Below are positions 1-64,000 of a stretch of 64,000 nucleotides of DNA, piece by piece. This DNA comes from Actinomycetes bacterium (GTDB lineage Bacteria; Actinomycetota; Acidimicrobiia; Acidimicrobiales; Ilumatobacteraceae). The position numbers and the translations under genes are program-made. The number at the start of each line of letters is the position of its first letter. Positions within the stretch are counted from its first letter, which is position 1. The notes under the pieces were generated by a model. The model was not told the DNA's origin. It saw only the letters and a program-made list of their open reading frames with translations, and searched no databases. The DNA lies in contig JAIOPC010000014.1 in NCBI GenBank assembly GCA_021414085.1, positions 868,001 through 932,000 on the forward strand, read 5' to 3'.

Positions 1-1093
1 GACCGTTGTCGATCTCTTCCTGGGTCGGCACGCAATTGCGCAGGTGCTCGGGCACGTAGCCAGCATTGATGAGGTAATCGGCGTCGAGTTTGCTGAGCGC
101 GGGCAGATAGCCGACCCAGGTGAAGTTCTTCTCGCTGACGTCGTTGTCGAGCAAGTAGTTGAGGTACAGGTGAGCGAGCACCGGATGTTCGGCATCGGCG
201 AGCACGCCCATGCTGTCGTTGGTGACGACATACTCGCCGGCCGGTGGATGCCAAAACCCCAGCACGTCGTTGCTGACACCTTCGGGCAAGTAACCCGCCG
301 CGCTCGCGATGAGATCAGCGCTCCACGTTTGAGCGATGCTCGTCGTGCCTTCCGGAATGTCCTTGTAGGCCTCAATGTTGACCTTCACGCTGACGAGGTC
401 GATGAGCTCGGTGATGTCGGCGAGCGCCTGGTTGATTACTTCAGGGTCCACCGTGTTGACGTCGAATAGTCCGCGACGCATCATTGCCATCACGAGTGCT
501 TCGCGCTCATCGTCGAGCACTGAAACTTCGCCAGCGAAGTCGGTGGCGTTCCAGATCGTGTCCCAGCCTTGCGCTTCGACATCCGCGGGATCGATGCGGT
601 CAGTGCGATAGCCGATGCCCGTGCCGAAAAACGTGTACGGAACGGAGTACTTCGCGCCCGGATCGTAGAACGGGTCGTTGAAGTTGGAGATCACATTCGC
701 GAAGTTCGGTATGTAGCTCTTGTTCAGCGGTTGCAGAAGACCACCAGCAATCATGTTGCCGATCGACGTGTTGGCCATCGAGTGCTGCACGTCGACCTTG
801 ATCGCGCCTGACGCAATCTTCGTGACCACTTCGGTGTCGGAGAAAATAGTCGTCAGTTCCGTCTTCACGCCATACTTTGCTTCGAAGTCGGCGAGGACAT
901 CGGGGTTGACGTACGAGTCGTAGTTGACGATGCGCAGTGGCCCCTTCTCGGGCTCAAGTCCGTCGGCGATGGTCTTGTTGTTCACCGACTTCTTGCCATT
1001 GTCAGCGCACGATTGCAGCAATGGAACGCCTGCACCGAGCGCGACACCAAGCTGTGCCGATCGGGCGAGAAAATCGCGTCGAGACGATCGCAT
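1..1093 (-). CDS. PotD-like polyamine ABC transporter substrate-binding lipoprotein (partial, C-terminus off the window)
   Basis: About 364 codons are read on the minus strand from the ATG at 1093; the 3' end lies beyond the left edge. The N-terminus has a twin-arginine motif (SRRDFLA, residues 4-10), a hydrophobic stretch and a lipobox LQSC with Cys29, so it should be exported folded by Tat and lipid-anchored. The mature part (PLRIVNYDSYVNPDVLADFEAK onward, then a 'VPYTFFGTGIGYRTD' type segment) matches the extracellular solute-binding family of spermidine/putrescine transporters. Permease and ATPase genes would be expected beyond the edge. The exact ligand cannot be read from the sequence. 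It is divergent from the Rieske gene, with about 60 bases between the starts. Confidence 0.85.
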   Translation of the reverse strand, partial: MRSSRRDFLARSAQLGVALGAGVPLLQSCADNGKKSVNNKTIADGLEPEKGPLRIVNYDSYVNPDVLADFEAKYGVKTELTTIFSDTEVVTKIASGAIKVDVQHSMANTSIGNMIAGGLLQPLNKSYIPNFANVISNFNDPFYDPGAKYSVPYTFFGTGIGYRTDRIDPADVEAQGWDTIWNATDFAGEVSVLDDEREALVMAMMRRGLFDVNTVDPEVINQALADITELIDLVSVKVNIEAYKDIPEGTTSIAQTWSADLIASAAGYLPEGVSNDVLGFWHPPAGEYVVTNDSMGVLADAEHPVLAHLYLNYLLDNDVSEKNFTWVGYLPALSKLDADYLINAGYVPEHLRNCVPTQEEIDNG

Positions 1094-1153
1094 TGTTTGC
1101 CCCCAACAGTTGTTTGACTGGTGAGTCAGAATGTAGCAAGGAGATTCAGACCG

Positions 1154-2278
1154 ATGGGCACCAGAGACATCGCCGAGCCAGAAGGCATCCGACAAGCACG
1201 CACGCTGCCCGCCGCGTGGTACTCGTCGCCGTACCACCACGAGCGTGAGCTGCTGCGCGTGTGGTCTGCGCAGTGGGTGTGCATCGGCGATGCGCTCGAT
1301 ATGCCGGAACCGGGGTCGTGGAGAGCGCTTACCGCTGGGCGCGCGCCCGTGCTGCTCGTTCGCGACCGCGACGGCGAGCTGCGTGCCTTTCTCAACGTCT
1401 GTCGTCACCGTGCCTCACCGCTGTGCGAGCCCGGCGCGAGTGCAAGCGGCGCGGCGCTGACGTGCCCGTATCACGCATGGCTCTACCGCCTCGATGGTTC
1501 GTTGGCGCGTGCGCAGGGTGTCGGCGAGCCTGAAGGATTCGACGTCGCCGACTATTCGCTCAAACCGGTTGGCTTGGTGACGTGGAGGCGTTGGGTCTTC
1601 GTTCACGCCGACGCCACGGCAACGGCACCCGACTTCGGACCGCTCGCTGTCGCGATCGACGCCTTCGATTTGGAAGCAATGGACATTGTGCTCGCGGAGA
1701 GCGACGAGCGATCGTTCAACTGGAAGGTGCTCGTCGAGAACTACAGCGAGAACTACCACACGCCGTTTGTGCACCCCGAGATCGATAACTCGAATTCACA
1801 CGACTATCCCATGGTCGGCGACGGTTTGGTGTTGTACGCGTGGGATCGACCGTTGCAACCGAACGACGCGGCCGGACGCGCGATGAACGAACTGCTACCG
1901 GGTGAACCCGGATGGGAGGCAGTCGCGATGGCAACGACCGGCCAGCCCTACGACCGAGGCAGCTACCTGACCGTGTTTCCGAACCTGATGCTCAACGTCT
2001 TCCCCGATGCAGCGCTGGCGATGTGGGTCGAGCCGTTGACGGTCAAGCGCTCAGTCGTCCATCGTCGGTTGTACGCGCGCAAGGGCGCCGATCGTGCTGC
2101 CGTTGCGGCAAACGTCGCCGCTCATCGGCTGGTGCACTTGCAGGATGTCGAAATCTGCCAGCGGGTGCAACGCTCGCACGACGCCGGCATCGACGCCGAC
2201 GGTGTGCTCGCAACAGTGGAGGAGCGGGGCGTGTTCTGGTTTCACGAGCAACTACGGACACTTCTCGCTATCCCTTGA
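1154..2278 (+). CDS. Rieske [2Fe-2S] aromatic ring-hydroxylating oxygenase, alpha subunit
   Basis: The protein has both hallmark sites of the catalytic alpha subunit of ring-hydroxylating oxygenases. The Rieske cluster ligands are C83-x-H85 and C104-x-x-H107 (CRHRASPLC ... CPYHAW). The mononuclear iron motif is near residues 195-207 (ENYSENYHTPFVHPE). At about 374 residues it is of usual size. The ATG at 1154 is chosen because AAGGAG (1138-1143) lies 10 bases upstream; an in-frame GTG at 1121 would add 11 residues but would place this Shine-Dalgarno inside the gene. No beta subunit, ferredoxin or reductase is adjacent, so electrons must come from elsewhere and the substrate is unknown. Confidence 0.9.
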   Translation: MGTRDIAEPEGIRQARTLPAAWYSSPYHHERELLRVWSAQWVCIGDALDMPEPGSWRALTAGRAPVLLVRDRDGELRAFLNVCRHRASPLCEPGASASGAALTCPYHAWLYRLDGSLARAQGVGEPEGFDVADYSLKPVGLVTWRRWVFVHADATATAPDFGPLAVAIDAFDLEAMDIVLAESDERSFNWKVLVENYSENYHTPFVHPEIDNSNSHDYPMVGDGLVLYAWDRPLQPNDAAGRAMNELLPGEPGWEAVAMATTGQPYDRGSYLTVFPNLMLNVFPDAALAMWVEPLTVKRSVVHRRLYARKGADRAAVAANVAAHRLVHLQDVEICQRVQRSHDAGIDADGVLATVEERGVFWFHEQLRTLLAIP

Positions 2279-2294
2279 GTATCTGTCCCGATTG

Positions 2295-2327
2295 ATGTGG
2301 ACACATATTCTGTTAATGTGTCCACAT
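2295..2327. promoter_or_regulatory. Perfect 12-bp inverted repeat overlapping the antitoxin start codon (probable autorepression operator)
   Basis: ATGTGGACACAT (2295-2306) and ATGTGTCCACAT (2316-2327) are exact reverse complements separated by 9 bases. The right arm contains the first two bases of the antitoxin ATG (2326). Antitoxins of toxin-antitoxin pairs usually bind such palindromes and repress their own operon. The position leaves no room for a Shine-Dalgarno, so the transcript may be leaderless or nearly so; that part is inference. Confidence 0.7.
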
Positions 2328-2586
2328 GAACGTCGGCGTCCGAGAACTGAAGCAACACCTCTCCGAGTATCTCGATCGCGCCGCCGCGGGCGAGCTCGTG
2401 CAGGTCACCGAGCGCGGTGTCCCCAAAGTGCAGATTGTGGCGGTACCGGGGCTTGGTGCCATGGTTCGCGGCGTCGATGAGGGTTGGCTTCGGCCCGCCG
2501 TGCGATCCGATGGATTGTCGGCGATTCGGCGGGTGCGTTCAACCAAACGCATCTCCGAAGTAATCGACGACGACCGCGGCGCCTAA
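2326..2586 (+). CDS. Phd/YefM-family antitoxin
   Basis: This 86-residue protein begins MNVGVRELKQHLSEYLDRA and continues with G-E-x-V-x-V-T-E-R-G-x-P, the pattern of Phd/YefM and related VapB antitoxins. The N-terminal part is the DNA-binding and dimerisation domain; the acidic and basic C-terminal tail should wrap the toxin. The PIN toxin gene starts 23 bases downstream, so the two form an operon controlled by the palindrome that overlaps this start codon. The pair gives a typical stability or stress module; the trigger is not visible. Confidence 0.88.
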   Translation: MNVGVRELKQHLSEYLDRAAAGELVQVTERGVPKVQIVAVPGLGAMVRGVDEGWLRPAVRSDGLSAIRRVRSTKRISEVIDDDRGA

Positions 2587-2609
2587 GTCGTCCGCTGCGA
2601 AGCCGCGCA

Positions 2610-3014
2610 ATGACCACCTACGTCGACTCCAGCGCGCTGCTCAAACGGTATATCGACGAGCCGGACAGCGCAGCCGCCGAACAGCTGCTGCTCTCGGACC
2701 CGGTCTTGGTGACATCGTGGATCACAGTCGTGGAGGTTCGTAGAAATCTTGCGCGGCTCGTCGAGCCCTCAGAGATCGCAGCCGTCCGCACTCACTTCCT
2801 GCGCGATCTTGATCAGTTCGCGCTCGTGGCGGTCGACGAGGTCGTCTGTCAGGCGGCGGCCGAGATCGGCGAGCACCTCGGTGTCCGAACGCTCGACGCG
2901 CTGCACCTCGCATGTGCTCAGCGGTTGCTGATTCCCGGGCTGAGCTTCATCACCTTCGACCTTCGCTTGGCACAGGCGGCGCGGGCAATCGGGTTCACTG
3001 TCCTGGGTGCGTGA
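2610..3014 (+). CDS. PIN-domain ribonuclease toxin (VapC family)
   Basis: This 134-residue protein has the four acidic positions of PIN nucleases: Asp6 in YVDSSALLK, Glu42 in VVEVRR, Asp96 in TLDALHLA and Asp117 in TFDLRLA. VapC toxins are Mg-dependent endoribonucleases that cut tRNA or rRNA until bound by the cognate antitoxin. The ATG at 2610 is used because homology starts there; an open frame extends upstream through the antitoxin gene but has no support. All catalytic residues are present, so the toxin appears intact. The RNA target cannot be predicted. Confidence 0.88.
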   Translation: MTTYVDSSALLKRYIDEPDSAAAEQLLLSDPVLVTSWITVVEVRRNLARLVEPSEIAAVRTHFLRDLDQFALVAVDEVVCQAAAEIGEHLGVRTLDALHLACAQRLLIPGLSFITFDLRLAQAARAIGFTVLGA

Positions 3015-3065
3015 CGTAGCAATCAGTTGAGCGGCTGTATGAATGCCAGGGCATACGATTCGACA

Positions 3066-3635
3066 ATGCAGACCGTGCAGTTCACCCAGATGCGATATGG
3101 CACCAAGCAGGACTACGACCTGCTTCACGAACTGGAACGCGGCTATGTCGCCGCGCTGCCCGACCGCATCCTCGCTGGCTTGCGTGCGCTCGATGACGGG
3201 CTGAGTGGTTACCAGGTCACACGCTTGGAACACTCGTTGCAGGCCGCAACACGGGCCGAGCGCGATGGTGCCGACATCGATTGGGTCGTCGCCGCGCTGA
3301 TTCATGACATCGGCGACGGGTTGGCGCCCGCCAATCATGCCCAGGTCGCCGGCGCGATCATCCGGCCGTACGTGCGTGCCGAGGTGGCCTGGGTCGTCAA
3401 CATGCATGGCGTGTTTCAAATGCACTACTTCGGCAAGCACACCGGACAAGACCCCGACGCCCGCGAGGCGTACCGCGATCATCCGTGGTTCGACAGCTGC
3501 GAGCGGTTCTGCGAGCGTTGGGATGAGGTGTCGTTTGATCCGGCGTACGACTGTCTACCGCTCCAGCACTTCGAGCCGGCATTGCGCGAGGTGTTCGCTC
3601 GCCCGGCTTTCGATACCGCTTTTACAGGCGAGTAG
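3066..3635 (+). CDS. HD-domain protein (PhnZ/inositol oxygenase-like diiron family)
   Basis: This protein of about 189 residues has an HD core: His56 in RLEHSLQAA, the HD pair His80-Asp81 in IHDIGDG, and His91 and His114 downstream. The overall pattern (xQVTRLEHxLQxAxxAxxDGA) resembles the HD proteins grouped with PhnZ, which use a mixed-valence diiron centre to oxidise small organophosphonates, rather than nucleotide phosphohydrolases. No phosphonate genes are nearby, so the substrate is open. The ATG at 3066 is preferred over an upstream in-frame start because similarity begins there. It ends 54 bases before tRNA-Cys. Confidence 0.65.
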   Translation: MQTVQFTQMRYGTKQDYDLLHELERGYVAALPDRILAGLRALDDGLSGYQVTRLEHSLQAATRAERDGADIDWVVAALIHDIGDGLAPANHAQVAGAIIRPYVRAEVAWVVNMHGVFQMHYFGKHTGQDPDAREAYRDHPWFDSCERFCERWDEVSFDPAYDCLPLQHFEPALREVFARPAFDTAFTGE

Positions 3636-3689
3636 TCGGGATCAGCCGCTATCGTGCAGGCGCCGTCGCCGGGTAACCGGCGAAAGCAC

Positions 3690-3764
3690 GGCGACGTGGC
3701 CGAGTGGCTGAGGCAAGGGCCTGCAAAGCCCTCCACATGGGTTCGATTCCCATCGTCGCCTCCA
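3690..3764 (+). tRNA. tRNA-Cys (GCA)
   Basis: The acceptor stem GGCGACG (3690-3696) pairs exactly with CGTCGCC (3754-3760). The discriminator is T73 (3761), as expected for tRNA-Cys, and CCA is encoded (3762-3764). The anticodon arm is AGGGC-CTGCAAA-GCCCT, giving anticodon GCA. The T arm is ATGGG-TTCGATT-CCCAT. The following genes look compositionally different, and tRNA 3' ends are common integration sites, but I found no second copy of the tRNA 3' end before 8.1 kb. Confidence 0.96.
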
Positions 3765-3835
3765 AGAGCGGTATTAGGTTGAGCGCACGGAGCTCCATAC
3801 CAGGTGCGGCGGTGTTTCAACCAGAGGTGTCTCGC

Positions 3836-4486
3836 GTGATCGTGTCTGACGAAGTGATCAGCGCCGAATGGGCAGGGGTCGTCGTGACTGCCGTTGGTGG
3901 TTTGATCGCTCTCGCGTTGCTCATCTTCGAAATGCGGACGGTTCGCGTCGAGCGACGGCACCGCGAGGCCGCGGAGTCGAGGATTGCCCGAGATGTTGCA
4001 TTGGAGCGCGCCCGGCGCGTTGTGTCATGGATAGAGCCAGTCATGTGGCAGGTCGAACGCGAGGGCACCGTCCTTCAAGTAGCCGGTGGGTGGAAGGTTG
4101 TGGTATCGAACGACACGGACGACACCATCTCGAATTGGCGAGTCGCAGTTGCGCGCCTCGACCCCGCGAACACAGATGAGTGGCTTCTTGAAGCCGCAGG
4201 TGTCGAGCACGGGGTGATTCCGCCCCGGTCTCGATTTGAGGCCGACGTTCGGACGGCGGAACAGCCAACGGAGCCGCCACCGAAGCACGAAGATTTGAGC
4301 GCCACCACATTGCTGTGGTGGGTTGATCGTGAGGCAGAATTCTGGCAGTGGCGCGGGGCCGCGGGACCAATTCGCGTTCCCGAGGAAGGGGGCCGGTGGT
4401 CCGTTCAACATCCGGAGATATCCGCGCGAGCAGGAGGCCAACGTGAGCTGCAGCGTCACGGGTACTCCGTCGTCCGGTTGAACTGA
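3836..4486 (+). CDS. Hypothetical one-pass membrane protein next to the KAP NTPase
   Basis: I do not recognise the family. About 216 residues: a short N-terminus, one transmembrane helix (around residues 10-30, AGVVVTAVGGLIALALLIF), then a basic, possibly helical stretch and a soluble C-terminal region rich in Trp and charged residues. The frame is open back into the tRNA; GTG codons at 3812, 3827, 3836 and 3842 are all possible, and 3836 is chosen for the AGAGG about 8 bases upstream. It lies between tRNA-Cys and the KAP NTPase gene (133-base gap) and has less GC-biased codon use than the housekeeping genes, which fits joint acquisition. A partnership with the NTPase is inference. Confidence 0.6.
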   Translation: MIVSDEVISAEWAGVVVTAVGGLIALALLIFEMRTVRVERRHREAAESRIARDVALERARRVVSWIEPVMWQVEREGTVLQVAGGWKVVVSNDTDDTISNWRVAVARLDPANTDEWLLEAAGVEHGVIPPRSRFEADVRTAEQPTEPPPKHEDLSATTLLWWVDREAEFWQWRGAAGPIRVPEEGGRWSVQHPEISARAGGQRELQRHGYSVVRLN

Positions 4487-4619
4487 CTACTTGACGGGTT
4501 GACGGCTGCTTTGCGTCGTTCGCACCCTCGACCCGACCATCTTTGCTCGATTAGTGTTTCTAGTCTTTCAATTGGACATCGAGTGTCATTCTCGCTGTCG
4601 AGAGTGAGGATCACATCGA

Positions 4620-7600
4620 ATGGCTAAGCGCTCGAAAGAATCTACGCCTGGTCGTGTTCGGCCCACTGGCGTATCGCCAGCGGTGGTGCTGCTTGCCGAT
4701 GAGCCATCCAAGACAGACGACTTCGACGCCAAGGCACATGGCAAGGTCGCCGACGCGATCGCGGACCTAATCGAAACTGAAAGCGGCGGCAAGGTCATTG
4801 GCCTGGAAGGGTCGTGGGGCTCGGGCAAGTCGACAGTTATAGAGCTCCTCCGCGACCGGCTGCACTCGGATGGCCTTGAGCGCCGATCGGATGTCCTGCC
4901 GATCGTGTTTGATGCGTGGGCACATCAGGGTGATCCGCTTCGTCGGACGTTCTTGGACAAGGTGGTAGACGAGTTTGCTAGATCCGATTGGCTCGACGCG
5001 AAGACTGCTCAGAAGTTTCGCTCTGCACTCTCCGGTCGAGTCACCAGGACCAACACTCGCACGACTGCGCGGCTCTCACTTGAGGGCCGACTGTCGTCTG
5101 CGGCAGCCATCTTGATTCCACTGGGAGTCGTGCTCGCGTCGAATCAATTCCATACCCTTCACCGACCTGCGTTGTACTCGGGCCTCGCTCTGCTTCTTGG
5201 CCCGTTGTTCGTCGTTGCGGGATTTGCCCTCACGAAGTGGATCGCAGTTTGGACGGGAGGCCGAGATGAGCCCGATGGCTTACATCATCGTTTGGCCAAC
5301 CTGAGAACGTTCAGCTACTTCGCGAACGAGCAAGACACCGACACAACAACCGAAGGAATCGAGGGCGGCGTACCGACCTCGGTTGAATTCGAAAGGCTCT
5401 TCTCACAGATCTTGGCTGCGGCCCTCAGAGACGATCGACGTCTGCTAGTTGTACTCGACAACCTCGACCGAGTGGAGGAGACCGATGCTCGAATGATCTT
5501 CTCCACGATGCAGACATTCAATGGATCAGCCAGCCTGAGACACGAGGCCTGGGCTCCTCAGGTGTGGACACTCATCCCGTATGACCCCGTCGGTTTGGAT
5601 CGAATCTGGGAGCGCCAGATTGCTGAAGCGCATGCCGACCAAACACTCGGTGCGTCCACTGCAGCGGCATTTGTTGAAAAGGTCTTTCAGGTCCGGTTCG
5701 AGTCGCCACCAATGGTCTTGTCCGATTGGAGGCGTTATCTACTTTCGCAGATTGCGCAGGCAATGCCGGGAGTCGATAGCCATGAGTTCGACAATGTTGT
5801 TCGCCTTAGAGCGCTTTACCCCGGCGTTGCGCCGACAGGGTTAGTTGCCGCCGAGGCGCCGACTCCGCGGCAACTCAAGCAGTTTGTGAACCAGATCGGG
5901 GTGATACGCCGACTCCGTGATGATGTTCCGCTCGCGCACATTGCGTACTTCGTGCTTCTCAGAAAGGATCGGTTCAACGTTGCAGAGGGTCTTGTGGGCA
6001 TCGACCAGTCGCTTCCGCACGCCCGCCTTTCACACTTACTCACGCCGACAGTCCAAGATGACTTAGCAGCGCTTCACTTTGGTACCTCTCGTGCTTTGGC
6101 GAGCCAGCTTCTTCTTCGAGGCGCGCTTGACCAGGCATTTACCAATGGGGATGCTGCAACGGTCGAGAAGCTCATTGGTCGGACTGGTTTCGTCGATGCG
6201 CTCGAGGCTTTGGACCTGGGTAGTCAGGGTGCAAACGGAGGCGTCGAGCTGACGACGTCCGTAGCGGTCCTAAGTAGGGCTGGCGCGTTGCACTCGTCGA
6301 CCCTCGAGCCTTGGGTAGCCGCAGTTCTGGATCCGGCCGCCGAACGCTGCTCGAACTGGACTCTTTCCGGCAGGGACTCAGGAATCGGCATCGCGTTCCT
6401 CCTTCGCCGAATATCGCTCGGTGACGATGTGCTGTTGGCCGACCTGCTGGCGCGCGTTGGGCCGATTGCAGTCAGTGCGGACCTTGAGCCACGAGCGCAG
6501 TTGGAGGGGCTAGCCAGTCTGGCCGACGAACTCACCGCTTCAGACAGCGCTTCGGAGTCACTTCACGTACGGATGGCGCTGCCGGACGAGTCAGTCGTCG
6601 CGGCACTGGACCACTTTGCGTCGCTGACGGTTGGAAAGCGGAGCTGGGCAATTGTTGAGTTGTCGCAGGGTCCAGCTGAGGTCGCCGCTGTTGTTTCAGC
6701 CGCAGCGTGTTCTGACAACCACACTATCGTTGGCGCCGCGTTCGACGTTCTAATGGAACGCCCTGAGCGTGTCGATCTCAAAGCGCTCGCTGAGAATCTC
6801 ATTCAATGGCTGAGGGACAACGAGCCCTCAAGTCCGCAGCAGCTAGAGACAATGGTTCGTATTGTTGACACGGTTCGGCGTTCTACAGGGGACAACTCGA
6901 TTCTTGACTTGCCCGCCGACGACGGAACTCTGATGCATCAATTCTCATTCGCGAACAGACAGGGTTGGGCGAAGCAAGCCGGGACCATTTCAATGCTGCA
7001 TCTCTATGCACGACCCGCGTTGCCGGAACCACAGCAAGTGCGAGACTCCTACGGCGGAACCCAAACACTTCGCGACTTGCTTCAATCGCCGGCGCAGTAC
7101 TCACAGATCGTCGCTGGGCAGCAGGCTTGGTTGGTTTCACATTCGCCCGATGCAGTCGACATTCTGCTGCTGGTCTCAGCAAACTCCAACAACCGGCCGT
7201 GGGTCGAACTGCACCTGAGAGAACTTGAGAGTTCATCGGCACTATCAGTAACGGCGAACGTTTACCTGGCAAATTGGCACTTCTTCCAGACCGCGTTAGG
7301 CGACGAGGGATTTGTGCGGCTCACTCAGCGCATGCTCGGCGATTCGGACAATCGCGCCACGATTCTTGTGCCCTCAGCAACGCCGAGTTTTGCCCGGACG
7401 ATTCTTGCGGCGATGGTTTCAAGTCCGGACGCAGACTCGGCGCGAGACGTTCGGAAATGGGCGAGAGACATGATCAAGTCGGCGACGACCCAGACTTGGC
7501 AGGAGCAACTGAACAACCCGGCCGGCGGTCCCGTAGTGGACTTGGCGCTTCAGCTCTCCGACACAAAGGAGAGGGCGAAGGATCCAGTCGGTCTGTCAGA

Positions 7601-8042
7601 GGCGTTACACCTACACTTCCAAACGCTCGCCGGCGATCAATCTGCATGGCAGCCAGACGGTGAGACCTTCAACAAAGTGGTCGGGTTATTGGGCTCCGGG
7701 CCGCGACGAATGCTCGCAAGTCAGATTTGCGCTGCGCTGGAAGGCCGTGATCTCATCAACCCGAGGCTGTTTGTCACCTACGGCGGCTTTCTTTCGGGCG
7801 AGTCCGCATTCCGAACACACGCCAAGTTATTCAACGTTGTAGAACGGCTAATCGCGCACGATCAATGGGACGCGGTTCAGTGGGTCAACGAGATGGCGGA
7901 GCGCCATGCCGACACAGTGCAACCGACGGGCCGAGAAGGCGAGAAGCAGCATCTGAGCCAAAGGGTTAAGGACAAGATCTTCGAACTTGGGGACGGGGCG
8001 ACGCCTCAGGCTCTCGCAGAGTTGTCGCAACTACTTTCGTAG
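4620..8042 (+). CDS. KAP-family P-loop NTPase, membrane-inserted, 1140 residues
   Basis: The N-terminal third is a KAP NTPase. Walker A is GSWGSGKST (residues 64-72), the family signature VFDAWAHQGDPLRR follows at about 96-109, and Walker B is LLVVLDNLDRVEE (about 275-287). Two transmembrane helices (about 160-175 and 185-210) are inserted between Walker A and Walker B, typical of KAP proteins and placing the NTPase domain on the cytoplasmic side. The rest (about residues 420-1140) is a long alpha-helical region without a motif I recognise. KAP proteins include phage-exclusion protein PifA and the QatA subunit of an anti-phage system, so defence is a reasonable but unproven role. Context is an islet after tRNA-Cys, with no nuclease or other Qat genes nearby. 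Confidence 0.85.
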   Translation: MAKRSKESTPGRVRPTGVSPAVVLLADEPSKTDDFDAKAHGKVADAIADLIETESGGKVIGLEGSWGSGKSTVIELLRDRLHSDGLERRSDVLPIVFDAWAHQGDPLRRTFLDKVVDEFARSDWLDAKTAQKFRSALSGRVTRTNTRTTARLSLEGRLSSAAAILIPLGVVLASNQFHTLHRPALYSGLALLLGPLFVVAGFALTKWIAVWTGGRDEPDGLHHRLANLRTFSYFANEQDTDTTTEGIEGGVPTSVEFERLFSQILAAALRDDRRLLVVLDNLDRVEETDARMIFSTMQTFNGSASLRHEAWAPQVWTLIPYDPVGLDRIWERQIAEAHADQTLGASTAAAFVEKVFQVRFESPPMVLSDWRRYLLSQIAQAMPGVDSHEFDNVVRLRALYPGVAPTGLVAAEAPTPRQLKQFVNQIGVIRRLRDDVPLAHIAYFVLLRKDRFNVAEGLVGIDQSLPHARLSHLLTPTVQDDLAALHFGTSRALASQLLLRGALDQAFTNGDAATVEKLIGRTGFVDALEALDLGSQGANGGVELTTSVAVLSRAGALHSSTLEPWVAAVLDPAAERCSNWTLSGRDSGIGIAFLLRRISLGDDVLLADLLARVGPIAVSADLEPRAQLEGLASLADELTASDSASESLHVRMALPDESVVAALDHFASLTVGKRSWAIVELSQGPAEVAAVVSAAACSDNHTIVGAAFDVLMERPERVDLKALAENLIQWLRDNEPSSPQQLETMVRIVDTVRRSTGDNSILDLPADDGTLMHQFSFANRQGWAKQAGTISMLHLYARPALPEPQQVRDSYGGTQTLRDLLQSPAQYSQIVAGQQAWLVSHSPDAVDILLLVSANSNNRPWVELHLRELESSSALSVTANVYLANWHFFQTALGDEGFVRLTQRMLGDSDNRATILVPSATPSFARTILAAMVSSPDADSARDVRKWARDMIKSATTQTWQEQLNNPAGGPVVDLALQLSDTKERAKDPVGLSEALHLHFQTLAGDQSAWQPDGETFNKVVGLLGSGPRRMLASQICAALEGRDLINPRLFVTYGGFLSGESAFRTHAKLFNVVERLIAHDQWDAVQWVNEMAERHADTVQPTGREGEKQHLSQRVKDKIFELGDGATPQALAELSQLLS

Positions 8043-8077
8043 CCTGACCGACTGCACGCCGAAGTACGGTTGAGCGA

Positions 8078-8950
8078 ATGAAATTTGGAATCATCTTCGC
8101 CAACACTGGCCCCTTCACCCAGCCCGACCTTGCGCTGGAGTTTGCGTGCGCCGCGGAGGCAGCGGGTTTTGAATCGTTGTGGACCGTTGAGCACGTCGTT
8201 GTTCCAAAGGGCTACGAATCGAAGTACCCGTACGACCCATCCGGCAAGATGCCCGGCGGCGAAACGAGTCCGATTCCCGATCCGTTGATCTGGTTGTCCT
8301 ACCTGGCTGCGGCAACGAGCCGAATCAAACTTGCCACCGGAGTGATGATCCTGCCGCAGCGCAACCCAATCGTGTTTGCGAAGGAAGTGGCGACGCTCGA
8401 TCAACTGTCGGCTGGTCGCGTGCAACTTGGCGTCGGCGTTGGATGGTTGAAGGAAGAGTTCGATGCGATCGGGGTTTCGTTCAACGACCGCGGCATGCGC
8501 ACCGACGAGCACGTCGCCGCCATGCGTGCACTCTGGACTGAGGATGCCGCGAGCTTCCACGGCGACTTCGTCGACTTTGACGACTGCATCTCGCTGCCGC
8601 ATCCGATGCAGGCCTCCGTGCCGATTCACATCGGTGGCCATAGCGATGTCGCGGCGAAGCGAGCGGGCCGCATCGGCGATGGCTTCTTTCCTGCCGCGCC
8701 GACACACGAGGAGCTAGATCATCTGTTCAAGTTGGCGCGTCGAACAGCGGCTGAGAATGGGCGCGATCCCGACGCACTGGAGATGACGACTGGCGGTCGC
8801 GGCGCGGTCGGCCCCAACGCGTTGGCAGAAGTGCAAGCACTTGCCGACTTGGGTGCGCATCGCGTTGTCGTTCCGGCGTTTCTGTTCTTCCGCGACACGG
8901 CGAACGCGCTTGCCGCGTATGGCGAAGCTGTTATCGCGCAATCCAGCTAG
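8078..8950 (+). CDS. LLM-class (luciferase-like) F420-dependent oxidoreductase
   Basis: A 290-residue bacterial luciferase-like TIM-barrel protein. It starts MKFGIIFANTGPF and contains ATSRIKLATGVMILPQRNP, LDQLSAGRVQLGVGVGWLKEE and a C-terminal half with IPIHIGGHS-type sequence (VPIHIGGHSDVAAKRAGR). These fit the actinobacterial F420-binding oxidoreductases rather than two-subunit FMN luciferases. Substrate unknown. Its TAG stop (8948-8950) overlaps the TAG stop of the convergent GGDEF-EAL gene in a shared CTAG. Confidence 0.88.
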   Translation: MKFGIIFANTGPFTQPDLALEFACAAEAAGFESLWTVEHVVVPKGYESKYPYDPSGKMPGGETSPIPDPLIWLSYLAAATSRIKLATGVMILPQRNPIVFAKEVATLDQLSAGRVQLGVGVGWLKEEFDAIGVSFNDRGMRTDEHVAAMRALWTEDAASFHGDFVDFDDCISLPHPMQASVPIHIGGHSDVAAKRAGRIGDGFFPAAPTHEELDHLFKLARRTAAENGRDPDALEMTTGGRGAVGPNALAEVQALADLGAHRVVVPAFLFFRDTANALAAYGEAVIAQSS

Positions 8951-11265
8951 TTGGTTGCGGTTTCGACCGTGTTGAGGCGCAGGCCGGGGAAGTGGCCCAG
9001 TCGCTCGAGCGCCGCGACCGTGCTGCGCATCGCGTCGGCCGGCACCGGGTGGCTGATGAGGTACCCCTGCGCCTTGTTGCAGCCCAGGTCGCTGAGCACC
9101 TGCAACTGATGCACGCTCTCCACGCCTTCGGCCACGATGTCGAGCCCGAGCGAGCGGCCCATGGCAACGATGGTGCGCACGAGGCTGCGATCGTTGGGGT
9201 TGTCGGCGACACCCTGCACGAAAGCGCGATCAATCTTGATGCGTTGTAGCGGGAACTTCTGCAGCAGCGAAAGCGATGAGTAGCCAGTGCCGAAGTCGTC
9301 GAGCGCGACTCGCACCCCAAGCGACCGCAAACGGCGCAGCGTCGCCAGCGCGAGTTCCGGTTCGGTGATCATCACGCTTTCGGTGACTTCCAGCCACAAC
9401 AGCTGCGGCGGCACGTTGGAGCGAGTGAGCGCTTCGCTGACGATCGAGGGGAAATGGCTGTCGGCGAGTTGCCGTGGCGAAACGTTGACGGACATCGTGG
9501 CCGATGGGCTGCAGACGCCATCGTCGATCCATTGACGCAGCTGGCTGAGTGCCTCCAGCAACGCCCACGAGCCGATCGGCACAATCGTGCCCGTGTCTTC
9601 GGCGATTGGGATGAACTCGGCGGGGGAGACGATGGTGCCGTCGGCCTGTTGCCAGCGCATCAGCGCTTCGAAGCCAACGACGTCGCCGGATTGCAGATCA
9701 AGAATCGGTTGGTGGAACAGGCGCAGCTCGCGACGGTCGAGCGCGCGGTAGAGCGCCGTCTCGACTGCCAAGCGATGGGCGACGCGCTCGTGCATGCTCT
9801 CGTCGTAGACAGCGACACAGTTTCGTCCCGCATCCTTTGCGCGGTACATAGCCGTGTCGGCGTGACGCACTAAATCCTCGGGCGAGGTGCTCGACGTGGC
9901 GCTAATCGCGGCGACGCCGATGCTGGCGGTGACGAACACGTCGCCCTGGCTGAGAGCCAACGGCTCGCGGAAGACGGCGAGCAGTCGTTCTGCAACGGCC
10001 ATCGCTCCACCGGTGGACTTCGCGGTCGTGTCGAGCACTACGTATTCGTCGCCGGAGAAGCGAGCGACGGTTGCACCCTCGGGTACAGCATTGACCAGTC
10101 GGCGAGCAACGGTGACCAGCACTTCGTCGCCCGCGGCGTGGCCGAGCGAGTCGTTGATGTTCTTGAAGCGATCGAGGTCGACAAAGAACAGCGTTGGATG
10201 CTCGTCGGGGTGCCAAGAGTCGCGCAACAGATCGTTGATGTTTTGCAGCAGGACTGTGCGGTTCGGCAGGCCGGTCAGTGGATCGGTTTGCACGCCGTGC
10301 AACAGCTCGGCTTGCGCCCGTGCGTTGGCCCGCACGGCCACCACGACGCGCATCGTGATAGCGAGCACGGTCACCGTGGCTGCGACTGAACGGACGATGC
10401 TGTCGGTCATGTCGACAGGCGACATGGCTGCGAGTACGACCGCTGGGGCACTGAGCGAGGCAAAGGTGACAGCCAGTCGCGCAAGAGAAGTGGTCGCCGG
10501 GCCGGCTTGTGGCCTTGCGAGTTTTGTCACCGATGGATGAAGGAACGTCGCGCCAGCGCAGAAGAACGCGGCAACGTACAACGGCAGCGCGAGTCGTTGC
10601 GCACCGCTGCCGAGATGGCCAGATTCGAACAGCGAGTCAACGATGTCGCCCGCCAAATTGAAGGTGACGCCAGCGGCGGCTAGCCACAGTGCCGTTGGTC
10701 GTTGCCGGCGGCTGAACACAGTCACAGCAACCAGAAACAGAACGACCGAAGACGCTGGTTGGTGCAGCCCGTACAGCACGACGCCCAGGCTCTCGCCAAC
10801 GAGCTCACGGATCGGCTGCACGAAGACAGCCCACGTCAAGATCCAAGCACCGAGGGCGATAATCAGCGCGTCGGCCCACAACCCCTGGCCGTAGCCCGAC
10901 GTGTTGGTGCGCAACAAGGCTGCCAGGCAGGCGACCAAACAACCGACCGCGGCGAGTCCACAGATAACGGCCAGCGACGATTCGTACGTCGGGCTGTCAC
11001 CGGCGAGAAAATGCTTGAGGGCGTACAGCCCGCCAACCGCACTGATGAGAGCAACTGGATACCACGAGAGACGGTTCAGCCAGCGGGCAAAGAGCACGGC
11101 TGGGATGACCTGCAAGGCGGCAGCAAGATAGATCGCGTCGCGTGCCGACTCGGTGGGCATGGCGAAGCACAGCGCGGCCATGACCGCGCCAGCGCCGACA
11201 TAGATCCACCTGAGAAGTACAGGCTCCCGCTTCACAAGCCTCCTCGCATCGCCGACAATATCCAT
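8947..11265 (-). CDS. Membrane-bound GGDEF-EAL protein (cyclic di-GMP metabolism)
   Basis: 772 residues. The first ~310 are mostly hydrophobic, with eight to ten predicted transmembrane helices and no recognised extracellular sensor. Then comes a GGDEF domain (DPLTGLPNR ... VDLDRFKNINDSLGHAAGDE) whose active-site loop reads SGDEY instead of GGDEF. The C-terminal EAL domain looks complete: FEALMRW, VNVSPRQL, EVTESVM, DDFGTGYSSL, KIDRAFV and AEGVES. Established family knowledge suggests phosphodiesterase activity, with a GGDEF half that is impaired, weak or GTP-sensing. It is convergent with the F420 oxidoreductase gene and faces the phoH-like gene with about 185 bases between. Confidence 0.92.
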   Translation of the reverse strand: MDIVGDARRLVKREPVLLRWIYVGAGAVMAALCFAMPTESARDAIYLAAALQVIPAVLFARWLNRLSWYPVALISAVGGLYALKHFLAGDSPTYESSLAVICGLAAVGCLVACLAALLRTNTSGYGQGLWADALIIALGAWILTWAVFVQPIRELVGESLGVVLYGLHQPASSVVLFLVAVTVFSRRQRPTALWLAAAGVTFNLAGDIVDSLFESGHLGSGAQRLALPLYVAAFFCAGATFLHPSVTKLARPQAGPATTSLARLAVTFASLSAPAVVLAAMSPVDMTDSIVRSVAATVTVLAITMRVVVAVRANARAQAELLHGVQTDPLTGLPNRTVLLQNINDLLRDSWHPDEHPTLFFVDLDRFKNINDSLGHAAGDEVLVTVARRLVNAVPEGATVARFSGDEYVVLDTTAKSTGGAMAVAERLLAVFREPLALSQGDVFVTASIGVAAISATSSTSPEDLVRHADTAMYRAKDAGRNCVAVYDESMHERVAHRLAVETALYRALDRRELRLFHQPILDLQSGDVVGFEALMRWQQADGTIVSPAEFIPIAEDTGTIVPIGSWALLEALSQLRQWIDDGVCSPSATMSVNVSPRQLADSHFPSIVSEALTRSNVPPQLLWLEVTESVMITEPELALATLRRLRSLGVRVALDDFGTGYSSLSLLQKFPLQRIKIDRAFVQGVADNPNDRSLVRTIVAMGRSLGLDIVAEGVESVHQLQVLSDLGCNKAQGYLISHPVPADAMRSTVAALERLGHFPGLRLNTVETATN

Positions 11266-11450
11266 CGCCTACCGCCACGCCGCGGCATCTCAACGACACG
11301 CAATGATACTCCTCGCACCCCCCATTAACGCAAGGGGCAGTTGTGTTCGCGCTCTACGTGGTGGCGAGCCATACGATTTCTTGACGAACCCGGAACGAGT
11401 AACTGTTGGATACGGTAGTGCCGAATGAGTCAACGCTTGGGCGGCTGCCG

Positions 11451-12440
11451 ATGACATCGCTAGCTAAGCCGTATTCCGTCATAGTGCCCGGCGTCCATCT
11501 CATGGCAGCCTTCGTTGGCCAGCGCGACGCGCACTTGCGCTTGATCGAAGCTGCCTTCCCGGATGCGACCATTGTTGCTCGCGGCAACGAGATTCATATC
11601 GACGGCTCCGAGGCCCAGGTCGTCGGACGCTTGTGTGAGGAGTTGATCGTGTTGTTGCAGCAGGGTCAGCACCTCGACGAGCACATTGTGCGGCGCAGCA
11701 TCGACATGATGCGCGACAACGAGAGCCCCAGCCGCATCCTCACCGACGACATCCTGCGCGGTTCGAAGGGCAAGCCGATCCGACCTAAGACCGCTGGCCA
11801 GAAGCGCTACGTTGACGCGATTCGCGCCAACGTCATCACGTTTGGCCTTGGGCCGGCCGGTACGGGCAAGAGCTGGTTGGCGGTGGCAATGGCCGTGCAC
11901 GCGCTGCAGACGAAACAGGTGCAGCGCATCATCCTGACGCGACCAGCTGTGGAGGCTGGCGAGCGACTTGGTTTTCTCCCTGGCGACCTGATGGCGAAGA
12001 TCGATCCGTATCTGCGGCCGTTGTACGACGCGCTCTACGACATGGTCGAGCCGGAAGGCGCACAGAAGTTGCTCGAACGCCAGGCCGTGGAGGTCGCGCC
12101 GCTGGCATTCATGCGCGGCCGCACGCTGAACGACAGCTTTATCATTCTCGACGAGGCGCAGAACTCGACACCGGAACAGATGAAGATGTTTCTCACGCGC
12201 ATCGGTTTTGGCTCGAAGGTCGTTGTCACTGGCGACACAAGCCAGGTCGATGTGCCTGATGGACGTAGCGGCTTGATCGGCCTCGAGCGCACGCTCACAG
12301 GCATCGAAGGTCTGGCGTTCGTGCATCTTGGCGCGGGCGATGTCGTGCGGCACCGCATCGTGGCCGACATCGTTGCCGCCTACGACCGCGCCACCACAGC
12401 CAAGGCCGGTCAGAAAACCCGAGAAGACCAACATGGTTGA
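11451..12440 (+). CDS. PhoH-like family ATPase
   Basis: About 329 residues with a P-loop (GLGPAGTGKSWLA) and Walker B (SFIILDEAQN), followed by FLTRIGFGSKVVVTGDTSQVD, the core of the PhoH ATPase family. The N-terminal region (MAAFVGQRDAHLRLIE ... VARGNEIHIDG) is the extra domain of the cytoplasmic PhoH-like proteins that accompany ybeY. The ATG at 11451 fits where homology starts; TTG 11406 and GTG 11418 are in-frame alternatives. ybeY begins 8 bases before the stop, so the two are translationally coupled. A role in RNA metabolism or ribosome maturation is likely from this conserved gene order. Confidence 0.93.
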   Translation: MTSLAKPYSVIVPGVHLMAAFVGQRDAHLRLIEAAFPDATIVARGNEIHIDGSEAQVVGRLCEELIVLLQQGQHLDEHIVRRSIDMMRDNESPSRILTDDILRGSKGKPIRPKTAGQKRYVDAIRANVITFGLGPAGTGKSWLAVAMAVHALQTKQVQRIILTRPAVEAGERLGFLPGDLMAKIDPYLRPLYDALYDMVEPEGAQKLLERQAVEVAPLAFMRGRTLNDSFIILDEAQNSTPEQMKMFLTRIGFGSKVVVTGDTSQVDVPDGRSGLIGLERTLTGIEGLAFVHLGAGDVVRHRIVADIVAAYDRATTAKAGQKTREDQHG

Positions 12441-13029
12441 TCCGTCGCGACCTCGACTCGATGCTCCGCGACGAGTCGGTGGTGAGGGCGAACCAGAGGT
12501 ATTCTGCGCCGATGAGCAGGGCGATGTCGTCATCGATCTCGAACGATGGCAGGCGCTCGCGACCGACGTGCTGCGCGCGGAAGGCGTCCGTGGTCTCGCC
12601 GAGTTGTCGTTGCTGTTTGTGACTGAACGCGAGATGGCCGAACTGAACGAGGAACACATGGGAGCCAGTGGCCCCACCGACGTGTTGGCGTTTCCGATCG
12701 ATGCGCTGGAGGCCGACATCGTGCTGCAGGGCATGCCGCCGAGCCGCGGTCCCGATCGCGCGCCGCCCGACCCGGGCGATATGCCGCTGCTGCTCGGCGA
12801 TGTGGTGCTGTGTCCGGCGGTCGCCAAGCGGCAAGCGCCAGAACACGCGGGCACCGTCGACGACGAGTTGGCCTTGCTGATCGTCCACGGCATCTTGCAC
12901 GTACTCGGCCACGATCATCACGAGCCGGAAGCACGTGATGCGATGCGTCAACGCGAGCTCGCATTGCTGCAGCAACTTCATTGGCACGGGCCAACGCCAG
13001 CCAACTTCCGTCAGGAGCAAGCGTCGTGA
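12433..13029 (+). CDS. ybeY: rRNA maturation endonuclease YbeY
   Basis: About 198 residues. The zinc-binding motif HGILHVLGHDHH near the C-terminus matches the family H-G-x-L-H-x-x-G-x-D-H, and TDVLAFPID matches the conserved T-D-V-L-(S/A)-F-P segment. YbeY is a metal-dependent single-strand endoribonuclease involved in 16S rRNA 3'-end processing and ribosome quality control. An insertion between TDVLAFP and LLGDVVLCP (about 30 residues, Pro-rich) is longer than in many homologues. The ATG at 12433 overlaps the upstream gene by 8 bases; the downstream GTG overlaps its stop. Confidence 0.94.
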   Translation: MVDPSRPRLDAPRRVGGEGEPEVFCADEQGDVVIDLERWQALATDVLRAEGVRGLAELSLLFVTEREMAELNEEHMGASGPTDVLAFPIDALEADIVLQGMPPSRGPDRAPPDPGDMPLLLGDVVLCPAVAKRQAPEHAGTVDDELALLIVHGILHVLGHDHHEPEARDAMRQRELALLQQLHWHGPTPANFRQEQAS

Positions 13030-14315
13030 TAGCCGGTCAGTTCACGAATATGGACCTGTTGATGATCGGCATCATCATCGTGCTGCTGATAATTCTGATC
13101 TTTGCTGCCGTCGCCGAGATGAGTTTGTCGCGCATGACGAAGCCGCGCGCGAGCTCACTTGCAGACAAAGGGCTGAAGTCGGGCAAGGCACTGAAGCGAC
13201 TGGTCGAGCATCCGGAGCGGTGGGTGAACCCGCTGCTGCTGACAGTCAATATCTGTCAGACCGTGCAGACGACGCTGACCGCGTTGGTGGCGGGCCGCCT
13301 GTTCGGCGCTGCGGGTGTGATCGTCGGCGTTGTGCTCAACGTGTTGGTCTTCTTCGTTCTCGCCGAGGCCGTGCCCAAGACCTACGCGGTGCTGTACCCG
13401 CAACGGGCCGCGCTGCTGTCGGCCCGACCGACGGCGCTCATCGTCGGGTTCCCCTTGTTGCAGTGGGTGTCGCGCGGGCTTATCAAGCTCACCAACGTGA
13501 TCGTCCGCGGGAAGGGGCTCGAGGCTGGTCCGTTTGTGTCAGAGCAAGAGCTGCTCGGCATCGTTGAAACCGCAGCGGAAGACGGCGTCGTGGAGCACGA
13601 AGAGCGCGAGCTGATTGAAAGCATCATCGAGTTTGGCGACACCGTCGCACGCGAGATCATGGTGCCACGCCCCGATCTCGTCGTCGTCGACCACACGGCG
13701 ACGGTGACGGCGGCGCTCGACATCGCGATGGAACACGGCTATAGCCGCATTCCCGTCGTCAATTCCGACGACGACGATGTGCTGGGCATCGCCTACATCA
13801 AGGATCTGATGCGCACCGAGCGCGACGGCGGCGGCAAACGGCCGGTGACCGAACTCATTCGCGCCGTTGAGTTTGTGCCGGAAAACAAGCCGGTGAACCG
13901 ACTGATGCGCGAGATGCAGGCGCGTAAATTCCATCTTGCGTTGGTTGCCGATGAGTACGGCGCGCTGGCGGGATTGGTCACGCTGGAGGACTGCCTCGAG
14001 GAATTGGTCGGCGAGATCGTCGACGAGCACGACGACGAAGAGTCGGAGGTGCAACGCTTTGCAGACGGCGACTACCTGGTCGACGGCGGGATGGCGATCG
14101 GCGACCTCAACGACCTGCTCGGCTTGTCGATTCCCGACGACGACTGGGACACGGTGGGTGGGTTCTTGTTCGGCACGCTCGAACATGTGCCAGCTGTTGG
14201 CGAATCGATCATGCACGACGGCTGGCGTTTCAATGCCGCCGAAGTAGAAGGCCGACGCGTGCGCAGGGTAAAGGTCACGCTTGAGCCCGAAGAAGGCCAG
14301 CCCGCAGAGGGTTGA
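13026..14315 (+). CDS. CNNM/CorC-family transporter-like protein (HlyC/CorC) with CBS domains
   Basis: About 429 residues: an N-terminal CNNM membrane domain with four hydrophobic helices (MDLLMIGIIIVLLIILIFAAV at the start), then two CBS motifs (REIMVPRPDLVVVD and the region ending FHLALVADEYGALAGLVTLEDCLEELVGEI), then a CorC/HlyC C-terminal domain (DDWDTVGGFLFG). Family members are implicated in Mg2+ efflux. Start GTG 13026 forms a GTGA overlap with the ybeY stop and has AGGAG (13013-13017) 8 bases upstream. phoH-like, ybeY and CNNM genes are a conserved bacterial string. Confidence 0.92.
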   Translation: MIAGQFTNMDLLMIGIIIVLLIILIFAAVAEMSLSRMTKPRASSLADKGLKSGKALKRLVEHPERWVNPLLLTVNICQTVQTTLTALVAGRLFGAAGVIVGVVLNVLVFFVLAEAVPKTYAVLYPQRAALLSARPTALIVGFPLLQWVSRGLIKLTNVIVRGKGLEAGPFVSEQELLGIVETAAEDGVVEHEERELIESIIEFGDTVAREIMVPRPDLVVVDHTATVTAALDIAMEHGYSRIPVVNSDDDDVLGIAYIKDLMRTERDGGGKRPVTELIRAVEFVPENKPVNRLMREMQARKFHLALVADEYGALAGLVTLEDCLEELVGEIVDEHDDEESEVQRFADGDYLVDGGMAIGDLNDLLGLSIPDDDWDTVGGFLFGTLEHVPAVGESIMHDGWRFNAAEVEGRRVRRVKVTLEPEEGQPAEG

Positions 14316-14333
14316 CGATCTCGGCTGCGGAAC

Positions 14334-15590
14334 CTACTGAGGTCCGACGCCGTTGCGTTCGGCGAGTGCGACTTGGTCGGCCGCAGTTAACTCAGCGGCC
14401 GACAGCCGGAGCGCGACCACGGCGTAGGCAATCAGCAACAACGCCGATGCTGCGAAGTACGGCGCGCGGAGCCCGAACCACTGCGCGGTGAGCCCGCCGA
14501 TGAAGGCACCGATCGGCATGACGCCCGTGCTGATCCAGCGATAGGCGCTGTTGACCCGTCCGAAGAGATGGTCGGGCACCAGTTGCTGGCGCATGGTGAC
14601 GGCGACGATGCTCCAGATCGTGATGGTGAGCGCCTGAATTGTTGTCATCACGATGACCCACCACGCCACCGGGAACAAGCCGATGGCGAGACTGGTCAAC
14701 ACCGGCGCCAGCCCGGCCACCAACATTGCGAAGCGACGACCGACTTTGCTGACGACCTTTCCGCCCACGATGCCCGCTACCAGACTTCCGGCTCCGATGA
14801 TGGCCACGAGCGGACCGAACCACCGTTCCGCGATGTGCAACTCCTCAAACGCAAACAAAACGAACGTCGCTTGTGTCGCAGCCAAGGCAAGGTTGATCAG
14901 GGCGACACCCAGCGTGAGGTTGCGCAGAACGTGATGGTGCGCGAGCCAGTTGAGGCCGGCGCGCATCTCGCTGATCAGACTGACCTTGCCCTCGCCGTTC
15001 GTTGCCGCCCGCGGTGTGGGCCGGAACGAACCGCGCAGGCTGGCTGCAAGCATCGCGGCCACCACGAAGCTGGCCGCATCGATACCAAACGGCAGCCACA
15101 CGGCAATTCCGAACAACGTGCTGCCGATGGGCATGCCCACGAAAGTGCTGCCGGCAATCTCGCTGGAGTACAGCAGACCGTTGGCGCGTTCCAGTTGGGC
15201 TTCTTCGACGACTGACGGCAGGATCGCCTGCGAGCCGTTGTCGAAGAAGACCTCACCAAGGCCGAGGCCGAACGCCAACGCCCACAGCATCCACAGTTGC
15301 ACGTCGTCGAACGCGGCAACCAGGGCAAGGCCGCCGACCAACGCGCCGCGGCAAAGATCGGCAATGACGAGAACGCGTCGACGGTCGGCACGGTCGATCA
15401 GCGCACCGACGGGCACCGAGAACAACAGCCACGGAATCGTGAAGAAGGTGGCGACCAGGGCTATCGACGACGGTTCATTGGTGATGCGTGCGGCGAGCAG
15501 CGGCAGGGCGATTACGAAAACGCCATCACCAGCGTTGGAGATGGCTGCTGCCGTCCAGAGTCGCCAATACCTCCCCGGCAGCTTGGTCAT
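14334..15590 (-). CDS. MFS transporter (enterobactin-exporter-like, MFS_3 type)
   Basis: About 418 residues with twelve hydrophobic segments and the loop-2/3 signature GALIDRADRRRVLVIADLCRG of the major facilitator superfamily. Similarity is to the MFS_3 group that includes EntS, proton-driven exporters of siderophores or drugs. The start ATG 15590 is 12 bases from the end of menE on the same strand, so it is probably co-transcribed as the last gene of menE-MFS. Nothing indicates a link with menaquinone beyond position; the cargo is unknown. Confidence 0.85.
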   Translation of the reverse strand: MTKLPGRYWRLWTAAAISNAGDGVFVIALPLLAARITNEPSSIALVATFFTIPWLLFSVPVGALIDRADRRRVLVIADLCRGALVGGLALVAAFDDVQLWMLWALAFGLGLGEVFFDNGSQAILPSVVEEAQLERANGLLYSSEIAGSTFVGMPIGSTLFGIAVWLPFGIDAASFVVAAMLAASLRGSFRPTPRAATNGEGKVSLISEMRAGLNWLAHHHVLRNLTLGVALINLALAATQATFVLFAFEELHIAERWFGPLVAIIGAGSLVAGIVGGKVVSKVGRRFAMLVAGLAPVLTSLAIGLFPVAWWVIVMTTIQALTITIWSIVAVTMRQQLVPDHLFGRVNSAYRWISTGVMPIGAFIGGLTAQWFGLRAPYFAASALLLIAYAVVALRLSAAELTAADQVALAERNGVGPQ

Positions 15591-15601
15591 CGGTCGGCAC
15601 G

Positions 15602-16714
15602 CTACTGCAGGCGATGACGCTGCAGCTTGCCAAGCGCTGTGCGCGGCAACGCGTCGGTGATGTGCAGTTCCTTCGGCACGCAAAACGCTGGCAGCGACTC
15701 AAGTACATGTGCGCGGATAACAGCGAGCGATGGCGGGTCGTCGTTCGGGACGATCCACGCCACCACGCGTTGTCCCCACTCGCTGTCCGGCACGCCGACG
15801 ATGGCGACATCGCGAATCGTGGTGTGGGTGGCGATCACGTTCTCAACGACCTCCGGCCACACGTTCTCTCCGCCGGTGATGATCAGGTCGTCGGCGCGTC
15901 CTTGTATGTGCAGCCGTCCATCGGGGAGTTGCTCTCCGAGGTCGCCCGTGTGCAACCAGCCGTCGGCGTCAACCGGTGTTGATCCGTCGCGGTAACACCG
16001 CAACAGCATCGGACACCGCAACAGCACCTCGCCACCGGAGCCGAACGCGACTTCGACGCCGTCGAGTGGCACGCCGTCGTACACGACACCGCTGCCCGTC
16101 TCGGTAAGGCCGTACGTGGCGTGCACGTTCGCAGGTCGATCGGCTGGCGCTCGCGCGCCGCCCAGCACAATCACTCGAAAGAGTTGCGCGTCGATTCGTT
16201 GCAGCGCAGTTGGCACGAGCGACACGGCGGTGGCGCCCGTACGCGCCGCGGCTTGCACGCGATCGGCATCGAAGCCGTCGTGGACGATCAGCGGCACGTC
16301 GAGCAGTACTGCGCGCGTGATGACCGCCATTCCGCCAACGTGCGCCAAGGGCAGGCACGCCAGCCAGGTGTCATCGCCTGTGATGCCAAGCCGCTTGCTC
16401 GATGCGATAGCCGAAGCGCGCACGGCTTGATGGGTGAGGACGACACCCTTCGGTGCACCAGTGGCGCCGCTGGTTGCCATCACCAAGGCGTCGCCTGCTT
16501 CCACGCCGCGCCCGGATAAGCGATGAAGCCCCTCGGCATCCAGCAGCCGATCCGGCGCCAATGACTCAAGGAGGCCGCGGCGTGCGGCCGGCGGAAGGCG
16601 ACGATCGATTGGCAGGACGGCGTTGCCAGCGTCCCATTCGCGTCGCAACGCATCAACGAAGCTCGGCCCACCCGGAAGATCAATCGCCACCAGGTGTCCC
16701 ACAAGCGGCGACAT
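15602..16714 (-). CDS. menE: o-Succinylbenzoate-CoA ligase (MenE-like AMP-binding enzyme)
   Basis: A 370-residue adenylate-forming enzyme: MATSGATGAPKGVVLTH (ATP loop), ATYGLTETGSG, WLHTGDLGE, and C-terminal GRADDLIITGGENVWP with the catalytic Lys in RTALGKLQRHRL. It lacks the long N-terminal part of fatty acyl-CoA ligases, as short actinobacterial MenE proteins do. MenE activates o-succinylbenzoate to its CoA thioester before ring closure by MenB. The menA, menH and menD genes beside it support this role. The start faces that of menA with only 9 bases between them. Confidence 0.85.
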   Translation of the reverse strand: MSPLVGHLVAIDLPGGPSFVDALRREWDAGNAVLPIDRRLPPAARRGLLESLAPDRLLDAEGLHRLSGRGVEAGDALVMATSGATGAPKGVVLTHQAVRASAIASSKRLGITGDDTWLACLPLAHVGGMAVITRAVLLDVPLIVHDGFDADRVQAAARTGATAVSLVPTALQRIDAQLFRVIVLGGARAPADRPANVHATYGLTETGSGVVYDGVPLDGVEVAFGSGGEVLLRCPMLLRCYRDGSTPVDADGWLHTGDLGEQLPDGRLHIQGRADDLIITGGENVWPEVVENVIATHTTIRDVAIVGVPDSEWGQRVVAWIVPNDDPPSLAVIRAHVLESLPAFCVPKELHITDALPRTALGKLQRHRLQ

Positions 16715-16723
16715 TAGGCGAGA

Positions 16724-17599
16724 ATGGCGGCGATGAACCGTTGGCTGATAGGCGCCCGACCACGAACACTGCCCGCGGCCGTTGTGCCCGTCGCGCTCGG
16801 CGCAGCTGCGGCGGTGGGCGAAGGCGGTGCCGTTTGGTGGCGCGTTGGTGGCGCGCTCGTGGTCAGCCTCGCGCTGCAGGTTGGCGTCAACTATGCCAAC
16901 GACTACAGCGATGGCGTACGCGGCACCGACGCTGTGCGTGTTGGCCCAACGCGACTCGTCGCCAGTGGTTTGGCCACAGCATCGGCGGTCAAACGCGCCG
17001 CGCTCGTCGCGTTTGGCGCAGCAGCACTCAGCGGGTTGGCCTTGGCCGCTGTCACAAGCTGGTGGCTGTTGGCTGTCGGTCTCGCCGCGTTGCTGGCGGG
17101 TTGGGGTTACACGGGTGGGCCAAAGCCCTACGGCTACTTCGGTCTCGGCGAACTCTTTGTCTTTGTGTTCTTCGGTCTGGTGGCGACGACCGGCACAACG
17201 TTTGTCGTGTGCGAACGGATTACGGCCGTGTCGTGGCTCGCGGGTTGCGCTGCTGGCTGCCTGGCGTGCGCGCTCCTGGTCGTCAACAACCTTCGCGACA
17301 TTCCGACCGACCGAGTCGCAGGTAAGCGCACGTTGGCTGTTCGCATTGGCGATCGACCAACACGTGCGCTCTACATCGCGTTACTCATTGCCGCGTTCGG
17401 ACTCGTTGCCGCGATCGCGGTGGGCGGTCGCCCGTGGGCGCTGCTCGGGTTGGTCGGGATTGCCTTGGCGATCAAGCCGGTGCGCACGATTGTCGGTGGC
17501 GCCCAGGGTGGCGCATTGATCGCTGTGCTCGGTGGTACCGGCAAGGTGCAGTTGGCGACTGGATTGCTCGCCGCGATCGGTGTTGCGCTCGGCGGCTGA
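16724..17599 (+). CDS. menA: 1,4-Dihydroxy-2-naphthoate polyprenyltransferase
   Basis: A 291-residue UbiA-superfamily membrane protein with about eight to nine helices. The prenyl-diphosphate/Mg site is seen as NYANDYSDGVRGTD (residues 57-70), followed by GPTRLVASG, which is characteristic of MenA; the second Asp-rich loop is NNLRDIPTDRVAGKRTL. It attaches the polyprenyl tail to DHNA in the membrane. The ATG at 16724 or 16733 may be used. Either start leaves almost no room for a separate promoter from menE. Convergent with menH, 15 bases apart. Confidence 0.93.
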   Translation: MAAMNRWLIGARPRTLPAAVVPVALGAAAAVGEGGAVWWRVGGALVVSLALQVGVNYANDYSDGVRGTDAVRVGPTRLVASGLATASAVKRAALVAFGAAALSGLALAAVTSWWLLAVGLAALLAGWGYTGGPKPYGYFGLGELFVFVFFGLVATTGTTFVVCERITAVSWLAGCAAGCLACALLVVNNLRDIPTDRVAGKRTLAVRIGDRPTRALYIALLIAAFGLVAAIAVGGRPWALLGLVGIALAIKPVRTIVGGAQGGALIAVLGGTGKVQLATGLLAAIGVALGG

Positions 17600-17614
17600 A
17601 TCGGGCGCTGCGCG

Positions 17615-18409
17615 TCAAACCGGCGCGACGGCCGCGAGGATCGACTGCAGCACGAAGACCGGCTGTTGCAGATGGGCAGCGTGCCCTGCATTCGGCACCA
17701 GCAACGCTCTGCCTTGAGGGATCGCGGCGGCGATCTGTTCCGCTAGCGCCGCGAACTTCTCATCGCGTTCTCCCGCAATAGCGAGTACGGGTGAGTTGAT
17801 CTCTCTCAGCCGCGGCCACAGCGAGGTCTGCGCACCAGAACCCGCCAGGCGCAAACTGCTGGTGAGACCTTCGACCGTGTTGCGCCGACGATCGGCCAGA
17901 TCCTCGTCGGTCACCACAAGGTCGCTGAAGAGTGGTTGTGTAACCCATTCGCGAAGAAAAGCATCGAGACCTATCTCTGCCATGCGTGTCTCGATGACAT
18001 CGTCGGCCTCGCGTCGCCGCGCGCGTTCGTCGGCGTCGGCAATACCTGCCGTGGCCCCGATCAGGACTACGGACTTGGTGAGATGGGGGTACATCAACGC
18101 GAGGTGCAGTGCGGCCCGGCCGCCGAGGCTGTAGCCGACATACGTGCCGGGCCCGCCGATCGCCGCGACCATGTCGGCCGTGCGCCGCAAGTCGGCGCGC
18201 ACCCCGCCCGAGTCGCCGTGGCCGGGCAGGTCGATGACAACGGTGTGGTTCCCGGCGGCGGCCACCTGCTCGGCCAACGGCTTCCACGAGTTGCGCGTTT
18301 GTGTGAAGCCGTGAAGGAACACGACCTTGGGCCCACGCGGGTCGCCGAGCTGCTCGGCCCCAAGCGGACCCGATAGCGGGGACCATTGCAGGTGCGATGC
18401 GTCAGACAT
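17615..18409 (-). CDS. menH: Alpha/beta hydrolase, probable MenH (SHCHC synthase)
   Basis: 264 residues with an alpha/beta-hydrolase fold: oxyanion motif VFLHGFTQTRNSW, nucleophile Ser in VGYSLGGR, Asp in AGERDEKF and His in PNAGHAAH. The HGF-T-(G/Q) and (G)YS(M/L)GGR patterns resemble MenH, which eliminates pyruvate from the MenD product to give SHCHC. Neighbouring menA, menE and menD support this, although many related hydrolases have other roles. The upstream DsbA-like gene overlaps its start by 8 bases. Confidence 0.78.
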   Translation of the reverse strand: MSDASHLQWSPLSGPLGAEQLGDPRGPKVVFLHGFTQTRNSWKPLAEQVAAAGNHTVVIDLPGHGDSGGVRADLRRTADMVAAIGGPGTYVGYSLGGRAALHLALMYPHLTKSVVLIGATAGIADADERARRREADDVIETRMAEIGLDAFLREWVTQPLFSDLVVTDEDLADRRRNTVEGLTSSLRLAGSGAQTSLWPRLREINSPVLAIAGERDEKFAALAEQIAAAIPQGRALLVPNAGHAAHLQQPVFVLQSILAAVAPV

Positions 18410-19064
18410 TGGTTGTCTCCAAGTTCTTCGCTAGTAGTCGGCGGACGACATTGACGAATGTTTCGGGGTCTTGCGCACCGGGCACCATCCAGCGGCCGTC
18501 GAACACAAAGGTCGGGACCGCAGTGATCTCCGCCTCAGCGGCGATTTGCAGCAACGTCTGCACCTCGGCGCTGCCGTCCTCGCTGTTCAGAAAGTCGCGA
18601 ACAGCATCGGGGGCCATTCCGACATCCTGTGCACAGTTGGCAAGCGTCGCTATATCGCCGATATCGAGGCCTTCGCAGAAGTAGGCCCGCATCAGTCGTT
18701 CCTTCAACGCGTACTGATTGCCGGTGGCTTCCGCCAACCACAGCAGGCGGTGGGCGAGAAGGGTGTTGGCGCGCAATGCCAGATCCATACGGAACTCGAG
18801 ACCTTCGCCAGCAGCGACGGTGGTGACGTGGTCGATGATCTGGGCTGCGCGCTCCTCGCCGCCGAACTTCTTGGCGTATGCCTCGACAACGGGCACGGAC
18901 TTGCCAGGTGACGCTGTCGGATCGAGTTGGTAGGGGCGGAACACGACCTTCAGGTCGACTTCGTCGCGCAGCGCGGCTGCGGCCGCTTCCCACCTTCGCT
19001 TGCCGATGTAGCACCAAGGGCAGATGACGTCGGACCAAATCTCGACTGTTAGCGATGGACGCAC
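18402..19064 (-). CDS. DsbA-family oxidoreductase (FrnE-like)
   Basis: About 220 residues. It starts with a thioredoxin-fold strand and the redox motif CPWC (SDVICPWCYIGKRRWE), and ends with the cis-Pro region ITAVPTFVFDGRWMVPGAQ. This is the FrnE/2-hydroxychromene-2-carboxylate isomerase-like DsbA group. No signal peptide or membrane helix is seen, so it is cytosolic. GTG 19064 is chosen; an ATG at 19097 is possible but overlaps the divergent menD start. It overlaps menH by 8 bases, so the two share a transcript, but no biochemical link to menaquinone is evident. Confidence 0.82.
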   Translation of the reverse strand: MRPSLTVEIWSDVICPWCYIGKRRWEAAAAALRDEVDLKVVFRPYQLDPTASPGKSVPVVEAYAKKFGGEERAAQIIDHVTTVAAGEGLEFRMDLALRANTLLAHRLLWLAEATGNQYALKERLMRAYFCEGLDIGDIATLANCAQDVGMAPDAVRDFLNSEDGSAEVQTLLQIAAEAEITAVPTFVFDGRWMVPGAQDPETFVNVVRRLLAKNLETTNV

Positions 19065-19095
19065 GGGTTCACGATACGCCCCTATCGTTGCGACC

Positions 19096-20757
19096 ATGAC
19101 GCGGGCGCCGGAGGATGTGCAAGCAACGTTCTGCGCCACCCTGGTTGATCAATGGGTGCGGATGGGGCTGCGCCATGCAGTGGTCGCACCCGGCTCGCGC
19201 AGCACTCCAATGGCGCTGGCTTTGGCCGAGCGATCCGATGTTGCGCTGCAGATCGCGCACGACGAGCGCTCGGCGGCATTCATCGCTCTCGGGATTGGTT
19301 TGGCAACCCACGTGCCAGCGGCGCTGCTGTGCACCAGCGGCACAGCTGCAACGCACTTCCATGCGGCCGTCGTAGAAGCCGACTTGTCGGGCGTTCCGCT
19401 GCTGGTGCTGACCGCGGATCGCCCGCCCGAGTTGCAAGGCATAGGAGCGCCGCAGACCATCAACCAAGTGCGGTTGTACGGCGATGTTGTGCGCTGCTTT
19501 GCAGACCCAGGCGTGGCCGAAGGCGGCGAGGCGTCGACCTGGCGCGAGATGGCTGCGCACTGGTGGGCGCTGGCGACCGGCCGCGATGCCGGGCCAGTGC
19601 ACGTCAACCTGCAGTTCCGCGAGCCCCTCGTAGGCGTCGCTGGTGAATTGCCGCCAGCAATTGCGTTGGCGGACGGGCCCGGTGAGTTGCCGTCACAGGA
19701 ACTCGCCACAGTCGCGACCTTGCTGACCGGCAAGCGAGGGCTGATCATTGCGGGCGGCGGCGTGTCCGATGCTGCATCGGTCGCGGCATTGGCGAACATG
19801 TTGCAGTGGCCAGTGTTTGCCGACCCACGCTCGGGTTGCCGTGGCCTGGCGCAGGCCGTGAGTTGTTTCGACGCGATCCTGCGAGCCACTCCGTTTGCTG
19901 CCGCGCACAGACCGGAAGTGGTCTTGCACCTTGGCGAGCCTCCTGCGTCGAAAGTGCTCGGCCAATGGCTGCAGGCTGGCAGCGCCGTTCACGTTCATGT
20001 GCACGAGCAGCGGCGCACAATCGATCCGCTCCGGCTTGTTACGCACCGCATCACTTGCGACACGACGAGTTTCTGCAACGAACTGTCCGCGCTGCTGAGC
20101 CCAGCGACCGAAACAACGTGGTTAGCCGATTGGCGACGCGCCGAGCAGCTCGGACAGCAAACGATCGATGCCACTGTCGCGGCTCGCTCGCTTTCGGAGC
20201 CCCAGGTTGCTCGCCTTCTCAGCGATGGCGCACAGCTGGTCGTGTCCTCGTCGATGCCGGTGCGTGATGTCGAGTGGTTCGGCCAATCGGGATCGACCAC
20301 GCGGGTGTACTCGAACCGCGGTGCAAACGGAATCGACGGCGTCATCGCTACTGCGATCGGCGTTGCTGTCGGGTCGGGCGACAAGACGGTGGTGTTGCTC
20401 GGCGACGTCGCGTTCTGTCACGACCAGTCGTCGTTGACCGCGCTCGCCGCGCGCCGGCTGCCAATCACCATCGTGGTCGTCGATAACGATGGCGGCGGCA
20501 TCTTCTCGTTCTTGCCGCAAGCAACGACGCTGCCGTCGGAACGATTCGAGCAATTGTTCGGTACACCACATGGCACCGACATTGTCGCTGTTGCGCGTGC
20601 TCACGGGCTCGGCGCGACGACGGCAACCACCCTCGGCGAGTTGCGGGCTGCTCTCGCCGACGCCGCCGTCACCGTTGTGCGCGTGGCGTCAGATCGAACA
20701 CGCAACGTTGTGGAACACAACCGCATTAACGCCGCAGTAGCAGCTGCGATCAGTTAG
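19096..20757 (+). CDS. menD: 2-Succinyl-5-enolpyruvyl-6-hydroxy-3-cyclohexene-1-carboxylate synthase
   Basis: About 553 residues of thiamine-diphosphate enzyme. The N-terminal domain has VVAPGSRSTPMALAL, which binds isochorismate in MenD, and the catalytic-Glu strand region HDERSAAFIALGIG. The C-terminal TPP motif is GDVAFCHDQSSL ... DNDGGGIFSFLPQA. MenD joins isochorismate with 2-oxoglutarate, the first committed menaquinone step. The ATG at 19096 is where homology begins. The last ~109 coding bases are repeated at 22899-23007 downstream, as the end of a duplicated segment. Confidence 0.95.
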   Translation: MTRAPEDVQATFCATLVDQWVRMGLRHAVVAPGSRSTPMALALAERSDVALQIAHDERSAAFIALGIGLATHVPAALLCTSGTAATHFHAAVVEADLSGVPLLVLTADRPPELQGIGAPQTINQVRLYGDVVRCFADPGVAEGGEASTWREMAAHWWALATGRDAGPVHVNLQFREPLVGVAGELPPAIALADGPGELPSQELATVATLLTGKRGLIIAGGGVSDAASVAALANMLQWPVFADPRSGCRGLAQAVSCFDAILRATPFAAAHRPEVVLHLGEPPASKVLGQWLQAGSAVHVHVHEQRRTIDPLRLVTHRITCDTTSFCNELSALLSPATETTWLADWRRAEQLGQQTIDATVAARSLSEPQVARLLSDGAQLVVSSSMPVRDVEWFGQSGSTTRVYSNRGANGIDGVIATAIGVAVGSGDKTVVLLGDVAFCHDQSSLTALAARRLPITIVVVDNDGGGIFSFLPQATTLPSERFEQLFGTPHGTDIVAVARAHGLGATTATTLGELRAALADAAVTVVRVASDRTRNVVEHNRINAAVAAAIS

Positions 20758-20771
20758 GGCGGCGGGCCGGC
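20649..20771 (+). repeat. menD 3'-end direct repeat, copy 1 (within menD)
   Basis: These 123 bases (last 36 codons of menD, its TAG stop and 14 following bases) match 22899-23021 without indels and with six mismatches. It is the left boundary of the unit carrying the lipoprotein gene. Confidence 0.9.
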
Positions 20772-20826
20772 ATCCTGGGCCTGAAGGCCTCAGTGAGCCG
20801 CTTTGGTCAATGACTACCATCAAGCT

Positions 20827-22824
20827 ATGCGGCAAACCGTTCGACGTCTGATGGCCCCTGTTCTCTTGCTTCTCATTTCTTGCTCAGGTTCCCATTCAGA
20901 TGAAGGGGTCGCCTCAACTTCGCCGGAATCCGCCGTGCTGGAGCCGGGTCGCATTCTGGATCTGGAATCGGATCTCGATCCGTTGACCGACGAGTTGGCC
21001 GCCATTCGCGAGGGCACCGATGGGTCACTGCCGATGCAAGATGCGCTTGATCTATTTGCCTCGGCATTCGGAGAAATGCCCGGTGGGAACGCCGCGCGAT
21101 TTGAGGGATCCACGGAATTCGCCGAGCTCGCAATACGCGAAGTCATGCGGCATTGGCAGGAGTTGACCAGCGAACAGCAAGACACCGTGCGGGCGTTGAG
21201 AGGAAATCCGGGACAAGCGTCCTCGTTACTCGCCTCGCCGCCCGATACGACCTCCGACTCGGAACTGGAGGCTGCGAAGGCTTTGGCAGCGGAGGCGCAG
21301 GCCGCAATAGCAGCCAGGCTCGGAATCGAGCTGCCGTTTCCAATTGAGATCTCGCTCGTCCACCATCTTGGAGCGCTTCACCCTGAACTCGTTCCCCCTG
21401 GAAGCACCGGCATCGCAGGAATGACGTGGCCGCTCGATGAGGACGGAGAACTCGCAATGACCGGAGGCGACGTGGTCCGTTGTGCCATCGATCTACAGCC
21501 ACCCGTCAATCCCGGCACCGTCTACCACGAGATCTTCCACTGCTTCCAGTACGCACTCACCGGTGACGCTTCTCTCTACTGGTCCATACCAGGTTGGATC
21601 TCTGAGGGTTCAGCCGTTTGGGCCACCAACGAATTTGTAGATGATTACCGAACGCCATGGATCTTTCAGCAGTGGATACTCAGCACACGCTCTCTCTACT
21701 CGATGTCGTACGAAGCGTTCGGCTATTACCTGGTTCTCGATTCAATGGGAGTCTCCACGTGGGATGTCATCGGCGACATGCTGACTTCTGGTGGCAACGA
21801 AGCGGCCGTCGCCGCAAGTGGACTCGAGCCCATGCGGGTTCTGTCACGAGTCGTAACGTCAAAAGCGCGAGCTCGTAGTGTCTCCGGTTTGCCGGTGTCG
21901 GATATATGGGACTTTTCCGCGGCGAATGTTCCGAGGGACGGCTACTTCACTGATGCGACGGTCTCCCCAGGTTCGCCAAGTCAGGCACGGTTCGGTTTGC
22001 GGGCGTTCGCAGCCGCGCCGGTCGAAGTTATCCATGTGGAGCGAGGCAGCGTTCTACAGGTAGCTCTCCACGGCGACGTCGGCGCCTTGGAGTTTTTTGG
22101 CCAGCAACCGATCGAATGGAACGACAGCCTGGTGCGAAGTTTCTGCCTGGACGAAGGTGGCTGCGTTTGCGGCGCCGATGAACTTGAGCATGGCGCGCAG
22201 GACCTAATTCTTGGGGTTGGGCAACTCCACGGAGGATCAGCCCGTGTCGACGTTCGTGTTGCTGACATCGCATTCACCGATGGCAACTGGGCTGGAACAA
22301 TTTCCTCCCCGGATCTCACGATCAGTGGCGCTGCCGGAAGCGGATTTCGACCAGGAGCCGAAGCGGCGATCAACTTCACCGTTGAAGATGGTGCCGTCAC
22401 TTCCGGAACCTACGGACTGCAGTTCCCCGCCATCTTCGACTCGCCAGTGGGGACCGGCAGCGGAGTCGTATCGATAGCCGGTCAAGTCGTCGGCTGCGGA
22501 TATGCCCCTGAACTGGAACCCACCACGCTCGTCATCGACGCAACAGTCGAACTCTCGGCAGGCTTCTCAATTCCAATGCAGGCCGAGATCGACTTTGCCG
22601 CCGGCACCATCACCGTGGAGCAAGCCGGAGCCCCGCCACAAACACGACCGCTTGGCGACATAACTTCCACGTCGACGGGGTTCACTTCCTGGCTCATCGA
22701 AACCGGCAGCACTCCAACAAACCGGGTCGGCCAACTCGAGGCCACTGCAGAGCTAGCAACGATGACCGCAGCAGGATTCGCCGTCGGCGACTTTCAATTC
22801 AGATTCGACATCAGTCGCGCCTAA
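20827..22824 (+). CDS. Lipoprotein with HExxH zinc-peptidase-like motif (cargo gene between menD and menF)
   Basis: About 665 residues with no family I can name. A lipoprotein signal peptide ends in LLLLISC (Cys19). The middle has HEIFH (residues 234-238), followed by PGWISEGSAVWA with Glu260; HExxH plus a downstream EGxAxW Glu is the arrangement of gluzincin-type (peptidase MA) zinc proteases. The C-terminal ~300 residues look beta-rich, with Cys pairs (CLDEGGCVCG). The ATG at 20827 is preferred because it starts the signal peptide. Codon use is less GC-extreme than in menD. The gene lies between two copies of the menD tail, so it looks acquired. Confidence 0.75.
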   Translation: MRQTVRRLMAPVLLLLISCSGSHSDEGVASTSPESAVLEPGRILDLESDLDPLTDELAAIREGTDGSLPMQDALDLFASAFGEMPGGNAARFEGSTEFAELAIREVMRHWQELTSEQQDTVRALRGNPGQASSLLASPPDTTSDSELEAAKALAAEAQAAIAARLGIELPFPIEISLVHHLGALHPELVPPGSTGIAGMTWPLDEDGELAMTGGDVVRCAIDLQPPVNPGTVYHEIFHCFQYALTGDASLYWSIPGWISEGSAVWATNEFVDDYRTPWIFQQWILSTRSLYSMSYEAFGYYLVLDSMGVSTWDVIGDMLTSGGNEAAVAASGLEPMRVLSRVVTSKARARSVSGLPVSDIWDFSAANVPRDGYFTDATVSPGSPSQARFGLRAFAAAPVEVIHVERGSVLQVALHGDVGALEFFGQQPIEWNDSLVRSFCLDEGGCVCGADELEHGAQDLILGVGQLHGGSARVDVRVADIAFTDGNWAGTISSPDLTISGAAGSGFRPGAEAAINFTVEDGAVTSGTYGLQFPAIFDSPVGTGSGVVSIAGQVVGCGYAPELEPTTLVIDATVELSAGFSIPMQAEIDFAAGTITVEQAGAPPQTRPLGDITSTSTGFTSWLIETGSTPTNRVGQLEATAELATMTAAGFAVGDFQFRFDISRA

Positions 22825-22870
22825 CTCGTTAGCAAACACAATCCGTGCCGCGTGAACGTTGCCCCCACGA

Positions 22871-22900
22871 GTCGACTATGGCGGCACGATCGCGCTCAGC
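22871..22900 (-). pseudogene. Remnant of a menF 3' end
   Basis: These 30 bases match 23827-23856, the end of menF, at 26 positions. Read on the minus strand they encode LSAIVPP followed by TAG, compared with LSAIVRP and TAG in menF. The remnant joins directly to the menD-tail copy that begins at 22899 and marks the right end of the first cargo unit. Confidence 0.75.
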
Positions 22901-23021
22901 TCTCGCCGACGCTGCCATCAGCGTTGTGCGCGTGGCATCAGATCGAACACGCAACGTTGTGGAACACAACCGCATTAACGCAGCAGTAGCAGCTGCGATC
23001 AGTTAAGGCGGCGGGCCGGCA
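22899..23021 (+). pseudogene. Remnant of a menD 3' end (direct repeat, copy 2)
   Basis: This stretch is 117/123 identical to 20649-20771. It keeps the menD frame to a TAA stop (23005-23007), with mostly synonymous or conservative changes (two of six alter an amino acid: Val to Ile, Thr to Ser). That pattern suggests the copy came from a related functional menD and did not decay in place. It overlaps the last codons of the M50 peptidase gene on the other strand. Confidence 0.88.
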
Positions 23022-23760
23022 CCCCGATGTGGAGTTTGGAAGACTCGGATGCGAACGACTCCGAGAGTCGGCCGCGGAGACCGTCGTCGAACAAAGTCTG
23101 TTCCATGACCTGCAACTTGCGATCGTCGATCTGCAACTTGCGATCGTCGACTGCCTCAACGGCCGGTGTGCGGGCCTGACGACGTGCTTGCTTGATGATC
23201 GATCCGTCATTGCCTTGCACTGGAACAAGGTTGTAAACGCCGAGGCAAGCCTGGATCGTCCCCGCGAAGAGGCAGAACGCAGTCAAAGGAGCGTTGGCGC
23301 GGAAGGTCAACCACACCACAGCGAAACTCGCAGCGGTGACTAGATCGCTCGCGGGTCCGGCCACCGCCATTACTGCCCATGCCCTAGGCGTGTTAGAGGC
23401 TGCTGGCGCACGGAAGAAGACGTAGGGCCGGTTGCCAACACCGAAACCGGTCAGCTTCAGACCCACCTGCCGACCGGCCAGAGCGTGAGACGTCTCATGC
23501 AGGACGGGCCCGATGAACGCCACCCAGACCATCGCGGCCGCGATGCCGAGCAACACGGATTCACCTGACAAGCGCCAGGCCCACACGAAGATGGTGATAA
23601 GGCTCACCCACGCCAGAATCCCGCGCAGGGCACCAGCGTGCAACCGAAACCGGTTGCGCTGCCACACAACCCTGCCCGCCGGTACGAAACCGATCGGCGA
23701 CCAGCGACCGGCAGAGTCCCAATTGGGATGGTTGCTCGTCGCGTTTTCACCGATGGACAT
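22999..23760 (-). CDS. M50-family (site-2-protease-like) membrane metallopeptidase
   Basis: 253 residues. Hydrophobic helices flank the zinc motif HETSH (residues 88-92), and the second conserved site NLVPVQGNDG (177-186) matches the N-x-x-P-x-x-x-x-D-G of site-2 proteases. This suggests an intramembrane or membrane-embedded protease without PDZ or CBS domains. Near the C-terminus DDRKLQ is tandemly repeated (205-218), from a 21-base DNA duplication at 23110-23151. The last codons run into the menD-tail remnant, so the C-terminus was probably altered by the rearrangement. It lies 71 bases after menF on the same strand. Confidence 0.82.
   Translation of the reverse strand: MSIGENATSNHPNWDSAGRWSPIGFVPAGRVVWQRNRFRLHAGALRGILAWVSLITIFVWAWRLSGESVLLGIAAAMVWVAFIGPVLHETSHALAGRQVGLKLTGFGVGNRPYVFFRAPAASNTPRAWAVMAVAGPASDLVTAASFAVVWLTFRANAPLTAFCLFAGTIQACLGVYNLVPVQGNDGSIIKQARRQARTPAVEAVDDRKLQIDDRKLQVMEQTLFDDGLRGRLSESFASESSKLHIGVPARRLN
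23110..23151. repeat. 21-bp tandem duplication inside the M50 gene
   Basis: CTGCAACTTGCGATCGTCGA occurs at 23110-23129 and 23131-23150, giving two 21-base units. In the minus-strand protein this doubles the heptad-like peptide (I/V)DDRKLQ. The frame is kept. Confidence 0.9.
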
Positions 23761-23831
23761 GAAAGCCTCATCGGCCTGTCAAGCGAGCACCTTGAATCCG
23801 TCGCGAGGACGACTCGGCTCGCGCGGGTCGA

Positions 23832-25004
23832 CTAGGGGCGGACGATCGCGCTCAGCATGGCCTGCAGCTTCGCTTGCGTTTCGGCGAGCTCGCTGAGGGG
23901 ATCGCTTTCGGCGACGATTCCGCCGCCAGCCACCAAGCGGGCTTGCCGTCGATCCGCCGAAAGTTCTGCGCAACGAATCGCAACCGCCCACGTGCCGTCG
24001 CCGGCGGCGTCGACCCAACCGACCGCGCCGCCGTAGCGACCGCGGGTGAAGCCCTCGGCACGCGCGATCAATGCGAGCGCCTCGTCGCGGGGGAACCCGC
24101 CGAGTGCGGGCGTGGGCGAGAGCGCCCGCACCAGATCCAGCACGTGTGGTCGCGGATCGCTGAGCTGACCCTCTAGCGCAGTGCCGAGGTGCTGCACATT
24201 GGCGACGCTGATGATTGATGGTTCCGGCTCCCAATCGAGGAAGCTGCAAAAGGGCAACAACGTGTCGTGGATCATGTCGATCACTACTCGGTGCTCGATC
24301 TGGTTCTTCTCGCTGGCGAGCAGTTCTGCAGCTGCTCGCCGATCTGTCTCCGGGTCGCCGGTGCGAGCGGTCGTGCCCGCGAGCGGGTGACAGCGAACCG
24401 TGTTTCCTTCGACTGCGATCAGCAACTCCGGCGACGCACCAATGAACCCGTCGACGGAGTACCGGTAGCTGCTGCCGAAACTGGCTTTCAGTCGCCGCAG
24501 CACCGCATGCACATCGATGGGCTCCGGGCTCGTCACGATGACTTCGCGGGCAATGACCGCCTTCGTCAACAGGCCGTCGCGTACTGCGTTGCGCGCAGTG
24601 GTGACGGCAGCGAGGTAGTGATCTACGTCTGTTAGCGGTGCGACAGTGAACGCCTGCGCCTTCGGTTCCGGACGCGATGCAGGAGGCTCGAATGTCGCCC
24701 CATCGATCATGGTCACCCAGCGGCGTCCATCGGCATCCTTGCCGACGACGACCTGCGGTATCACGAGTTCGCATGGTGCGCCGGGCTCGAACGGAATCGA
24801 ACCAATCGCAAGCGGATGAACGTCGCCTACCTCATCGATGTGATCGATCGCTGACAACGCGACAGCAACGTCGCCGAGTGGAACGCGAGCCGCGACACCG
24901 CGACCGGCGATGCCGACACCATCGCGTACGAACAAGTAGCCGTCTCCGGCGGCAACGTCGTTGAGGTCGACATCTTCGACGAGTGGTCGAGTGTGTGCGC
25001 GCAT
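23832..25004 (-). CDS. menF: Isochorismate synthase (MenF/EntC type)
   Basis: A 390-residue chorismate-utilising enzyme: FIGASPELLI, RCHPLAGTTARTGD, SEKNQIEHRVVIDMI, TPALGGFPRDEAL, and C-terminal YGGAVGWVD ... RLVAGGGIVAESDP. The HPLAGT and GGFP elements and the lack of an amidotransferase partner indicate isochorismate synthase and not anthranilate or aminodeoxychorismate synthase. It supplies isochorismate to MenD. One base separates it from menG upstream, so the two form an operon. Its last bases recur as a remnant at 22871-22900. Confidence 0.9.
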   Translation of the reverse strand: MRAHTRPLVEDVDLNDVAAGDGYLFVRDGVGIAGRGVAARVPLGDVAVALSAIDHIDEVGDVHPLAIGSIPFEPGAPCELVIPQVVVGKDADGRRWVTMIDGATFEPPASRPEPKAQAFTVAPLTDVDHYLAAVTTARNAVRDGLLTKAVIAREVIVTSPEPIDVHAVLRRLKASFGSSYRYSVDGFIGASPELLIAVEGNTVRCHPLAGTTARTGDPETDRRAAAELLASEKNQIEHRVVIDMIHDTLLPFCSFLDWEPEPSIISVANVQHLGTALEGQLSDPRPHVLDLVRALSPTPALGGFPRDEALALIARAEGFTRGRYGGAVGWVDAAGDGTWAVAIRCAELSADRRQARLVAGGGIVAESDPLSELAETQAKLQAMLSAIVRP

Positions 25005-25005
25005 G

Positions 25006-25710
25006 TCAGTCGCGGGTGCCGACCATCAGCTGCGTCAGGCCACCGGAGAGTTGCTGGTGGGTCGCGTCGGCGAATCCAGCCTTGGCGAGCATCGCGACCA
25101 GTTCGGCGCGCGGTGGGAGATACGCGACGCTCTTGGGCAAGTAGCGATACGCGGCGCCGTCGCTGAGCAGCGCGCCAATCTTGGGCACGATCTTGCCGAA
25201 GTAGATGTTGTTGCCCCACCGGACGAAGCGATTGTGCGGGATTCCGACATCGAGCAACGCGATCCGTCCACCTGGGCGCACCACGCGAGCCAACTCGGCG
25301 AAGAAAGTCGGCAGGTCGCGCAAGTTGCGCAACGCGAAGCCGCATGTCGCGCCGTCCACGCTGTGGTCGGGGAGTGGCAAGCAAAGAATGTCGGCCTGGG
25401 CGCGCGGGCTGGCGCTGCGATCGGCGGCGAGCATTCCGAAACTGAAGTCGAACGCAATCGGCAGCGCGCCCGCCTTGCGTAAGTCGGTGCACAGGTCTCC
25501 GGTCCCTGCCGCCAGATCGATCACCGTGCTGTTCGCCGGCAAAGCGAGCGCACGCACGGCCTTGCGTCGCCACCGAACGTCGAGCCGAAACGTCATGATG
25601 CGATTGACCATGTCGTAGCGCGGTGCGATTGCGTCGAACATCTCGCGAACAGCGTGTTCCTTTTCAGCGCCCTCGGGCAGAGTGTCGCGGTCCCACACTC
25701 GTTCGCTCAT
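25006..25710 (-). CDS. menG: Demethylmenaquinone methyltransferase (UbiE/MenG)
   Basis: About 234 residues with a class I SAM-methyltransferase fold: VIDLAAGTGDLC (motif I), the family signature YDMVNRIMTFRLDVRWRRKAV near the N-terminus, and ALRNLRDLPTFFAELARVVRPGGRIALLD. It performs the last menaquinone step, C-methylation of demethylmenaquinone. ATG 25710 is chosen because homology (MSERVWDRDTLPEGAEK) starts there. menF follows one base after its stop. A divergent amidase gene starts 48 bases away. Confidence 0.93.
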   Translation of the reverse strand: MSERVWDRDTLPEGAEKEHAVREMFDAIAPRYDMVNRIMTFRLDVRWRRKAVRALALPANSTVIDLAAGTGDLCTDLRKAGALPIAFDFSFGMLAADRSASPRAQADILCLPLPDHSVDGATCGFALRNLRDLPTFFAELARVVRPGGRIALLDVGIPHNRFVRWGNNIYFGKIVPKIGALLSDGAAYRYLPKSVAYLPPRAELVAMLAKAGFADATHQQLSGGLTQLMVGTRD

Positions 25711-25758
25711 GAAGTGGAGGTTACGTGCGCACGGGCGGTTGTGACAGCATCGCGACCT

Positions 25759-27165
25759 ATGAGCGACGAACTGTGGCGTAGAGGGGCTTTGGAACTGGCT
25801 GGGATGATCGCGCGCAAGGAGGTTTGCAGCCGCGAAGTCGTGACCGCGCACCTTGCGCGTATCGATGACGTAAATCCTCGTCTCAACGCGATCGTGCGTC
25901 GGTGGGATGCCGATTCGTTAGCGGCTGCTGATGCTGCCGATGAAGCGGTCGCAGCCGGTCGCGACCTGGGTCCGCTCCACGGCGTACCGGTGACGGTGAA
26001 GGAGAACATCGACCTCGCGGGCACACCGACCACGCAAAGCGTCGTGTTTCTTGCGGAGGCTGTGTCGCCCACCGACGCGCCGGTTGTCGAGCGCGTGCGA
26101 GCCGCGGGGGCGATTCCGATTGGCCGCACGAACCTGCCCGACCTTGGGCTGCGCGTGACCACCGAGAGTTCGTTGCATGGCGTCACCCACAATCCTTGGC
26201 ATCCGACCCGGACTACTGGCGGCTCGAGCGGTGGGGAAGGGTCGGCGCTGGCCAGCGGCATGTCGCCGCTCGGCTTCGGCAACGACATTGGTGGCTCGTT
26301 GCGCAATCCGGCCAACTGCTGTGGCATTGCGTCGATCAAGCCGACTCAGGGACTGGTGCCGTGGGCAACCGAAATTCCGCCCCAGGACCCCGGAATGTCG
26401 GCGCAACTGATGCTCAGTGAGGGTCCGATGGCGCGTCACGTAGCCGACGTTCGCGCCGGGCTACTCGTAATCGCTGGTGCCCACGACCGCGACCCGCGGT
26501 CGTTGCCCGTCACGTTGGCCGACCGCGCGTCCGGGCGCCCGCTGCGTATCGCCGTCGCCGCCACGCCGCCGGCCGGGTCGACACATCCCGAGATTGCAGC
26601 GGCGATCACACACGCCGCCGATGAGTTGTCGAACGCCGGTGCACAGGTCACGGAAGCAATTCCTGCCTCGTTCGCGCGAGCGGTCCATTTGTGGGGTGTG
26701 ATCCTCAGCGAAGAGATTCGCGCACAGCGGGCATTGCTGGACTTGGTGTTGGGTGAAGCCGGGAAGAAGTTCTTGTCGTACAGCGACGATGTGTTCCCAC
26801 CAATCGACACGGCGACATTGATGATGGCATTTGGAGAGCGCAACGCGATTGATCGCGAGTGGCACCAGTTCCTCACGCAGTACGACGTGCTGCTGATGCC
26901 GACCTGGACACAGCCTCCATTCGAGTTGGGGGCCGACATCGTGTCGTTGCAAGCAGCTCTGGGCACCCTGGAATTACTGCGTCCCGTGCTGCCCGCCAAC
27001 TTGCTCGGACTACCGGCAGCCGTCGTTCCAGTCGGAATGGCCGACGGCATGCCAGTCGGTGCGCAGCTTGTGGGCCGTCGGTTTGCAGATCTGACCTGTC
27101 TGAGCGCCGCTGAGCAATTGGAGAACGCGTTCGGCACGATGACACCGATCGATCCGGTTCTCTAA
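25759..27165 (+). CDS. Amidase signature family hydrolase
   Basis: About 468 residues with the Ser-cisSer-Lys triad: Lys in VTVKENIDLAG, and both serines in TTGGSSGGEGSALASGM with GNDIGGSLRNPA following. The family hydrolyses varied amides. The sequence lacks the accompanying gatB/gatC context of Glu-tRNA amidotransferase, so a general amidase is more likely. The ATG at 25759 is used; upstream in-frame codons lie in the menG promoter region. The substrate cannot be inferred. Convergent with the acyl-CoA synthetase gene. Confidence 0.88.
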   Translation: MSDELWRRGALELAGMIARKEVCSREVVTAHLARIDDVNPRLNAIVRRWDADSLAAADAADEAVAAGRDLGPLHGVPVTVKENIDLAGTPTTQSVVFLAEAVSPTDAPVVERVRAAGAIPIGRTNLPDLGLRVTTESSLHGVTHNPWHPTRTTGGSSGGEGSALASGMSPLGFGNDIGGSLRNPANCCGIASIKPTQGLVPWATEIPPQDPGMSAQLMLSEGPMARHVADVRAGLLVIAGAHDRDPRSLPVTLADRASGRPLRIAVAATPPAGSTHPEIAAAITHAADELSNAGAQVTEAIPASFARAVHLWGVILSEEIRAQRALLDLVLGEAGKKFLSYSDDVFPPIDTATLMMAFGERNAIDREWHQFLTQYDVLLMPTWTQPPFELGADIVSLQAALGTLELLRPVLPANLLGLPAAVVPVGMADGMPVGAQLVGRRFADLTCLSAAEQLENAFGTMTPIDPVL

Positions 27166-27169
27166 GCCG

Positions 27170-28807
27170 TCAACTGTCGGCGGCGACCGCAATCTGTTTC
27201 GCCCAGCGGTAGTCGGCCTTGCCGCTTGGTGAGCGGAGGATCTCGGGCACGTAAACGAACAGCTTGGGCAACTTGTAGCGCGCGATGTGCCGCTCGGCCT
27301 CGGTGCGCAACGAGTCGTCGTCGACGGTTTGCCCTTCGCGCAAGCGCACTATCGCAACTACCTCGTTACCCCATCGTTCGCTTGGGCGTCCGGTGACCAC
27401 GCAGTCGTACACCGCAGGGTGCGCCTTGACTGCCGCCTCGACCTCTTCCGCGAAAATTTTCTCGCCACCAGAGTTGATCGTCACCGAGTCGCGGCCGAGC
27501 ACTTCCACCGTTCCATCACTGCGCAAGCGGGCACGATCGCCGGGCACGGCGTATCGCACGCCGTCGACGACCGGATATGTGTGCGCGGTCTTTTCTGGAT
27601 CGTTGAGGTAGCCGAGCGCGAGCTGACCGCTCTTCGCCAACCAACCAAGTTCCGGATCGCCGGCGGCCAACTCGTGCGTGAGATCGGCGCTCAGCACGTG
27701 GTTCTCCGGGCTCAGCGGAAAGGTACCGGTGGTCGCGCCAGATCCTGCCGACACGTGCGACAGCTGGCCACCAGCCTCCGATGAACCAAGCCCGTCGACG
27801 ATCAGCACAGTGGGTAGCAACGCGAGGAACTCGTCCTTCAGCGGTGCGCTCAGCGCGGCGCCACCCGACAGCAGCACTGTGAGGCTGGAGAGGTCGTACG
27901 TCGCTTTGGCCAGTTGATCGAGTAGCGGTCGACCGAATGCGTCGCCAACGATCAAGAGAAAGTTCGAGCGCTCGCGTTCGATCATCGACCAAATGTCGTC
28001 GGGGTCGAGTCGATCGGTCTGCGACTGAACGTGAATCGTGCCGCCTTGATTCCAGGTGCGCATCGCGATCCAGTGGCCGGCGCCGTGCATGAACGGCGGT
28101 GAGAGCAGTGACTTCAACGTTCCCGCGGCCTCGGCGACGACAGCGTCGAGTTCCGTCGCGCGACTGCCGCCGAAACATTGCACGTTTGCGTCGCCGTTAC
28201 GCCACAACACGCCCTTGGGCATTCCGGTGGTGCCGCCGGTGTACAGGATGTACAGATCATCAGCGCTCCACGTCACTGCTGGCTTGTCGGCGTGACTACT
28301 GGCCAACGCATCCTCGTACCAGGTCGCTCCTGGCAGCAAGGGCAATTCCGACTCGTCGGCGACCTGCAAGATCACGCGTAGCCCCGGCAACATCGGCAGG
28401 ACGTCCGCCAAAATGGGCGTGAACCGGCTGTGGACGACAATCGCCGTCGCCTGCGCATCGTCGAGCAGATACTGCAACTCGGCAGCGACGTAGCGGTAGT
28501 TGACGTTGAACGGCGCGACGCGAGCCTTGAAGGAACCGATCATCGATTCCAAGTACTCGTTGCCGTTGTGCAGGTAGATGGCGAGGTGATCCTGGCCGCT
28601 CTCGTGGCCGGCGAGTTTGTCGCGCTCAATGTGGCAGCCAAGCTTTTGTGAGATCAGGTAGTTCGCGAGCCGGCGCGTTCGGTCCGTCATCTCGCGCCAC
28701 GTCAGCCGCCGGTCGCGATAGATCAGGCAGGTTTCGTCGGGTCGCGACGCGGCGATCGCCTCGTGGACGAGCGCGACTGGGAACTGACCGTCTTGGCTTT
28801 CCGGCAT
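27170..28807 (-). CDS. Acyl-CoA synthetase (AMP-forming, FadD-like)
   Basis: 545 residues of an adenylate-forming ligase. Seen are the P-loop-like YTGGTTGMPKGVLWRNGD, the DGLGSSEAGGQLSHVS segment in place of the usual YGxTE, and C-terminal GRDSVTINSGGEKIFAEEVE with the catalytic Lys in SPSGKADYRWAK. This resembles actinobacterial FadD paralogues acting on fatty or steroid-derived acids. Divergent from the F420 oxidoreductase gene (29 bases between starts), which suggests joint use in one catabolic route. Confidence 0.88.
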   Translation of the reverse strand: MPESQDGQFPVALVHEAIAASRPDETCLIYRDRRLTWREMTDRTRRLANYLISQKLGCHIERDKLAGHESGQDHLAIYLHNGNEYLESMIGSFKARVAPFNVNYRYVAAELQYLLDDAQATAIVVHSRFTPILADVLPMLPGLRVILQVADESELPLLPGATWYEDALASSHADKPAVTWSADDLYILYTGGTTGMPKGVLWRNGDANVQCFGGSRATELDAVVAEAAGTLKSLLSPPFMHGAGHWIAMRTWNQGGTIHVQSQTDRLDPDDIWSMIERERSNFLLIVGDAFGRPLLDQLAKATYDLSSLTVLLSGGAALSAPLKDEFLALLPTVLIVDGLGSSEAGGQLSHVSAGSGATTGTFPLSPENHVLSADLTHELAAGDPELGWLAKSGQLALGYLNDPEKTAHTYPVVDGVRYAVPGDRARLRSDGTVEVLGRDSVTINSGGEKIFAEEVEAAVKAHPAVYDCVVTGRPSERWGNEVVAIVRLREGQTVDDDSLRTEAERHIARYKLPKLFVYVPEILRSPSGKADYRWAKQIAVAADS

Positions 28808-28836
28808 CGCCCGAATGTAGGCGCTAGGTTCGGCGC

Positions 28837-29850
28837 ATGAGCATTCCAGAAGGCAAAGGACTGGGCCTGCCGGTCGATACTCGCGATGTCAGCAAGGTGC
28901 TGTTCGGCATGTTCATGCCGCAGGGCTGGAAGATGGAGCTGGCATCTATCGACGGCGCCGAAGCAAAGTGGCAAACCGCCGTCGACATCGCCGTGCGCGT
29001 CGAGGAATTGGGCTACGACTCGCTGTGGGTTTACGACCACTTCCACAACGTTCCCAAGCCCGCCAACGAAGCGGTGTTCGAGTGTTGGACGACAATGGCA
29101 GCCATCAGCCAGCGCACGTCGCGGGTGCGCCTGGGGCAGATGGTCGGCTGCAACGGCTATCGCCAGCCGAGCGTGCTCGCCAAGATCACTTCAACCGTCG
29201 ACATCATCAGTGGCGGCCGTCTCGATTGGGGCATCGGCGCCGGTTGGTTGGAGAACGAGTTCGACGGCTACGGCTTCGACTTTCCGCGGCCAAAGGATCG
29301 CATCGGCATGATGGCCGAAGCGGTGCAGATCGTGCGCAGCATGTGGACCGAGCCCGCAACCTCGTTTAAGGGCAAGTACTACACACTCGATCGGGCGCAA
29401 TGCGATCCGAAGCCGCTGCAGTCGCCGTATCCGCCGATCTGGATTGGTGGCGGCGGCGAGGAACTGACATTGCGCGCCGTGGCGCGCTACGCCGACTGCG
29501 CCAACTTTGGTGGCAAGCCCGACGAGTGGACACACAAGCGCGAGGTACTGAAGGGGCACTGCGCAGCGGTAGGTCGTGACGAATCAACGATTCGCAAGAC
29601 CTGGACGCCCGAGGTCTTTATCCGCGCGACCGAAGCCGAGGTTGTTGCCGCCGGGAGCAAGAGCCTGTGGGGCCAGCCCTTCGAAGACTGGCGCGCGGGA
29701 AACCTGGTGGGAACCGCAGAACAAGTCAGCGAGAAGATCCAGCAGTACATCGATCTTGGTTGCACCGGTTTCGTGCCGTGGTGCCCCGACTACCCAAGCA
29801 CCGAGACGATCGAGCGCTTTGCAGCCGACGTCATGCCCAACTTCCGCTGA
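28837..29850 (+). CDS. LLM-class F420-dependent oxidoreductase
   Basis: 337 residues of luciferase-like TIM barrel: FGMFMPQGWKMEL, YDSLWVYDHFHN, TSRVRLGQMVGCNGYRQP, SGGRLDWGIGAGWLENEFDGYG and PPIWIGGGGEELTLR. These are typical of F420-binding LLM oxidoreductases. It faces the acyl-CoA synthetase gene and precedes a convergent MaoC hydratase, so a role in acyl or ring catabolism is possible but not shown by the sequence. Confidence 0.9.
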   Translation: MSIPEGKGLGLPVDTRDVSKVLFGMFMPQGWKMELASIDGAEAKWQTAVDIAVRVEELGYDSLWVYDHFHNVPKPANEAVFECWTTMAAISQRTSRVRLGQMVGCNGYRQPSVLAKITSTVDIISGGRLDWGIGAGWLENEFDGYGFDFPRPKDRIGMMAEAVQIVRSMWTEPATSFKGKYYTLDRAQCDPKPLQSPYPPIWIGGGGEELTLRAVARYADCANFGGKPDEWTHKREVLKGHCAAVGRDESTIRKTWTPEVFIRATEAEVVAAGSKSLWGQPFEDWRAGNLVGTAEQVSEKIQQYIDLGCTGFVPWCPDYPSTETIERFAADVMPNFR

Positions 29851-29868
29851 CCAAACGGCGAGCAACCG

Positions 29869-30330
29869 CTACTCGTACGCGCGGTAGATCACTTCTGCGA
29901 CACAACTCGGCTTGGGGGCGCCTTCGCATTCAAAGGTGAGCTCGTACGTGCTCTGCACGCCGCCGGCGATGTCGTCAACCGCAATCAACTTTGCGCCCAT
30001 TCGCAAGCGCGCTCCCACAGGCACAGGGGCCATGAAGCGAACCTTGTTGCAGCCGTAGTTGACGCCCATCTTGAAACCAGTGGTGGTGACCACCTGCGGC
30101 AGGAGCACTGGTGCCAGCGAAAGCGTCAGGTAGCCGTGTGCGATCGGGCCACCAAACGGGCTCTCCTTCTTCGCGCGCTCCACGTCGATGTGAATCCATT
30201 GATAATCGCCTGTCGCCTCGGCGAACAACTGAACGCGTTCTTGCGTGATGTCCATCCAGTCGCTGTAGCCGAGGTGTTCGCCGACGACTGCTTTCAGTCC
30301 GGCGCTGCCATTGATGATGCGAGGTGCCAT
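29869..30330 (-). CDS. MaoC-family dehydratase (R-specific enoyl-CoA hydratase-like)
   Basis: 153 residues with a single hot-dog domain. The hydratase-2 motif is FAEATGDYQWIHIDVERAK, giving the catalytic Asp and His, followed by FGGPIAHGYLTLSL. It hydrates 2-trans-enoyl-CoA to the R-3-hydroxyacyl form in related proteins. It ends 19 bases from the convergent F420 oxidoreductase gene, and era lies upstream on the same strand. Confidence 0.9.
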   Translation of the reverse strand: MAPRIINGSAGLKAVVGEHLGYSDWMDITQERVQLFAEATGDYQWIHIDVERAKKESPFGGPIAHGYLTLSLAPVLLPQVVTTTGFKMGVNYGCNKVRFMAPVPVGARLRMGAKLIAVDDIAGGVQSTYELTFECEGAPKPSCVAEVIYRAYE

Positions 30331-30361
30331 CGCCCGAGCATGCCAGGTTGCGCTAGCTGCC

Positions 30362-31201
30362 TCAGTAACCGAGGCGCTCGACGCGGTCGGGTTTCCGCTG
30401 CCAGTCCTTGTCGACCTTCACGAACAGCTCCAAGAAGACGCCTTCGGGGAGCTGTGCGCGGGCAAGCTTGCCGACCTCTTTCAACACGAGGCCCCCCTTG
30501 CCGATGACCATGCCCTTTTGGCTGTCGCGCTCGACGATGATCTCAACACGCACGCGTGGCCATTCCCACTCGGTGACGCGGGTGGCGATGCTGTAGGGCA
30601 ATTCGTCGTGCGTGACAGCCAGCAACTGCTCGCGCACCAATTCTGCAACCCACCGCTCTTCGGGTTGATCGCTGATGGTGTCGGCGGGGAAGTACTCCGG
30701 CCCTTCTGGCAACTGCGCCGTCAGGTATGCGACGAGTTCCGGCATCCCAGCGCCAGTAACCGCCGAGACCGGGAAGTACTCGCGCGCGTTGAGCGAGTTG
30801 ACCGCCGTTAACTGCGCCAGCAGCTGGTTGGACTTGGCCGCGTCGATCTTGTTGACGATCACGATCGCGTTCGGCATGTCGAGGTGGCGGGCGACCCACT
30901 TGTCGCCGCTGCCGAATGGCTTGGTCGCGTCGATGACCAAGCACACGACATCGACGTCGCTGACGCTGTCGAGCGCGGTGGCGTTGACGCGCTCACCGAG
31001 CGCGGTTTGCGGCTTGTGCAACCCAGGCGTGTCGACAAACACCAGCTGGGTATCGGCTGTCGACAACACACCCATCACGCGATGGCGAGTGGTTTGCGGC
31101 TTATCGCTGACGATGCTGACCTTGCGGCCGCACATCGCGTTCACCAACGTGCTCTTACCCACGTTGGGACGACCAACGAGTGTTACGAATCCGCTGCGCA
31201 T
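30362..31201 (-). CDS. era: GTPase Era
   Basis: 279 residues: G1 GRPNVGKST (10-18), G2/G3 TTRHRVMGV and DTPGLHKP, G4 NKIDAAKS, and a C-terminal KH domain with VERDSQKGMVIGKGGLVLKEVG. Era binds the 3' end of 16S rRNA and helps 30S subunit maturation. Although ybeY, which works in the same process, is in this window, the two genes are 17 kb apart here. Standard length and complete motifs. Confidence 0.96.
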   Translation of the reverse strand: MRSGFVTLVGRPNVGKSTLVNAMCGRKVSIVSDKPQTTRHRVMGVLSTADTQLVFVDTPGLHKPQTALGERVNATALDSVSDVDVVCLVIDATKPFGSGDKWVARHLDMPNAIVIVNKIDAAKSNQLLAQLTAVNSLNAREYFPVSAVTGAGMPELVAYLTAQLPEGPEYFPADTISDQPEERWVAELVREQLLAVTHDELPYSIATRVTEWEWPRVRVEIIVERDSQKGMVIGKGGLVLKEVGKLARAQLPEGVFLELFVKVDKDWQRKPDRVERLGY

Positions 31202-31224
31202 GGGACCGCCACGCTATCGGCGGC

Positions 31225-31887
31225 TCAGTCTTGGACTGTGCTGCTTGTCGTGGTGGCGGCGAGCGGCAGCGGGTCGGGGTCGAATTGTGAACTCGTGCCG
31301 GTGTAGATCTCGTAGTCGGCAAATGTGAGTTCGACACCCGGCGCTCGTTCGACGCCCGATGGCAACGGTACCCGTTGGTTGAACACGACTTGGCCGACAC
31401 CGCGGCTGCTCGTGATGGTGAGGACTAGCTGCGCGATAACCAGTCGCTGATTGGGTAACGCCACCAGCACAAAGAAGTCGTCGGGCAACGTGACGGTTGC
31501 GACTCCGCTGCCATCGGTGGCCACGCGAATGTCGACGTTGTCGGGGACGACCGTCCGTAGGCCGTCTCCAAATGGCCCGAGCTGCAAGGCGGTGATGATC
31601 TTCTGCAGTGTCACCGGGGTTGCCATTGGTTGCAGCGTGGGTGTGAGCTGGCCATTGGTGACGAAGTACAAAGTCACGGGCTCGTTGGGGACGACGGTCG
31701 TAGCCGGCTCCAAACCCGTCGTCGTTGTCTCGATCAGCGTGGTTGTCGTCGAACTCGAAGTGGCGGGCAGAGTGTCATCAAGACCGAACTGCGGGTCGAT
31801 GCGTTCGACCTTGCCCTCGTCCACGACGCTGCACGCGACGGCTGTCGCGGTGAACAGCACGCATATTGCTACCAGTCGTACGCGCAT
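31225..31887 (-). CDS. GerMN-domain-like lipoprotein
   Basis: About 220 residues. The signal peptide ends in a lipobox-like TAVAC (Cys about 19), followed by a Thr/Ser-rich linker and a domain starting EPVTLYFVTNGQLTP with LQLGPFGDGLRTVVP and ATVTLPDDF, the pattern of GerMN (sporulation/germination) domains found in actinobacterial lipoproteins. The start ATG shares one base with the histidine-kinase stop (TGATG), so it is translated from the kinase mRNA. It may be the extracytoplasmic partner of this sensor kinase, as LpqB is for MtrB in other actinobacteria; this is inference. Confidence 0.72.
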   Translation of the reverse strand: MRVRLVAICVLFTATAVACSVVDEGKVERIDPQFGLDDTLPATSSSTTTTLIETTTTGLEPATTVVPNEPVTLYFVTNGQLTPTLQPMATPVTLQKIITALQLGPFGDGLRTVVPDNVDIRVATDGSGVATVTLPDDFFVLVALPNQRLVIAQLVLTITSSRGVGQVVFNQRVPLPSGVERAPGVELTFADYEIYTGTSSQFDPDPLPLAATTTSSTVQD

Positions 31888-33254
31888 CACGCCGCGCCCT
31901 GAATGCTGGCGAGAAAGCGCGCGCCACCGCCGGGGCGATCTTCCACCCATGCTTCGCCGCCATGCGCTTGCGCATGCTCCGCGACGAGCGACAGGCCAAG
32001 ACCGGTGCCGACGCGGTGTCGTGCCGCGCTGCCGCGGGCGAAACGCTCGAAAATGCGCGAACGCTCGCCGCGCGCTACACCAGGGCCGGCGTCGTCGACG
32101 CCGAGCACGAACGCGTGGCGACCGCGCATCTCTATCGATACGCGCACTGGCCCGCCCCCATGCTCGCGTGCATTCTCGAGCAGGTTTGCAAGTATGCGTT
32201 CGAAGCGCAGCTTGTCCAGCTTCACAAGTGCTGGCACCTTGCGGTCGAACTCGATGGGTACTTCACCAAAGCCGTAACGCTGCGCAATGCGTGGAATGAG
32301 ATCGCGCGGGTCGACGTCCTCGCGGTGAAGTTCAGTCGACCCGGCATCTATGCGTGACAGCTCCAGCAGGTCCATCACCATGCTGTCGAAGCGCCGTACT
32401 TGACTGACCACCACGTCGAGTGCCTGTTGGGTGCGCTCGGGCAGATCTGAGCGGCGACCATCGAGTACTTCTACCGCGGCGGTGAGCGCGGTGATCGGGG
32501 AACGCAGTTCGTGACTGACGTCGCTGGCGAACCGTGCCTCACGTTCGATTCGGGTCTGCACCGCATCAGCCATCTCGTTGAACGAGCTCGCGAGTCGATC
32601 GAGGTCGGGGTCGCTCTCCGCTGGTAGCCGCGCGTCGAGACCGCCAGTGGCGATCTCCCCGGCCGCGGTGGCCACCCGCGAAAGCGGTCGCAGCAATCGC
32701 CGGCTTGTCCACCAGCCAAGCGCGCCTGCCAACAGGATCGTCACGATCGACCCGATGATCAGCGCCGTCGCGATCGCGCGCAGGTTGCTCTCTGTGCTCT
32801 CCATCGACAGCGCCTCGAAGTACTTGGCACCGACCGCTGGCATGTCGATCCCAACGGCGATGAAGGGGACGCCGTCGAGCTCGTAGCGCTGCTGTGCGCT
32901 ACTGCCAAGGCCAACGGAGATCAGCAAGTCAGCCGGAAAGTCGGCCTGGGAGCGTCTGATGTCGGTGAACGCATTGTCGTCGCCCTGGATCAGCAACGCG
33001 AATCCTTCACCCTCTGTGCGCAGGTCGCTCATGGTGAACTGCTGCTCGGCGATCAGCAGATCACGAATTGTCTTGGCGTTCGTATACGCCTGCGTGCGTG
33101 CAGTCTCTTCGCGCTGCTCGATCAGCACCGAGCGGGCAACGGCGTAGGTGACGACGGCAAGCGCCAGGCTGGCCACCAGCGCAGTGAGCGAGAAGAACAG
33201 CGTGACCCTCGTGCGCAGGCGCAAGGTGCGTCGGCGGCGTGGCGGCTGTTTCAT
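31887..33254 (-). CDS. Sensor histidine kinase (HAMP-HisKA-HATPase)
   Basis: 455 residues. Two transmembrane helices (about 14-42 and 190-215) enclose a periplasmic sensor region of about 150 residues, then HAMP (SRRLLRPLSRVATAAGEIATGGLDA), HisKA with the phospho-His in DVSHELRSPITAL, and the ATPase with N box ANLLENAREHGGG, DDAGPGV and GTGLGLSLV. The response regulator is divergent, 241 bases away, and a GerMN-like lipoprotein follows with an overlapping start. Both suggest an envelope-stress-type system resembling CseBC or MtrAB; the signal is unknown. Confidence 0.93.
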   Translation of the reverse strand: MKQPPRRRRTLRLRTRVTLFFSLTALVASLALAVVTYAVARSVLIEQREETARTQAYTNAKTIRDLLIAEQQFTMSDLRTEGEGFALLIQGDDNAFTDIRRSQADFPADLLISVGLGSSAQQRYELDGVPFIAVGIDMPAVGAKYFEALSMESTESNLRAIATALIIGSIVTILLAGALGWWTSRRLLRPLSRVATAAGEIATGGLDARLPAESDPDLDRLASSFNEMADAVQTRIEREARFASDVSHELRSPITALTAAVEVLDGRRSDLPERTQQALDVVVSQVRRFDSMVMDLLELSRIDAGSTELHREDVDPRDLIPRIAQRYGFGEVPIEFDRKVPALVKLDKLRFERILANLLENAREHGGGPVRVSIEMRGRHAFVLGVDDAGPGVARGERSRIFERFARGSAARHRVGTGLGLSLVAEHAQAHGGEAWVEDRPGGGARFLASIQGAA

Positions 33255-33345
33255 CGGCGACAGTCTGGCTCATCGGCGGGCGCGCTCAAATGTCGCGCCC
33301 GCCGACGGCGAACCAGTTGAGAAGGAAGGAGAGGGATCACCGCTG

Positions 33346-33382
33346 CCGGTGAGGCACCAGGGGGAGGAAGGTACCTCACCGG
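33346..33382. promoter_or_regulatory. Imperfect inverted repeat between the divergent kinase and regulator genes
   Basis: CCGGTGAGGCACC (33346-33358) and GGTACCTCACCGG (33370-33382) pair over 13 positions with one mismatch and an 11-base purine-rich loop. It sits in the divergent promoter region, so it is a candidate operator or leader hairpin, not a terminator; no T-run follows. Confidence 0.5.
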
Positions 33383-33450
33383 GACAGCGTGAACAGGTGT
33401 AACTCTCGCCGACATTTGTGACGAAGTGGCTCTGGCTGTGTGCGATTTGT

Positions 33451-33474
33451 GTAACGGTCTGACCGTGCCGTTAC
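33451..33474. promoter_or_regulatory. GTAACGG/CCGTTAC inverted repeat upstream of the response regulator
   Basis: Perfect 7-base arms (33451-33457 and 33468-33474) with a 10-base spacer lie 21 bases before the regulator start. The position suits autoregulation by the OmpR-type regulator, though such regulators more often bind direct repeats. Confidence 0.4.
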
Positions 33475-33495
33475 GGCCCGATTTGGCCGGTAAGT

Positions 33496-34188
33496 ATGTG
33501 TGTCGTGATCTCGCTGCTGTTCATTGAGGACGACGACGCAATTCGGCTGGCCCTGAAACTGGCGTTGGAGGACGAGGGTTACGAAGTGCGCGAGGCGCCC
33601 GACGGTGCTTCTGGGCTCGCCGCGTTCGCGGCGAGCGAGCCGGATCTGGTGTTGCTGGATCTGCGACTGCCCGACATCAGCGGCTTCGAGGTCTGCCGAT
33701 CGCTGCGGGCTAGCAGCATCGTGCCGATCATCATCGTGACGGCGCAAACCGACACGTACGACCTGGTCGCCGGTCTCGAAGCCGGTGCCGACGACTACGT
33801 GATGAAGCCTGTCGTACCCAAGGAGCTCGCCGCTCGGATTCGGGCGGCCTTGCGGCGTGTGCACTTGCACGAAGTGAGTGCGTCATCGTCGATCAGCAAG
33901 ATGGGCGACATCGAGCTACGCCGCGAGCAGGGGATCGCGCTGAAGGGCGGCCACGAACTGGCGCTCACCAAGACCGAGTATCGCCTGCTGTGCGAGTTTG
34001 CAGACCACGCCAACATGGTGTTGTCGCGCGATCAGCTACTCGAGCGTGTGTGGGGCTACGAGTATCTCGGCGACAGTCGGCTCGTAGACGCGCACGTGCG
34101 CCGACTTCGCGTGAAGATCGAAGACCATCCCGACGACCCGAAGCACATCGTGACCGCACGTGGCATTGGCTACCGCCTGCTTGCTTAA
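33496..34188 (+). CDS. OmpR/PhoB-family response regulator
   Basis: About 230 residues. The receiver domain has the acidic pocket IEDDD, phospho-acceptor Asp in VLLDLRLPD, Thr in IIVTAQT and Lys in YVMKPV. The C-terminal winged helix has TKTEYRLLCEFADH and DAHVRRLRVKIEDHP ... TARGIGYRLLA. The sensor kinase is encoded divergently. The ATG at 33496 or the GTG at 33505 could start it; homology begins at about the latter. It is convergent with the AtuA-like gene, three bases apart. Confidence 0.93.
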   Translation: MCVVISLLFIEDDDAIRLALKLALEDEGYEVREAPDGASGLAAFAASEPDLVLLDLRLPDISGFEVCRSLRASSIVPIIIVTAQTDTYDLVAGLEAGADDYVMKPVVPKELAARIRAALRRVHLHEVSASSSISKMGDIELRREQGIALKGGHELALTKTEYRLLCEFADHANMVLSRDQLLERVWGYEYLGDSRLVDAHVRRLRVKIEDHPDDPKHIVTARGIGYRLLA

Positions 34189-34191
34189 CCC

Positions 34192-35934
34192 CTAGCCCCA
34201 GACGCGGCTGAGTAGATACTCGCCAAGACCTTTCGCCTGCGGATCGAAGGCGGTGTTTGAGGCAACGCCCTCACCGAGCAGCCCGACGATGACAAAGTTC
34301 AGTGCGTGCAAGTTGGGCAGCTCGACGCGCCGGACTTCTAGCGCGCTTGCCTCCGGAAGTAGTCGTTGCACGACGGCCGGCGACAGGTTGTCGCGCAACC
34401 ATGCAAATCCGGCGTCGTCGCGCGCCCAGATTCCGACGTTGGCGTTGCCGCCCTTGTCGCCGCTTCGTGCCGCAAAATGCGAGCCGAGCGTCTCGCCCGC
34501 GGTCGGTCCGACCGGTCGTGCGTCGCTTGCAATGGCGCTACGCGCTCCGTCGTTACCAACTTGATGACGCGGTGGGGCAGCGACAGCTATCCGCTTCCCG
34601 TCGGGCATGACGACAACTTCTGCGATCTCGGCGGCGTCGACGAGTGCTGGCCAGTAAATGCCGAACGACTCTGCATCGCCGGGCGCTCCGGTCACGAAGA
34701 AGCCCGGATAGTTGGCAAGCGCCATTTCGATCGCCGCCGAGCTGAATGCTCTGCCAGCCAGGCGTTCGTCGTTGCTCTTCACTGTGACGTGTAGCCGTCC
34801 CGACGCTTGCTCCTGCGTTGCGGCATGCGGTGGGGCCTCGACAAGGCGTACATCGACTTCATCGAACCGGTCCTTGCCGCCTAGGCGGGCGAACAGCGCG
34901 GTTTCGAGCCACTTGGCCTTCTCGCGTTGGTGATCGCCGGTGAGTGCAAACGTCATTCGATTGCGGTACCCGCCATCCAGGTTGATGCACACTTTGGCGG
35001 TCGCCGGCGCCGGAAGTCCGCGTACACCATCTACGCGCACGCGATCCGGGCCGTCTTGGGCCAGCGAGATCGTGTCGAACTGCGTGACGACGTCGGGATT
35101 TGCGTAGTCGGCGGTGCCGATCTCGTACAGCAATTGCGCGGTCACCGTACCGATGTTGACGAGTCCACCGGTTCCTTCGTGTTTCGTGATCACGGAACTG
35201 CCGTCGGCCGCGACCTCCGCAATCGGAAAGCCGAGTGGCTTGCTCGGGTCGGGGATCTCGTTGAACCACGCGTAGTTACCGCCCGTGGCTTGTGTGCCGC
35301 ACTCGACGATGTGGCCGGCGACGACCGCGCCAGCTAGCCGATCCCAATCATCGAGTGCCCAGCCGTGCCACCAAGCAGACGGGCCCACCACGAGTGCCGC
35401 ATCGGTGACGCGCGGACACACCACGACGTCGGCGCCGCTTTGCAGCGCAGTCGCGATGCCCCAGCCGCCGAGGTAGGCGTTGGCGGTGAGGGCTTCGGCG
35501 ACCAGCGGCGCTCCGGTGTCGAGGTGTTGCAACTGCGGGCGCAGATCTTCGACACGACTCATCAGGTCGTCACCTTCGATGTGAGCGACCGTGGCCTGAA
35601 CGCCAAGTCGTGCCGCGATCTCGCGCACCTTGTCGGCGCAGCCAGCGGGGTTCAGGCCGCCAGCGTTGGTGACGACTTTGATGCCGCGCTCGATGCACGT
35701 CGCAAGCACTTGTTCCATCTGCAGCAGAAACGTTCTCGCATAACCGAGGTCCGCGTTGCGTGTGCGTTGCTTGTGCAGGATGAACATCGTCAGCTCGGCC
35801 AGCCAGTCGCCGGTGAGGACATCGATGTCGCCGCCGTCCACCATCTCCTTCGCCGCGCTCAACCGATCACCAAAGAACCCGCTGCAGTTCGCGATCCGCA
35901 CCGCCCGCCGCTGGGAATCCGCGGGGGGTTTCAT
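34192..35934 (-). CDS. AtuA-like (acyclic terpene utilisation, DUF1446) protein
   Basis: About 570-580 residues. The N-terminal domain begins VRIANCSGFFGDRLSAA and contains GDWLAELTM, VVTNAGGLNP and PRVTDAALVVGP, the AtuA/DUF1446 pattern. The C-terminal part (AARSGDKGGNANVGIWA) is the second AtuA domain. Function of the family is not established; it co-occurs with acyl-CoA carboxylases in terpene or branched-chain acid catabolism, as here. The first in-frame ATG (35934) lies inside a repeat, and its first residues (MKPP) are repeat-derived. GTG 35901, where homology starts, is the more likely native start. Confidence 0.85.
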   Translation of the reverse strand: MKPPADSQRRAVRIANCSGFFGDRLSAAKEMVDGGDIDVLTGDWLAELTMFILHKQRTRNADLGYARTFLLQMEQVLATCIERGIKVVTNAGGLNPAGCADKVREIAARLGVQATVAHIEGDDLMSRVEDLRPQLQHLDTGAPLVAEALTANAYLGGWGIATALQSGADVVVCPRVTDAALVVGPSAWWHGWALDDWDRLAGAVVAGHIVECGTQATGGNYAWFNEIPDPSKPLGFPIAEVAADGSSVITKHEGTGGLVNIGTVTAQLLYEIGTADYANPDVVTQFDTISLAQDGPDRVRVDGVRGLPAPATAKVCINLDGGYRNRMTFALTGDHQREKAKWLETALFARLGGKDRFDEVDVRLVEAPPHAATQEQASGRLHVTVKSNDERLAGRAFSSAAIEMALANYPGFFVTGAPGDAESFGIYWPALVDAAEIAEVVVMPDGKRIAVAAPPRHQVGNDGARSAIASDARPVGPTAGETLGSHFAARSGDKGGNANVGIWARDDAGFAWLRDNLSPAVVQRLLPEASALEVRRVELPNLHALNFVIVGLLGEGVASNTAFDPQAKGLGEYLLSRVWG

Positions 35935-36018
35935 GCCGCACTACCTGCAGCGGGGGGTTTCATGCACGCCTGCGTGCATGAAACCCCCGGCTGCCGCCCT
36001 GCGTGCATGAAACCCCCC
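35923..36018. repeat. Palindromic repeat cluster, four copies of GGGGGTTTCATGC (forward, forward, reverse, reverse)
   Basis: Forward copies begin at about 35923 and 35952; reverse copies (GCATGAAACCCCC) lie at about 35976 and 36006. The inner pair forms a perfect 17-base stem (35953-35969 with 35972-35988). The block lies between the carboxylase alpha gene and the AtuA-like gene. A second block with the same order is at 63558-63640. No coding role is seen. Confidence 0.88.
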
Positions 36019-36031
36019 GACCTGGATGCGG

Positions 36032-37936
36032 TCATGCTGGGTCTACCTTCAGCAGTGGTTGGCCACCGTCGAGCTGTTGGCCGGGGTGAACGAAGATTTC
36101 GGCGACAGTGCCAGCGTGCGGTGCCTGCACCTGGTGTTCCATCTTCATCGCTTCTAGCGTCATCAGTGGCTGCCCGGCGACCACGACATCGCCGACCGCG
36201 ACGAGCAGCTTCACCACGCGGCCCGGCATCGGTGAGACCGTTGAACCGGCGCGGCCGGCTTCGTCGGGGGATACGAAGCGCGGTGGCACAACGAAGGCGA
36301 ACTTGCCACCAGCGACGTACACGGATTCGGCGTAGATAGCGGTGTCGATGCGAGCGAGAACATCGCGATTGAAGATGTCGAGCTCGAACGCGTCGCCGTC
36401 GACAACGAGTGCCTGCAACGTGTTGTTGCGGTCGAATCGATACTGCACAACGTGGTCGCCATCGCGACCGACCAGCATCTGCGTGTGAAGCTGTGACGGG
36501 TTGTTGCGCCAGCCAATCGGTGAATGGCTGGAGCCGGATCGCGCGGCGATCACCGCAAGCGCGGCAGCGGCGACATGCGCGGGCTCGGGGTGTGGGCCGT
36601 CGCCGAGCTCTTGACGGTCGAGCCAGCCGGTATCGATGCCGGGGCCTTGCGGGCCGTCAACTTCGGAGAGTTGGCGCAGCAACTGCAGCAGCAGCGGCCG
36701 GTTCGTGGTCGGGCCGTGCAGCGTTGCACCGTCGAGAACTGCGATCAGACGACGCGCCGCGACCTCGCGCGTCGGGCCGTGCGCAATCACTTTGGCAATC
36801 ATCGAGTCGTAGTAGGGCGGAACTTCCGAGCCTGTTTCGATCGCGCTATCGACTCTTACCCCTGGAACTGCGGGGAAGTCGAAGCGGTGGAACAACCCCG
36901 AACTGGGTAGGTACCCACGGAACGCATCCTCGGCGCAGAGGCGGACCTCGATGGCGTGGCCGCGCAGCGGAACCTCCACCAAGAGGTCGGCCGGTATCGG
37001 GTGACCCTCAGCGATACTGAGCTGCAGCGCGACAAGGTCGACGCCAGCGATCAACTCGGTAACGGGGTGCTCGACTTGCAACCGCGTATTCATCTCAAGG
37101 AAGAAGTAGCTGCCGTCGCGATCGAGCAGGAATTCGACGGTCCCTGCGCCGACGTAACCCACAGCGCATGCTGCGGCAACCGCAGCGGCTTCCATGCGCA
37201 CGCGCAGTTCGCCGTCGACGGCTTGTGATGGCGCTTCCTCCAACACCTTTTGATGACGACGCTGCAGCGTGCAGTCGCGTTCGTGCAACGCGATCGCGTT
37301 GCCATGCGTGTCGGCAAGTATCTGGATCTCGACGTGCCGGGCGCTTTCCACGTAGCGCTCCACGAAGACCGTGCCGTCTCCGAATGCCGACATAGCTTCG
37401 CGTTCGGCGCTTGCGATCGCCTCTGAGAGTTCGTCGGCATTGCGAACGATGCGCATGCCGCGGCCACCGCCACCAGCGGAAGCCTTGACGAGCGCGGGTA
37501 GTCCGACGTCGGCGAGTGACTCGACGGTGTTGTCGGGGGCAACGGGGACGGCGTGCGAACGCATCAGTTGCTTGGCTTCAATCTTGCTGCCCATCGCCGC
37601 GATAGCCGATGGCGGCGGCCCAATCCACACCAGCCCGGCGTCGAGCACTTTCTGTGCAAACGCTGCGTTCTCGGAAAGGAAGCCGTAACCCGGGTGGATC
37701 GCGTCGGCTCCGACGCGCAGTGCGGCCGCAATGATCAACTCGCCGCGCAAGTACGTATCGGCCGACGACGTGCCGGGTAGGCGTACGGCGGTGTCGGCCT
37801 CGCGAACGAACGGCGCGTTGGCATCGGCGTCGCTGAACACCGCGACGGTTGCGATCGACTGTTCTCGGCAGGTGCGCATGATGCGCCGCGCGATCTCGCC
37901 ACGATTGGCGACAAGGACGGAACGAAGCTCGGTCAC
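36032..37936 (-). CDS. Acyl-CoA carboxylase alpha subunit (biotin carboxylase + BCCP)
   Basis: About 634 residues. The biotin carboxylase part starts SVLVANRGEIARRIMRTC, with the ATP-grasp glycine loop KASAGGGGRGMRIV and YFLEMNTRLQVEHPVTE. The C-terminal carrier domain has the biotinylation site EAMKMEH. The GTG start at 37936 makes a GTGA overlap with the VOC gene stop. A longer upstream frame overlaps the VOC gene and is not supported. With the beta subunit upstream it should form an acetyl/propionyl/methylcrotonyl- or geranyl-CoA-type carboxylase; substrate class is not decided by sequence alone. Confidence 0.92.
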   Translation of the reverse strand: MTELRSVLVANRGEIARRIMRTCREQSIATVAVFSDADANAPFVREADTAVRLPGTSSADTYLRGELIIAAALRVGADAIHPGYGFLSENAAFAQKVLDAGLVWIGPPPSAIAAMGSKIEAKQLMRSHAVPVAPDNTVESLADVGLPALVKASAGGGGRGMRIVRNADELSEAIASAEREAMSAFGDGTVFVERYVESARHVEIQILADTHGNAIALHERDCTLQRRHQKVLEEAPSQAVDGELRVRMEAAAVAAACAVGYVGAGTVEFLLDRDGSYFFLEMNTRLQVEHPVTELIAGVDLVALQLSIAEGHPIPADLLVEVPLRGHAIEVRLCAEDAFRGYLPSSGLFHRFDFPAVPGVRVDSAIETGSEVPPYYDSMIAKVIAHGPTREVAARRLIAVLDGATLHGPTTNRPLLLQLLRQLSEVDGPQGPGIDTGWLDRQELGDGPHPEPAHVAAAALAVIAARSGSSHSPIGWRNNPSQLHTQMLVGRDGDHVVQYRFDRNNTLQALVVDGDAFELDIFNRDVLARIDTAIYAESVYVAGGKFAFVVPPRFVSPDEAGRAGSTVSPMPGRVVKLLVAVGDVVVAGQPLMTLEAMKMEHQVQAPHAGTVAEIFVHPGQQLDGGQPLLKVDPA

Positions 37937-38307
37937 GACGCGTCCTTGAACTCGAAGAAGGTGACGAGGTTGCCGTCGAGGTCGGTGACTGCGAACTCGG
38001 TTGCACCCCATTCCTGCAGTTTGAGCGGCGCGTTGGGGTGCACGATGTTGCGCGGCAGGCAGTGCTCGTACCACCGCTCGATGTCGGCGACCCCGAGCCG
38101 AGTCATGGTCATGCTGTCCGCTGGCTTGATGTCGCTGGGACCCCAGAAGTGGATGTACACGTCGTCGCGGCCGACGATTCCGTAACCAGAGTCGACGTGA
38201 TGCACATCGAAGCCGAGCATCTCTTGGTACCAGGCCGCGCTGAGCGCGATGTTCTGTGCCGGAATAATGGGCACGGCTGAGATCAACCTGATTTGCGTCA
38301 TCGCCAT
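37933..38307 (-). CDS. VOC-family (glyoxalase/bleomycin-resistance fold) protein
   Basis: About 124 residues of a vicinal-oxygen-chelate fold: SAVPIIPAQNIALSAAWYQEMLGF at the start, an FAVTDLDGNLVTFFEF end carrying the metal Glu, and YIHFWGP in the middle. It is shorter than methylmalonyl-CoA epimerase and is not clearly that enzyme. It overlaps the carboxylase beta stop by one base and the alpha start by four, so it is translated as part of the carboxylase operon. Its role there is unknown. Confidence 0.8.
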   Translation of the reverse strand: MAMTQIRLISAVPIIPAQNIALSAAWYQEMLGFDVHHVDSGYGIVGRDDVYIHFWGPSDIKPADSMTMTRLGVADIERWYEHCLPRNIVHPNAPLKLQEWGATEFAVTDLDGNLVTFFEFKDAS

Positions 38308-39905
38308 CACATCCGGAACACGCCGTAGCCACGGGTGCCCTCGATCTGCTGGTTGTCGAGCACGCTGAGGCAGATGCCCAAGACGGTGCGTGTATCGCGG
38401 GGATCAATGATGCCGTCGTCGTAGACGCGGCCGGTGATGAACATCGCGACCGATTCGCGTTCGATCTGGTCTTCGATCATCGCCCGCATCAGCGCATCGG
38501 CTTCCTCGTCGAAGGGTCGCCCCATGCTCTCGGCCGATTGGCGGCTGACGATGCTCATCACACCGGCGAGCTGCGCCGGCCCCATGACCGCACTCTTCGC
38601 GTTCGGCCACGCGAACAGGAACCGTGGCGCAAATCCGCGGCCGCACATGCCGTAGTTGCCAGCGCCGTAGCTCGCGGCCATGTTGATGGTGAGGTGCGGC
38701 ACCTTGCTATTGCTGACAGCGTTGATCATCTTCGCGCCGTCTTTGATGATGCCGCGTTGTTCGAATTCCTTGCCGACCATGTACCCGGTGGTGTTCTGCA
38801 GGAACAGCAGGGGAGTGTCGACCTGGTTCGCGAGTTGGATGAACTGCGCGGCCTTTTCTGCTTCCTCGCTGAAGAGCACGCCGTGATGGTTCGCCAGAAT
38901 CCCGATCGGGAATCCGTCCAGTTCGGCGAAACCGGTGACCAACGAGCTGCCGTACAGCGGCTTGAACTCGTCGAACTCGCTGTCGTCAACGATGCGAGCG
39001 ATCACGTCGCGAGGATCGAAGGGGATCTTGGGATCGACACTAGGAATACCCAGCAATTGCTCCGGGTCGTACTTCGGTGGTCTTCCCGGACCACGTCGAC
39101 CGGCACCGCGCTTGCGGAAGTTGATCCGCCGAATGATCTGTCGGCCGAGGCGAATCGCGTCGAGCTCGTCGACCGCGAGGTAGTCGGCCAGACCGCTGGT
39201 ACGCGCATGCATCTCTGCGCCGCCAAGGCTTTCGTCGTCGCTCTCCTCGCCGGTTGCCATTTTGACGAGCGGCGGCCCGCCGAGAAAGACCTTCGACCGT
39301 TCCTTGATCATCACGACGTAGTCGCTCATGCCGGGCACATACGCACCACCAGCAGTCGAGTTGCCGAAGACGATTGATACTTGCGGATTGCCGAGCGCCG
39401 ATGCCGTTGTGATGTCGCGAAAACCGCGGCCACCCGGAATGAAGATCTCACTTTGGGTTGGAAGATCGGCGCCACCCGATTCGGTGAGGCTGATCACCGG
39501 CAGTCTGTTCTCGCGGGCAATCTCGGCCGCTCGCTGACTTTTGCGCAGGGTGTACGGATTGGTCGCACCACCGCGTTGGGTTGAGTCGTTGCCACCCACG
39601 ATGCACTCGACGCCTTCGACGATGCCGATACCGGTGACGTTGCCGCCACCAACTGGGAAGTCCGTGCCGTAGGCAGTGAGTGGCGACAGCTCGAGAAACG
39701 GCGTGTCGGGATCGAGTAACGCTTCGATGCGTTCGCGAATCAGCATCTTGCCGCGCTTGCGATGGCGGGCGACTTTCTGCTCGCCACCACCGGCGTTGAC
39801 GATCGCAAGCTGCGCATCGTGCGCCGCGACGAGCGCAGCGAGAGCAGCGCGGTTCGTGCGATAGCTCTCGCTGGCTTCATCGATTCGGTCGGGCAGAACT
39901 GGCAT
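38307..39905 (-). CDS. Acyl-CoA carboxylase beta subunit (carboxyltransferase)
   Basis: About 532 residues: ECIVGGNDSTQRGGATNPYTL, the oxyanion segments SGGADLPTQSEIF and GNSTAGGAYVPGMSDYVVM, and the C-terminal TGYMVGKEFEQRGIIKDGAKMINAV. The length and the TGYMVG motif resemble methylcrotonyl/geranyl-CoA carboxylases (AtuC, LiuB) more than the propionyl-CoA enzyme. ATG 39905 starts it, two bases from the enoyl-CoA hydratase stop. Together with the AtuA-like gene, an Atu- or Liu-like acid degradation route is likely. Confidence 0.92.
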   Translation of the reverse strand: MPVLPDRIDEASESYRTNRAALAALVAAHDAQLAIVNAGGGEQKVARHRKRGKMLIRERIEALLDPDTPFLELSPLTAYGTDFPVGGGNVTGIGIVEGVECIVGGNDSTQRGGATNPYTLRKSQRAAEIARENRLPVISLTESGGADLPTQSEIFIPGGRGFRDITTASALGNPQVSIVFGNSTAGGAYVPGMSDYVVMIKERSKVFLGGPPLVKMATGEESDDESLGGAEMHARTSGLADYLAVDELDAIRLGRQIIRRINFRKRGAGRRGPGRPPKYDPEQLLGIPSVDPKIPFDPRDVIARIVDDSEFDEFKPLYGSSLVTGFAELDGFPIGILANHHGVLFSEEAEKAAQFIQLANQVDTPLLFLQNTTGYMVGKEFEQRGIIKDGAKMINAVSNSKVPHLTINMAASYGAGNYGMCGRGFAPRFLFAWPNAKSAVMGPAQLAGVMSIVSRQSAESMGRPFDEEADALMRAMIEDQIERESVAMFITGRVYDDGIIDPRDTRTVLGICLSVLDNQQIEGTRGYGVFRM

Positions 39906-39906
39906 G

Positions 39907-40668
39907 TCAGACGCTCCACGCCGGACGCGACTTGGCCGCGAAGGCGCGCATTCCTTCGGCGGCCTCCGCCGAGTTGAACAGCGTTTCACTGAGCGCTTGC
40001 ATGTCGACCATGTTGCGCTCAGCGCTGCGCAGGATGCGACGTGTCGCGGCCACCGCCTCGGGTCCGCTGGCGAGAACGCCGGCAACCAGCGCAGCGACCG
40101 TTGCGGCGACATCGTCGGCCACGTGTGTGATCAGTCCCATGTCGTAGGCGCGTTCGGCGCTGAACGCTTCGCCGGTAAGGAACGGTGCTGCCAACTTGCT
40201 CCATCCGCAACGAGCGAGGATCGGCACGCTGATGATGGCCGGGGCGACGCCGATACGCACCTCGGAGAACGCAAACGTCACGCTGGGGTGGACCACCACC
40301 AGGTCGCAGGCGGCCATGACGCCCACGCCACCAGCCCGAGCGGGGCCGCTCACCGCGGCGATCGTCGGCGTGCGGCCAGACCCCAACCGTTCGATGGCGC
40401 GCACCATGAGCGAGCTGCTGCTCGCGACGGCCGAACTTCCCCCGGAGCCCCGTTCCTTCAAGTCGGCCCCGGCACAGAAGGCCGGCAAGGTGTGGGTGAG
40501 CACTGTTACGCGTACACCGGGCTGCTCGGCCTGGTCGAGTGCCTCATGCAGCTCTTCCAGCAGCTGACGCGAGAGGGCATTGCGGTTACCGGGCGAGTCG
40601 AGAGTGATCGTTGCCACACCGCCCGCGACGGCGTAATGGACAAGTCGTTCGCTATCGCGTTCGCTCAC
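39907..40668 (-). CDS. Enoyl-CoA hydratase/isomerase family protein
   Basis: 253 residues of crotonase fold: ITLDSPGNRNALSRQLLEEL, AFCAGADLKERG and VMAACDLVVVHPSVTFAFSEVRIGV (oxyanion hole and catalytic Glu region). In the Atu and Liu pathways a hydratase (AtuE, LiuC) follows carboxylation, which fits its position as first gene of the carboxylase operon. Function by family is clear; the exact substrate is inference. Confidence 0.88.
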   Translation of the reverse strand: MSERDSERLVHYAVAGGVATITLDSPGNRNALSRQLLEELHEALDQAEQPGVRVTVLTHTLPAFCAGADLKERGSGGSSAVASSSSLMVRAIERLGSGRTPTIAAVSGPARAGGVGVMAACDLVVVHPSVTFAFSEVRIGVAPAIISVPILARCGWSKLAAPFLTGEAFSAERAYDMGLITHVADDVAATVAALVAGVLASGPEAVAATRRILRSAERNMVDMQALSETLFNSAEAAEGMRAFAAKSRPAWSV

Positions 40669-40708
40669 GCTGCCGACTGTAGCTAGCTGGTCGCCGAAGG
40701 CCCGCAGG

Positions 40709-42577
40709 CTAGGCGGTTATCTCACGTAAGAAGGCCTCGACCTCGGCGCGATCACGAGTCCGTTTCATCGGCGGCAGCGACGTGACAATGTCCCACCGAT
40801 AGTTGGCTTTGCCCAAGCGAGGATCCATGACGGCTACAACACCACGGTCGTGGGCGTTGCGAATCAATCGCCCGGTTGCCTGGGCAAGCAGCATCGTGGC
40901 GCGGGGTAGATCGATCTGCTTGAACGCCTCGGCACCGAGCTGGTCGCGACGGGCCGACAACAGCGGATCATCGGGTCGGGGGAACGGAATGCGGTCGATG
41001 ACCACCAAGCTCAACGTCCGGCCCGGTATGTCGACACCCTGGAAGAACCCGGCTGTGGCGAAGAGGCATGCGTGCTCGTCGTCGCTAAACGCCTTCACCA
41101 ATGCAGTCTTGGGCAGGTCGCGCTGAGTGAGTATCGGCACCGTGACACGCGCACGCACGGCTTCGGCCGCGTTGTCCATCGCTTTCCAGCTGGTGAACAG
41201 CGCGAGGGTGCGACCGCCAGCGGCATTGATCAACGCCACCAATTCGTCGTGCATCGCCGGCGCGAAACCAGGCGAGTTCGGATTGGGCAGGTGCACCGCG
41301 CAATACAGCAACGCATGCGTGGCGTAGTCGAAGGGACTGCCGACGTCGACCTCGTCGAAACCACCCTCGGGCAACCCGACGCGCAGCCCCAGCGACGATG
41401 GAATTGTTGCGCTACACAGCACCGCGGTTCGCTTCGACCAAATGCCGCGCTCCAGTACGCCTCCGACCTCTAACGGCGCGATCTCAAGCTTCGGAAAGTC
41501 AGGACCACCGCTCACGAACGACACGTAGCCGCCGCGTGCCGCCAGCGCGAGGTCGATGGTTTCCTGCAATCGTGTCGCGAGTTGCTGACCGCGCACGACT
41601 CGTGCCTTGGCGTCCTCGACATCGGTCTTGATTGCGCGGAGCGCGTCTTGCGCGTTCTGAATGCGATTGCGCACGTCGAGCAGCATTTCTTGTACAGCGT
41701 CGGGGAACGGCGACGACAACCGCTGACCGAGGAAGGGCACAAGCGCGTCGCGCACGGTCGCGGACGCCTCAGCGATGGCGCCAACGATGCGCGGGTCGTC
41801 AAGGATTTGCTTCAGCGCGACTGCGAGTCTGGCGAAGCGGCCGCCGGCGATTTGTACCCCGACGGTGTCGCTCATGATGTCTTCCAACTGGTGCGCTTCG
41901 TCGAGCACCACCACATCGTGGTCAGGCAGGATCAAACCACCGCTGCCAACGTGCAGCCCGTAGAGATGCATGTTGACCACCACGACATCGGCCACCGAGG
42001 CTCGCTCGCGAGCCGACTCGGCGAAACAGATTCCGCCCATCGGACACTTCGATGCGCCGGGGCACTCGTCGCTGCCAACGCTGACCGCCTGCCACGCACG
42101 ATCGCTGGGTGCCCAACTCAGTGACGCTTGATCACCGGTATCCGTCTTACCCGACCACTCGACCAACCGATTGATCTCGACTTTGGTCGTCGCTGCGAAG
42201 TCCTCCAGTTCAAGTTGCCCGGTCGACTTGTCTTGCACCTCACGCACGCGTTGCATGCAGATGTAGTTGCTGCGCCCTTTGAGTACGGCCCACTCGAACG
42301 GCACGTTGAGGTGTTCCTGCAGGAAGGGCAGATCCTTCGCGGCAAGTTGATCTTGCAGTGCCTTCGTCGCGGTCGCGACGACGACACGCTTCCCAGCGAC
42401 AATGCTCGGCACCAAGTATCCGATGGTCTTGCCGGTTCCTGTTCCGGCTTGCACCACCAGGTGACGGCCGCTTTCGATAGCGGCTGCGACAGCGGTCGCC
42501 ATCTGCTGTTGGCCGGGGCGGTCCTCCGCGGCGGGCAACGCACCAGTGACGCGCGCGAGCGCTTGCAGAACGGTCAT
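40709..42577 (-). CDS. DinG-like ATP-dependent DNA helicase (FeS helicase)
   Basis: About 622 residues. Walker A is VQAGTGTGKTIGYLVP, Walker B is VVLDEAHQLED, and motif VI is LAQATGRLIRN. The four cluster Cys are visible (one in SNYICMQR, three in ECPGASKCPMGGIC), so this is an XPD/DinG-type [4Fe-4S] helicase of 5' to 3' polarity. ATG 42577 overlaps the uppS stop in an ATGA junction. DinG proteins unwind D-loops, R-loops and flap DNA. No exonuclease domain is present. Confidence 0.92.
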   Translation of the reverse strand: MTVLQALARVTGALPAAEDRPGQQQMATAVAAAIESGRHLVVQAGTGTGKTIGYLVPSIVAGKRVVVATATKALQDQLAAKDLPFLQEHLNVPFEWAVLKGRSNYICMQRVREVQDKSTGQLELEDFAATTKVEINRLVEWSGKTDTGDQASLSWAPSDRAWQAVSVGSDECPGASKCPMGGICFAESARERASVADVVVVNMHLYGLHVGSGGLILPDHDVVVLDEAHQLEDIMSDTVGVQIAGGRFARLAVALKQILDDPRIVGAIAEASATVRDALVPFLGQRLSSPFPDAVQEMLLDVRNRIQNAQDALRAIKTDVEDAKARVVRGQQLATRLQETIDLALAARGGYVSFVSGGPDFPKLEIAPLEVGGVLERGIWSKRTAVLCSATIPSSLGLRVGLPEGGFDEVDVGSPFDYATHALLYCAVHLPNPNSPGFAPAMHDELVALINAAGGRTLALFTSWKAMDNAAEAVRARVTVPILTQRDLPKTALVKAFSDDEHACLFATAGFFQGVDIPGRTLSLVVIDRIPFPRPDDPLLSARRDQLGAEAFKQIDLPRATMLLAQATGRLIRNAHDRGVVAVMDPRLGKANYRWDIVTSLPPMKRTRDRAEVEAFLREITA

Positions 42578-43266
42578 TCGCGAACGAGTGCCAGCGCGGC
42601 GTCGAGTTCGTCGGCATCGAACTCCGGCCACGGACGCTCGGTGAAGTAGACCTCCGCGCCTGCGCTCTGCCACAACATGAAGTTGGAGATGCGCAGTTCA
42701 CCGGAGGTTCGTACCATCACGTCGACGCGTGGAAGCTCGGGCAGGTACAGGTTGCGATCGATGGATGCCTGATCGAGTGGGCCACCAGCGGCCGCGACCT
42801 GCGCGGCATGCACCATCTCGGCGTGGCTGCCATAGTCGAAGGCGACCGTGAGCACCATGCCGGTGTTGCTGGCGGTGTCGGCGATCGCCTTGCGAATCGC
42901 CCGCTGCACGTATCGAGGGGTACGCGCGTCGCGGCTGTCGAACGGTCGCCCCATCCATTGAATCCGTACGTTCAACTCGTTCAGCTCCGCCACGCGCCCG
43001 AAAAGCTTCTTGTGTAGGCCAAGGATGTGGCGCACCTCGGTGCGTGGTCGCACCCAGTTTTCCGTCGAGAAACCGAAGACTGTGAGCCAACCGACGTTGC
43101 GCTTCACGGCCACGCGTACCAAGCGGGCCAGGTTCTCTTCGCCCTCGGTGTGCCCCTCCGTGCGCGGCAGGTGGCGCCGTTTCGCCCAGCGGCCGTTGCC
43201 ATCCATGATGCACCCCACGTGGATCATTCCCTTCGCATCCGGGGGCGATTGCGCTGACGTGGGCAC
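42574..43266 (-). CDS. uppS: Isoprenyl (undecaprenyl) diphosphate synthase lacking the C-terminal RxG motif
   Basis: 230 residues of cis-prenyltransferase. The catalytic Asp22 lies in CIMDGNGRWAKRR, FSTENW follows at 66-71, and the diphosphate-binding segment is RTSGELRISNFMLWQ (186-200). The protein then stops at EFDADELDAALALVRE, before the usual C-terminal stretch ending in RRFGG, whose RxG contributes to the partner's active site in homodimers. The stop overlaps the helicase start. The divergent gene at 43292 supplies an RRFGG tail. The product should be the polyprenyl carrier for cell-wall synthesis. Confidence 0.92.
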   Translation of the reverse strand: MPTSAQSPPDAKGMIHVGCIMDGNGRWAKRRHLPRTEGHTEGEENLARLVRVAVKRNVGWLTVFGFSTENWVRPRTEVRHILGLHKKLFGRVAELNELNVRIQWMGRPFDSRDARTPRYVQRAIRKAIADTASNTGMVLTVAFDYGSHAEMVHAAQVAAAGGPLDQASIDRNLYLPELPRVDVMVRTSGELRISNFMLWQSAGAEVYFTERPWPEFDADELDAALALVRE

Positions 43267-43291
43267 CCGTCCACCCTACTGACGTGGGACA

Positions 43292-43837
43292 ATGAAGTCC
43301 GTGAGTTCCAAGCCCCTCGACTCGGCGCCGCCGCTGCAGCATGTGATTGTGGTCGGTGGGACGGCGCGCGAGTGGGAAGTGCTCGCCGACGACCAGTGGG
43401 CCGATCGCATCGCCGAACTCGGCAAGGTGGCCGATCACGTCGGCGCTCGCTGGTTGGTGCTGCGGCCTCTCAGCGGGTCGGCGGCTGACGGTGCACCCGT
43501 GCGAACGCAGACCGTTGGTGGTTGCATCGTCGAGGCACAACCCGATGGCGATGGCCGCGAACGTTTCGTGCGCGCCGCCGCGACGCTGCAGGTTGGTGGC
43601 AAGCCAATCACCGAGGCCGCCATCGACGCGTTGCTCAACGCTCCAGCGGAGGTCGACCCCGACCTGGTGGTCATCGTGGGCGCCGATCATCGCATGCCGG
43701 TGTCGCTTGTGTGGGAGTTGGCGTACAGCGAGTTGGTGTACGTCGATACCAGCTGGCAGGAGTTCAGCGCCGTTCACCTCGATGACGCGATCGCGTCGTA
43801 CGCGAGTCGCCATCGCCGCTTCGGCGGCATCGACTAG
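43292..43837 (+). CDS. Degenerate cis-prenyltransferase homologue (probable NgBR/Nus1-like partner of UppS)
   Basis: 181 residues. The C-terminal third (PDLVVIVGADHRMPVSLVW, then ELAYSELVYVDTSWQEF, residues 123-158) lines up with the conserved UppS region V-D-L-(V/L)-I-R-T-(S/G)-G-E-x-R-(L/I)-S-N-F onward, but the diphosphate-binding RTSGE is replaced by IVGAD. The N-terminal strand HVIVVGGTAREWEV aligns with HVxxIMDGNGRWA but lacks the catalytic Asp. It ends in RRFGG (175-179), the RxG element absent from the neighbouring UppS. It starts 25 bases from uppS on the other strand and abuts recO. A non-catalytic subunit is inferred. Confidence 0.65.
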   Translation: MKSVSSKPLDSAPPLQHVIVVGGTAREWEVLADDQWADRIAELGKVADHVGARWLVLRPLSGSAADGAPVRTQTVGGCIVEAQPDGDGRERFVRAAATLQVGGKPITEAAIDALLNAPAEVDPDLVVIVGADHRMPVSLVWELAYSELVYVDTSWQEFSAVHLDDAIASYASRHRRFGGID

Positions 43838-44560
43838 ATGGCCAGCCACCTTTACCGCGACACCGCAGTTGTGTTGCGCACCTACAAGCTGGGAGAGGCC
43901 GACCGCATCGTCGTGCTGTTGACCGAGCATCACGGCAAGGTGCGAGCTGTTGCCAAGGGCGTGCGCAAGACGCTCTCGCGTTTCGGCGCGCGGCTGGAGC
44001 CGATGAGCCATGTGCGCCTGCTTCTCGCGCAGGGGCGCGATCTCGACATCGTCAGCCAAGCGGAAGCAGTTGACTCGTTGGCGCCGATGGTGGCCGACCT
44101 CGATCACCTCACAGCAGGTATCGCGGTACTAGAAGCCGCCGATCAGATGTCGCTTGATCGCGAACCAAACCCGAGTCTGTATCGCATGGTCGTTGGCGCG
44201 CTGCGCACGATCGGCGAGCAGGGAGCGGCGCTCGTCGTGCCAGCGTTCTTCTGGAAGTTGCTCGCGCTGGAAGGCGTGCGTCCGGAACTCGATGTCTGCG
44301 TGCGTTGTGGCGAAGACAACCCGCTCGTCGCGTTCGATATGCAGCAGGGCGGCGCGCTGTGCCGCAACTGTCGCAGTGGTGTGCCGCTGAGCGAGGAAGC
44401 GCTCAGCCTCATGCGCATGATTCTGGGTGGCCGGTTGAACGATGCGTTAGCTACGCCTTCGTCGAGCGCGACGCATGAGGTCTCGACGCACGCGACGAAG
44501 GCGTTAGAGCATCACATCGAACGGCGACTGCGCACAGTCGCCATGTTCGAAACTCGCTGA
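43838..44560 (+). CDS. recO: DNA repair protein RecO
   Basis: 240 residues: an N-terminal OB fold (YRDTAVVLRTYKLGEADRIVVLLTEHHGKVRAVAKGVRK), a helical middle, and a Cys4 zinc site seen as CVRCGED and LCRNCRSG. RecO loads RecA onto SSB-covered DNA with RecR. The ATG directly follows the stop of the upstream gene, so the two are coupled. recO near era and uppS is common in actinobacteria. Confidence 0.94.
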   Translation: MASHLYRDTAVVLRTYKLGEADRIVVLLTEHHGKVRAVAKGVRKTLSRFGARLEPMSHVRLLLAQGRDLDIVSQAEAVDSLAPMVADLDHLTAGIAVLEAADQMSLDREPNPSLYRMVVGALRTIGEQGAALVVPAFFWKLLALEGVRPELDVCVRCGEDNPLVAFDMQQGGALCRNCRSGVPLSEEALSLMRMILGGRLNDALATPSSSATHEVSTHATKALEHHIERRLRTVAMFETR

Positions 44561-44564
44561 GCGG

Positions 44565-45317
44565 TCAGCAGTCCCCGAACAGGAACGACGGGCTGTCGCC
44601 GATCTGCATGGACGTGACGGCTACCTGGTCGGCAGGCGGGACAGCAACGACGTAGTTACCCAGGTCGTCGTAGCTGCCGAATGCAACGACATCCGACATC
44701 AGGGTGAGGGTGATGCCATCGATGGTTCCGCTGCCGACGGTGTAACAGCCACCAGAGTCCACGACCATTGCGGGAAAGTCGCTCCAGCGACTTCCGATGG
44801 TGACTCCCGACGTGGATGACAGCGTCGTGCCGGCCGGCTCGTTGTAGGTCCAGCCGACGAACGACTGTGTGGCGGCGTCAGCGCCACCGAAATCGGCGCA
44901 GAACTGGAACGACCAGCACACCGTGCGGCCGAAGGGGGCAACGAATCCAACTTCGCCGTCAGCGGATGTGTAGCCGCCGAAGGTGTCGACGGTGGGGTAC
45001 TCCGCACTGTCGTCAGAGCTCGCCGGGCCAAATTGCGTAGTCATGGCGTCGATCAATTCGTCGGCTGGAATACCAAGATTGAACGGCCCGATCCCATCGC
45101 CGTGCAGCGTGAAGTCGATTGGTGCCGGCACCGTGGTCGGTGGGGTCGTTGTCGCCGCAGAAGTCGTTGGGGTCGTGTCGACCGTGGTGCTGCTGGCGAC
45201 TGACTCGGAAGTCGGCACGCCAGTAGCGCTCGACGTTTTGCTGCTGCTGCACGCGGCGGCGAGCAGCGCCAAGCCGACGATAGTTGTGGCGGTGCGAGTG
45301 AAGAGCGTGTGAGACAT
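44565..45317 (-). CDS. Lipoprotein of unknown function with Thr/Ser-rich linker
   Basis: 250 residues. The signal peptide ends with a lipobox (LLAAACSSS), followed by a low-complexity Thr/Ser/Pro linker of about 45 residues. The globular part begins DFTLHGDGIGPFNLGIPADELIDAM, a pattern seen in actinobacterial lipoproteins that place a small domain outside the membrane. There are a few Cys (TVCWSFQFC, GGCYT, GDC at the end) that could form disulphides. No enzyme motif is seen. It follows another lipoprotein gene on the same strand, 29 bases away. Confidence 0.75.
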   Translation of the reverse strand: MSHTLFTRTATTIVGLALLAAACSSSKTSSATGVPTSESVASSTTVDTTPTTSAATTTPPTTVPAPIDFTLHGDGIGPFNLGIPADELIDAMTTQFGPASSDDSAEYPTVDTFGGYTSADGEVGFVAPFGRTVCWSFQFCADFGGADAATQSFVGWTYNEPAGTTLSSTSGVTIGSRWSDFPAMVVDSGGCYTVGSGTIDGITLTLMSDVVAFGSYDDLGNYVVAVPPADQVAVTSMQIGDSPSFLFGDC

Positions 45318-45346
45318 CGTTGAATCCTCGTGGTTGGGGTGGGGGA

Positions 45347-46180
45347 TTACGGGAAGAGCGGCGCGTGATCACAGCCGACGATGTCGCCGTACTGCGCCTG
45401 AATGTCGGCCTCTGTGCCGGATGCGACGAAGGTTTGCGGAGCATCCATGATCAGCAGCGTGAAGTTGTGATGCAACAAGGTCGTGGTCACGTTCCACCCG
45501 CCGATCTGATCCGGTTCCGCGTAGGTGAGGTTGTTGTACACGTTGCCGGCGGCATGATCGCAGAACAATCCTTCGAACGGGCCCTGGGCTGAGATGCGAC
45601 CAACGAACATGCTGCCATCGTCGAGATGCCACGGAGCGATGCAGTAGTGAATCGTGTTTGTGAGAATCGCAAACGCAGCCGATCCCGCGCTGGTGGCGCC
45701 GATCGCGAGTACTGCGACAGCCGGCTTGGTAGGCGCGCCAAGCGAGTAGTCGAAGTCGTAGAAGCTGATCTCGACATGGTCCGCGTTCCCGATTTGAACC
45801 TCGGCGTCGCTGTGGCCGCCGGAGGCAAGCTGCGAGTGAACGTGGGGAACCCCGTTGAGGCTGTACTCGGTGATGGTGTCGTCGGCAAGATCGCCGTCGA
45901 CATCTCCCAAGATCGTTGCGCCGATGTCGGCCCCGGATGGAATGCCATCGGCACCCGAGCACGAGTCGGGATCAACTGTGGTGGGCGCTGCCGTCGCAGG
46001 CACGGTCGGGGCAACAGTGACCGGCACGGTTGCTGCCGTGGTGGTCGACGACCCAATGGTCGGCTCCGCTGATGGGCTTGAGGATGCTGACGAGCTACTG
46101 GTGCTGCTGCAGCCAGTGATCGATGCGAGGGCCAACAGAGTCATGGAAGCTAAGGCGTTTCTGGCGTGCATGCGGTTCAT
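45347..46180 (-). CDS. Lipoprotein of unknown function with Ca-binding-like segment
   Basis: About 277 residues. The lipobox is SITGCSST, followed by a Ser/Thr/Ala linker of about 50 residues. The domain then has GDVDGDLADDTITEY, resembling a DxDxDG calcium loop of FG-GAP repeats, but only one copy is evident. The ATG at 46180 is chosen for AGGAGG about 9 bases upstream; an ATG at 46171 is also possible. It heads a two-gene lipoprotein operon divergent from glyS. Confidence 0.75.
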   Translation of the reverse strand: MNRMHARNALASMTLLALASITGCSSTSSSSASSSPSAEPTIGSSTTTAATVPVTVAPTVPATAAPTTVDPDSCSGADGIPSGADIGATILGDVDGDLADDTITEYSLNGVPHVHSQLASGGHSDAEVQIGNADHVEISFYDFDYSLGAPTKPAVAVLAIGATSAGSAAFAILTNTIHYCIAPWHLDDGSMFVGRISAQGPFEGLFCDHAAGNVYNNLTYAEPDQIGGWNVTTTLLHHNFTLLIMDAPQTFVASGTEADIQAQYGDIVGCDHAPLFP

Positions 46181-46199
46181 GTGCGGCCACCTCCTGGGG

Positions 46200-46219
46200 C
46201 GTTGCTCTCTAGAGCAACG
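46200..46219. promoter_or_regulatory. Perfect 9-bp inverted repeat in the lipoprotein/glyS divergent region
   Basis: CGTTGCTCT (46200-46208) and AGAGCAACG (46211-46219) pair exactly around two bases. It lies just upstream of the Shine-Dalgarno of the lipoprotein gene, so it could be an operator or a 5' leader hairpin. Function unknown. It is too short for a T-box. Confidence 0.45.
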
Positions 46220-46292
46220 TGCTTGGCCATCCTCGCGCATTTCCCGAATGTTTTCGTGGCTGTCAAGCGCCCGCCCGTAACCTGACCGGACT

Positions 46293-47603
<1,311 letters not shown>

Positions 47604-47604
47604 C

Positions 47605-48978
47605 TCAGAGCGCGGGTAGCCGGAACGACATTCGCGCGCCACCGTTTGGCGCGCTGCCAGCCTCGACCTCGCCGCCCATTGCATGCACAAGCTCGCGCAC
47701 GATAGCTAAACCAAGCCCGCTCGAGTTCTCTCTGCGTTCTGGCCGTTCGCGCGCGACGTATAGCCGTTCGAACACGTGCGGTAGATCACTGGCGGCGATG
47801 CCTTGGCCATCGTCGTCAACTGTGACGGTGGCCCACGTCCCCTCAGCACGGGCCGAAACCAGCACAGAGCTCTGCGCGTACTTCGCGGCGTTCTCGACCA
47901 AGTTGGCGAGCACCTGCGCTACACGATCGGGGTCGGCGCGAACCGGCAGTGGACCGGTCGTCACCGGGTGAAACGCGATGCCTGGCACGGCAGCTGCGAC
48001 TGCGTCGGTAGCCGTGTGTACGGCGGCCGAAAGGTCCAGCGTTTCCAAGTGCAAGCTAAACGAGCGTGACTGAAGTTTCGCAAGGTCAAGCAGATCGGTG
48101 ACCAAGCGTTCGAGTCGGCGCGACTCAGTGCGGATAACCCCCGCGGCCCGCTTCGGATCGACTTTGCCGTCGTCGATCGCATCGGCGTAGCCCTTGATCG
48201 AAGTGAGTGGTGTGCGCAGGTCGTGACTCACCGAGAGCAGAAACTCCTGTTCCAAGACGCGCGACCGTTCGAGTGACGAAGCCATGCCATTGATGCTGCG
48301 CGACAACTCGGCGAGTTCGTCGTGGTCGGTGTTTGGTGGTTCGCTCAGTCGCGTCGTCAACTCGCCAGCCGCGATGCGTTGCGTCGCGACCGAGGCTTCG
48401 CGAATCGGTCGCGTCAACCGTTTGCCGAGTAGATAGGCCGCCAATAGGCCTAACAGAATCGTTGCGATCGCAGACCAGACGAATAGGCGCAACGCGGCGC
48501 CCAAACCCGCCTCGATTCGGCGCGTCACCACCACGACGTACAGCCTTCCGCTTGGCAATCTCGCCGGAGCCGCCGCGTACGCAAGCTTGCCTTCGTTGTC
48601 CGCGATCGTTTCGCCGGCAGCCAGCCGCTCGGGTTGCAGTTGCTCGATGGTCAGCCCGCCAGGCAGCTCGTCGGTGGGCAGCGCGCCGTCGGGTTGTGCG
48701 ATCAGTACCGAGATCTCGTCGATCGGCAGGATTGCCCGCAGCGTGTTCAACACGCGCAATCGATTGCGTACCTGACGGGTGGCTTCAGCCGAGGTGGTCG
48801 CTGGATCGCCTTCGAGGATGTCGTCAATGTTGGCGGCGATCTCTGTGGCCTGATCGCGTAAGTCGTTGACGGTCGTCGCACGGGCGCGAACCGATGCCAG
48901 GGCCAGCGTGCCAGCTCCCGCGAGCAGCAAGGTGGTGACCACGACGCCGACAATCACCAGTGCGAGTCGGCGCGTCAT
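47605..48978 (-). CDS. Sensor histidine kinase (HAMP-HisKA-HATPase)
   Basis: 457 residues. An N-terminal transmembrane helix (LALVIVGVVVTTLLLAGAGTLAL) and a second near 160-185 flank a sensor domain; HAMP (GKRLTRPIREASVATQRIAAG), phospho-His in SVSHDLRTPLTSIKG, N box ANLVENAAKYA, DDDGQGI and SSGLGLAIV follow. The response regulator lies 36 bases upstream on the same strand, so the pair is one operon. The layout and SVSHDLRTPLTSIKGYADAI match actinobacterial kinases of the TcrY/BaeS group. Confidence 0.93.
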   Translation of the reverse strand: MTRRLALVIVGVVVTTLLLAGAGTLALASVRARATTVNDLRDQATEIAANIDDILEGDPATTSAEATRQVRNRLRVLNTLRAILPIDEISVLIAQPDGALPTDELPGGLTIEQLQPERLAAGETIADNEGKLAYAAAPARLPSGRLYVVVVTRRIEAGLGAALRLFVWSAIATILLGLLAAYLLGKRLTRPIREASVATQRIAAGELTTRLSEPPNTDHDELAELSRSINGMASSLERSRVLEQEFLLSVSHDLRTPLTSIKGYADAIDDGKVDPKRAAGVIRTESRRLERLVTDLLDLAKLQSRSFSLHLETLDLSAAVHTATDAVAAAVPGIAFHPVTTGPLPVRADPDRVAQVLANLVENAAKYAQSSVLVSARAEGTWATVTVDDDGQGIAASDLPHVFERLYVARERPERRENSSGLGLAIVRELVHAMGGEVEAGSAPNGGARMSFRLPAL

Positions 48979-49014
48979 CAGCCTGGACTCTGGTGCGTAC
49001 TTGTGAGCATTGTG

Positions 49015-49704
49015 TTAGCCAAGCCGGTAACCAATGCCCCAGACGGTCGCCAAGGGCAGATCGTCGCCCAGCTTCTTGCGGAGTTGGCGAACGTGGACGT
49101 CGATCGTTCGGTCGTCGCCTTCCCAGCCGAGCCCCCACACACCGTCGATGAGCTGTTGGCGCGACAGCGCGATGCCTTGGTTGCGGGCGAAGAAGGCGAG
49201 CAGGTCGAACTCGCGGGTAGCGAGTGCCACGACTTCGTCGCCGTGGGATGCCTCGCGCCGAGCGATGTCGACTCGGTAGTCGTCGCCGATGTGCAACACA
49301 TCGGCCTCGGCGCGCTCGTCTGGCTGCCCTCGGCGCAGGATTGCCTTTACGCGCGCGACGATCTCCCGCGGGCTGAAGGGTTTCGTGACGTAGTCGTCGG
49401 CGCCAAGTTCGAGGCCGAGAATGCGGTCGATCTCGCCGTCGCGAGCGGTCAGGAACAGCACCGGCACGTTGCTCTTCGCGCGCAGCCGGCGGCAAACCTC
49501 AAAGCCATCGATGTCGGGTAGGCCGATGTCGAGCAGCACCATCTCCGGCTGATGTTGCGCGATCAGATCCAGCCCGCGCTCGCCGTGCGTTGCTTGCAAC
49601 ACCCGGAACCCCGCCTCGCGCAAGTACGCGTCGAGCAGGTCGGCGATGTGCGCATCGTCTTCAACAACGACCACGGTGCGTTCGTTCTTATCCACGTCCG
49701 CCAT
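49015..49704 (-). CDS. OmpR-family response regulator
   Basis: About 229 residues: receiver with VEDDAH, phospho-Asp in VLLDIGLPDI, LTARD and YVTKPFSP; winged helix with ALATREFDLLAFFARN and DVHVRQLRKKLGDDLPLATVWGIGYRLG. ATG 49704 is used; it faces the monooxygenase gene 26 bases away. It precedes its cognate kinase. Target genes unknown. Confidence 0.94.
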   Translation of the reverse strand: MADVDKNERTVVVVEDDAHIADLLDAYLREAGFRVLQATHGERGLDLIAQHQPEMVLLDIGLPDIDGFEVCRRLRAKSNVPVLFLTARDGEIDRILGLELGADDYVTKPFSPREIVARVKAILRRGQPDERAEADVLHIGDDYRVDIARREASHGDEVVALATREFDLLAFFARNQGIALSRQQLIDGVWGLGWEGDDRTIDVHVRQLRKKLGDDLPLATVWGIGYRLG

Positions 49705-49730
49705 GCTGCCACGCTGGTACTCTGCCGCCC

Positions 49731-50036
49731 ATGACCAAAGTCGCGATATGGGCACGCATTCCACTCAAACCAGGAACTCGTGAGGAAGCTGCAAAGGGAC
49801 TGCAGGCGTGCATCGATAATGCTCACACCGAGGCCGGCACGCTGCTGTACATCCTCCACGAAGACCCTGCCGATCCCGATGCGGTGTTCTTCTACGACCT
49901 CTATGCCGACTCGGATGCTCTCACTGTGCACGGCTCAGGCGACGGAATGAAGGTGATGGGTTCGGTCCTGAAGGAGTTCGGAGCCGGTCGTGCAGAGATG
50001 CGCATCCTCACCCCGATCAGCGGTAAGGGTCTCTGA
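49731..50036 (+). CDS. Antibiotic biosynthesis monooxygenase-type (ABM) small protein
   Basis: 101 residues with a dimeric ferredoxin-like fold typical of ABM and YgiN quinol monooxygenases: VAIWARIPLKPGTREEAAKGLQACIDNAHTEAGTLLYILHED then VFFYDLYADSDALTVH. It has no cofactor motif. It precedes trpC on the same strand with a small gap and could be co-transcribed, but no tryptophan role is expected. Confidence 0.8.
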   Translation: MTKVAIWARIPLKPGTREEAAKGLQACIDNAHTEAGTLLYILHEDPADPDAVFFYDLYADSDALTVHGSGDGMKVMGSVLKEFGAGRAEMRILTPISGKGL

Positions 50037-50079
50037 GCCTCCGGTCTGAATATCGGAACGGCATGAGTCGTTGAAACAA

Positions 50080-50868
50080 GTGGCCACCTACCTCGACCGC
50101 ATCGTTGCGCACCACCGAGAGCTAGCCAAGCACGACACGCGACCGGCGCAGCCGCTACTTGACGCAGCGCGCGCCTACCGAACAGCTCGCGGCTTTCGAG
50201 CGGCCTTGGCGGCCAGCGAACACCTAGCCGTCATTGCCGAGGTGAAGCGGCGTTCTCCTTCCAAGGGCGATCTCAACGTGGCCCTCGACCCGGATGCGCT
50301 TGCCCGCCAGTACGAGCGCGGTGGCGCGACCTGCCTCTCCGTGCTCACGGACGCGGAGTTCTTCGGTGGGTCGGTGGCGGACCTGCAGGTGGCGCGGCGG
50401 GCTTGTGCCCTGCCGGTGCTGCGCAAGGACTTCACTGTCAACGAACGCGACGTGCTCGACGCGCGGTTGATGGATGCCGACTGTGTGCTGTTGATCGTTG
50501 CCGCCCTTGACGACGCTGAGTTGGCTGCCTTTCACAACCTCGCGATCGAGGTCGGCCTCGACGCTCTTGTCGAGGTGCACGACGAGGCCGAGCTAGAACG
50601 GGCGTTGGCGATTGGCGCGACTCTGGTCGGGGTCAACCAGCGCGACTTAGTGACGTTCGCGGTCGATCACGATCGCGCTCGGCGCATGGCGGGGCTGATG
50701 CCAGCGAGCGTGGTCAGCGTTGCGGAGAGCGGAGTGCGGGACGCGGCCGACGCGGCTGTGCTGCGTTCGGCTGGCTACCACGCTGTGCTCGTGGGCGAGT
50801 CATTGGTGACGGCGGATGATCCCGCCGCTGCCGTGCGCGAGCTGATGTCGGTGCCCACGGTCAACTAG
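50080..50868 (+). CDS. trpC: Indole-3-glycerol phosphate synthase
   Basis: About 262 residues of TIM barrel: VIAEVKRRSPSKGDL (catalytic Lys), VLRKDFTVNERDVLDARLMDAD, LVEVHDEAELERAL, VGVNQRDLVTF and VAESGVR. Converts CdRP to indole-3-glycerol phosphate. Start GTG 50080 (VATYLDRIVAHHRE) fits homology; TTG 50071 is possible. trpF starts 19 bases after its stop. No attenuation leader with Trp codons is visible upstream. Confidence 0.94.
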   Translation: MATYLDRIVAHHRELAKHDTRPAQPLLDAARAYRTARGFRAALAASEHLAVIAEVKRRSPSKGDLNVALDPDALARQYERGGATCLSVLTDAEFFGGSVADLQVARRACALPVLRKDFTVNERDVLDARLMDADCVLLIVAALDDAELAAFHNLAIEVGLDALVEVHDEAELERALAIGATLVGVNQRDLVTFAVDHDRARRMAGLMPASVVSVAESGVRDAADAAVLRSAGYHAVLVGESLVTADDPAAAVRELMSVPTVN

Positions 50869-50887
50869 CAAGTACCGTGGCCAGTGC

Positions 50888-51544
50888 ATGTTCGTAAAGA
50901 TTTGTGGGATCACCAACGAGGACGACGCACTGCTCGCCGTCGCGATGGGTGCCGACGCGGTTGGGTTCATCTTTGCCCCGTCGTCGCGTCAGGTCGCGGC
51001 GTCGCAGGTGTACGACATCACGCGCCGACTGCCACCGGAAATCCTTACCGTCGGAGTGTTTCGCGACGAGCATCCTTCGCGGGTGATCGACACCGTCAAT
51101 CGCGCCGGCCTGAAGGCTGCCCAACTTCACGGCCACGAGTCACCCGCCGTGGTCGCGGAAGTATCGGCAGGCATACGGCGTGTGATCAAGGCGGTCGTTG
51201 CCGGATCCGACGATGCGGCCAATGCGCATACCTTCGGTACCCAGTTCGTGCTGGTTGATGCGCCGGCACCCGGCAGTGGCAAGGTGTTCGATTGGTCGCT
51301 GGTCGACTTCGTCGCGGCTGGCCCCAACATCATCCTTGCGGGTGGCCTCACGCCCGACAACGTGGCCGCGGCGGTGCGAGTAGCGAATCCGTGGGGAGTC
51401 GACGTGTCGTCGGGCGTCGAGCGGGCGCCGGGCAAGAAAGACGCGCTGAAGGTGAAAGCGTTCATCGAGCGCGCGCGTGCTGCTGCGCCGCTGCCGCACC
51501 TAGGGCCCGACGAGATGCCCTACGACTGGGCCGATGACGAATGA
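50888..51544 (+). CDS. trpF: Phosphoribosylanthranilate isomerase
   Basis: 218 residues: [27 protein letters not shown] (catalytic Cys) at the start, KAAQLHGHE, and C-terminal [15 protein letters not shown] and [16 protein letters not shown]. Works before TrpC in tryptophan synthesis. Its stop TGA overlaps the trpB start (ATGA). The last ~20 residues ([16 protein letters not shown]) are a tail beyond the barrel. Confidence 0.95.
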
Positions 51545-52695
51545 TGGATCAGCCATCGGCCACCGGCCGATTTGGTGAGTTCGGCGGACGGTTTGTACCC
51601 GAGACGCTCGTTCCGGCATGCGAGGAACTGGAAGCGGCGTTCATCGATGCCTGGGCCGATCCGGCCTTTCGCGCGCAGCTCGACCATCTGCTGAAGACCT
51701 ATGCCGGGCGACCCTCGATCCTCACCGAGTGCAGCAACCTCGGCGGTCAGCTGGGCCTGCGGCTGCTGTTGAAGCGAGAAGACCTGAACCACACGGGTTC
51801 GCACAAGATCAACAACGTGCTCGGCCAGGCGCTGCTCGCGAAGCGCATGGGCAAGCGGCGACTCGTCGCCGAAACCGGTGCCGGCCAACACGGCGTGGCA
51901 ACCGCGACTGCGGCTGCACTGTTGGGCATGGAGTGCAAGGTCTATATGGGCGCCGTCGATGTTGAGCGACAGTCGCTGAACGTGTTTCGGATGAAGCTGC
52001 TCGGCAGCGAGGTGGAGGCCGTCGAGAGTGGCAGCCGCACCCTGAAAGACGCGGTCAACGAGGCGATGCGCGACTGGGTCGCAACGGTCGAGACCACGCA
52101 CTACTGCCTCGGCTCGGTGATGGGTCCGCATCCGTACCCGTGGATGGTGCGCGAGTTTCACCGCGTGCTCGGCGCGGAAGCGCGCGAACAGTGCATCGAG
52201 TTGCTCGGCGACGTTCCCGACGTCGCCGTCGCGTGCGTGGGCGGAGGCAGCAACGCAATCGGTTTGTTCAGCGGCTTCGTCGACGATCGCACGCGCCTTG
52301 TTGGCGTCGAGCCGGCCGGGGGAGCGGCGGTGAGCCGCGGGGTACCCGGGGTAGTGCATGGCATGCGCAGCTATTTGATGCAGGACGAGTACGGCCAGGT
52401 GCAGGAAGCACACAGCATTTCGGCGGGCCTCGACTACCCCGGCGTTGGTCCCGAGCATTCGTACCTGGCGTCTATCGGCCGCGCCGAGTACCCCAATGTC
52501 ACCGATGCAGAGGTTGTCGCCGCGTTTCAGTTGTTGGCCCGCAGCGAAGGAATCATCAGCGCTCTCGAATGTGCGCACGCCCTTGCCTGGATTGTCCGCG
52601 CCGCTCCTGAACTGAAGGGCCAAACGGTGCTGATGAATCTGTCCGGTCGCGGCGACAAGGACGTGGCGCAGATGATGGACGTGCTTGGCATATGA
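51541..52695 (+). CDS. trpB: Tryptophan synthase beta chain
   Basis: 384 residues of the PLP-dependent beta subunit: [18 protein letters not shown] at the start, the PLP Lys in [15 protein letters not shown], and GCGGGSNA-type loop ([10 protein letters not shown]). The N-terminal FGEFGG pattern and length identify the standard TrpB1 that pairs with TrpA. Overlaps trpF by four bases and trpA by four, so the three genes are tightly coupled. Confidence 0.97.
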
Positions 52696-53477
52696 CCGAC
52701 GTGCCAGAACCTGGGGTGATGGAGCGCGAGTTCCGCGCGAAGCGCGCAGCCGGTCGCAAGTTGTTGGTGCCTTACATCACCGGTGGCTTTCCGGGATGGC
52801 AAGACGCGGTGCGCGCGGCAGCAGCCGCCGGTGCCGATGCCATTGAGATCGGCATTCCGTTCAGCGATCCGGTGATGGATGGGCCGATCATTCAGCAGGC
52901 ATCGCAACTCGCACTGGAAGCGGGCGCGACACCGGTGTCGATCCTCGACGACGCTCGTGCGCTCGACGTTTCGATCCCGCTCGCGGTGATGACGTACTAC
53001 AACACGGTGCATCATGCCGGTCTCGAGCGCTTTGCAGCACAGCTGGTGGGTGCCGGCATCGTCGCCGCAATTGTGCCCGACCTTCCGCTCGAGGAAGCGG
53101 GGCCCTGGTGCGCCGCTGCCGATGCCGCTGGTGTTGAGACGGTGATGCTGGCCGCACCCACGGCACCCGACAGTCGACTGCCGCGCATCGTCGCGCGGTC
53201 GCGCGGGTTCGTCTACTCAGTGGGCTTGCTTGGTGTCACCGGTGAACGCGCGCAACTCGCCGGTACCGCGACCGAACTGGCGGCGCGGCTCAAAGCGATC
53301 ACCGACGTGCCGGTGCTGGTCGGAGTCGGCGTGTCGAACGCGGCGCAGGCCGTGCAAGCGACACAAGTCGCCGACGGAGTCGTGATGGGCGCGTCGGTAG
53401 TGCGCCGCCTGTTAGAGGCTGGCCCCGATGATGTCGGCCTGTACATCGACGAAGTACGTCGCGCGCTCGACGCCTGA
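52692..53477 (+). CDS. trpA: Tryptophan synthase alpha chain
   Basis: 261 residues: [47 protein letters not shown] carries catalytic Glu49-type and Asp60-type residues, and [16 protein letters not shown] is the phosphate-binding loop region. It cleaves indole-3-glycerol phosphate to indole for TrpB. Last gene of trpCFBA; followed by short tandem repeats and a hairpin. trpE, trpG and trpD are not in the window. Confidence 0.96.
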
Positions 53478-53565
53478 CGGCACGTAGCCAAAACGGCACG
53501 TACCCGAAAACGGCACGACCCTAAAACGGCACATACCCGAGGCCCTGACGGGACTCGGGTACGTG
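53477..53565 (+). terminator. Four ~16-bp tandem repeats running into a 12-bp hairpin after trpA (possible terminator)
   Basis: ACGGCAC begins repeat units at 53477, 53493, 53510 and 53526 (period 16-17), each continuing roughly GTACCCGAAA. The last unit forms the left arm of a hairpin: CACATACCCGAG (53530-53541) with CTCGGGTACGTG (53554-53565), one wobble mismatch, 12-base loop. No clear T-run follows, so termination is only likely. The rest of this 319-base gene-free stretch (53566-53796) holds a possible 8-codon minus-strand frame and the fabZ upstream region. Confidence 0.5.
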
Positions 53566-53586
53566 ACCTAGATCAATCTGAATTGG

Positions 53587-53613
53587 TTACTTGATGCCTT
53601 TGACGACGAACAT
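53587..53613 (-). CDS. Candidate micro-ORF with strong Shine-Dalgarno (MFVVKGIK)
   Basis: ATG 53613 to TAA 53587-53589 encodes eight residues, MFVVKGIK. A strong Shine-Dalgarno GGGAGG (53620-53625) lies six bases upstream, within a GAGGGAGG run. An in-frame ATG two codons earlier (53619) abuts that run directly. The surrounding region is otherwise non-coding, so the good ribosome site is notable. Translation is unproven; it may equally be a chance motif. Confidence 0.3.
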   Translation of the reverse strand: MFVVKGIK

Positions 53614-53796
53614 GTTCATCCTCCCTCTCAAATGCCAGTCCATGGGAACTGTCAAGATCTTCGTGAGCAATCGTCAAGATTGAACACTGTGAGTCACATT
53701 AGTAGTCGGAACCGCTTGACGCAACCCAGAAGATTTGTATGTTCGTAGTCAAGCAACCGCGCAGCGTAGCGAAAGCGGCCGGATAGCATAAGTTCT

Positions 53797-54243
53797 ATGG
53801 ACGTTGCGCTACCCAGACCGGTCGATGTTTTGCCTCATCGGCCACCCTTTTTGTTTGTCGATGAGGTCACCGCGTTGGTGCCGGGGCAGAGCGCGAGTGG
53901 GCTCTGGCGGCTGACGGGCGACGAGTGGTTCTTCGCCGGTCACTTTCCAGGACGGCCCACGCTTCCCGGGGTGCTGATGTGCGAGGCGATCGCGCAGGTT
54001 GGCGCGATCGCGCTGCTCACAGACGAGCGCTTCGCCGGCAAACTGCCGCTCTTCGGCGGCCTCGATAGTGCTCGTTTTCGGCGGCAGGTCTCGCCGGGCG
54101 ACTCACTGGAGTTGCACGTCGAACTCGGCCGGATGTCGGCACGGGCAGGTAAGGGAACTGGGACGGCTGTTCTGCGCGGCCCAGGCGATGAATCGACGGT
54201 CGCTTGCGAGTGTGCGCTGATGTTTGTGCTGGTCGACGCGTAA
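53797..54243 (+). CDS. fabZ: 3-Hydroxyacyl-ACP dehydratase (FabZ-like)
   Basis: 148 residues of hot-dog fold: DVLPHRPPFLFVDEV, and the catalytic GHFPGRPTLPGVLMCEAIAQVGA carrying the active His and Glu. This matches FabZ. It dehydrates 3-hydroxyacyl-ACP in the elongation cycle and is convergent with fabF, 14 bases apart, so it supplements the fabDHG-acpP-fabF operon. Upstream the sequence ggataGCATaag just before ATG offers a -10-like element, so a short or absent leader is possible. Confidence 0.9.
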   Translation: MDVALPRPVDVLPHRPPFLFVDEVTALVPGQSASGLWRLTGDEWFFAGHFPGRPTLPGVLMCEAIAQVGAIALLTDERFAGKLPLFGGLDSARFRRQVSPGDSLELHVELGRMSARAGKGTGTAVLRGPGDESTVACECALMFVLVDA

Positions 54244-54257
54244 CGCGCGTCAGGGCG

Positions 54258-55442
54258 TCACGATGCAGGGGAGATGATGATCGAACCGTTGTGCCCGCCG
54301 AAGCCGAGGCTGTTCGACATCGAAGGCCCGGGCTCCCACGCACGTGCCTTACCCAACACCAGGTCGATCTCAAATCCTTCGTCGAGCTGCTGAGTGCCAG
54401 CGGTCGGCGGGATCAGCCGGTGTTGCATCGATAGCAGGAGCGCGGCTGCTTCCAGTGCGCCAGCTGCACCAAGCGCATGACCGGTGACGCCCTTCGTGGA
54501 AGTGACGGGCACGCCTCCAGCGCCGAAGACCTCGGCGATGGCGGCGGCTTCGGCAGCATCGTTGAGCGGAGTCGATGTGCCGTGCGCGTTCACCTGACGA
54601 ATGTCGCTTGGCGCGAGTTCGGCATCGCGCAGCGCAAGCTGCATGCACAAGATGGCGCCGGCGCCGCCCGGAGCTGGAGCGGTGATGTGATGCGCGTCTG
54701 CGTTGCTGGCCGCGCCGACAATTTCGCCGTAGACCGTTGCGCCGCGTGCTTCTGCCGCCGACCACTCTTCCAGCATGAAAGCTGCCGAACCTTCACCGAG
54801 CACGAAGCCGTCGCGCTCGGGGGAGAACGGGCGACTGTGCCCGGACGTGCTGAGCGCGGTCATGTTGCCAAACGAGGAAGTGCCGATGCTGCACCCGGCG
54901 CTTTCGCTGCCACCGGTCACGCAGGCGTCGATCATGTCCCACGCGATCAGTCGCGCGGCGTAACCAATCGCGTGAGTAGATGCGGCGCAGGCCGTGCAGA
55001 TCGTTTCGTTAGGACCCTTTAAGCCGTAGCGCATCGAGATGGCGGCGCCGCCCGCGTTGGGCATCATCATCGGGACTAGGAACGGCGAGACGCGGCGCTC
55101 TCCCTTTTCGATGAGCACTTCGATCTGCTCTTGAATCGAGCGCAGGCCGCCAACTCCGGTGCCGAAGATGGTGCCAAAGCGACTGGCGTCGGCGGTCGGT
55201 CGACCGGCATGTTCGAAGCATTCGGCTGCGGCCGCGACGGCAAACTGCTCGACTCGGTCGGCGCGGCGCGACTCCTTTGAACTCGCGAAGTACGGCGAGG
55301 GATCCCAGTCCGCTATTTCGATGCTGCGCCCGCTGCTGATACCGGGGCCGTTGAGGCCGGCCCAGAACGCTTCCTTGCCGATGCCGCAGGGGGCGACGAC
55401 GCCGAAGCCGGTGATGGCAACGCGCCGACCGCGGCCCTGCAT
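54258..55442 (-). CDS. fabF: 3-Oxoacyl-ACP synthase II
   Basis: 394 residues of thiolase-fold condensing enzyme: catalytic Cys in TICTACAASTHAIGYA, His in VNAHGTSTPLNDAAEA, second His in KGVTGHALGAAGALE, and C-terminal NSLGFGGHNGSIII. It elongates acyl-ACP. The ATG overlaps the acpP stop by one base. Last gene of the minus-strand fab operon. Confidence 0.95.
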   Translation of the reverse strand: MQGRGRRVAITGFGVVAPCGIGKEAFWAGLNGPGISSGRSIEIADWDPSPYFASSKESRRADRVEQFAVAAAAECFEHAGRPTADASRFGTIFGTGVGGLRSIQEQIEVLIEKGERRVSPFLVPMMMPNAGGAAISMRYGLKGPNETICTACAASTHAIGYAARLIAWDMIDACVTGGSESAGCSIGTSSFGNMTALSTSGHSRPFSPERDGFVLGEGSAAFMLEEWSAAEARGATVYGEIVGAASNADAHHITAPAPGGAGAILCMQLALRDAELAPSDIRQVNAHGTSTPLNDAAEAAAIAEVFGAGGVPVTSTKGVTGHALGAAGALEAAALLLSMQHRLIPPTAGTQQLDEGFEIDLVLGKARAWEPGPSMSNSLGFGGHNGSIIISPAS

Positions 55443-55678
55443 CAGAGCTTGCCGATGACCAAGTCGTAGGCCTGACCGACGGTCTCGACACCCTCGAGAT
55501 CTTCTTCAGGCACTTCCACGTTGAACTCTTCTTCGAGCGCCATGACCAGTTCGACGAGATCGAGGCTGTCGGCATCGAGGTCGTCGGCGAACTTGGCTTC
55601 GGGCACTACTTGGTCTGCCGAAACTGAGAGTACGTCGACGGCGCACTTCTTGAAGCGGGCGAACAGTTCTTGATCCAC
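55442..55678 (-). CDS. acpP: Acyl carrier protein
   Basis: 78 residues, strongly acidic. The phosphopantetheine Ser is in DDLDADSLDLVELVMALEEEF (DSL motif). Located between fabG and fabF, so it is the carrier of the fatty acid synthesis system. 60 bases separate it from fabG, leaving room for a secondary promoter or strong ribosome site, which would suit its high expression. Confidence 0.96.
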   Translation of the reverse strand: MDQELFARFKKCAVDVLSVSADQVVPEAKFADDLDADSLDLVELVMALEEEFNVEVPEEDLEGVETVGQAYDLVIGKL

Positions 55679-55738
55679 GTGATCTGGCTCCTGGTTGATT
55701 GATTGCGGATGATTCTCAACGATGCTAACTGCGCGGCG

Positions 55739-56461
55739 TCAATGTCCCATGCCTAAACCACCGTCGACAGGAATGACCGCGCCGGTGATGTAGGCCGCGT
55801 CGTCGGAGGCGAGAAATGCCACCACTCCGGCGATTTCTTCCGCTGATGCGACTCTGCCGAGTGGCACGGCAGCGGTGAGTTCCGCCATGCGCTTCTCGCC
55901 GAGCGCAGCGGTCATATCGGTGGCGACAGGGCCCGGCGCGACGACGTTGCAGGTGATGCTGCGCGAGCCGAGTTCGCGTGCGACCGAGCGGGCGAACCCG
56001 ACCAGCCCGGCCTTGGACGCGGCGTAGTTCGCTTGCCCCGCCGAGCCGAGTAAGCCGACCACCGACGAGATCAGCACGATGCGGCCGCTGCGCGCACGCA
56101 ACATTCCCTGGGCGGCCCGCTTGGTGACTCGGTAGGCGGCGGTCAGGTTGGCATCGATGACAGACGCGAAGTCGTCCTCGCCCATACGCAAGAGCAAGCC
56201 ATCTTTCGTGATGCCGGCGTTCGAGACCAGCACTTCGACAGGACCGAACTCTGCCTCCACGGCAGTGAACGCGGCATCGACGGATTCGACGGAAGTGACG
56301 TCGCACTGCACGCCAAAGAAGTCGGCGGGCGGCTTCGAGGAGTTGTAGGTCACAGCAACGCGATCACCGGCCGCGGCGAAGCGTTGTGCGCAGGCGAGAC
56401 CGATGCCGCGTGCGCCACCGGTAATCAGGACTACGCGACCCGTCGCTTTCGTGTCGGTCAC
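55739..56461 (-). CDS. fabG: 3-Oxoacyl-ACP reductase
   Basis: About 240 residues, short-chain dehydrogenase: TGGARGIGLACAQRFA (NADP loop), VSNAGITKD, and the catalytic Ser, Tyr and Lys (ISSVVGLLGSAGQANYAASKAG), with C-terminal YITGAVIPVDGGLGMGH. Reduces 3-oxoacyl-ACP. Start GTG 56461 forms a GTGA overlap with the fabH stop. Confidence 0.94.
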   Translation of the reverse strand: MTDTKATGRVVLITGGARGIGLACAQRFAAAGDRVAVTYNSSKPPADFFGVQCDVTSVESVDAAFTAVEAEFGPVEVLVSNAGITKDGLLLRMGEDDFASVIDANLTAAYRVTKRAAQGMLRARSGRIVLISSVVGLLGSAGQANYAASKAGLVGFARSVARELGSRSITCNVVAPGPVATDMTAALGEKRMAELTAAVPLGRVASAEEIAGVVAFLASDDAAYITGAVIPVDGGLGMGH

Positions 56462-57429
56462 TGCATCACCGATGCGTCGCCGGTACCGCCCCAGCGAATG
56501 ACGGCGCTGGCGGCCGTCATGCCGGCACCGAAGCCCACCAGCAGGATGAGGTCGCCCTTCTTCACGCGGCCAGCGTCGAGCGCGTCGACAAGTGCCAACG
56601 GAATCGATGCCGACGAGGTGTTGCCAGTGCGATGCAGCACGGTGGCCGCACGTTCCATCGGAATGCCCAGTCGCTCGCACGCGGCCTGAATGATGCGGAT
56701 GTTGGCCTGGTGCGGAACGACCAACGCAATGTCGTCGGCGGTGACGCCGGCGTGGTTCATGCTCTTGGTGCCGGAGTCGACCATGATGCGCACGGCGCGA
56801 CGGAAGACCTCTTTGCCCTCCATCTGGATGAAGCCACCCATGTCGCAATACAGGAATCGTTCGGCCGAGCCATCGGCGTCGAGATCCCAGCCCAGTAGCT
56901 GGCCGGGGCCTTCAACCGCCTCCAGCACCACCGCGCCGCTGCCATCGGCAAAGAGAATCGCCGTGTTGCGATCGGTCCAGTCGGTGAAACGGGCGAGCGT
57001 GTCGGTGCCGATGACGAGCACTTTCTTGGCGCCCATCGCGATCATGCCGTGACCTTGCACGAGGGCGTACACGAAGCCACTGCACGCCGCGTTCACGTCG
57101 TACGCGCCGCAACGCAAGCCGAGTTCGTTCTGCACCGCAGCGGCGCTACCGGGCACGGTGCGGTCCGGGGTGGTCGTGGCCAGCACGAGAGCGTCGATCG
57201 ACGCTGGGTCGACGCCCGACATGTCGAGTGCGGCGCGGCCCGACTCCACCGACAGCCCGACGGTTGTGCCACCCACGTGACGCTCGTGGATGCCCGTGCG
57301 CTCGACGATCCAGTCGTGCGACGTCTCAAACATCTGCTCGAGGTCGTGGTTGGTGAGCACCTTCGGCGGCAGCGCGGTTCCCCAGCCGGTGATCACTGCG
57401 CCGCGTACGTTAGGTGGAACTGCTGGCAT
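56458..57429 (-). CDS. fabH: 3-Oxoacyl-ACP synthase III
   Basis: 323 residues: catalytic Cys in DVNAACSGFVYAL, His in PHQANIRI, Asn in RTGNTSSASIPLAL, and a C-terminal FGAGMTAASAVIRW. It starts fatty acid chains by condensing acetyl- or branched acyl-CoA with malonyl-ACP. The fabG start overlaps its stop, and fabD ends two bases before its start. Confidence 0.96.
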   Translation of the reverse strand: MPAVPPNVRGAVITGWGTALPPKVLTNHDLEQMFETSHDWIVERTGIHERHVGGTTVGLSVESGRAALDMSGVDPASIDALVLATTTPDRTVPGSAAAVQNELGLRCGAYDVNAACSGFVYALVQGHGMIAMGAKKVLVIGTDTLARFTDWTDRNTAILFADGSGAVVLEAVEGPGQLLGWDLDADGSAERFLYCDMGGFIQMEGKEVFRRAVRIMVDSGTKSMNHAGVTADDIALVVPHQANIRIIQAACERLGIPMERAATVLHRTGNTSSASIPLALVDALDAGRVKKGDLILLVGFGAGMTAASAVIRWGGTGDASVMQ

Positions 57430-57430
57430 G

Positions 57431-58606
57431 TCAGACCGTCCTTAACCAGGCGATTGGTTGGCGCAGCGTGACTCGCTCGCCATCAACTGCGATGTAACTC
57501 TGCACGATGCCAGCGAACGCTGAGCGCACCTCGATGTCGCCAACATGGCCAAGCACGGTGCCCACTTCGATGTGGTCGCCGTCGCGCACACCACCAATCG
57601 GCGTGAACGGCCCGGCTGCGGGGCTGACGACCAAGCGCTCGACGGCGAAGAGGTGCTCGCCTTCGTGCTGCGTGGTGGAAAGGGGAGTGCCAGCATTGAC
57701 CCACTCGATCAACTTGTCGAGTTCGTCGGGCGTGGATACCGAGATCGTGCGCGCGCCGTCGACCGTACGTTTCGCCATGCCGGTGAGGACACCCCCCGGC
57801 CCAAGTTCGACGAAGTCGTGCACGCCGAGTTCATCGAGAGTCAGCAAGCAGTGCTTCCAGCGCACGGGGCTGCTGAGCTGCGCGGAGAGCAAGCTGCTCC
57901 ACTTGGCGCCGTCGTCGTGGGGGAGCGCATCGACGTTGGACACGACGGGGATTTCGGTGTCGCGCGGGTTTGCTTCGGCGATGGCCTTGCGCAGTCGGTC
58001 GCGCGCTGGCGTCATGAACGGTGTGTGGAACGCGCCCGAAACCGGCAGCGACATCACTTTCTTGGCGCCGAGTTCCTTCGCAACGACGCTGGCCGCGGCG
58101 ACGCCTTCCGGTGAGCCGGCGATCACAACTTGGCCGGGCGCGTTGAAGTTGGCAACCCACACATCAGCATCCGCGCGACGGCAAGCAACTTCGACCTGCT
58201 CGTCGTCGAGGCCGAGCACTGCGGCCATCGTTCCTGGATTGTCGGTGCCCGCCTGGTGCATCGCGTCGGCGCGCTCGCACACGAGCCGCACGCCTTCGTC
58301 GAACCCGAGCGCGCCGGTGGCGGTGAGCGCGGTGTACTCGCCGAGGCTGTGGCCAGCGCAGAAGCTGGGCTCGATGCCCAGACGTTCCACCGCGTCGAGC
58401 ACCATCAGGCTCGAGACGTAGGTGGTGAGCTGCGCGTTACGGGTGTCGCGCAATTCCTCGGCATCGGCGTCGAGCAGCAGGCGCGCTACATCGCGCTCGG
58501 CGACTTCCGACGCCTCGGCGACCAACTCCCAGCTCTCGTGGTCGGCCCAGGGTCGCCCCATTCCTGGGCGTTGCGAGCCCTGGCCCGGAAACGTGAACGC
58601 AAGCAT
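57431..58606 (-). CDS. fabD: Malonyl-CoA:ACP transacylase fused to a C-terminal lipoyl-like domain
   Basis: 391 residues, about 80 more than usual. Residues 1-300 form FabD: FPGQGSQ, nucleophile Ser87 in CAGHSLGEY, and His194 in SGAFHTPFM. Residues 318-391 form an extra domain (LFAVERLVVSPAAGPFTP, then GDHIEVGTVLGHVGDIEVRS, AFAG and VTLRQPIAWLRTV) whose beta pattern resembles biotinyl/lipoyl carrier domains, but the Lys-bearing EAMKM turn is missing. Fusion with such a domain is unusual, and its role may be structural or protein-binding. First gene of the fab operon; tRNA-Leu lies upstream on the other strand. Confidence 0.92.
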   Translation of the reverse strand: MLAFTFPGQGSQRPGMGRPWADHESWELVAEASEVAERDVARLLLDADAEELRDTRNAQLTTYVSSLMVLDAVERLGIEPSFCAGHSLGEYTALTATGALGFDEGVRLVCERADAMHQAGTDNPGTMAAVLGLDDEQVEVACRRADADVWVANFNAPGQVVIAGSPEGVAAASVVAKELGAKKVMSLPVSGAFHTPFMTPARDRLRKAIAEANPRDTEIPVVSNVDALPHDDGAKWSSLLSAQLSSPVRWKHCLLTLDELGVHDFVELGPGGVLTGMAKRTVDGARTISVSTPDELDKLIEWVNAGTPLSTTQHEGEHLFAVERLVVSPAAGPFTPIGGVRDGDHIEVGTVLGHVGDIEVRSAFAGIVQSYIAVDGERVTLRQPIAWLRTV

Positions 58607-58690
58607 GATCGAAGGAGCGTAATCGGTTACCCACGGGTACCTTCCCAGCCGACTTGTTCGACGTACCCGCTAACCTCGTGCGCGTCACTC

Positions 58691-58773
58691 GCCCGAGTGG
58701 CGGAATGGCAGACGCGACGGACTCAAAATCCGTTGTCCGCAAGGGCGTGTGGGTTCGACTCCCACCTCGGGCA
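58691..58773 (+). tRNA. tRNA-Leu (CAA)
   Basis: Acceptor stem GCCCGAG (58691-58697) pairs with CTCGGGC (58766-58772), discriminator A. The anticodon arm ACGGA-CTCAAAA-TCCGT gives anticodon CAA. A long variable arm (TGTCCGCAAGGGCGT region) and the T arm GTGGG-TTCGACT-CCCAC fit a class II leucine tRNA. CCA is not encoded. It is divergent from fabD. Confidence 0.96.
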
Positions 58774-58789
58774 CAGTGTTGGTCGGCGG

Positions 58790-59041
58790 TTAAGCCTTCT
58801 TGGACGGGCGCTGGGCGAGCGCACTTCCAGCAGCGCTCTTGGCGGTCTTGCTCGCTCGATGCGACTTCAGGGTCTTCGATGCCGCCGTCGCCGTTGCGGC
58901 ACTCGTCACGTTCTTCGAGCCGCGCTGCGAGAGCGTGCTACCAGCAGCGCTCTTGGCGGCTTTGCTCGCTCTATGCGATTTCAGGGTCTTGCCGGCAGCC
59001 GAAGCGGTGGCTTGGCTCGTCTTTGCTTTTCTGGCTTCCAT
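58790..59041 (-). CDS. Small Lys/Ala-rich repeat protein, probably nucleic-acid binding
   Basis: 83 residues, very basic, almost no hydrophobic core. It is a tandem duplication: AGKTLKSHRASKAAKSAAGS and ASKTLKSHRASKTAKSAAGS, each followed by a (T/A)L(S/A)QR-SK tail. This composition is like histone-H1-like tails and small basic actinobacterial proteins; no defined domain. It begins with a weak AGAGAG upstream of ATG 59041. It could be a DNA-binding or low-complexity protein; no function can be assigned. Confidence 0.7.
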   Translation of the reverse strand: MEARKAKTSQATASAAGKTLKSHRASKAAKSAAGSTLSQRGSKNVTSAATATAASKTLKSHRASKTAKSAAGSALAQRPSKKA

Positions 59042-59125
59042 GTCGGTCTCTCTGCACGCGAACTGTGAGTACGCGGGTGCAATTGCATCATCGCGCCATC
59101 TGTCGAACTGTCAACGAGACCCGCT

Positions 59126-61759
59126 TTACTCCGTGTCGTAGTAGCCGCTGACGTCCGCGATGAGGTCGACGTTGGCAGACGTGAATAGGCAGACTTTGCC
59201 GCCAGTACCGACTTTGGTGATGACGAGGTTGGGGATTGTGTCGCCGGAGACGAAGTTGAGGTTCGATGCGTTGGGCAGCGCGGAACCGCACGGATAGGCG
59301 GTGATGAATCCAGCGTCGCCGGTAGCGATGACGGTGACGTTCAACACCACGGTCTCTGCACCAGCTGGCACGCCGTGACGCCCAGTGACTTGGAGTTCGG
59401 TCGTCGAGCCGGCGGTGCGGGTGCCTATTGCTTGGAAAGCCCCATCGACAGTAGGACTGGCCGGCACGCGTGAGTCGAGTAGTCGTCCCGGGACCAGGGA
59501 TTCGTATTTCGCGGTCGCCGGGTAGTAACCGTTCACGTCGGCGATGAGGTGTGTGTCGGCTGACGTGAACAGGCAGACTTTGCCGCCGGTGCCCAGTTGC
59601 GTGATGACCAGATTGGGAATCGTGTCGCCAGCAACGAAGTTGAGGTTCGATGCGTTGGGTTGTGGCGCGCCGCACGGATACACCGTCGCGAACCCGTCGC
59701 CCAACGCGGCGGTGGCGGTGATGTTCAGCACGACTGCTGCCGCATCCGAAGGCACGCCGTGACGCCCCGTGACCTGTAGCTCAGTCGTGGTTCCGGCGGC
59801 GCGGATTCCGATGGCTTCGAAGGCGCCATCAACCGTTGGACTCGCGGGAACACGCGAGTCGAGTAGCCGACCGGGCACGAGTGGTGTGTAGGCCGACGCG
59901 ACGGGGTAAAAGCCATTGACGTCGGCGAGCATGTGCGTCGCAGCGGAGGTGAAGATGCACACTTTGCCGGCGACGCCGACTTGTGCGACGACGAGGTTGG
60001 GAATGGTGTCACCCGCAGCAAAGTTGAGGTTGGACGCGTTCGGTTGCGAGGCACCGCACGGGTAGACGGTGACGAAGCCGTCACCCAATGCGCCCACGAT
60101 GGTTACGTTCACGACTGCTGCCTCGGCATCGGCCGGAACGCCGCCGCGGCCAGCGACCTGCAACTCGGTCGTCGACCCAGCGGCGAGCACGCCCGCTCCT
60201 TGGAACAGTCCATCGACGGTGCTGCCACCGGGGCGCGTGTCGAGCAGGCGCCCCGGCACCAGCGACGCGAACTCGCGCCCAGCGAGTTTCCATACATACG
60301 CGTCTTGGTTGCCGAATGCCGTGCGGTTGGTTGTTCCGGCACCCGGATTGAAGTCGGCGGTTCCGAAGAAGTAGCCCGTGACGAACACGGTGCCGCTGAC
60401 GTCGACGTCGACTCCGTACGCCAGATCGGTGCTGCCGCCCGCGAGGGTTCTCGTCGCAACTAGGTTGCCATCGCTGTCGAGGTTCCACACGAATGAGTCG
60501 TTGAGGGCTGCCGAGGTGGAGTTGGCGGTGCCCGCACCCGGATCGAAGTCCACCGTGCCGTTGAAGAAGCCGACGGTGTAGGTGTTGCCAGCGGCGTCGG
60601 CGGTCATCGCCAGGGGCGAGTCGAAGGCCGTTCCAGTAGCTTGCCGTCCCCATTGGAAACTGCCCGCCGCGTCAAGCTTCACAACGAAGACGTCGTTCGT
60701 TCCCGAGCCTGCGGCGGTGATGTTGTTGGTTCCAGCCCCAGGGTTGAGGTCGAGTGTTCCAAAGGTGAAGCCTGTCGCGTACACGTTGCCAGCCGCGTCC
60801 GTTGCGAGGTCGCGAATCTCTTCACTCGCCGTTCCGGCGAAGCTCTGCGCCCAGACGAATGTGCCTGCGCTGGTTAGCTTGGTGATGAATCCCTCGTATG
60901 TCCCCGCGTAGGTGCCGAATACGGCGCCGGGACCGGGATCGAAGTCGTTGACGTCGATGCCGATGTAGGAACCTCCCACCAGCACGTTTGAGTTGCTGTC
61001 AAGGGTTAGCCCCTGCGCTTGCACGTACTGACCACCGAATTGGGCCGCCCAGACGAATGTGCCAGCGCTGTTCAGCCGCAACACGAATGTATCGGTACCG
61101 CTTGGAGCTCCGAGCGGTGTCATGTTGTGCGTTCCAGCACCAGGATCGAAGTCGACTGCGGACGAGCCAACGAAGGTGCCAGTGAGAAACACGTTCGCCG
61201 CGGCGTCGACAGCGAGATCGACGACGCCGTCGGCGCCCGCCCCGCCAAACGTGTCAACCCATTGCATCGCGCCATCGGCGTTCAGCTTCACGACGTACGG
61301 GTCGATGTCGCCGTTTGACACGCGGTTGGCGGTGCCCGCGCCGGGATCGAAGTCGCTCGTGCCCGCGAAGTTCCCCGCGATGTAGATGTTGCCGCTTGCG
61401 TCGAGCCCGAGCGAGCTTGCCCGGTCGACTCCCGCTCCACCGAGTTGCTTGACCCACACGAAGTTGCCGAAGGCGTCCAGTTTCGAGACAAAGCCGTCGA
61501 TGGAGCCGAAGGACGTCAGGTTGCTCGTGCCCGCCCCCGGGTTGAAGTCGGCGGTGCCCGAAAACTCGCCAATGGTGTAGATGTTGCCCGCACTGTCGAC
61601 GGCGATGTCGTTGCCTTCGTCGCCTGACGTGCCACCCATCTGCGCGGCCAACAAGAGATCACCCTCCGCGGCGTGCGCCGTGGACGCGCTTGGAACGATG
61701 GTCACCAGCAGTGCCAACAGAGTCGGCGTTGACAAGCGGCGAGCGCGGTGCATTCTCAC
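59126..61759 (-). CDS. Secreted SBBP/beta-propeller repeat protein with three C-terminal repeat domains
   Basis: 877 residues. The N-terminus is a signal peptide (hydrophobic PTLLALLVTIVPSAS, likely cleaved after STAHA). About 480 residues of SBBP-type repeats follow, each with D-x-A-G-N-(I/V)-Y-x-x-G-x-F and (D/N)F(D/N)PGAGT elements, eight or nine copies. Three related domains of about 115 residues come next, each starting (S/P)LVPGRLLD(T/S)R and containing VYPCG.xxPNASNLNF and DTIPNLV. It is secreted and may bind the cell surface or polymers through the C-terminal domains. Role unknown. Confidence 0.88.
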   Translation of the reverse strand: MRMHRARRLSTPTLLALLVTIVPSASTAHAAEGDLLLAAQMGGTSGDEGNDIAVDSAGNIYTIGEFSGTADFNPGAGTSNLTSFGSIDGFVSKLDAFGNFVWVKQLGGAGVDRASSLGLDASGNIYIAGNFAGTSDFDPGAGTANRVSNGDIDPYVVKLNADGAMQWVDTFGGAGADGVVDLAVDAAANVFLTGTFVGSSAVDFDPGAGTHNMTPLGAPSGTDTFVLRLNSAGTFVWAAQFGGQYVQAQGLTLDSNSNVLVGGSYIGIDVNDFDPGPGAVFGTYAGTYEGFITKLTSAGTFVWAQSFAGTASEEIRDLATDAAGNVYATGFTFGTLDLNPGAGTNNITAAGSGTNDVFVVKLDAAGSFQWGRQATGTAFDSPLAMTADAAGNTYTVGFFNGTVDFDPGAGTANSTSAALNDSFVWNLDSDGNLVATRTLAGGSTDLAYGVDVDVSGTVFVTGYFFGTADFNPGAGTTNRTAFGNQDAYVWKLAGREFASLVPGRLLDTRPGGSTVDGLFQGAGVLAAGSTTELQVAGRGGVPADAEAAVVNVTIVGALGDGFVTVYPCGASQPNASNLNFAAGDTIPNLVVAQVGVAGKVCIFTSAATHMLADVNGFYPVASAYTPLVPGRLLDSRVPASPTVDGAFEAIGIRAAGTTTELQVTGRHGVPSDAAAVVLNITATAALGDGFATVYPCGAPQPNASNLNFVAGDTIPNLVITQLGTGGKVCLFTSADTHLIADVNGYYPATAKYESLVPGRLLDSRVPASPTVDGAFQAIGTRTAGSTTELQVTGRHGVPAGAETVVLNVTVIATGDAGFITAYPCGSALPNASNLNFVSGDTIPNLVITKVGTGGKVCLFTSANVDLIADVSGYYDTE

Positions 61760-61794
61760 TTACGTCTCCTAGCGTCTTGAGTTGAGTGCGGAAG

Positions 61795-63543
61795 TTAGTG
61801 GATGGCGGTTCCGCGAGCGATGGCAATCGCTTCGATGATGTGGGTGGCCGGTTCGCTGCTGAGCATCTGCTCGGTGGTAGCCGACATGCGGTGGCACCAG
61901 TTGTGGTGCGTTGCGCTGGTCGTGCCGGGGTAGTTCGGGCGCTGGTCGCTGCCGGCGAGATCTTCGATCATTGCCAGACACAACGATGCGTCACTCGCCG
62001 CGATCTCACGGTGCAAGGTGACGGCGGTCGCGGTTGACGAAGCGCCCGGCGCGGCTTGCTGCAACTTCGCTGCCAACTCGGGCGTGCCATCGGTGTGCTT
62101 CCACACTCCTGCGATGGTGGGCAGGTCGTGCGTCGTCACCATCGCCAGCGTGCTGGCCGGCCAGTTGCGCGAGTCGCTGTCGAACCACCACACCTTGGTG
62201 CCGAGCATTGCATTCGCGCGCAACGAGTCGCGCACGGCGGGTTCAACGTTGCCGAGGTCTTCGCCGATCACGAATGCTCCGGCGCGTGCAGCTTCTAGGC
62301 GCAGGATCGCGAGCAGCTCCTCGGCGGGCATCTGCACGTACGTGCCTTCGCTCGGCGCGGCGCCGGCGGGAATCCAGAACTGTCGAAACAAACCCATCAC
62401 GTGATCGATGCGCAAACCGCTCATGCCCTGCAACGCGGCGCGCGCCATGTCGATGAACGGTCGGTAGCGCGCGGCGCGTAAACGACCGGGGATGAAGGGT
62501 GGGAGACCCCATTCCTGTCCTGCAGGTTGGAATGGATCCGGCGGCGCGCCGATCGAAACGTCGAGCGCCATCATGTCTTGGTAGTGCCAGCTGTCGGCTC
62601 CATCAGGGGAGCTGCCGACTGCCAGGTCGGCGATGATCGCGACCGGGCTCGCCGCGGTGACGGCATCGAGAGTTCGCCGTGCCAGCCATTGCAACCACGC
62701 ATGAAAGTCGCACGCTTCCGCGAACGCGGCGTCGGTGGCGTGTAGTGCGACAAGCGTCGGTGTGCCCGGTCGCTGAAAATCCTCCGGCCATGTTCGCCAA
62801 CGCGGCCCGAGTCGTTCGGCGAGAGCCGTCCAGGTGCAGAACGAGTGGAGGCTGGTGCCTTGTTCGTCTGCCCACGCGCGCCATGGCGCGTAGGCATCGA
62901 CGCGGCGGAATCGTTCCAGCAGCGCTCGGCGCAACGCGGGCCACACGCGTCCGCGCTCGATCAACGCGCCCGGCGTATTGGCGATCGGAGCAACGCCTTC
63001 CATCGGGATCAGCATCGGGTTCAACCAGCGGCGCGAGCTGGGGTAGTACGGACTTGCGTCGTGCGGCGCAGTGAGGGTTGGCGCGTGGAGGGGGCTGAGC
63101 AGCAACGAGTTGCCGCCACGCTCGCCGATCTCCGTCGTCAGCGCGCGCACGTCTTCGAGGTCGCCGATACCCCACGCGCCGGGTCGCCACAGCGAGTAGA
63201 TCTGTGCCGCTACGCCCCAGCCGCGCGGGGCGTCGCGGCAGCGGTCCGGCGCGACGATCAACGTCGTTGCTGGCCCACCGTCGAGCGGTGACAGTTGGTG
63301 GTAGCCGAGCGGTACATCCGGGGCGAGCATGTCGACATCGCCAGCATCGACTCCGCCCTCGAGCAACAGGTGGTGGCGGGCCGGCAGCGCGTGAAGGCTG
63401 CCGGCAGCGACGACCAGAACGGGCGCCGCGGTGACCGGCTCACCGATCGCGGCGCGCAGCGCATCGCGGGTCGCGACCGGGGTGTACCGCCAACGACCAT
63501 CGACGCCGTGGTATCCGTCGGCGATGCCCCACTCGTCGTACAC
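61795..63543 (-). CDS. malQ: 4-Alpha-glucanotransferase (amylomaltase, GH77)
   Basis: About 582 residues. The catalytic Asp is in GLRIDHVMGLFRQFWIP, the acid/base Glu in VIGEDLGNVEP, and VTTHDLPTIAGVW is the third conserved region. The GTG at 63543 (VYDEWGIADGYHG) is chosen because homology begins there; the frame upstream runs through the repeat block and is not credible. It disproportionates maltodextrins in glycogen/maltose metabolism. Next gene upstream on this strand is outside the repeat block. Confidence 0.93.
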   Translation of the reverse strand: MYDEWGIADGYHGVDGRWRYTPVATRDALRAAIGEPVTAAPVLVVAAGSLHALPARHHLLLEGGVDAGDVDMLAPDVPLGYHQLSPLDGGPATTLIVAPDRCRDAPRGWGVAAQIYSLWRPGAWGIGDLEDVRALTTEIGERGGNSLLLSPLHAPTLTAPHDASPYYPSSRRWLNPMLIPMEGVAPIANTPGALIERGRVWPALRRALLERFRRVDAYAPWRAWADEQGTSLHSFCTWTALAERLGPRWRTWPEDFQRPGTPTLVALHATDAAFAEACDFHAWLQWLARRTLDAVTAASPVAIIADLAVGSSPDGADSWHYQDMMALDVSIGAPPDPFQPAGQEWGLPPFIPGRLRAARYRPFIDMARAALQGMSGLRIDHVMGLFRQFWIPAGAAPSEGTYVQMPAEELLAILRLEAARAGAFVIGEDLGNVEPAVRDSLRANAMLGTKVWWFDSDSRNWPASTLAMVTTHDLPTIAGVWKHTDGTPELAAKLQQAAPGASSTATAVTLHREIAASDASLCLAMIEDLAGSDQRPNYPGTTSATHHNWCHRMSATTEQMLSSEPATHIIEAIAIARGTAIH

Positions 63544-63557
63544 CGCGCCATTGTGCC

Positions 63558-63640
63558 GGGGGTTTCCTGCCGCCGGGGGGTTTCGTGCCGGAGAACCTGC
63601 ACGAAACCCCCGACAAGGTCCGCGGCGGCACGAAACCCCC
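63558..63640. repeat. Palindromic repeat cluster, four copies of GGGGGTTTCGTGC (forward, forward, reverse, reverse)
   Basis: Forward copies begin at about 63558 and 63575; reverse copies (GCACGAAACCCCC) lie at about 63599 and 63628. The copy order equals that of 35923-36018, with G or C in place of A at the sixth-from-last position. It lies just upstream of malQ, as the other block lies at the AtuA-like start. This suggests a REP-like family. Confidence 0.88.
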
Positions 63641-63666
63641 GGCAACGGATTCGTAGACTGCGCTTC

Positions 63667-63879
63667 ATGGCTTCGCTGCTTGTCACTCGTCAACTCAGCA
63701 GCACGTCGCGTCGGTTGCGCGATGCGCGTGCGGAGTTAGAGGTGGTCGGCGAGCAGTTGTTGTACGTCGAGGAAGGACCGCACGAGGAAGCGATGCAGAA
63801 GAACCGTGCCCACCTCGTTGCTGAAATCGCACGCCTGGAAGCCAAGCTCGACCGACTGCTCGATCGGGGGCCGCGATGA
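63667..63879 (+). CDS. Small coiled-coil protein (70 residues)
   Basis: The protein is predicted to be almost all helical, with heptad-like leucine and charged residues (RRLRDARAELEVVGEQLLYVEE and HLVAEIARLEAKLDRLL). No domain I can name. It starts ATG 63667 and its stop overlaps the next start by four bases (ATGA), so it is coupled to the response regulator and could act with it. Confidence 0.65.
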   Translation: MASLLVTRQLSSTSRRLRDARAELEVVGEQLLYVEEGPHEEAMQKNRAHLVAEIARLEAKLDRLLDRGPR

Positions 63880-64000
63880 CTGTTCGTGTTGTGATCGCGG
63901 AGGACGAAGCCATCATTCGGCTCGACCTGCGCGAGACGTTGGAGGAAGAGGGCTTCGAGGTCGTCGGCGAAACAGGTCGCGGCGACCACGCGGTCGACCT
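63876..64000 (+). CDS. Response regulator, PdtaR-like (partial, C-terminus off the window)
   Basis: 42 codons are visible: MTVRVVIAEDEAIIRLDLRE, then TLEEEGFEVVGETGRGDHAVDL. The (I/V)AEDE-x-I-I-R-x-DL-x-x-x-L-x-E-E-G pattern matches the receiver domain of PdtaR-type regulators that end in an ANTAR RNA-binding domain, but this domain lies beyond the right edge. The phospho-acceptor Asp is also outside. Coupled to the 70-residue coiled-coil gene upstream. Confidence 0.75.
   Translation, partial: MTVRVVIAEDEAIIRLDLRETLEEEGFEVVGETGRGDHAVD

Follow-up and report, generated by a model that had tools for sequence, protein, structure and literature searches.

Two menD-menF intervals with different cargo genes lie head to tail at a variable site in an actinobacterial genome

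The menaquinone (vitamin K2) genes menD (+) and menF (-) were found in convergent orientation in the window, i.e. the whole stretch of 64,000 nucleotides that was analysed (contig JAIOPC010000014.1, positions 868,001 to 932,000; Ilumatobacteraceae). A total of 3,074 bases separates the two genes and holds two cargo genes, with a remnant of the menF end and a remnant of the menD end where the cargo genes meet (Table 1). Both menD and menF are continuous, and no missing gene part was seen at the locus.

Table 1. Features identified at the menD-menF locus, in positions of the window
Feature	Position	Strand	Basis
menD, intact	19024..20757	+	TIGR00173 (E=2e-121), ORF list; start codon uncertain, ATG at 19096 likely
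menD 3' end with 18 bp past the stop, copy 1 (within the intact gene)	20649..20775	+	
Cargo 1, 665-aa lipoprotein with lipobox LISC and HEIFH at residue 234, putative metalloprotease	20827..22824	+	
menF 3'-end remnant with in-frame TAG stop (LSAIVPP*)	22871..22900	-	26/30 to 23827-23856
Fusion point of menF remnant and menD remnant, GC common to both (2 bp)	22899..22900	.	Comparison with the continuing intact menF and menD
menD 3'-end remnant, copy 2: last ~109 bp of menD with TAA stop, and 18 bp	22898..23024	+	94.4% to copy 1; tblastn match to MenD residues 518-561
Cargo 2, 253-aa putative M50-type membrane metalloprotease with HETSH at 88 and NLVPVQGNDG at 177	22999..23760	-	
Intact menF 3' end with 5 bp past the stop	23827..23856	-	
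menF (isochorismate synthase), intact	23832..25004	-	TIGR00543 (E=2.6e-79)

Both cargo products are putative metalloproteases, as judged by their motifs. The profile match of the lipoprotein was weak (NF045524, E=1.6e-4, far under the model cut-off), its assignment also leans on the HExxH motif, and a Pfam search returned no family for it. The second product matched PF02163 at 27.8 bits, barely above the cut-off, with the M50 motifs present. The two cargos are unrelated: each matched only its own place, and nothing beyond the tails was common to both. Solved-structure relatives were sought for the cargos and none was found, the search for a plasmid or phage source placed them on no plasmid or viral contig, and promoter and terminator scans gave nothing exceeding chance. 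The G+C content is 59.3% for the lipoprotein gene, 62.2% for the M50 gene and 63.3% for the window. The lower value of the lipoprotein gene is only a hint that this cargo could be the newcomer, and the anatomy permits either.

Within the M50 gene, an in-frame 21-bp tandem duplication (window 23107-23154) produced DDRKLQIDDRKLQ close to the C-terminus. A second paralogue of the lipoprotein, 29% identical, was present in the same genome (G000:C14:194220-195461, L064), and other distant relatives lie elsewhere in G006, G008 and G010.

The lipoprotein gene follows the direction of menD and the M50 gene that of menF, so the joint between the two remnants has become the new convergence point. The stop codon of the M50 gene sits within the remnant menD tail, which suggests that before the event its 3' end probably extended into that of a functional menD.

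The 3' end of menD recurs 2,249 bp downstream (126 bp, 94.4% identity, E=2e-48 by BLAST). Taken over 133 bp, from 20643-20775 to 22892-23024, the identity is 92%, and the offset of 2249 pairs position 20649 with 22898. With 464 kb of this genome as background, the pair was one of only four direct repeats of at least 40 bp and at least 80% identity lying <12 kb apart. Past the stop 17 of 18 bases are identical, and the copies differ at 20649, 20664, 20668, 20672 and 20688, then at 20733, 20757 and 20773. A sequence-only reading made earlier had counted 117 matches in the 123 bases of 20649-20771; the match is real, and the recount gave 116. That reading was right that the remnant menD tail keeps its stop (TAA), and its description of the changes as mostly synonymous is weak, with 3 of 5 sense-codon changes synonymous and no significant departure from random change (p about 0.14-0.18).

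The two menF ends agree at 26 of 30 positions, the same figure as counted before, with frame and TAG stop kept (LSAIVPP* in the remnant against LSAIVRP* in the gene), and a match at least this good has a chance of about 1e-11 of arising at any one place. GTCGAC stands past the stop in both copies, together with a weakly similar stretch farther out (p 0.016). The menF remnant adjoins the menD remnant, and when the junction was aligned at 22898-22901, as had been proposed, the fusion point fell at 22899-22900 with an overlap of two bases, GC. Through both tail repeats the earlier claim was established that the menD-to-menF interval is present twice, head to tail, with a different gene in each.

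Both MenD tails read ...RNVVEHNRINAAVAAAIS, a stretch in which every relative differs, and the tail residues EHNRIN are found in both copies and in 0 of 14 relatives. Therefore the two units resemble each other far more than either resembles any known relative. The tails share a lineage, and by their residues both units would come from the same species or a sister one. As the flanks past the menD and menF stops are shared too, the units represent one site in two versions that differ in cargo, and are not duplicates of a single unit. VPP in the menF remnant, where 13 of 14 relatives have VRP or IRP, may be decay.

Neither the ORF list nor profile searches revealed an integrase or transposase gene in 20758-23831, terminal repeats were not found at the cargo edges, and the tRNAs nearest to the locus are at 3690 and 58691. 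Insertion of a mobile element, whether an additive island, an integron cassette or a tRNA-site element, was rejected for want of such a gene, of a tRNA target and of terminal repeats. Ordinary tandem duplication copying the whole unit was rejected as well, the match being confined to the tails and the cargos being unrelated.

In the relatives where both menD and menF could be read, the two are usually convergent, with stops that overlap or are separated by anything from a few bases to about 190. Among 47 genomes having both genes, cargo of >200 bp was present in 7 of the 14 with menD at least 57% identical and in 0 of the 33 others (Fisher p=5e-5, the 57% threshold having been picked after the data were seen). 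The site is empty in several relatives, among them L081 (G006), the nearest one on both the menF and the menD trees, where the stops overlap by 11 bp. The cargo consists of an S9 peptidase and a 162-aa unknown protein in L082 and L083, a relative of the 162-aa protein alone in L087 and L088, an MFS transporter in L093, and an endonuclease-like gene, an ECF sigma factor and a third unknown gene in L091 and L112. The identified cargo genes of relatives are also oriented as menF. Different cargos fall in different clades on both trees and the nearest relative is empty, so the site gained genes several times; within the genus, the interval between menD and menF is truly variable. Unrelated segments between the same conserved flanks are seen here between species of a genus, and like the small variable segments or dimorphic loci already described (PMC2884548) they are short, element-free, placed between conserved genes and variable among relatives; at the present locus, in contrast, two variants occupy one chromosome.

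At the junction of L091 (7273-9694) and L112 (7272-9671), the endonuclease-like gene carries an MTES_1575 domain and the third gene encodes a small protein. A 157-192-aa protein without Pfam family lies between menF and menD in four species (L082, L083, L087 and L088). The contigs of L084 and L085 (G011 and G004) end by menF in a run of ~20-bp tandem repeats (GGCACTCGCACCGGGGCTGT), even in a 99%-complete assembly, and in these genomes a long minisatellite may occupy the gap between menD and menF.

The two-unit arrangement was found in no relative. The sequence-only reading had named its presence in every close relative as the observation that would count against recombination, and the nearest relative is empty while others carry different cargo. 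The reading had also expected relatives with neither gene, which were found, and relatives with the lipoprotein gene only or the M50 gene only, of which there was none in the 14 genus genomes or in 55 menF-bearing loci. Parental alleles were likewise encountered in none of 200 family genomes per cargo and none of 397 order genomes per cargo. When the loaded relatives were searched for menD and menF tail remnants of their own, none stood clearly above the shuffled background.

Two alleles fused head to tail are the best available explanation of this locus. The convergent menD/menF junction is a variable insertion site in the genus; two alleles, menD-lipoprotein-menF and menD-M50-menF, would have been present in the same lineage, and linear DNA with one allele would have entered a cell holding the other. 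Homologous recombination would then have taken place at the long end. With the lipoprotein allele as donor, the crossover would lie inside menD and the remnant menD tail would be the resident's; with the M50 allele as donor, the crossover would lie inside menF. The other end would have been joined illegitimately via about 2 bp of microhomology, which put about 25-30 bp from one menF end next to the final ~110 bp of the other menD. In this way the incoming allele would have been set beside the resident one with no replacement, menD, menF and both cargos staying whole, and a fossil menF-tail/menD-tail joint would have been left where menD-lipoprotein meets menF-M50. Either donor direction gives exactly the observed product with both housekeeping genes whole.

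Such pasting of a linear sister allele beside the resident, by a homologous crossover at one end and a ~2-bp illegitimate join at the other, is considered moderately probable. It is supported by the tail copies and the 2-bp joint, the unrelated cargos, the empty nearest relative, the clade-specific cargo and the flanks common to both units. The genome encodes Ku (PF02735) and a ComEC-family protein, which are compatible with end joining and uptake and are proof of neither; the ComEC-family protein was present in 10 of 14 controls and is common in bacteria, so it does not demonstrate competence. Against the fusion stand the parental alleles, seen in no genome searched, the synonymous bias, which falls short of significance, and the fact that the case rests on one genome. 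Recombination between two versions of one site had been proposed from the sequence before; the variability of the site and the two-allele fusion agree with this proposal, and the single-cargo alleles it called for did not appear.

Homology-facilitated illegitimate recombination (HFIR) and its signature have been described, and the process is known in Acinetobacter, S. pneumoniae and P. stutzeri (PMC3240628, PMC2884548). As in HFIR, the locus would combine homologous DNA on one side, an illegitimate microhomology joint on the other side and foreign DNA inserted, and the 2-bp GC at 22899-22900 is an illegitimate joint of the kind with no or short microhomology. HFIR joints usually have 3-10 bp of microhomology and a ~1-kb deletion, which is usual and not universal (PMC3240628), whereas here just 2 bp are shared and no sizeable recipient deletion was seen alongside, which also counts against the fusion. 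HFIR also takes RecA-dependent uptake of linear DNA, on which side Ku and the ComEC-family gene were the only finds here, and none of the close relatives showed a starting point of donor sequence. In addition, the process is here read from sequence, and the donor was apparently another allele of this site, with homology at each of its ends.

A history with duplication first is rather unlikely, in which about 200-250 bp around a near-empty junction were tandemly duplicated and the lipoprotein and M50 genes were inserted independently afterwards. The joint matches the product of a plain tandem duplication with microhomology, the site repeatedly takes up genes, and VPP in the menF remnant is expected for a decaying non-functional copy. 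However, three events are required, each cargo having to land cleanly in a separate short gap, and jointly neutral copies should diverge alike, whereas the flanks by menF show far less similarity than the menD tails do (the stretches being short).

The circular form offered by the sequence-only reading, though possible, is unlikely and also unnecessary. A fragment with menD tail, cargo and menF tail would have been circularised by end joining, Ku being encoded in this genome, and one homologous crossover in either tail, menD or menF, would yield the same product; circularisation of linear DNA followed by a single crossover is documented in E. coli (PMC3240628). The differences between the menD copies are sparser toward the 3' end, a pattern that a crossover within the tail could produce, but this clustering depends on eight positions. 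Moreover the circle would have only about 123 bp (menD) or 30 bp (menF) of imperfect homology, whereas a linear donor could use the whole of menD or menF. An assembly artefact, two strains with different alleles being merged into a false contig, is very unlikely: the genome is an 18-contig assembly and the related records are metagenome assemblies, but the joint lies inside a 1.03-Mb contig, its 2-bp overlap is far under an assembler k-mer overlap, both cargo frames are open, and there is no N run in 464 kb.

Fusion of two alleles may also be compared with other known arrangements. In the stacked orphan immunity-gene arrays of Vibrio cholerae type VI secretion clusters, for which HFIR was proposed (PMC5361080), a new module was likewise inserted at a variable 3' site with part of the old module kept downstream. 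The present locus differs in keeping both cargos whole, in lying at a plain junction of two convergent genes, and in having its joint marked by tails from each of the flanking housekeeping genes. Flexible genomic islands of the additive and replacement types (PMC4033161) resemble the locus in that differing cargo is exchanged at the same place by recombination in shared flanks, whereas the locus is much smaller, with one or two genes and an interval without integrase or transposase. Literature searches on convergent-gene insertion hotspots and gene-tail remnants gave no closer case. On the best available reading, the locus would be a clear, well-preserved and fresh case of a known event type.

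Element-free gene accumulation at fixed chromosomal spots is usually deduced from strain comparison, and here the joint itself is preserved. The fusion would mean that a failed replacement can turn into an addition that leaves both neighbours intact. It also directs attention to a capture site specific to this lineage, in an uncultured genus of actinobacteria, where the process could be traced in population metagenomes. As a more tentative suggestion, the junction could be a recurrent capture site which stacks whole alleles by between-strain exchange without a mobile element, the window then holding a fusion intermediate before remnant decay.

Two other repeats were observed in the window. One is an 80-bp direct repeat at 58797-58990, the copies 114 bp apart, beside a tRNA-Leu (58691-58774); it may lie within a repetitive small-protein gene on the minus strand. 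Another is a tandem repeat at 59138-60111 with a period of 384 bp and 2.5 copies at 73%.
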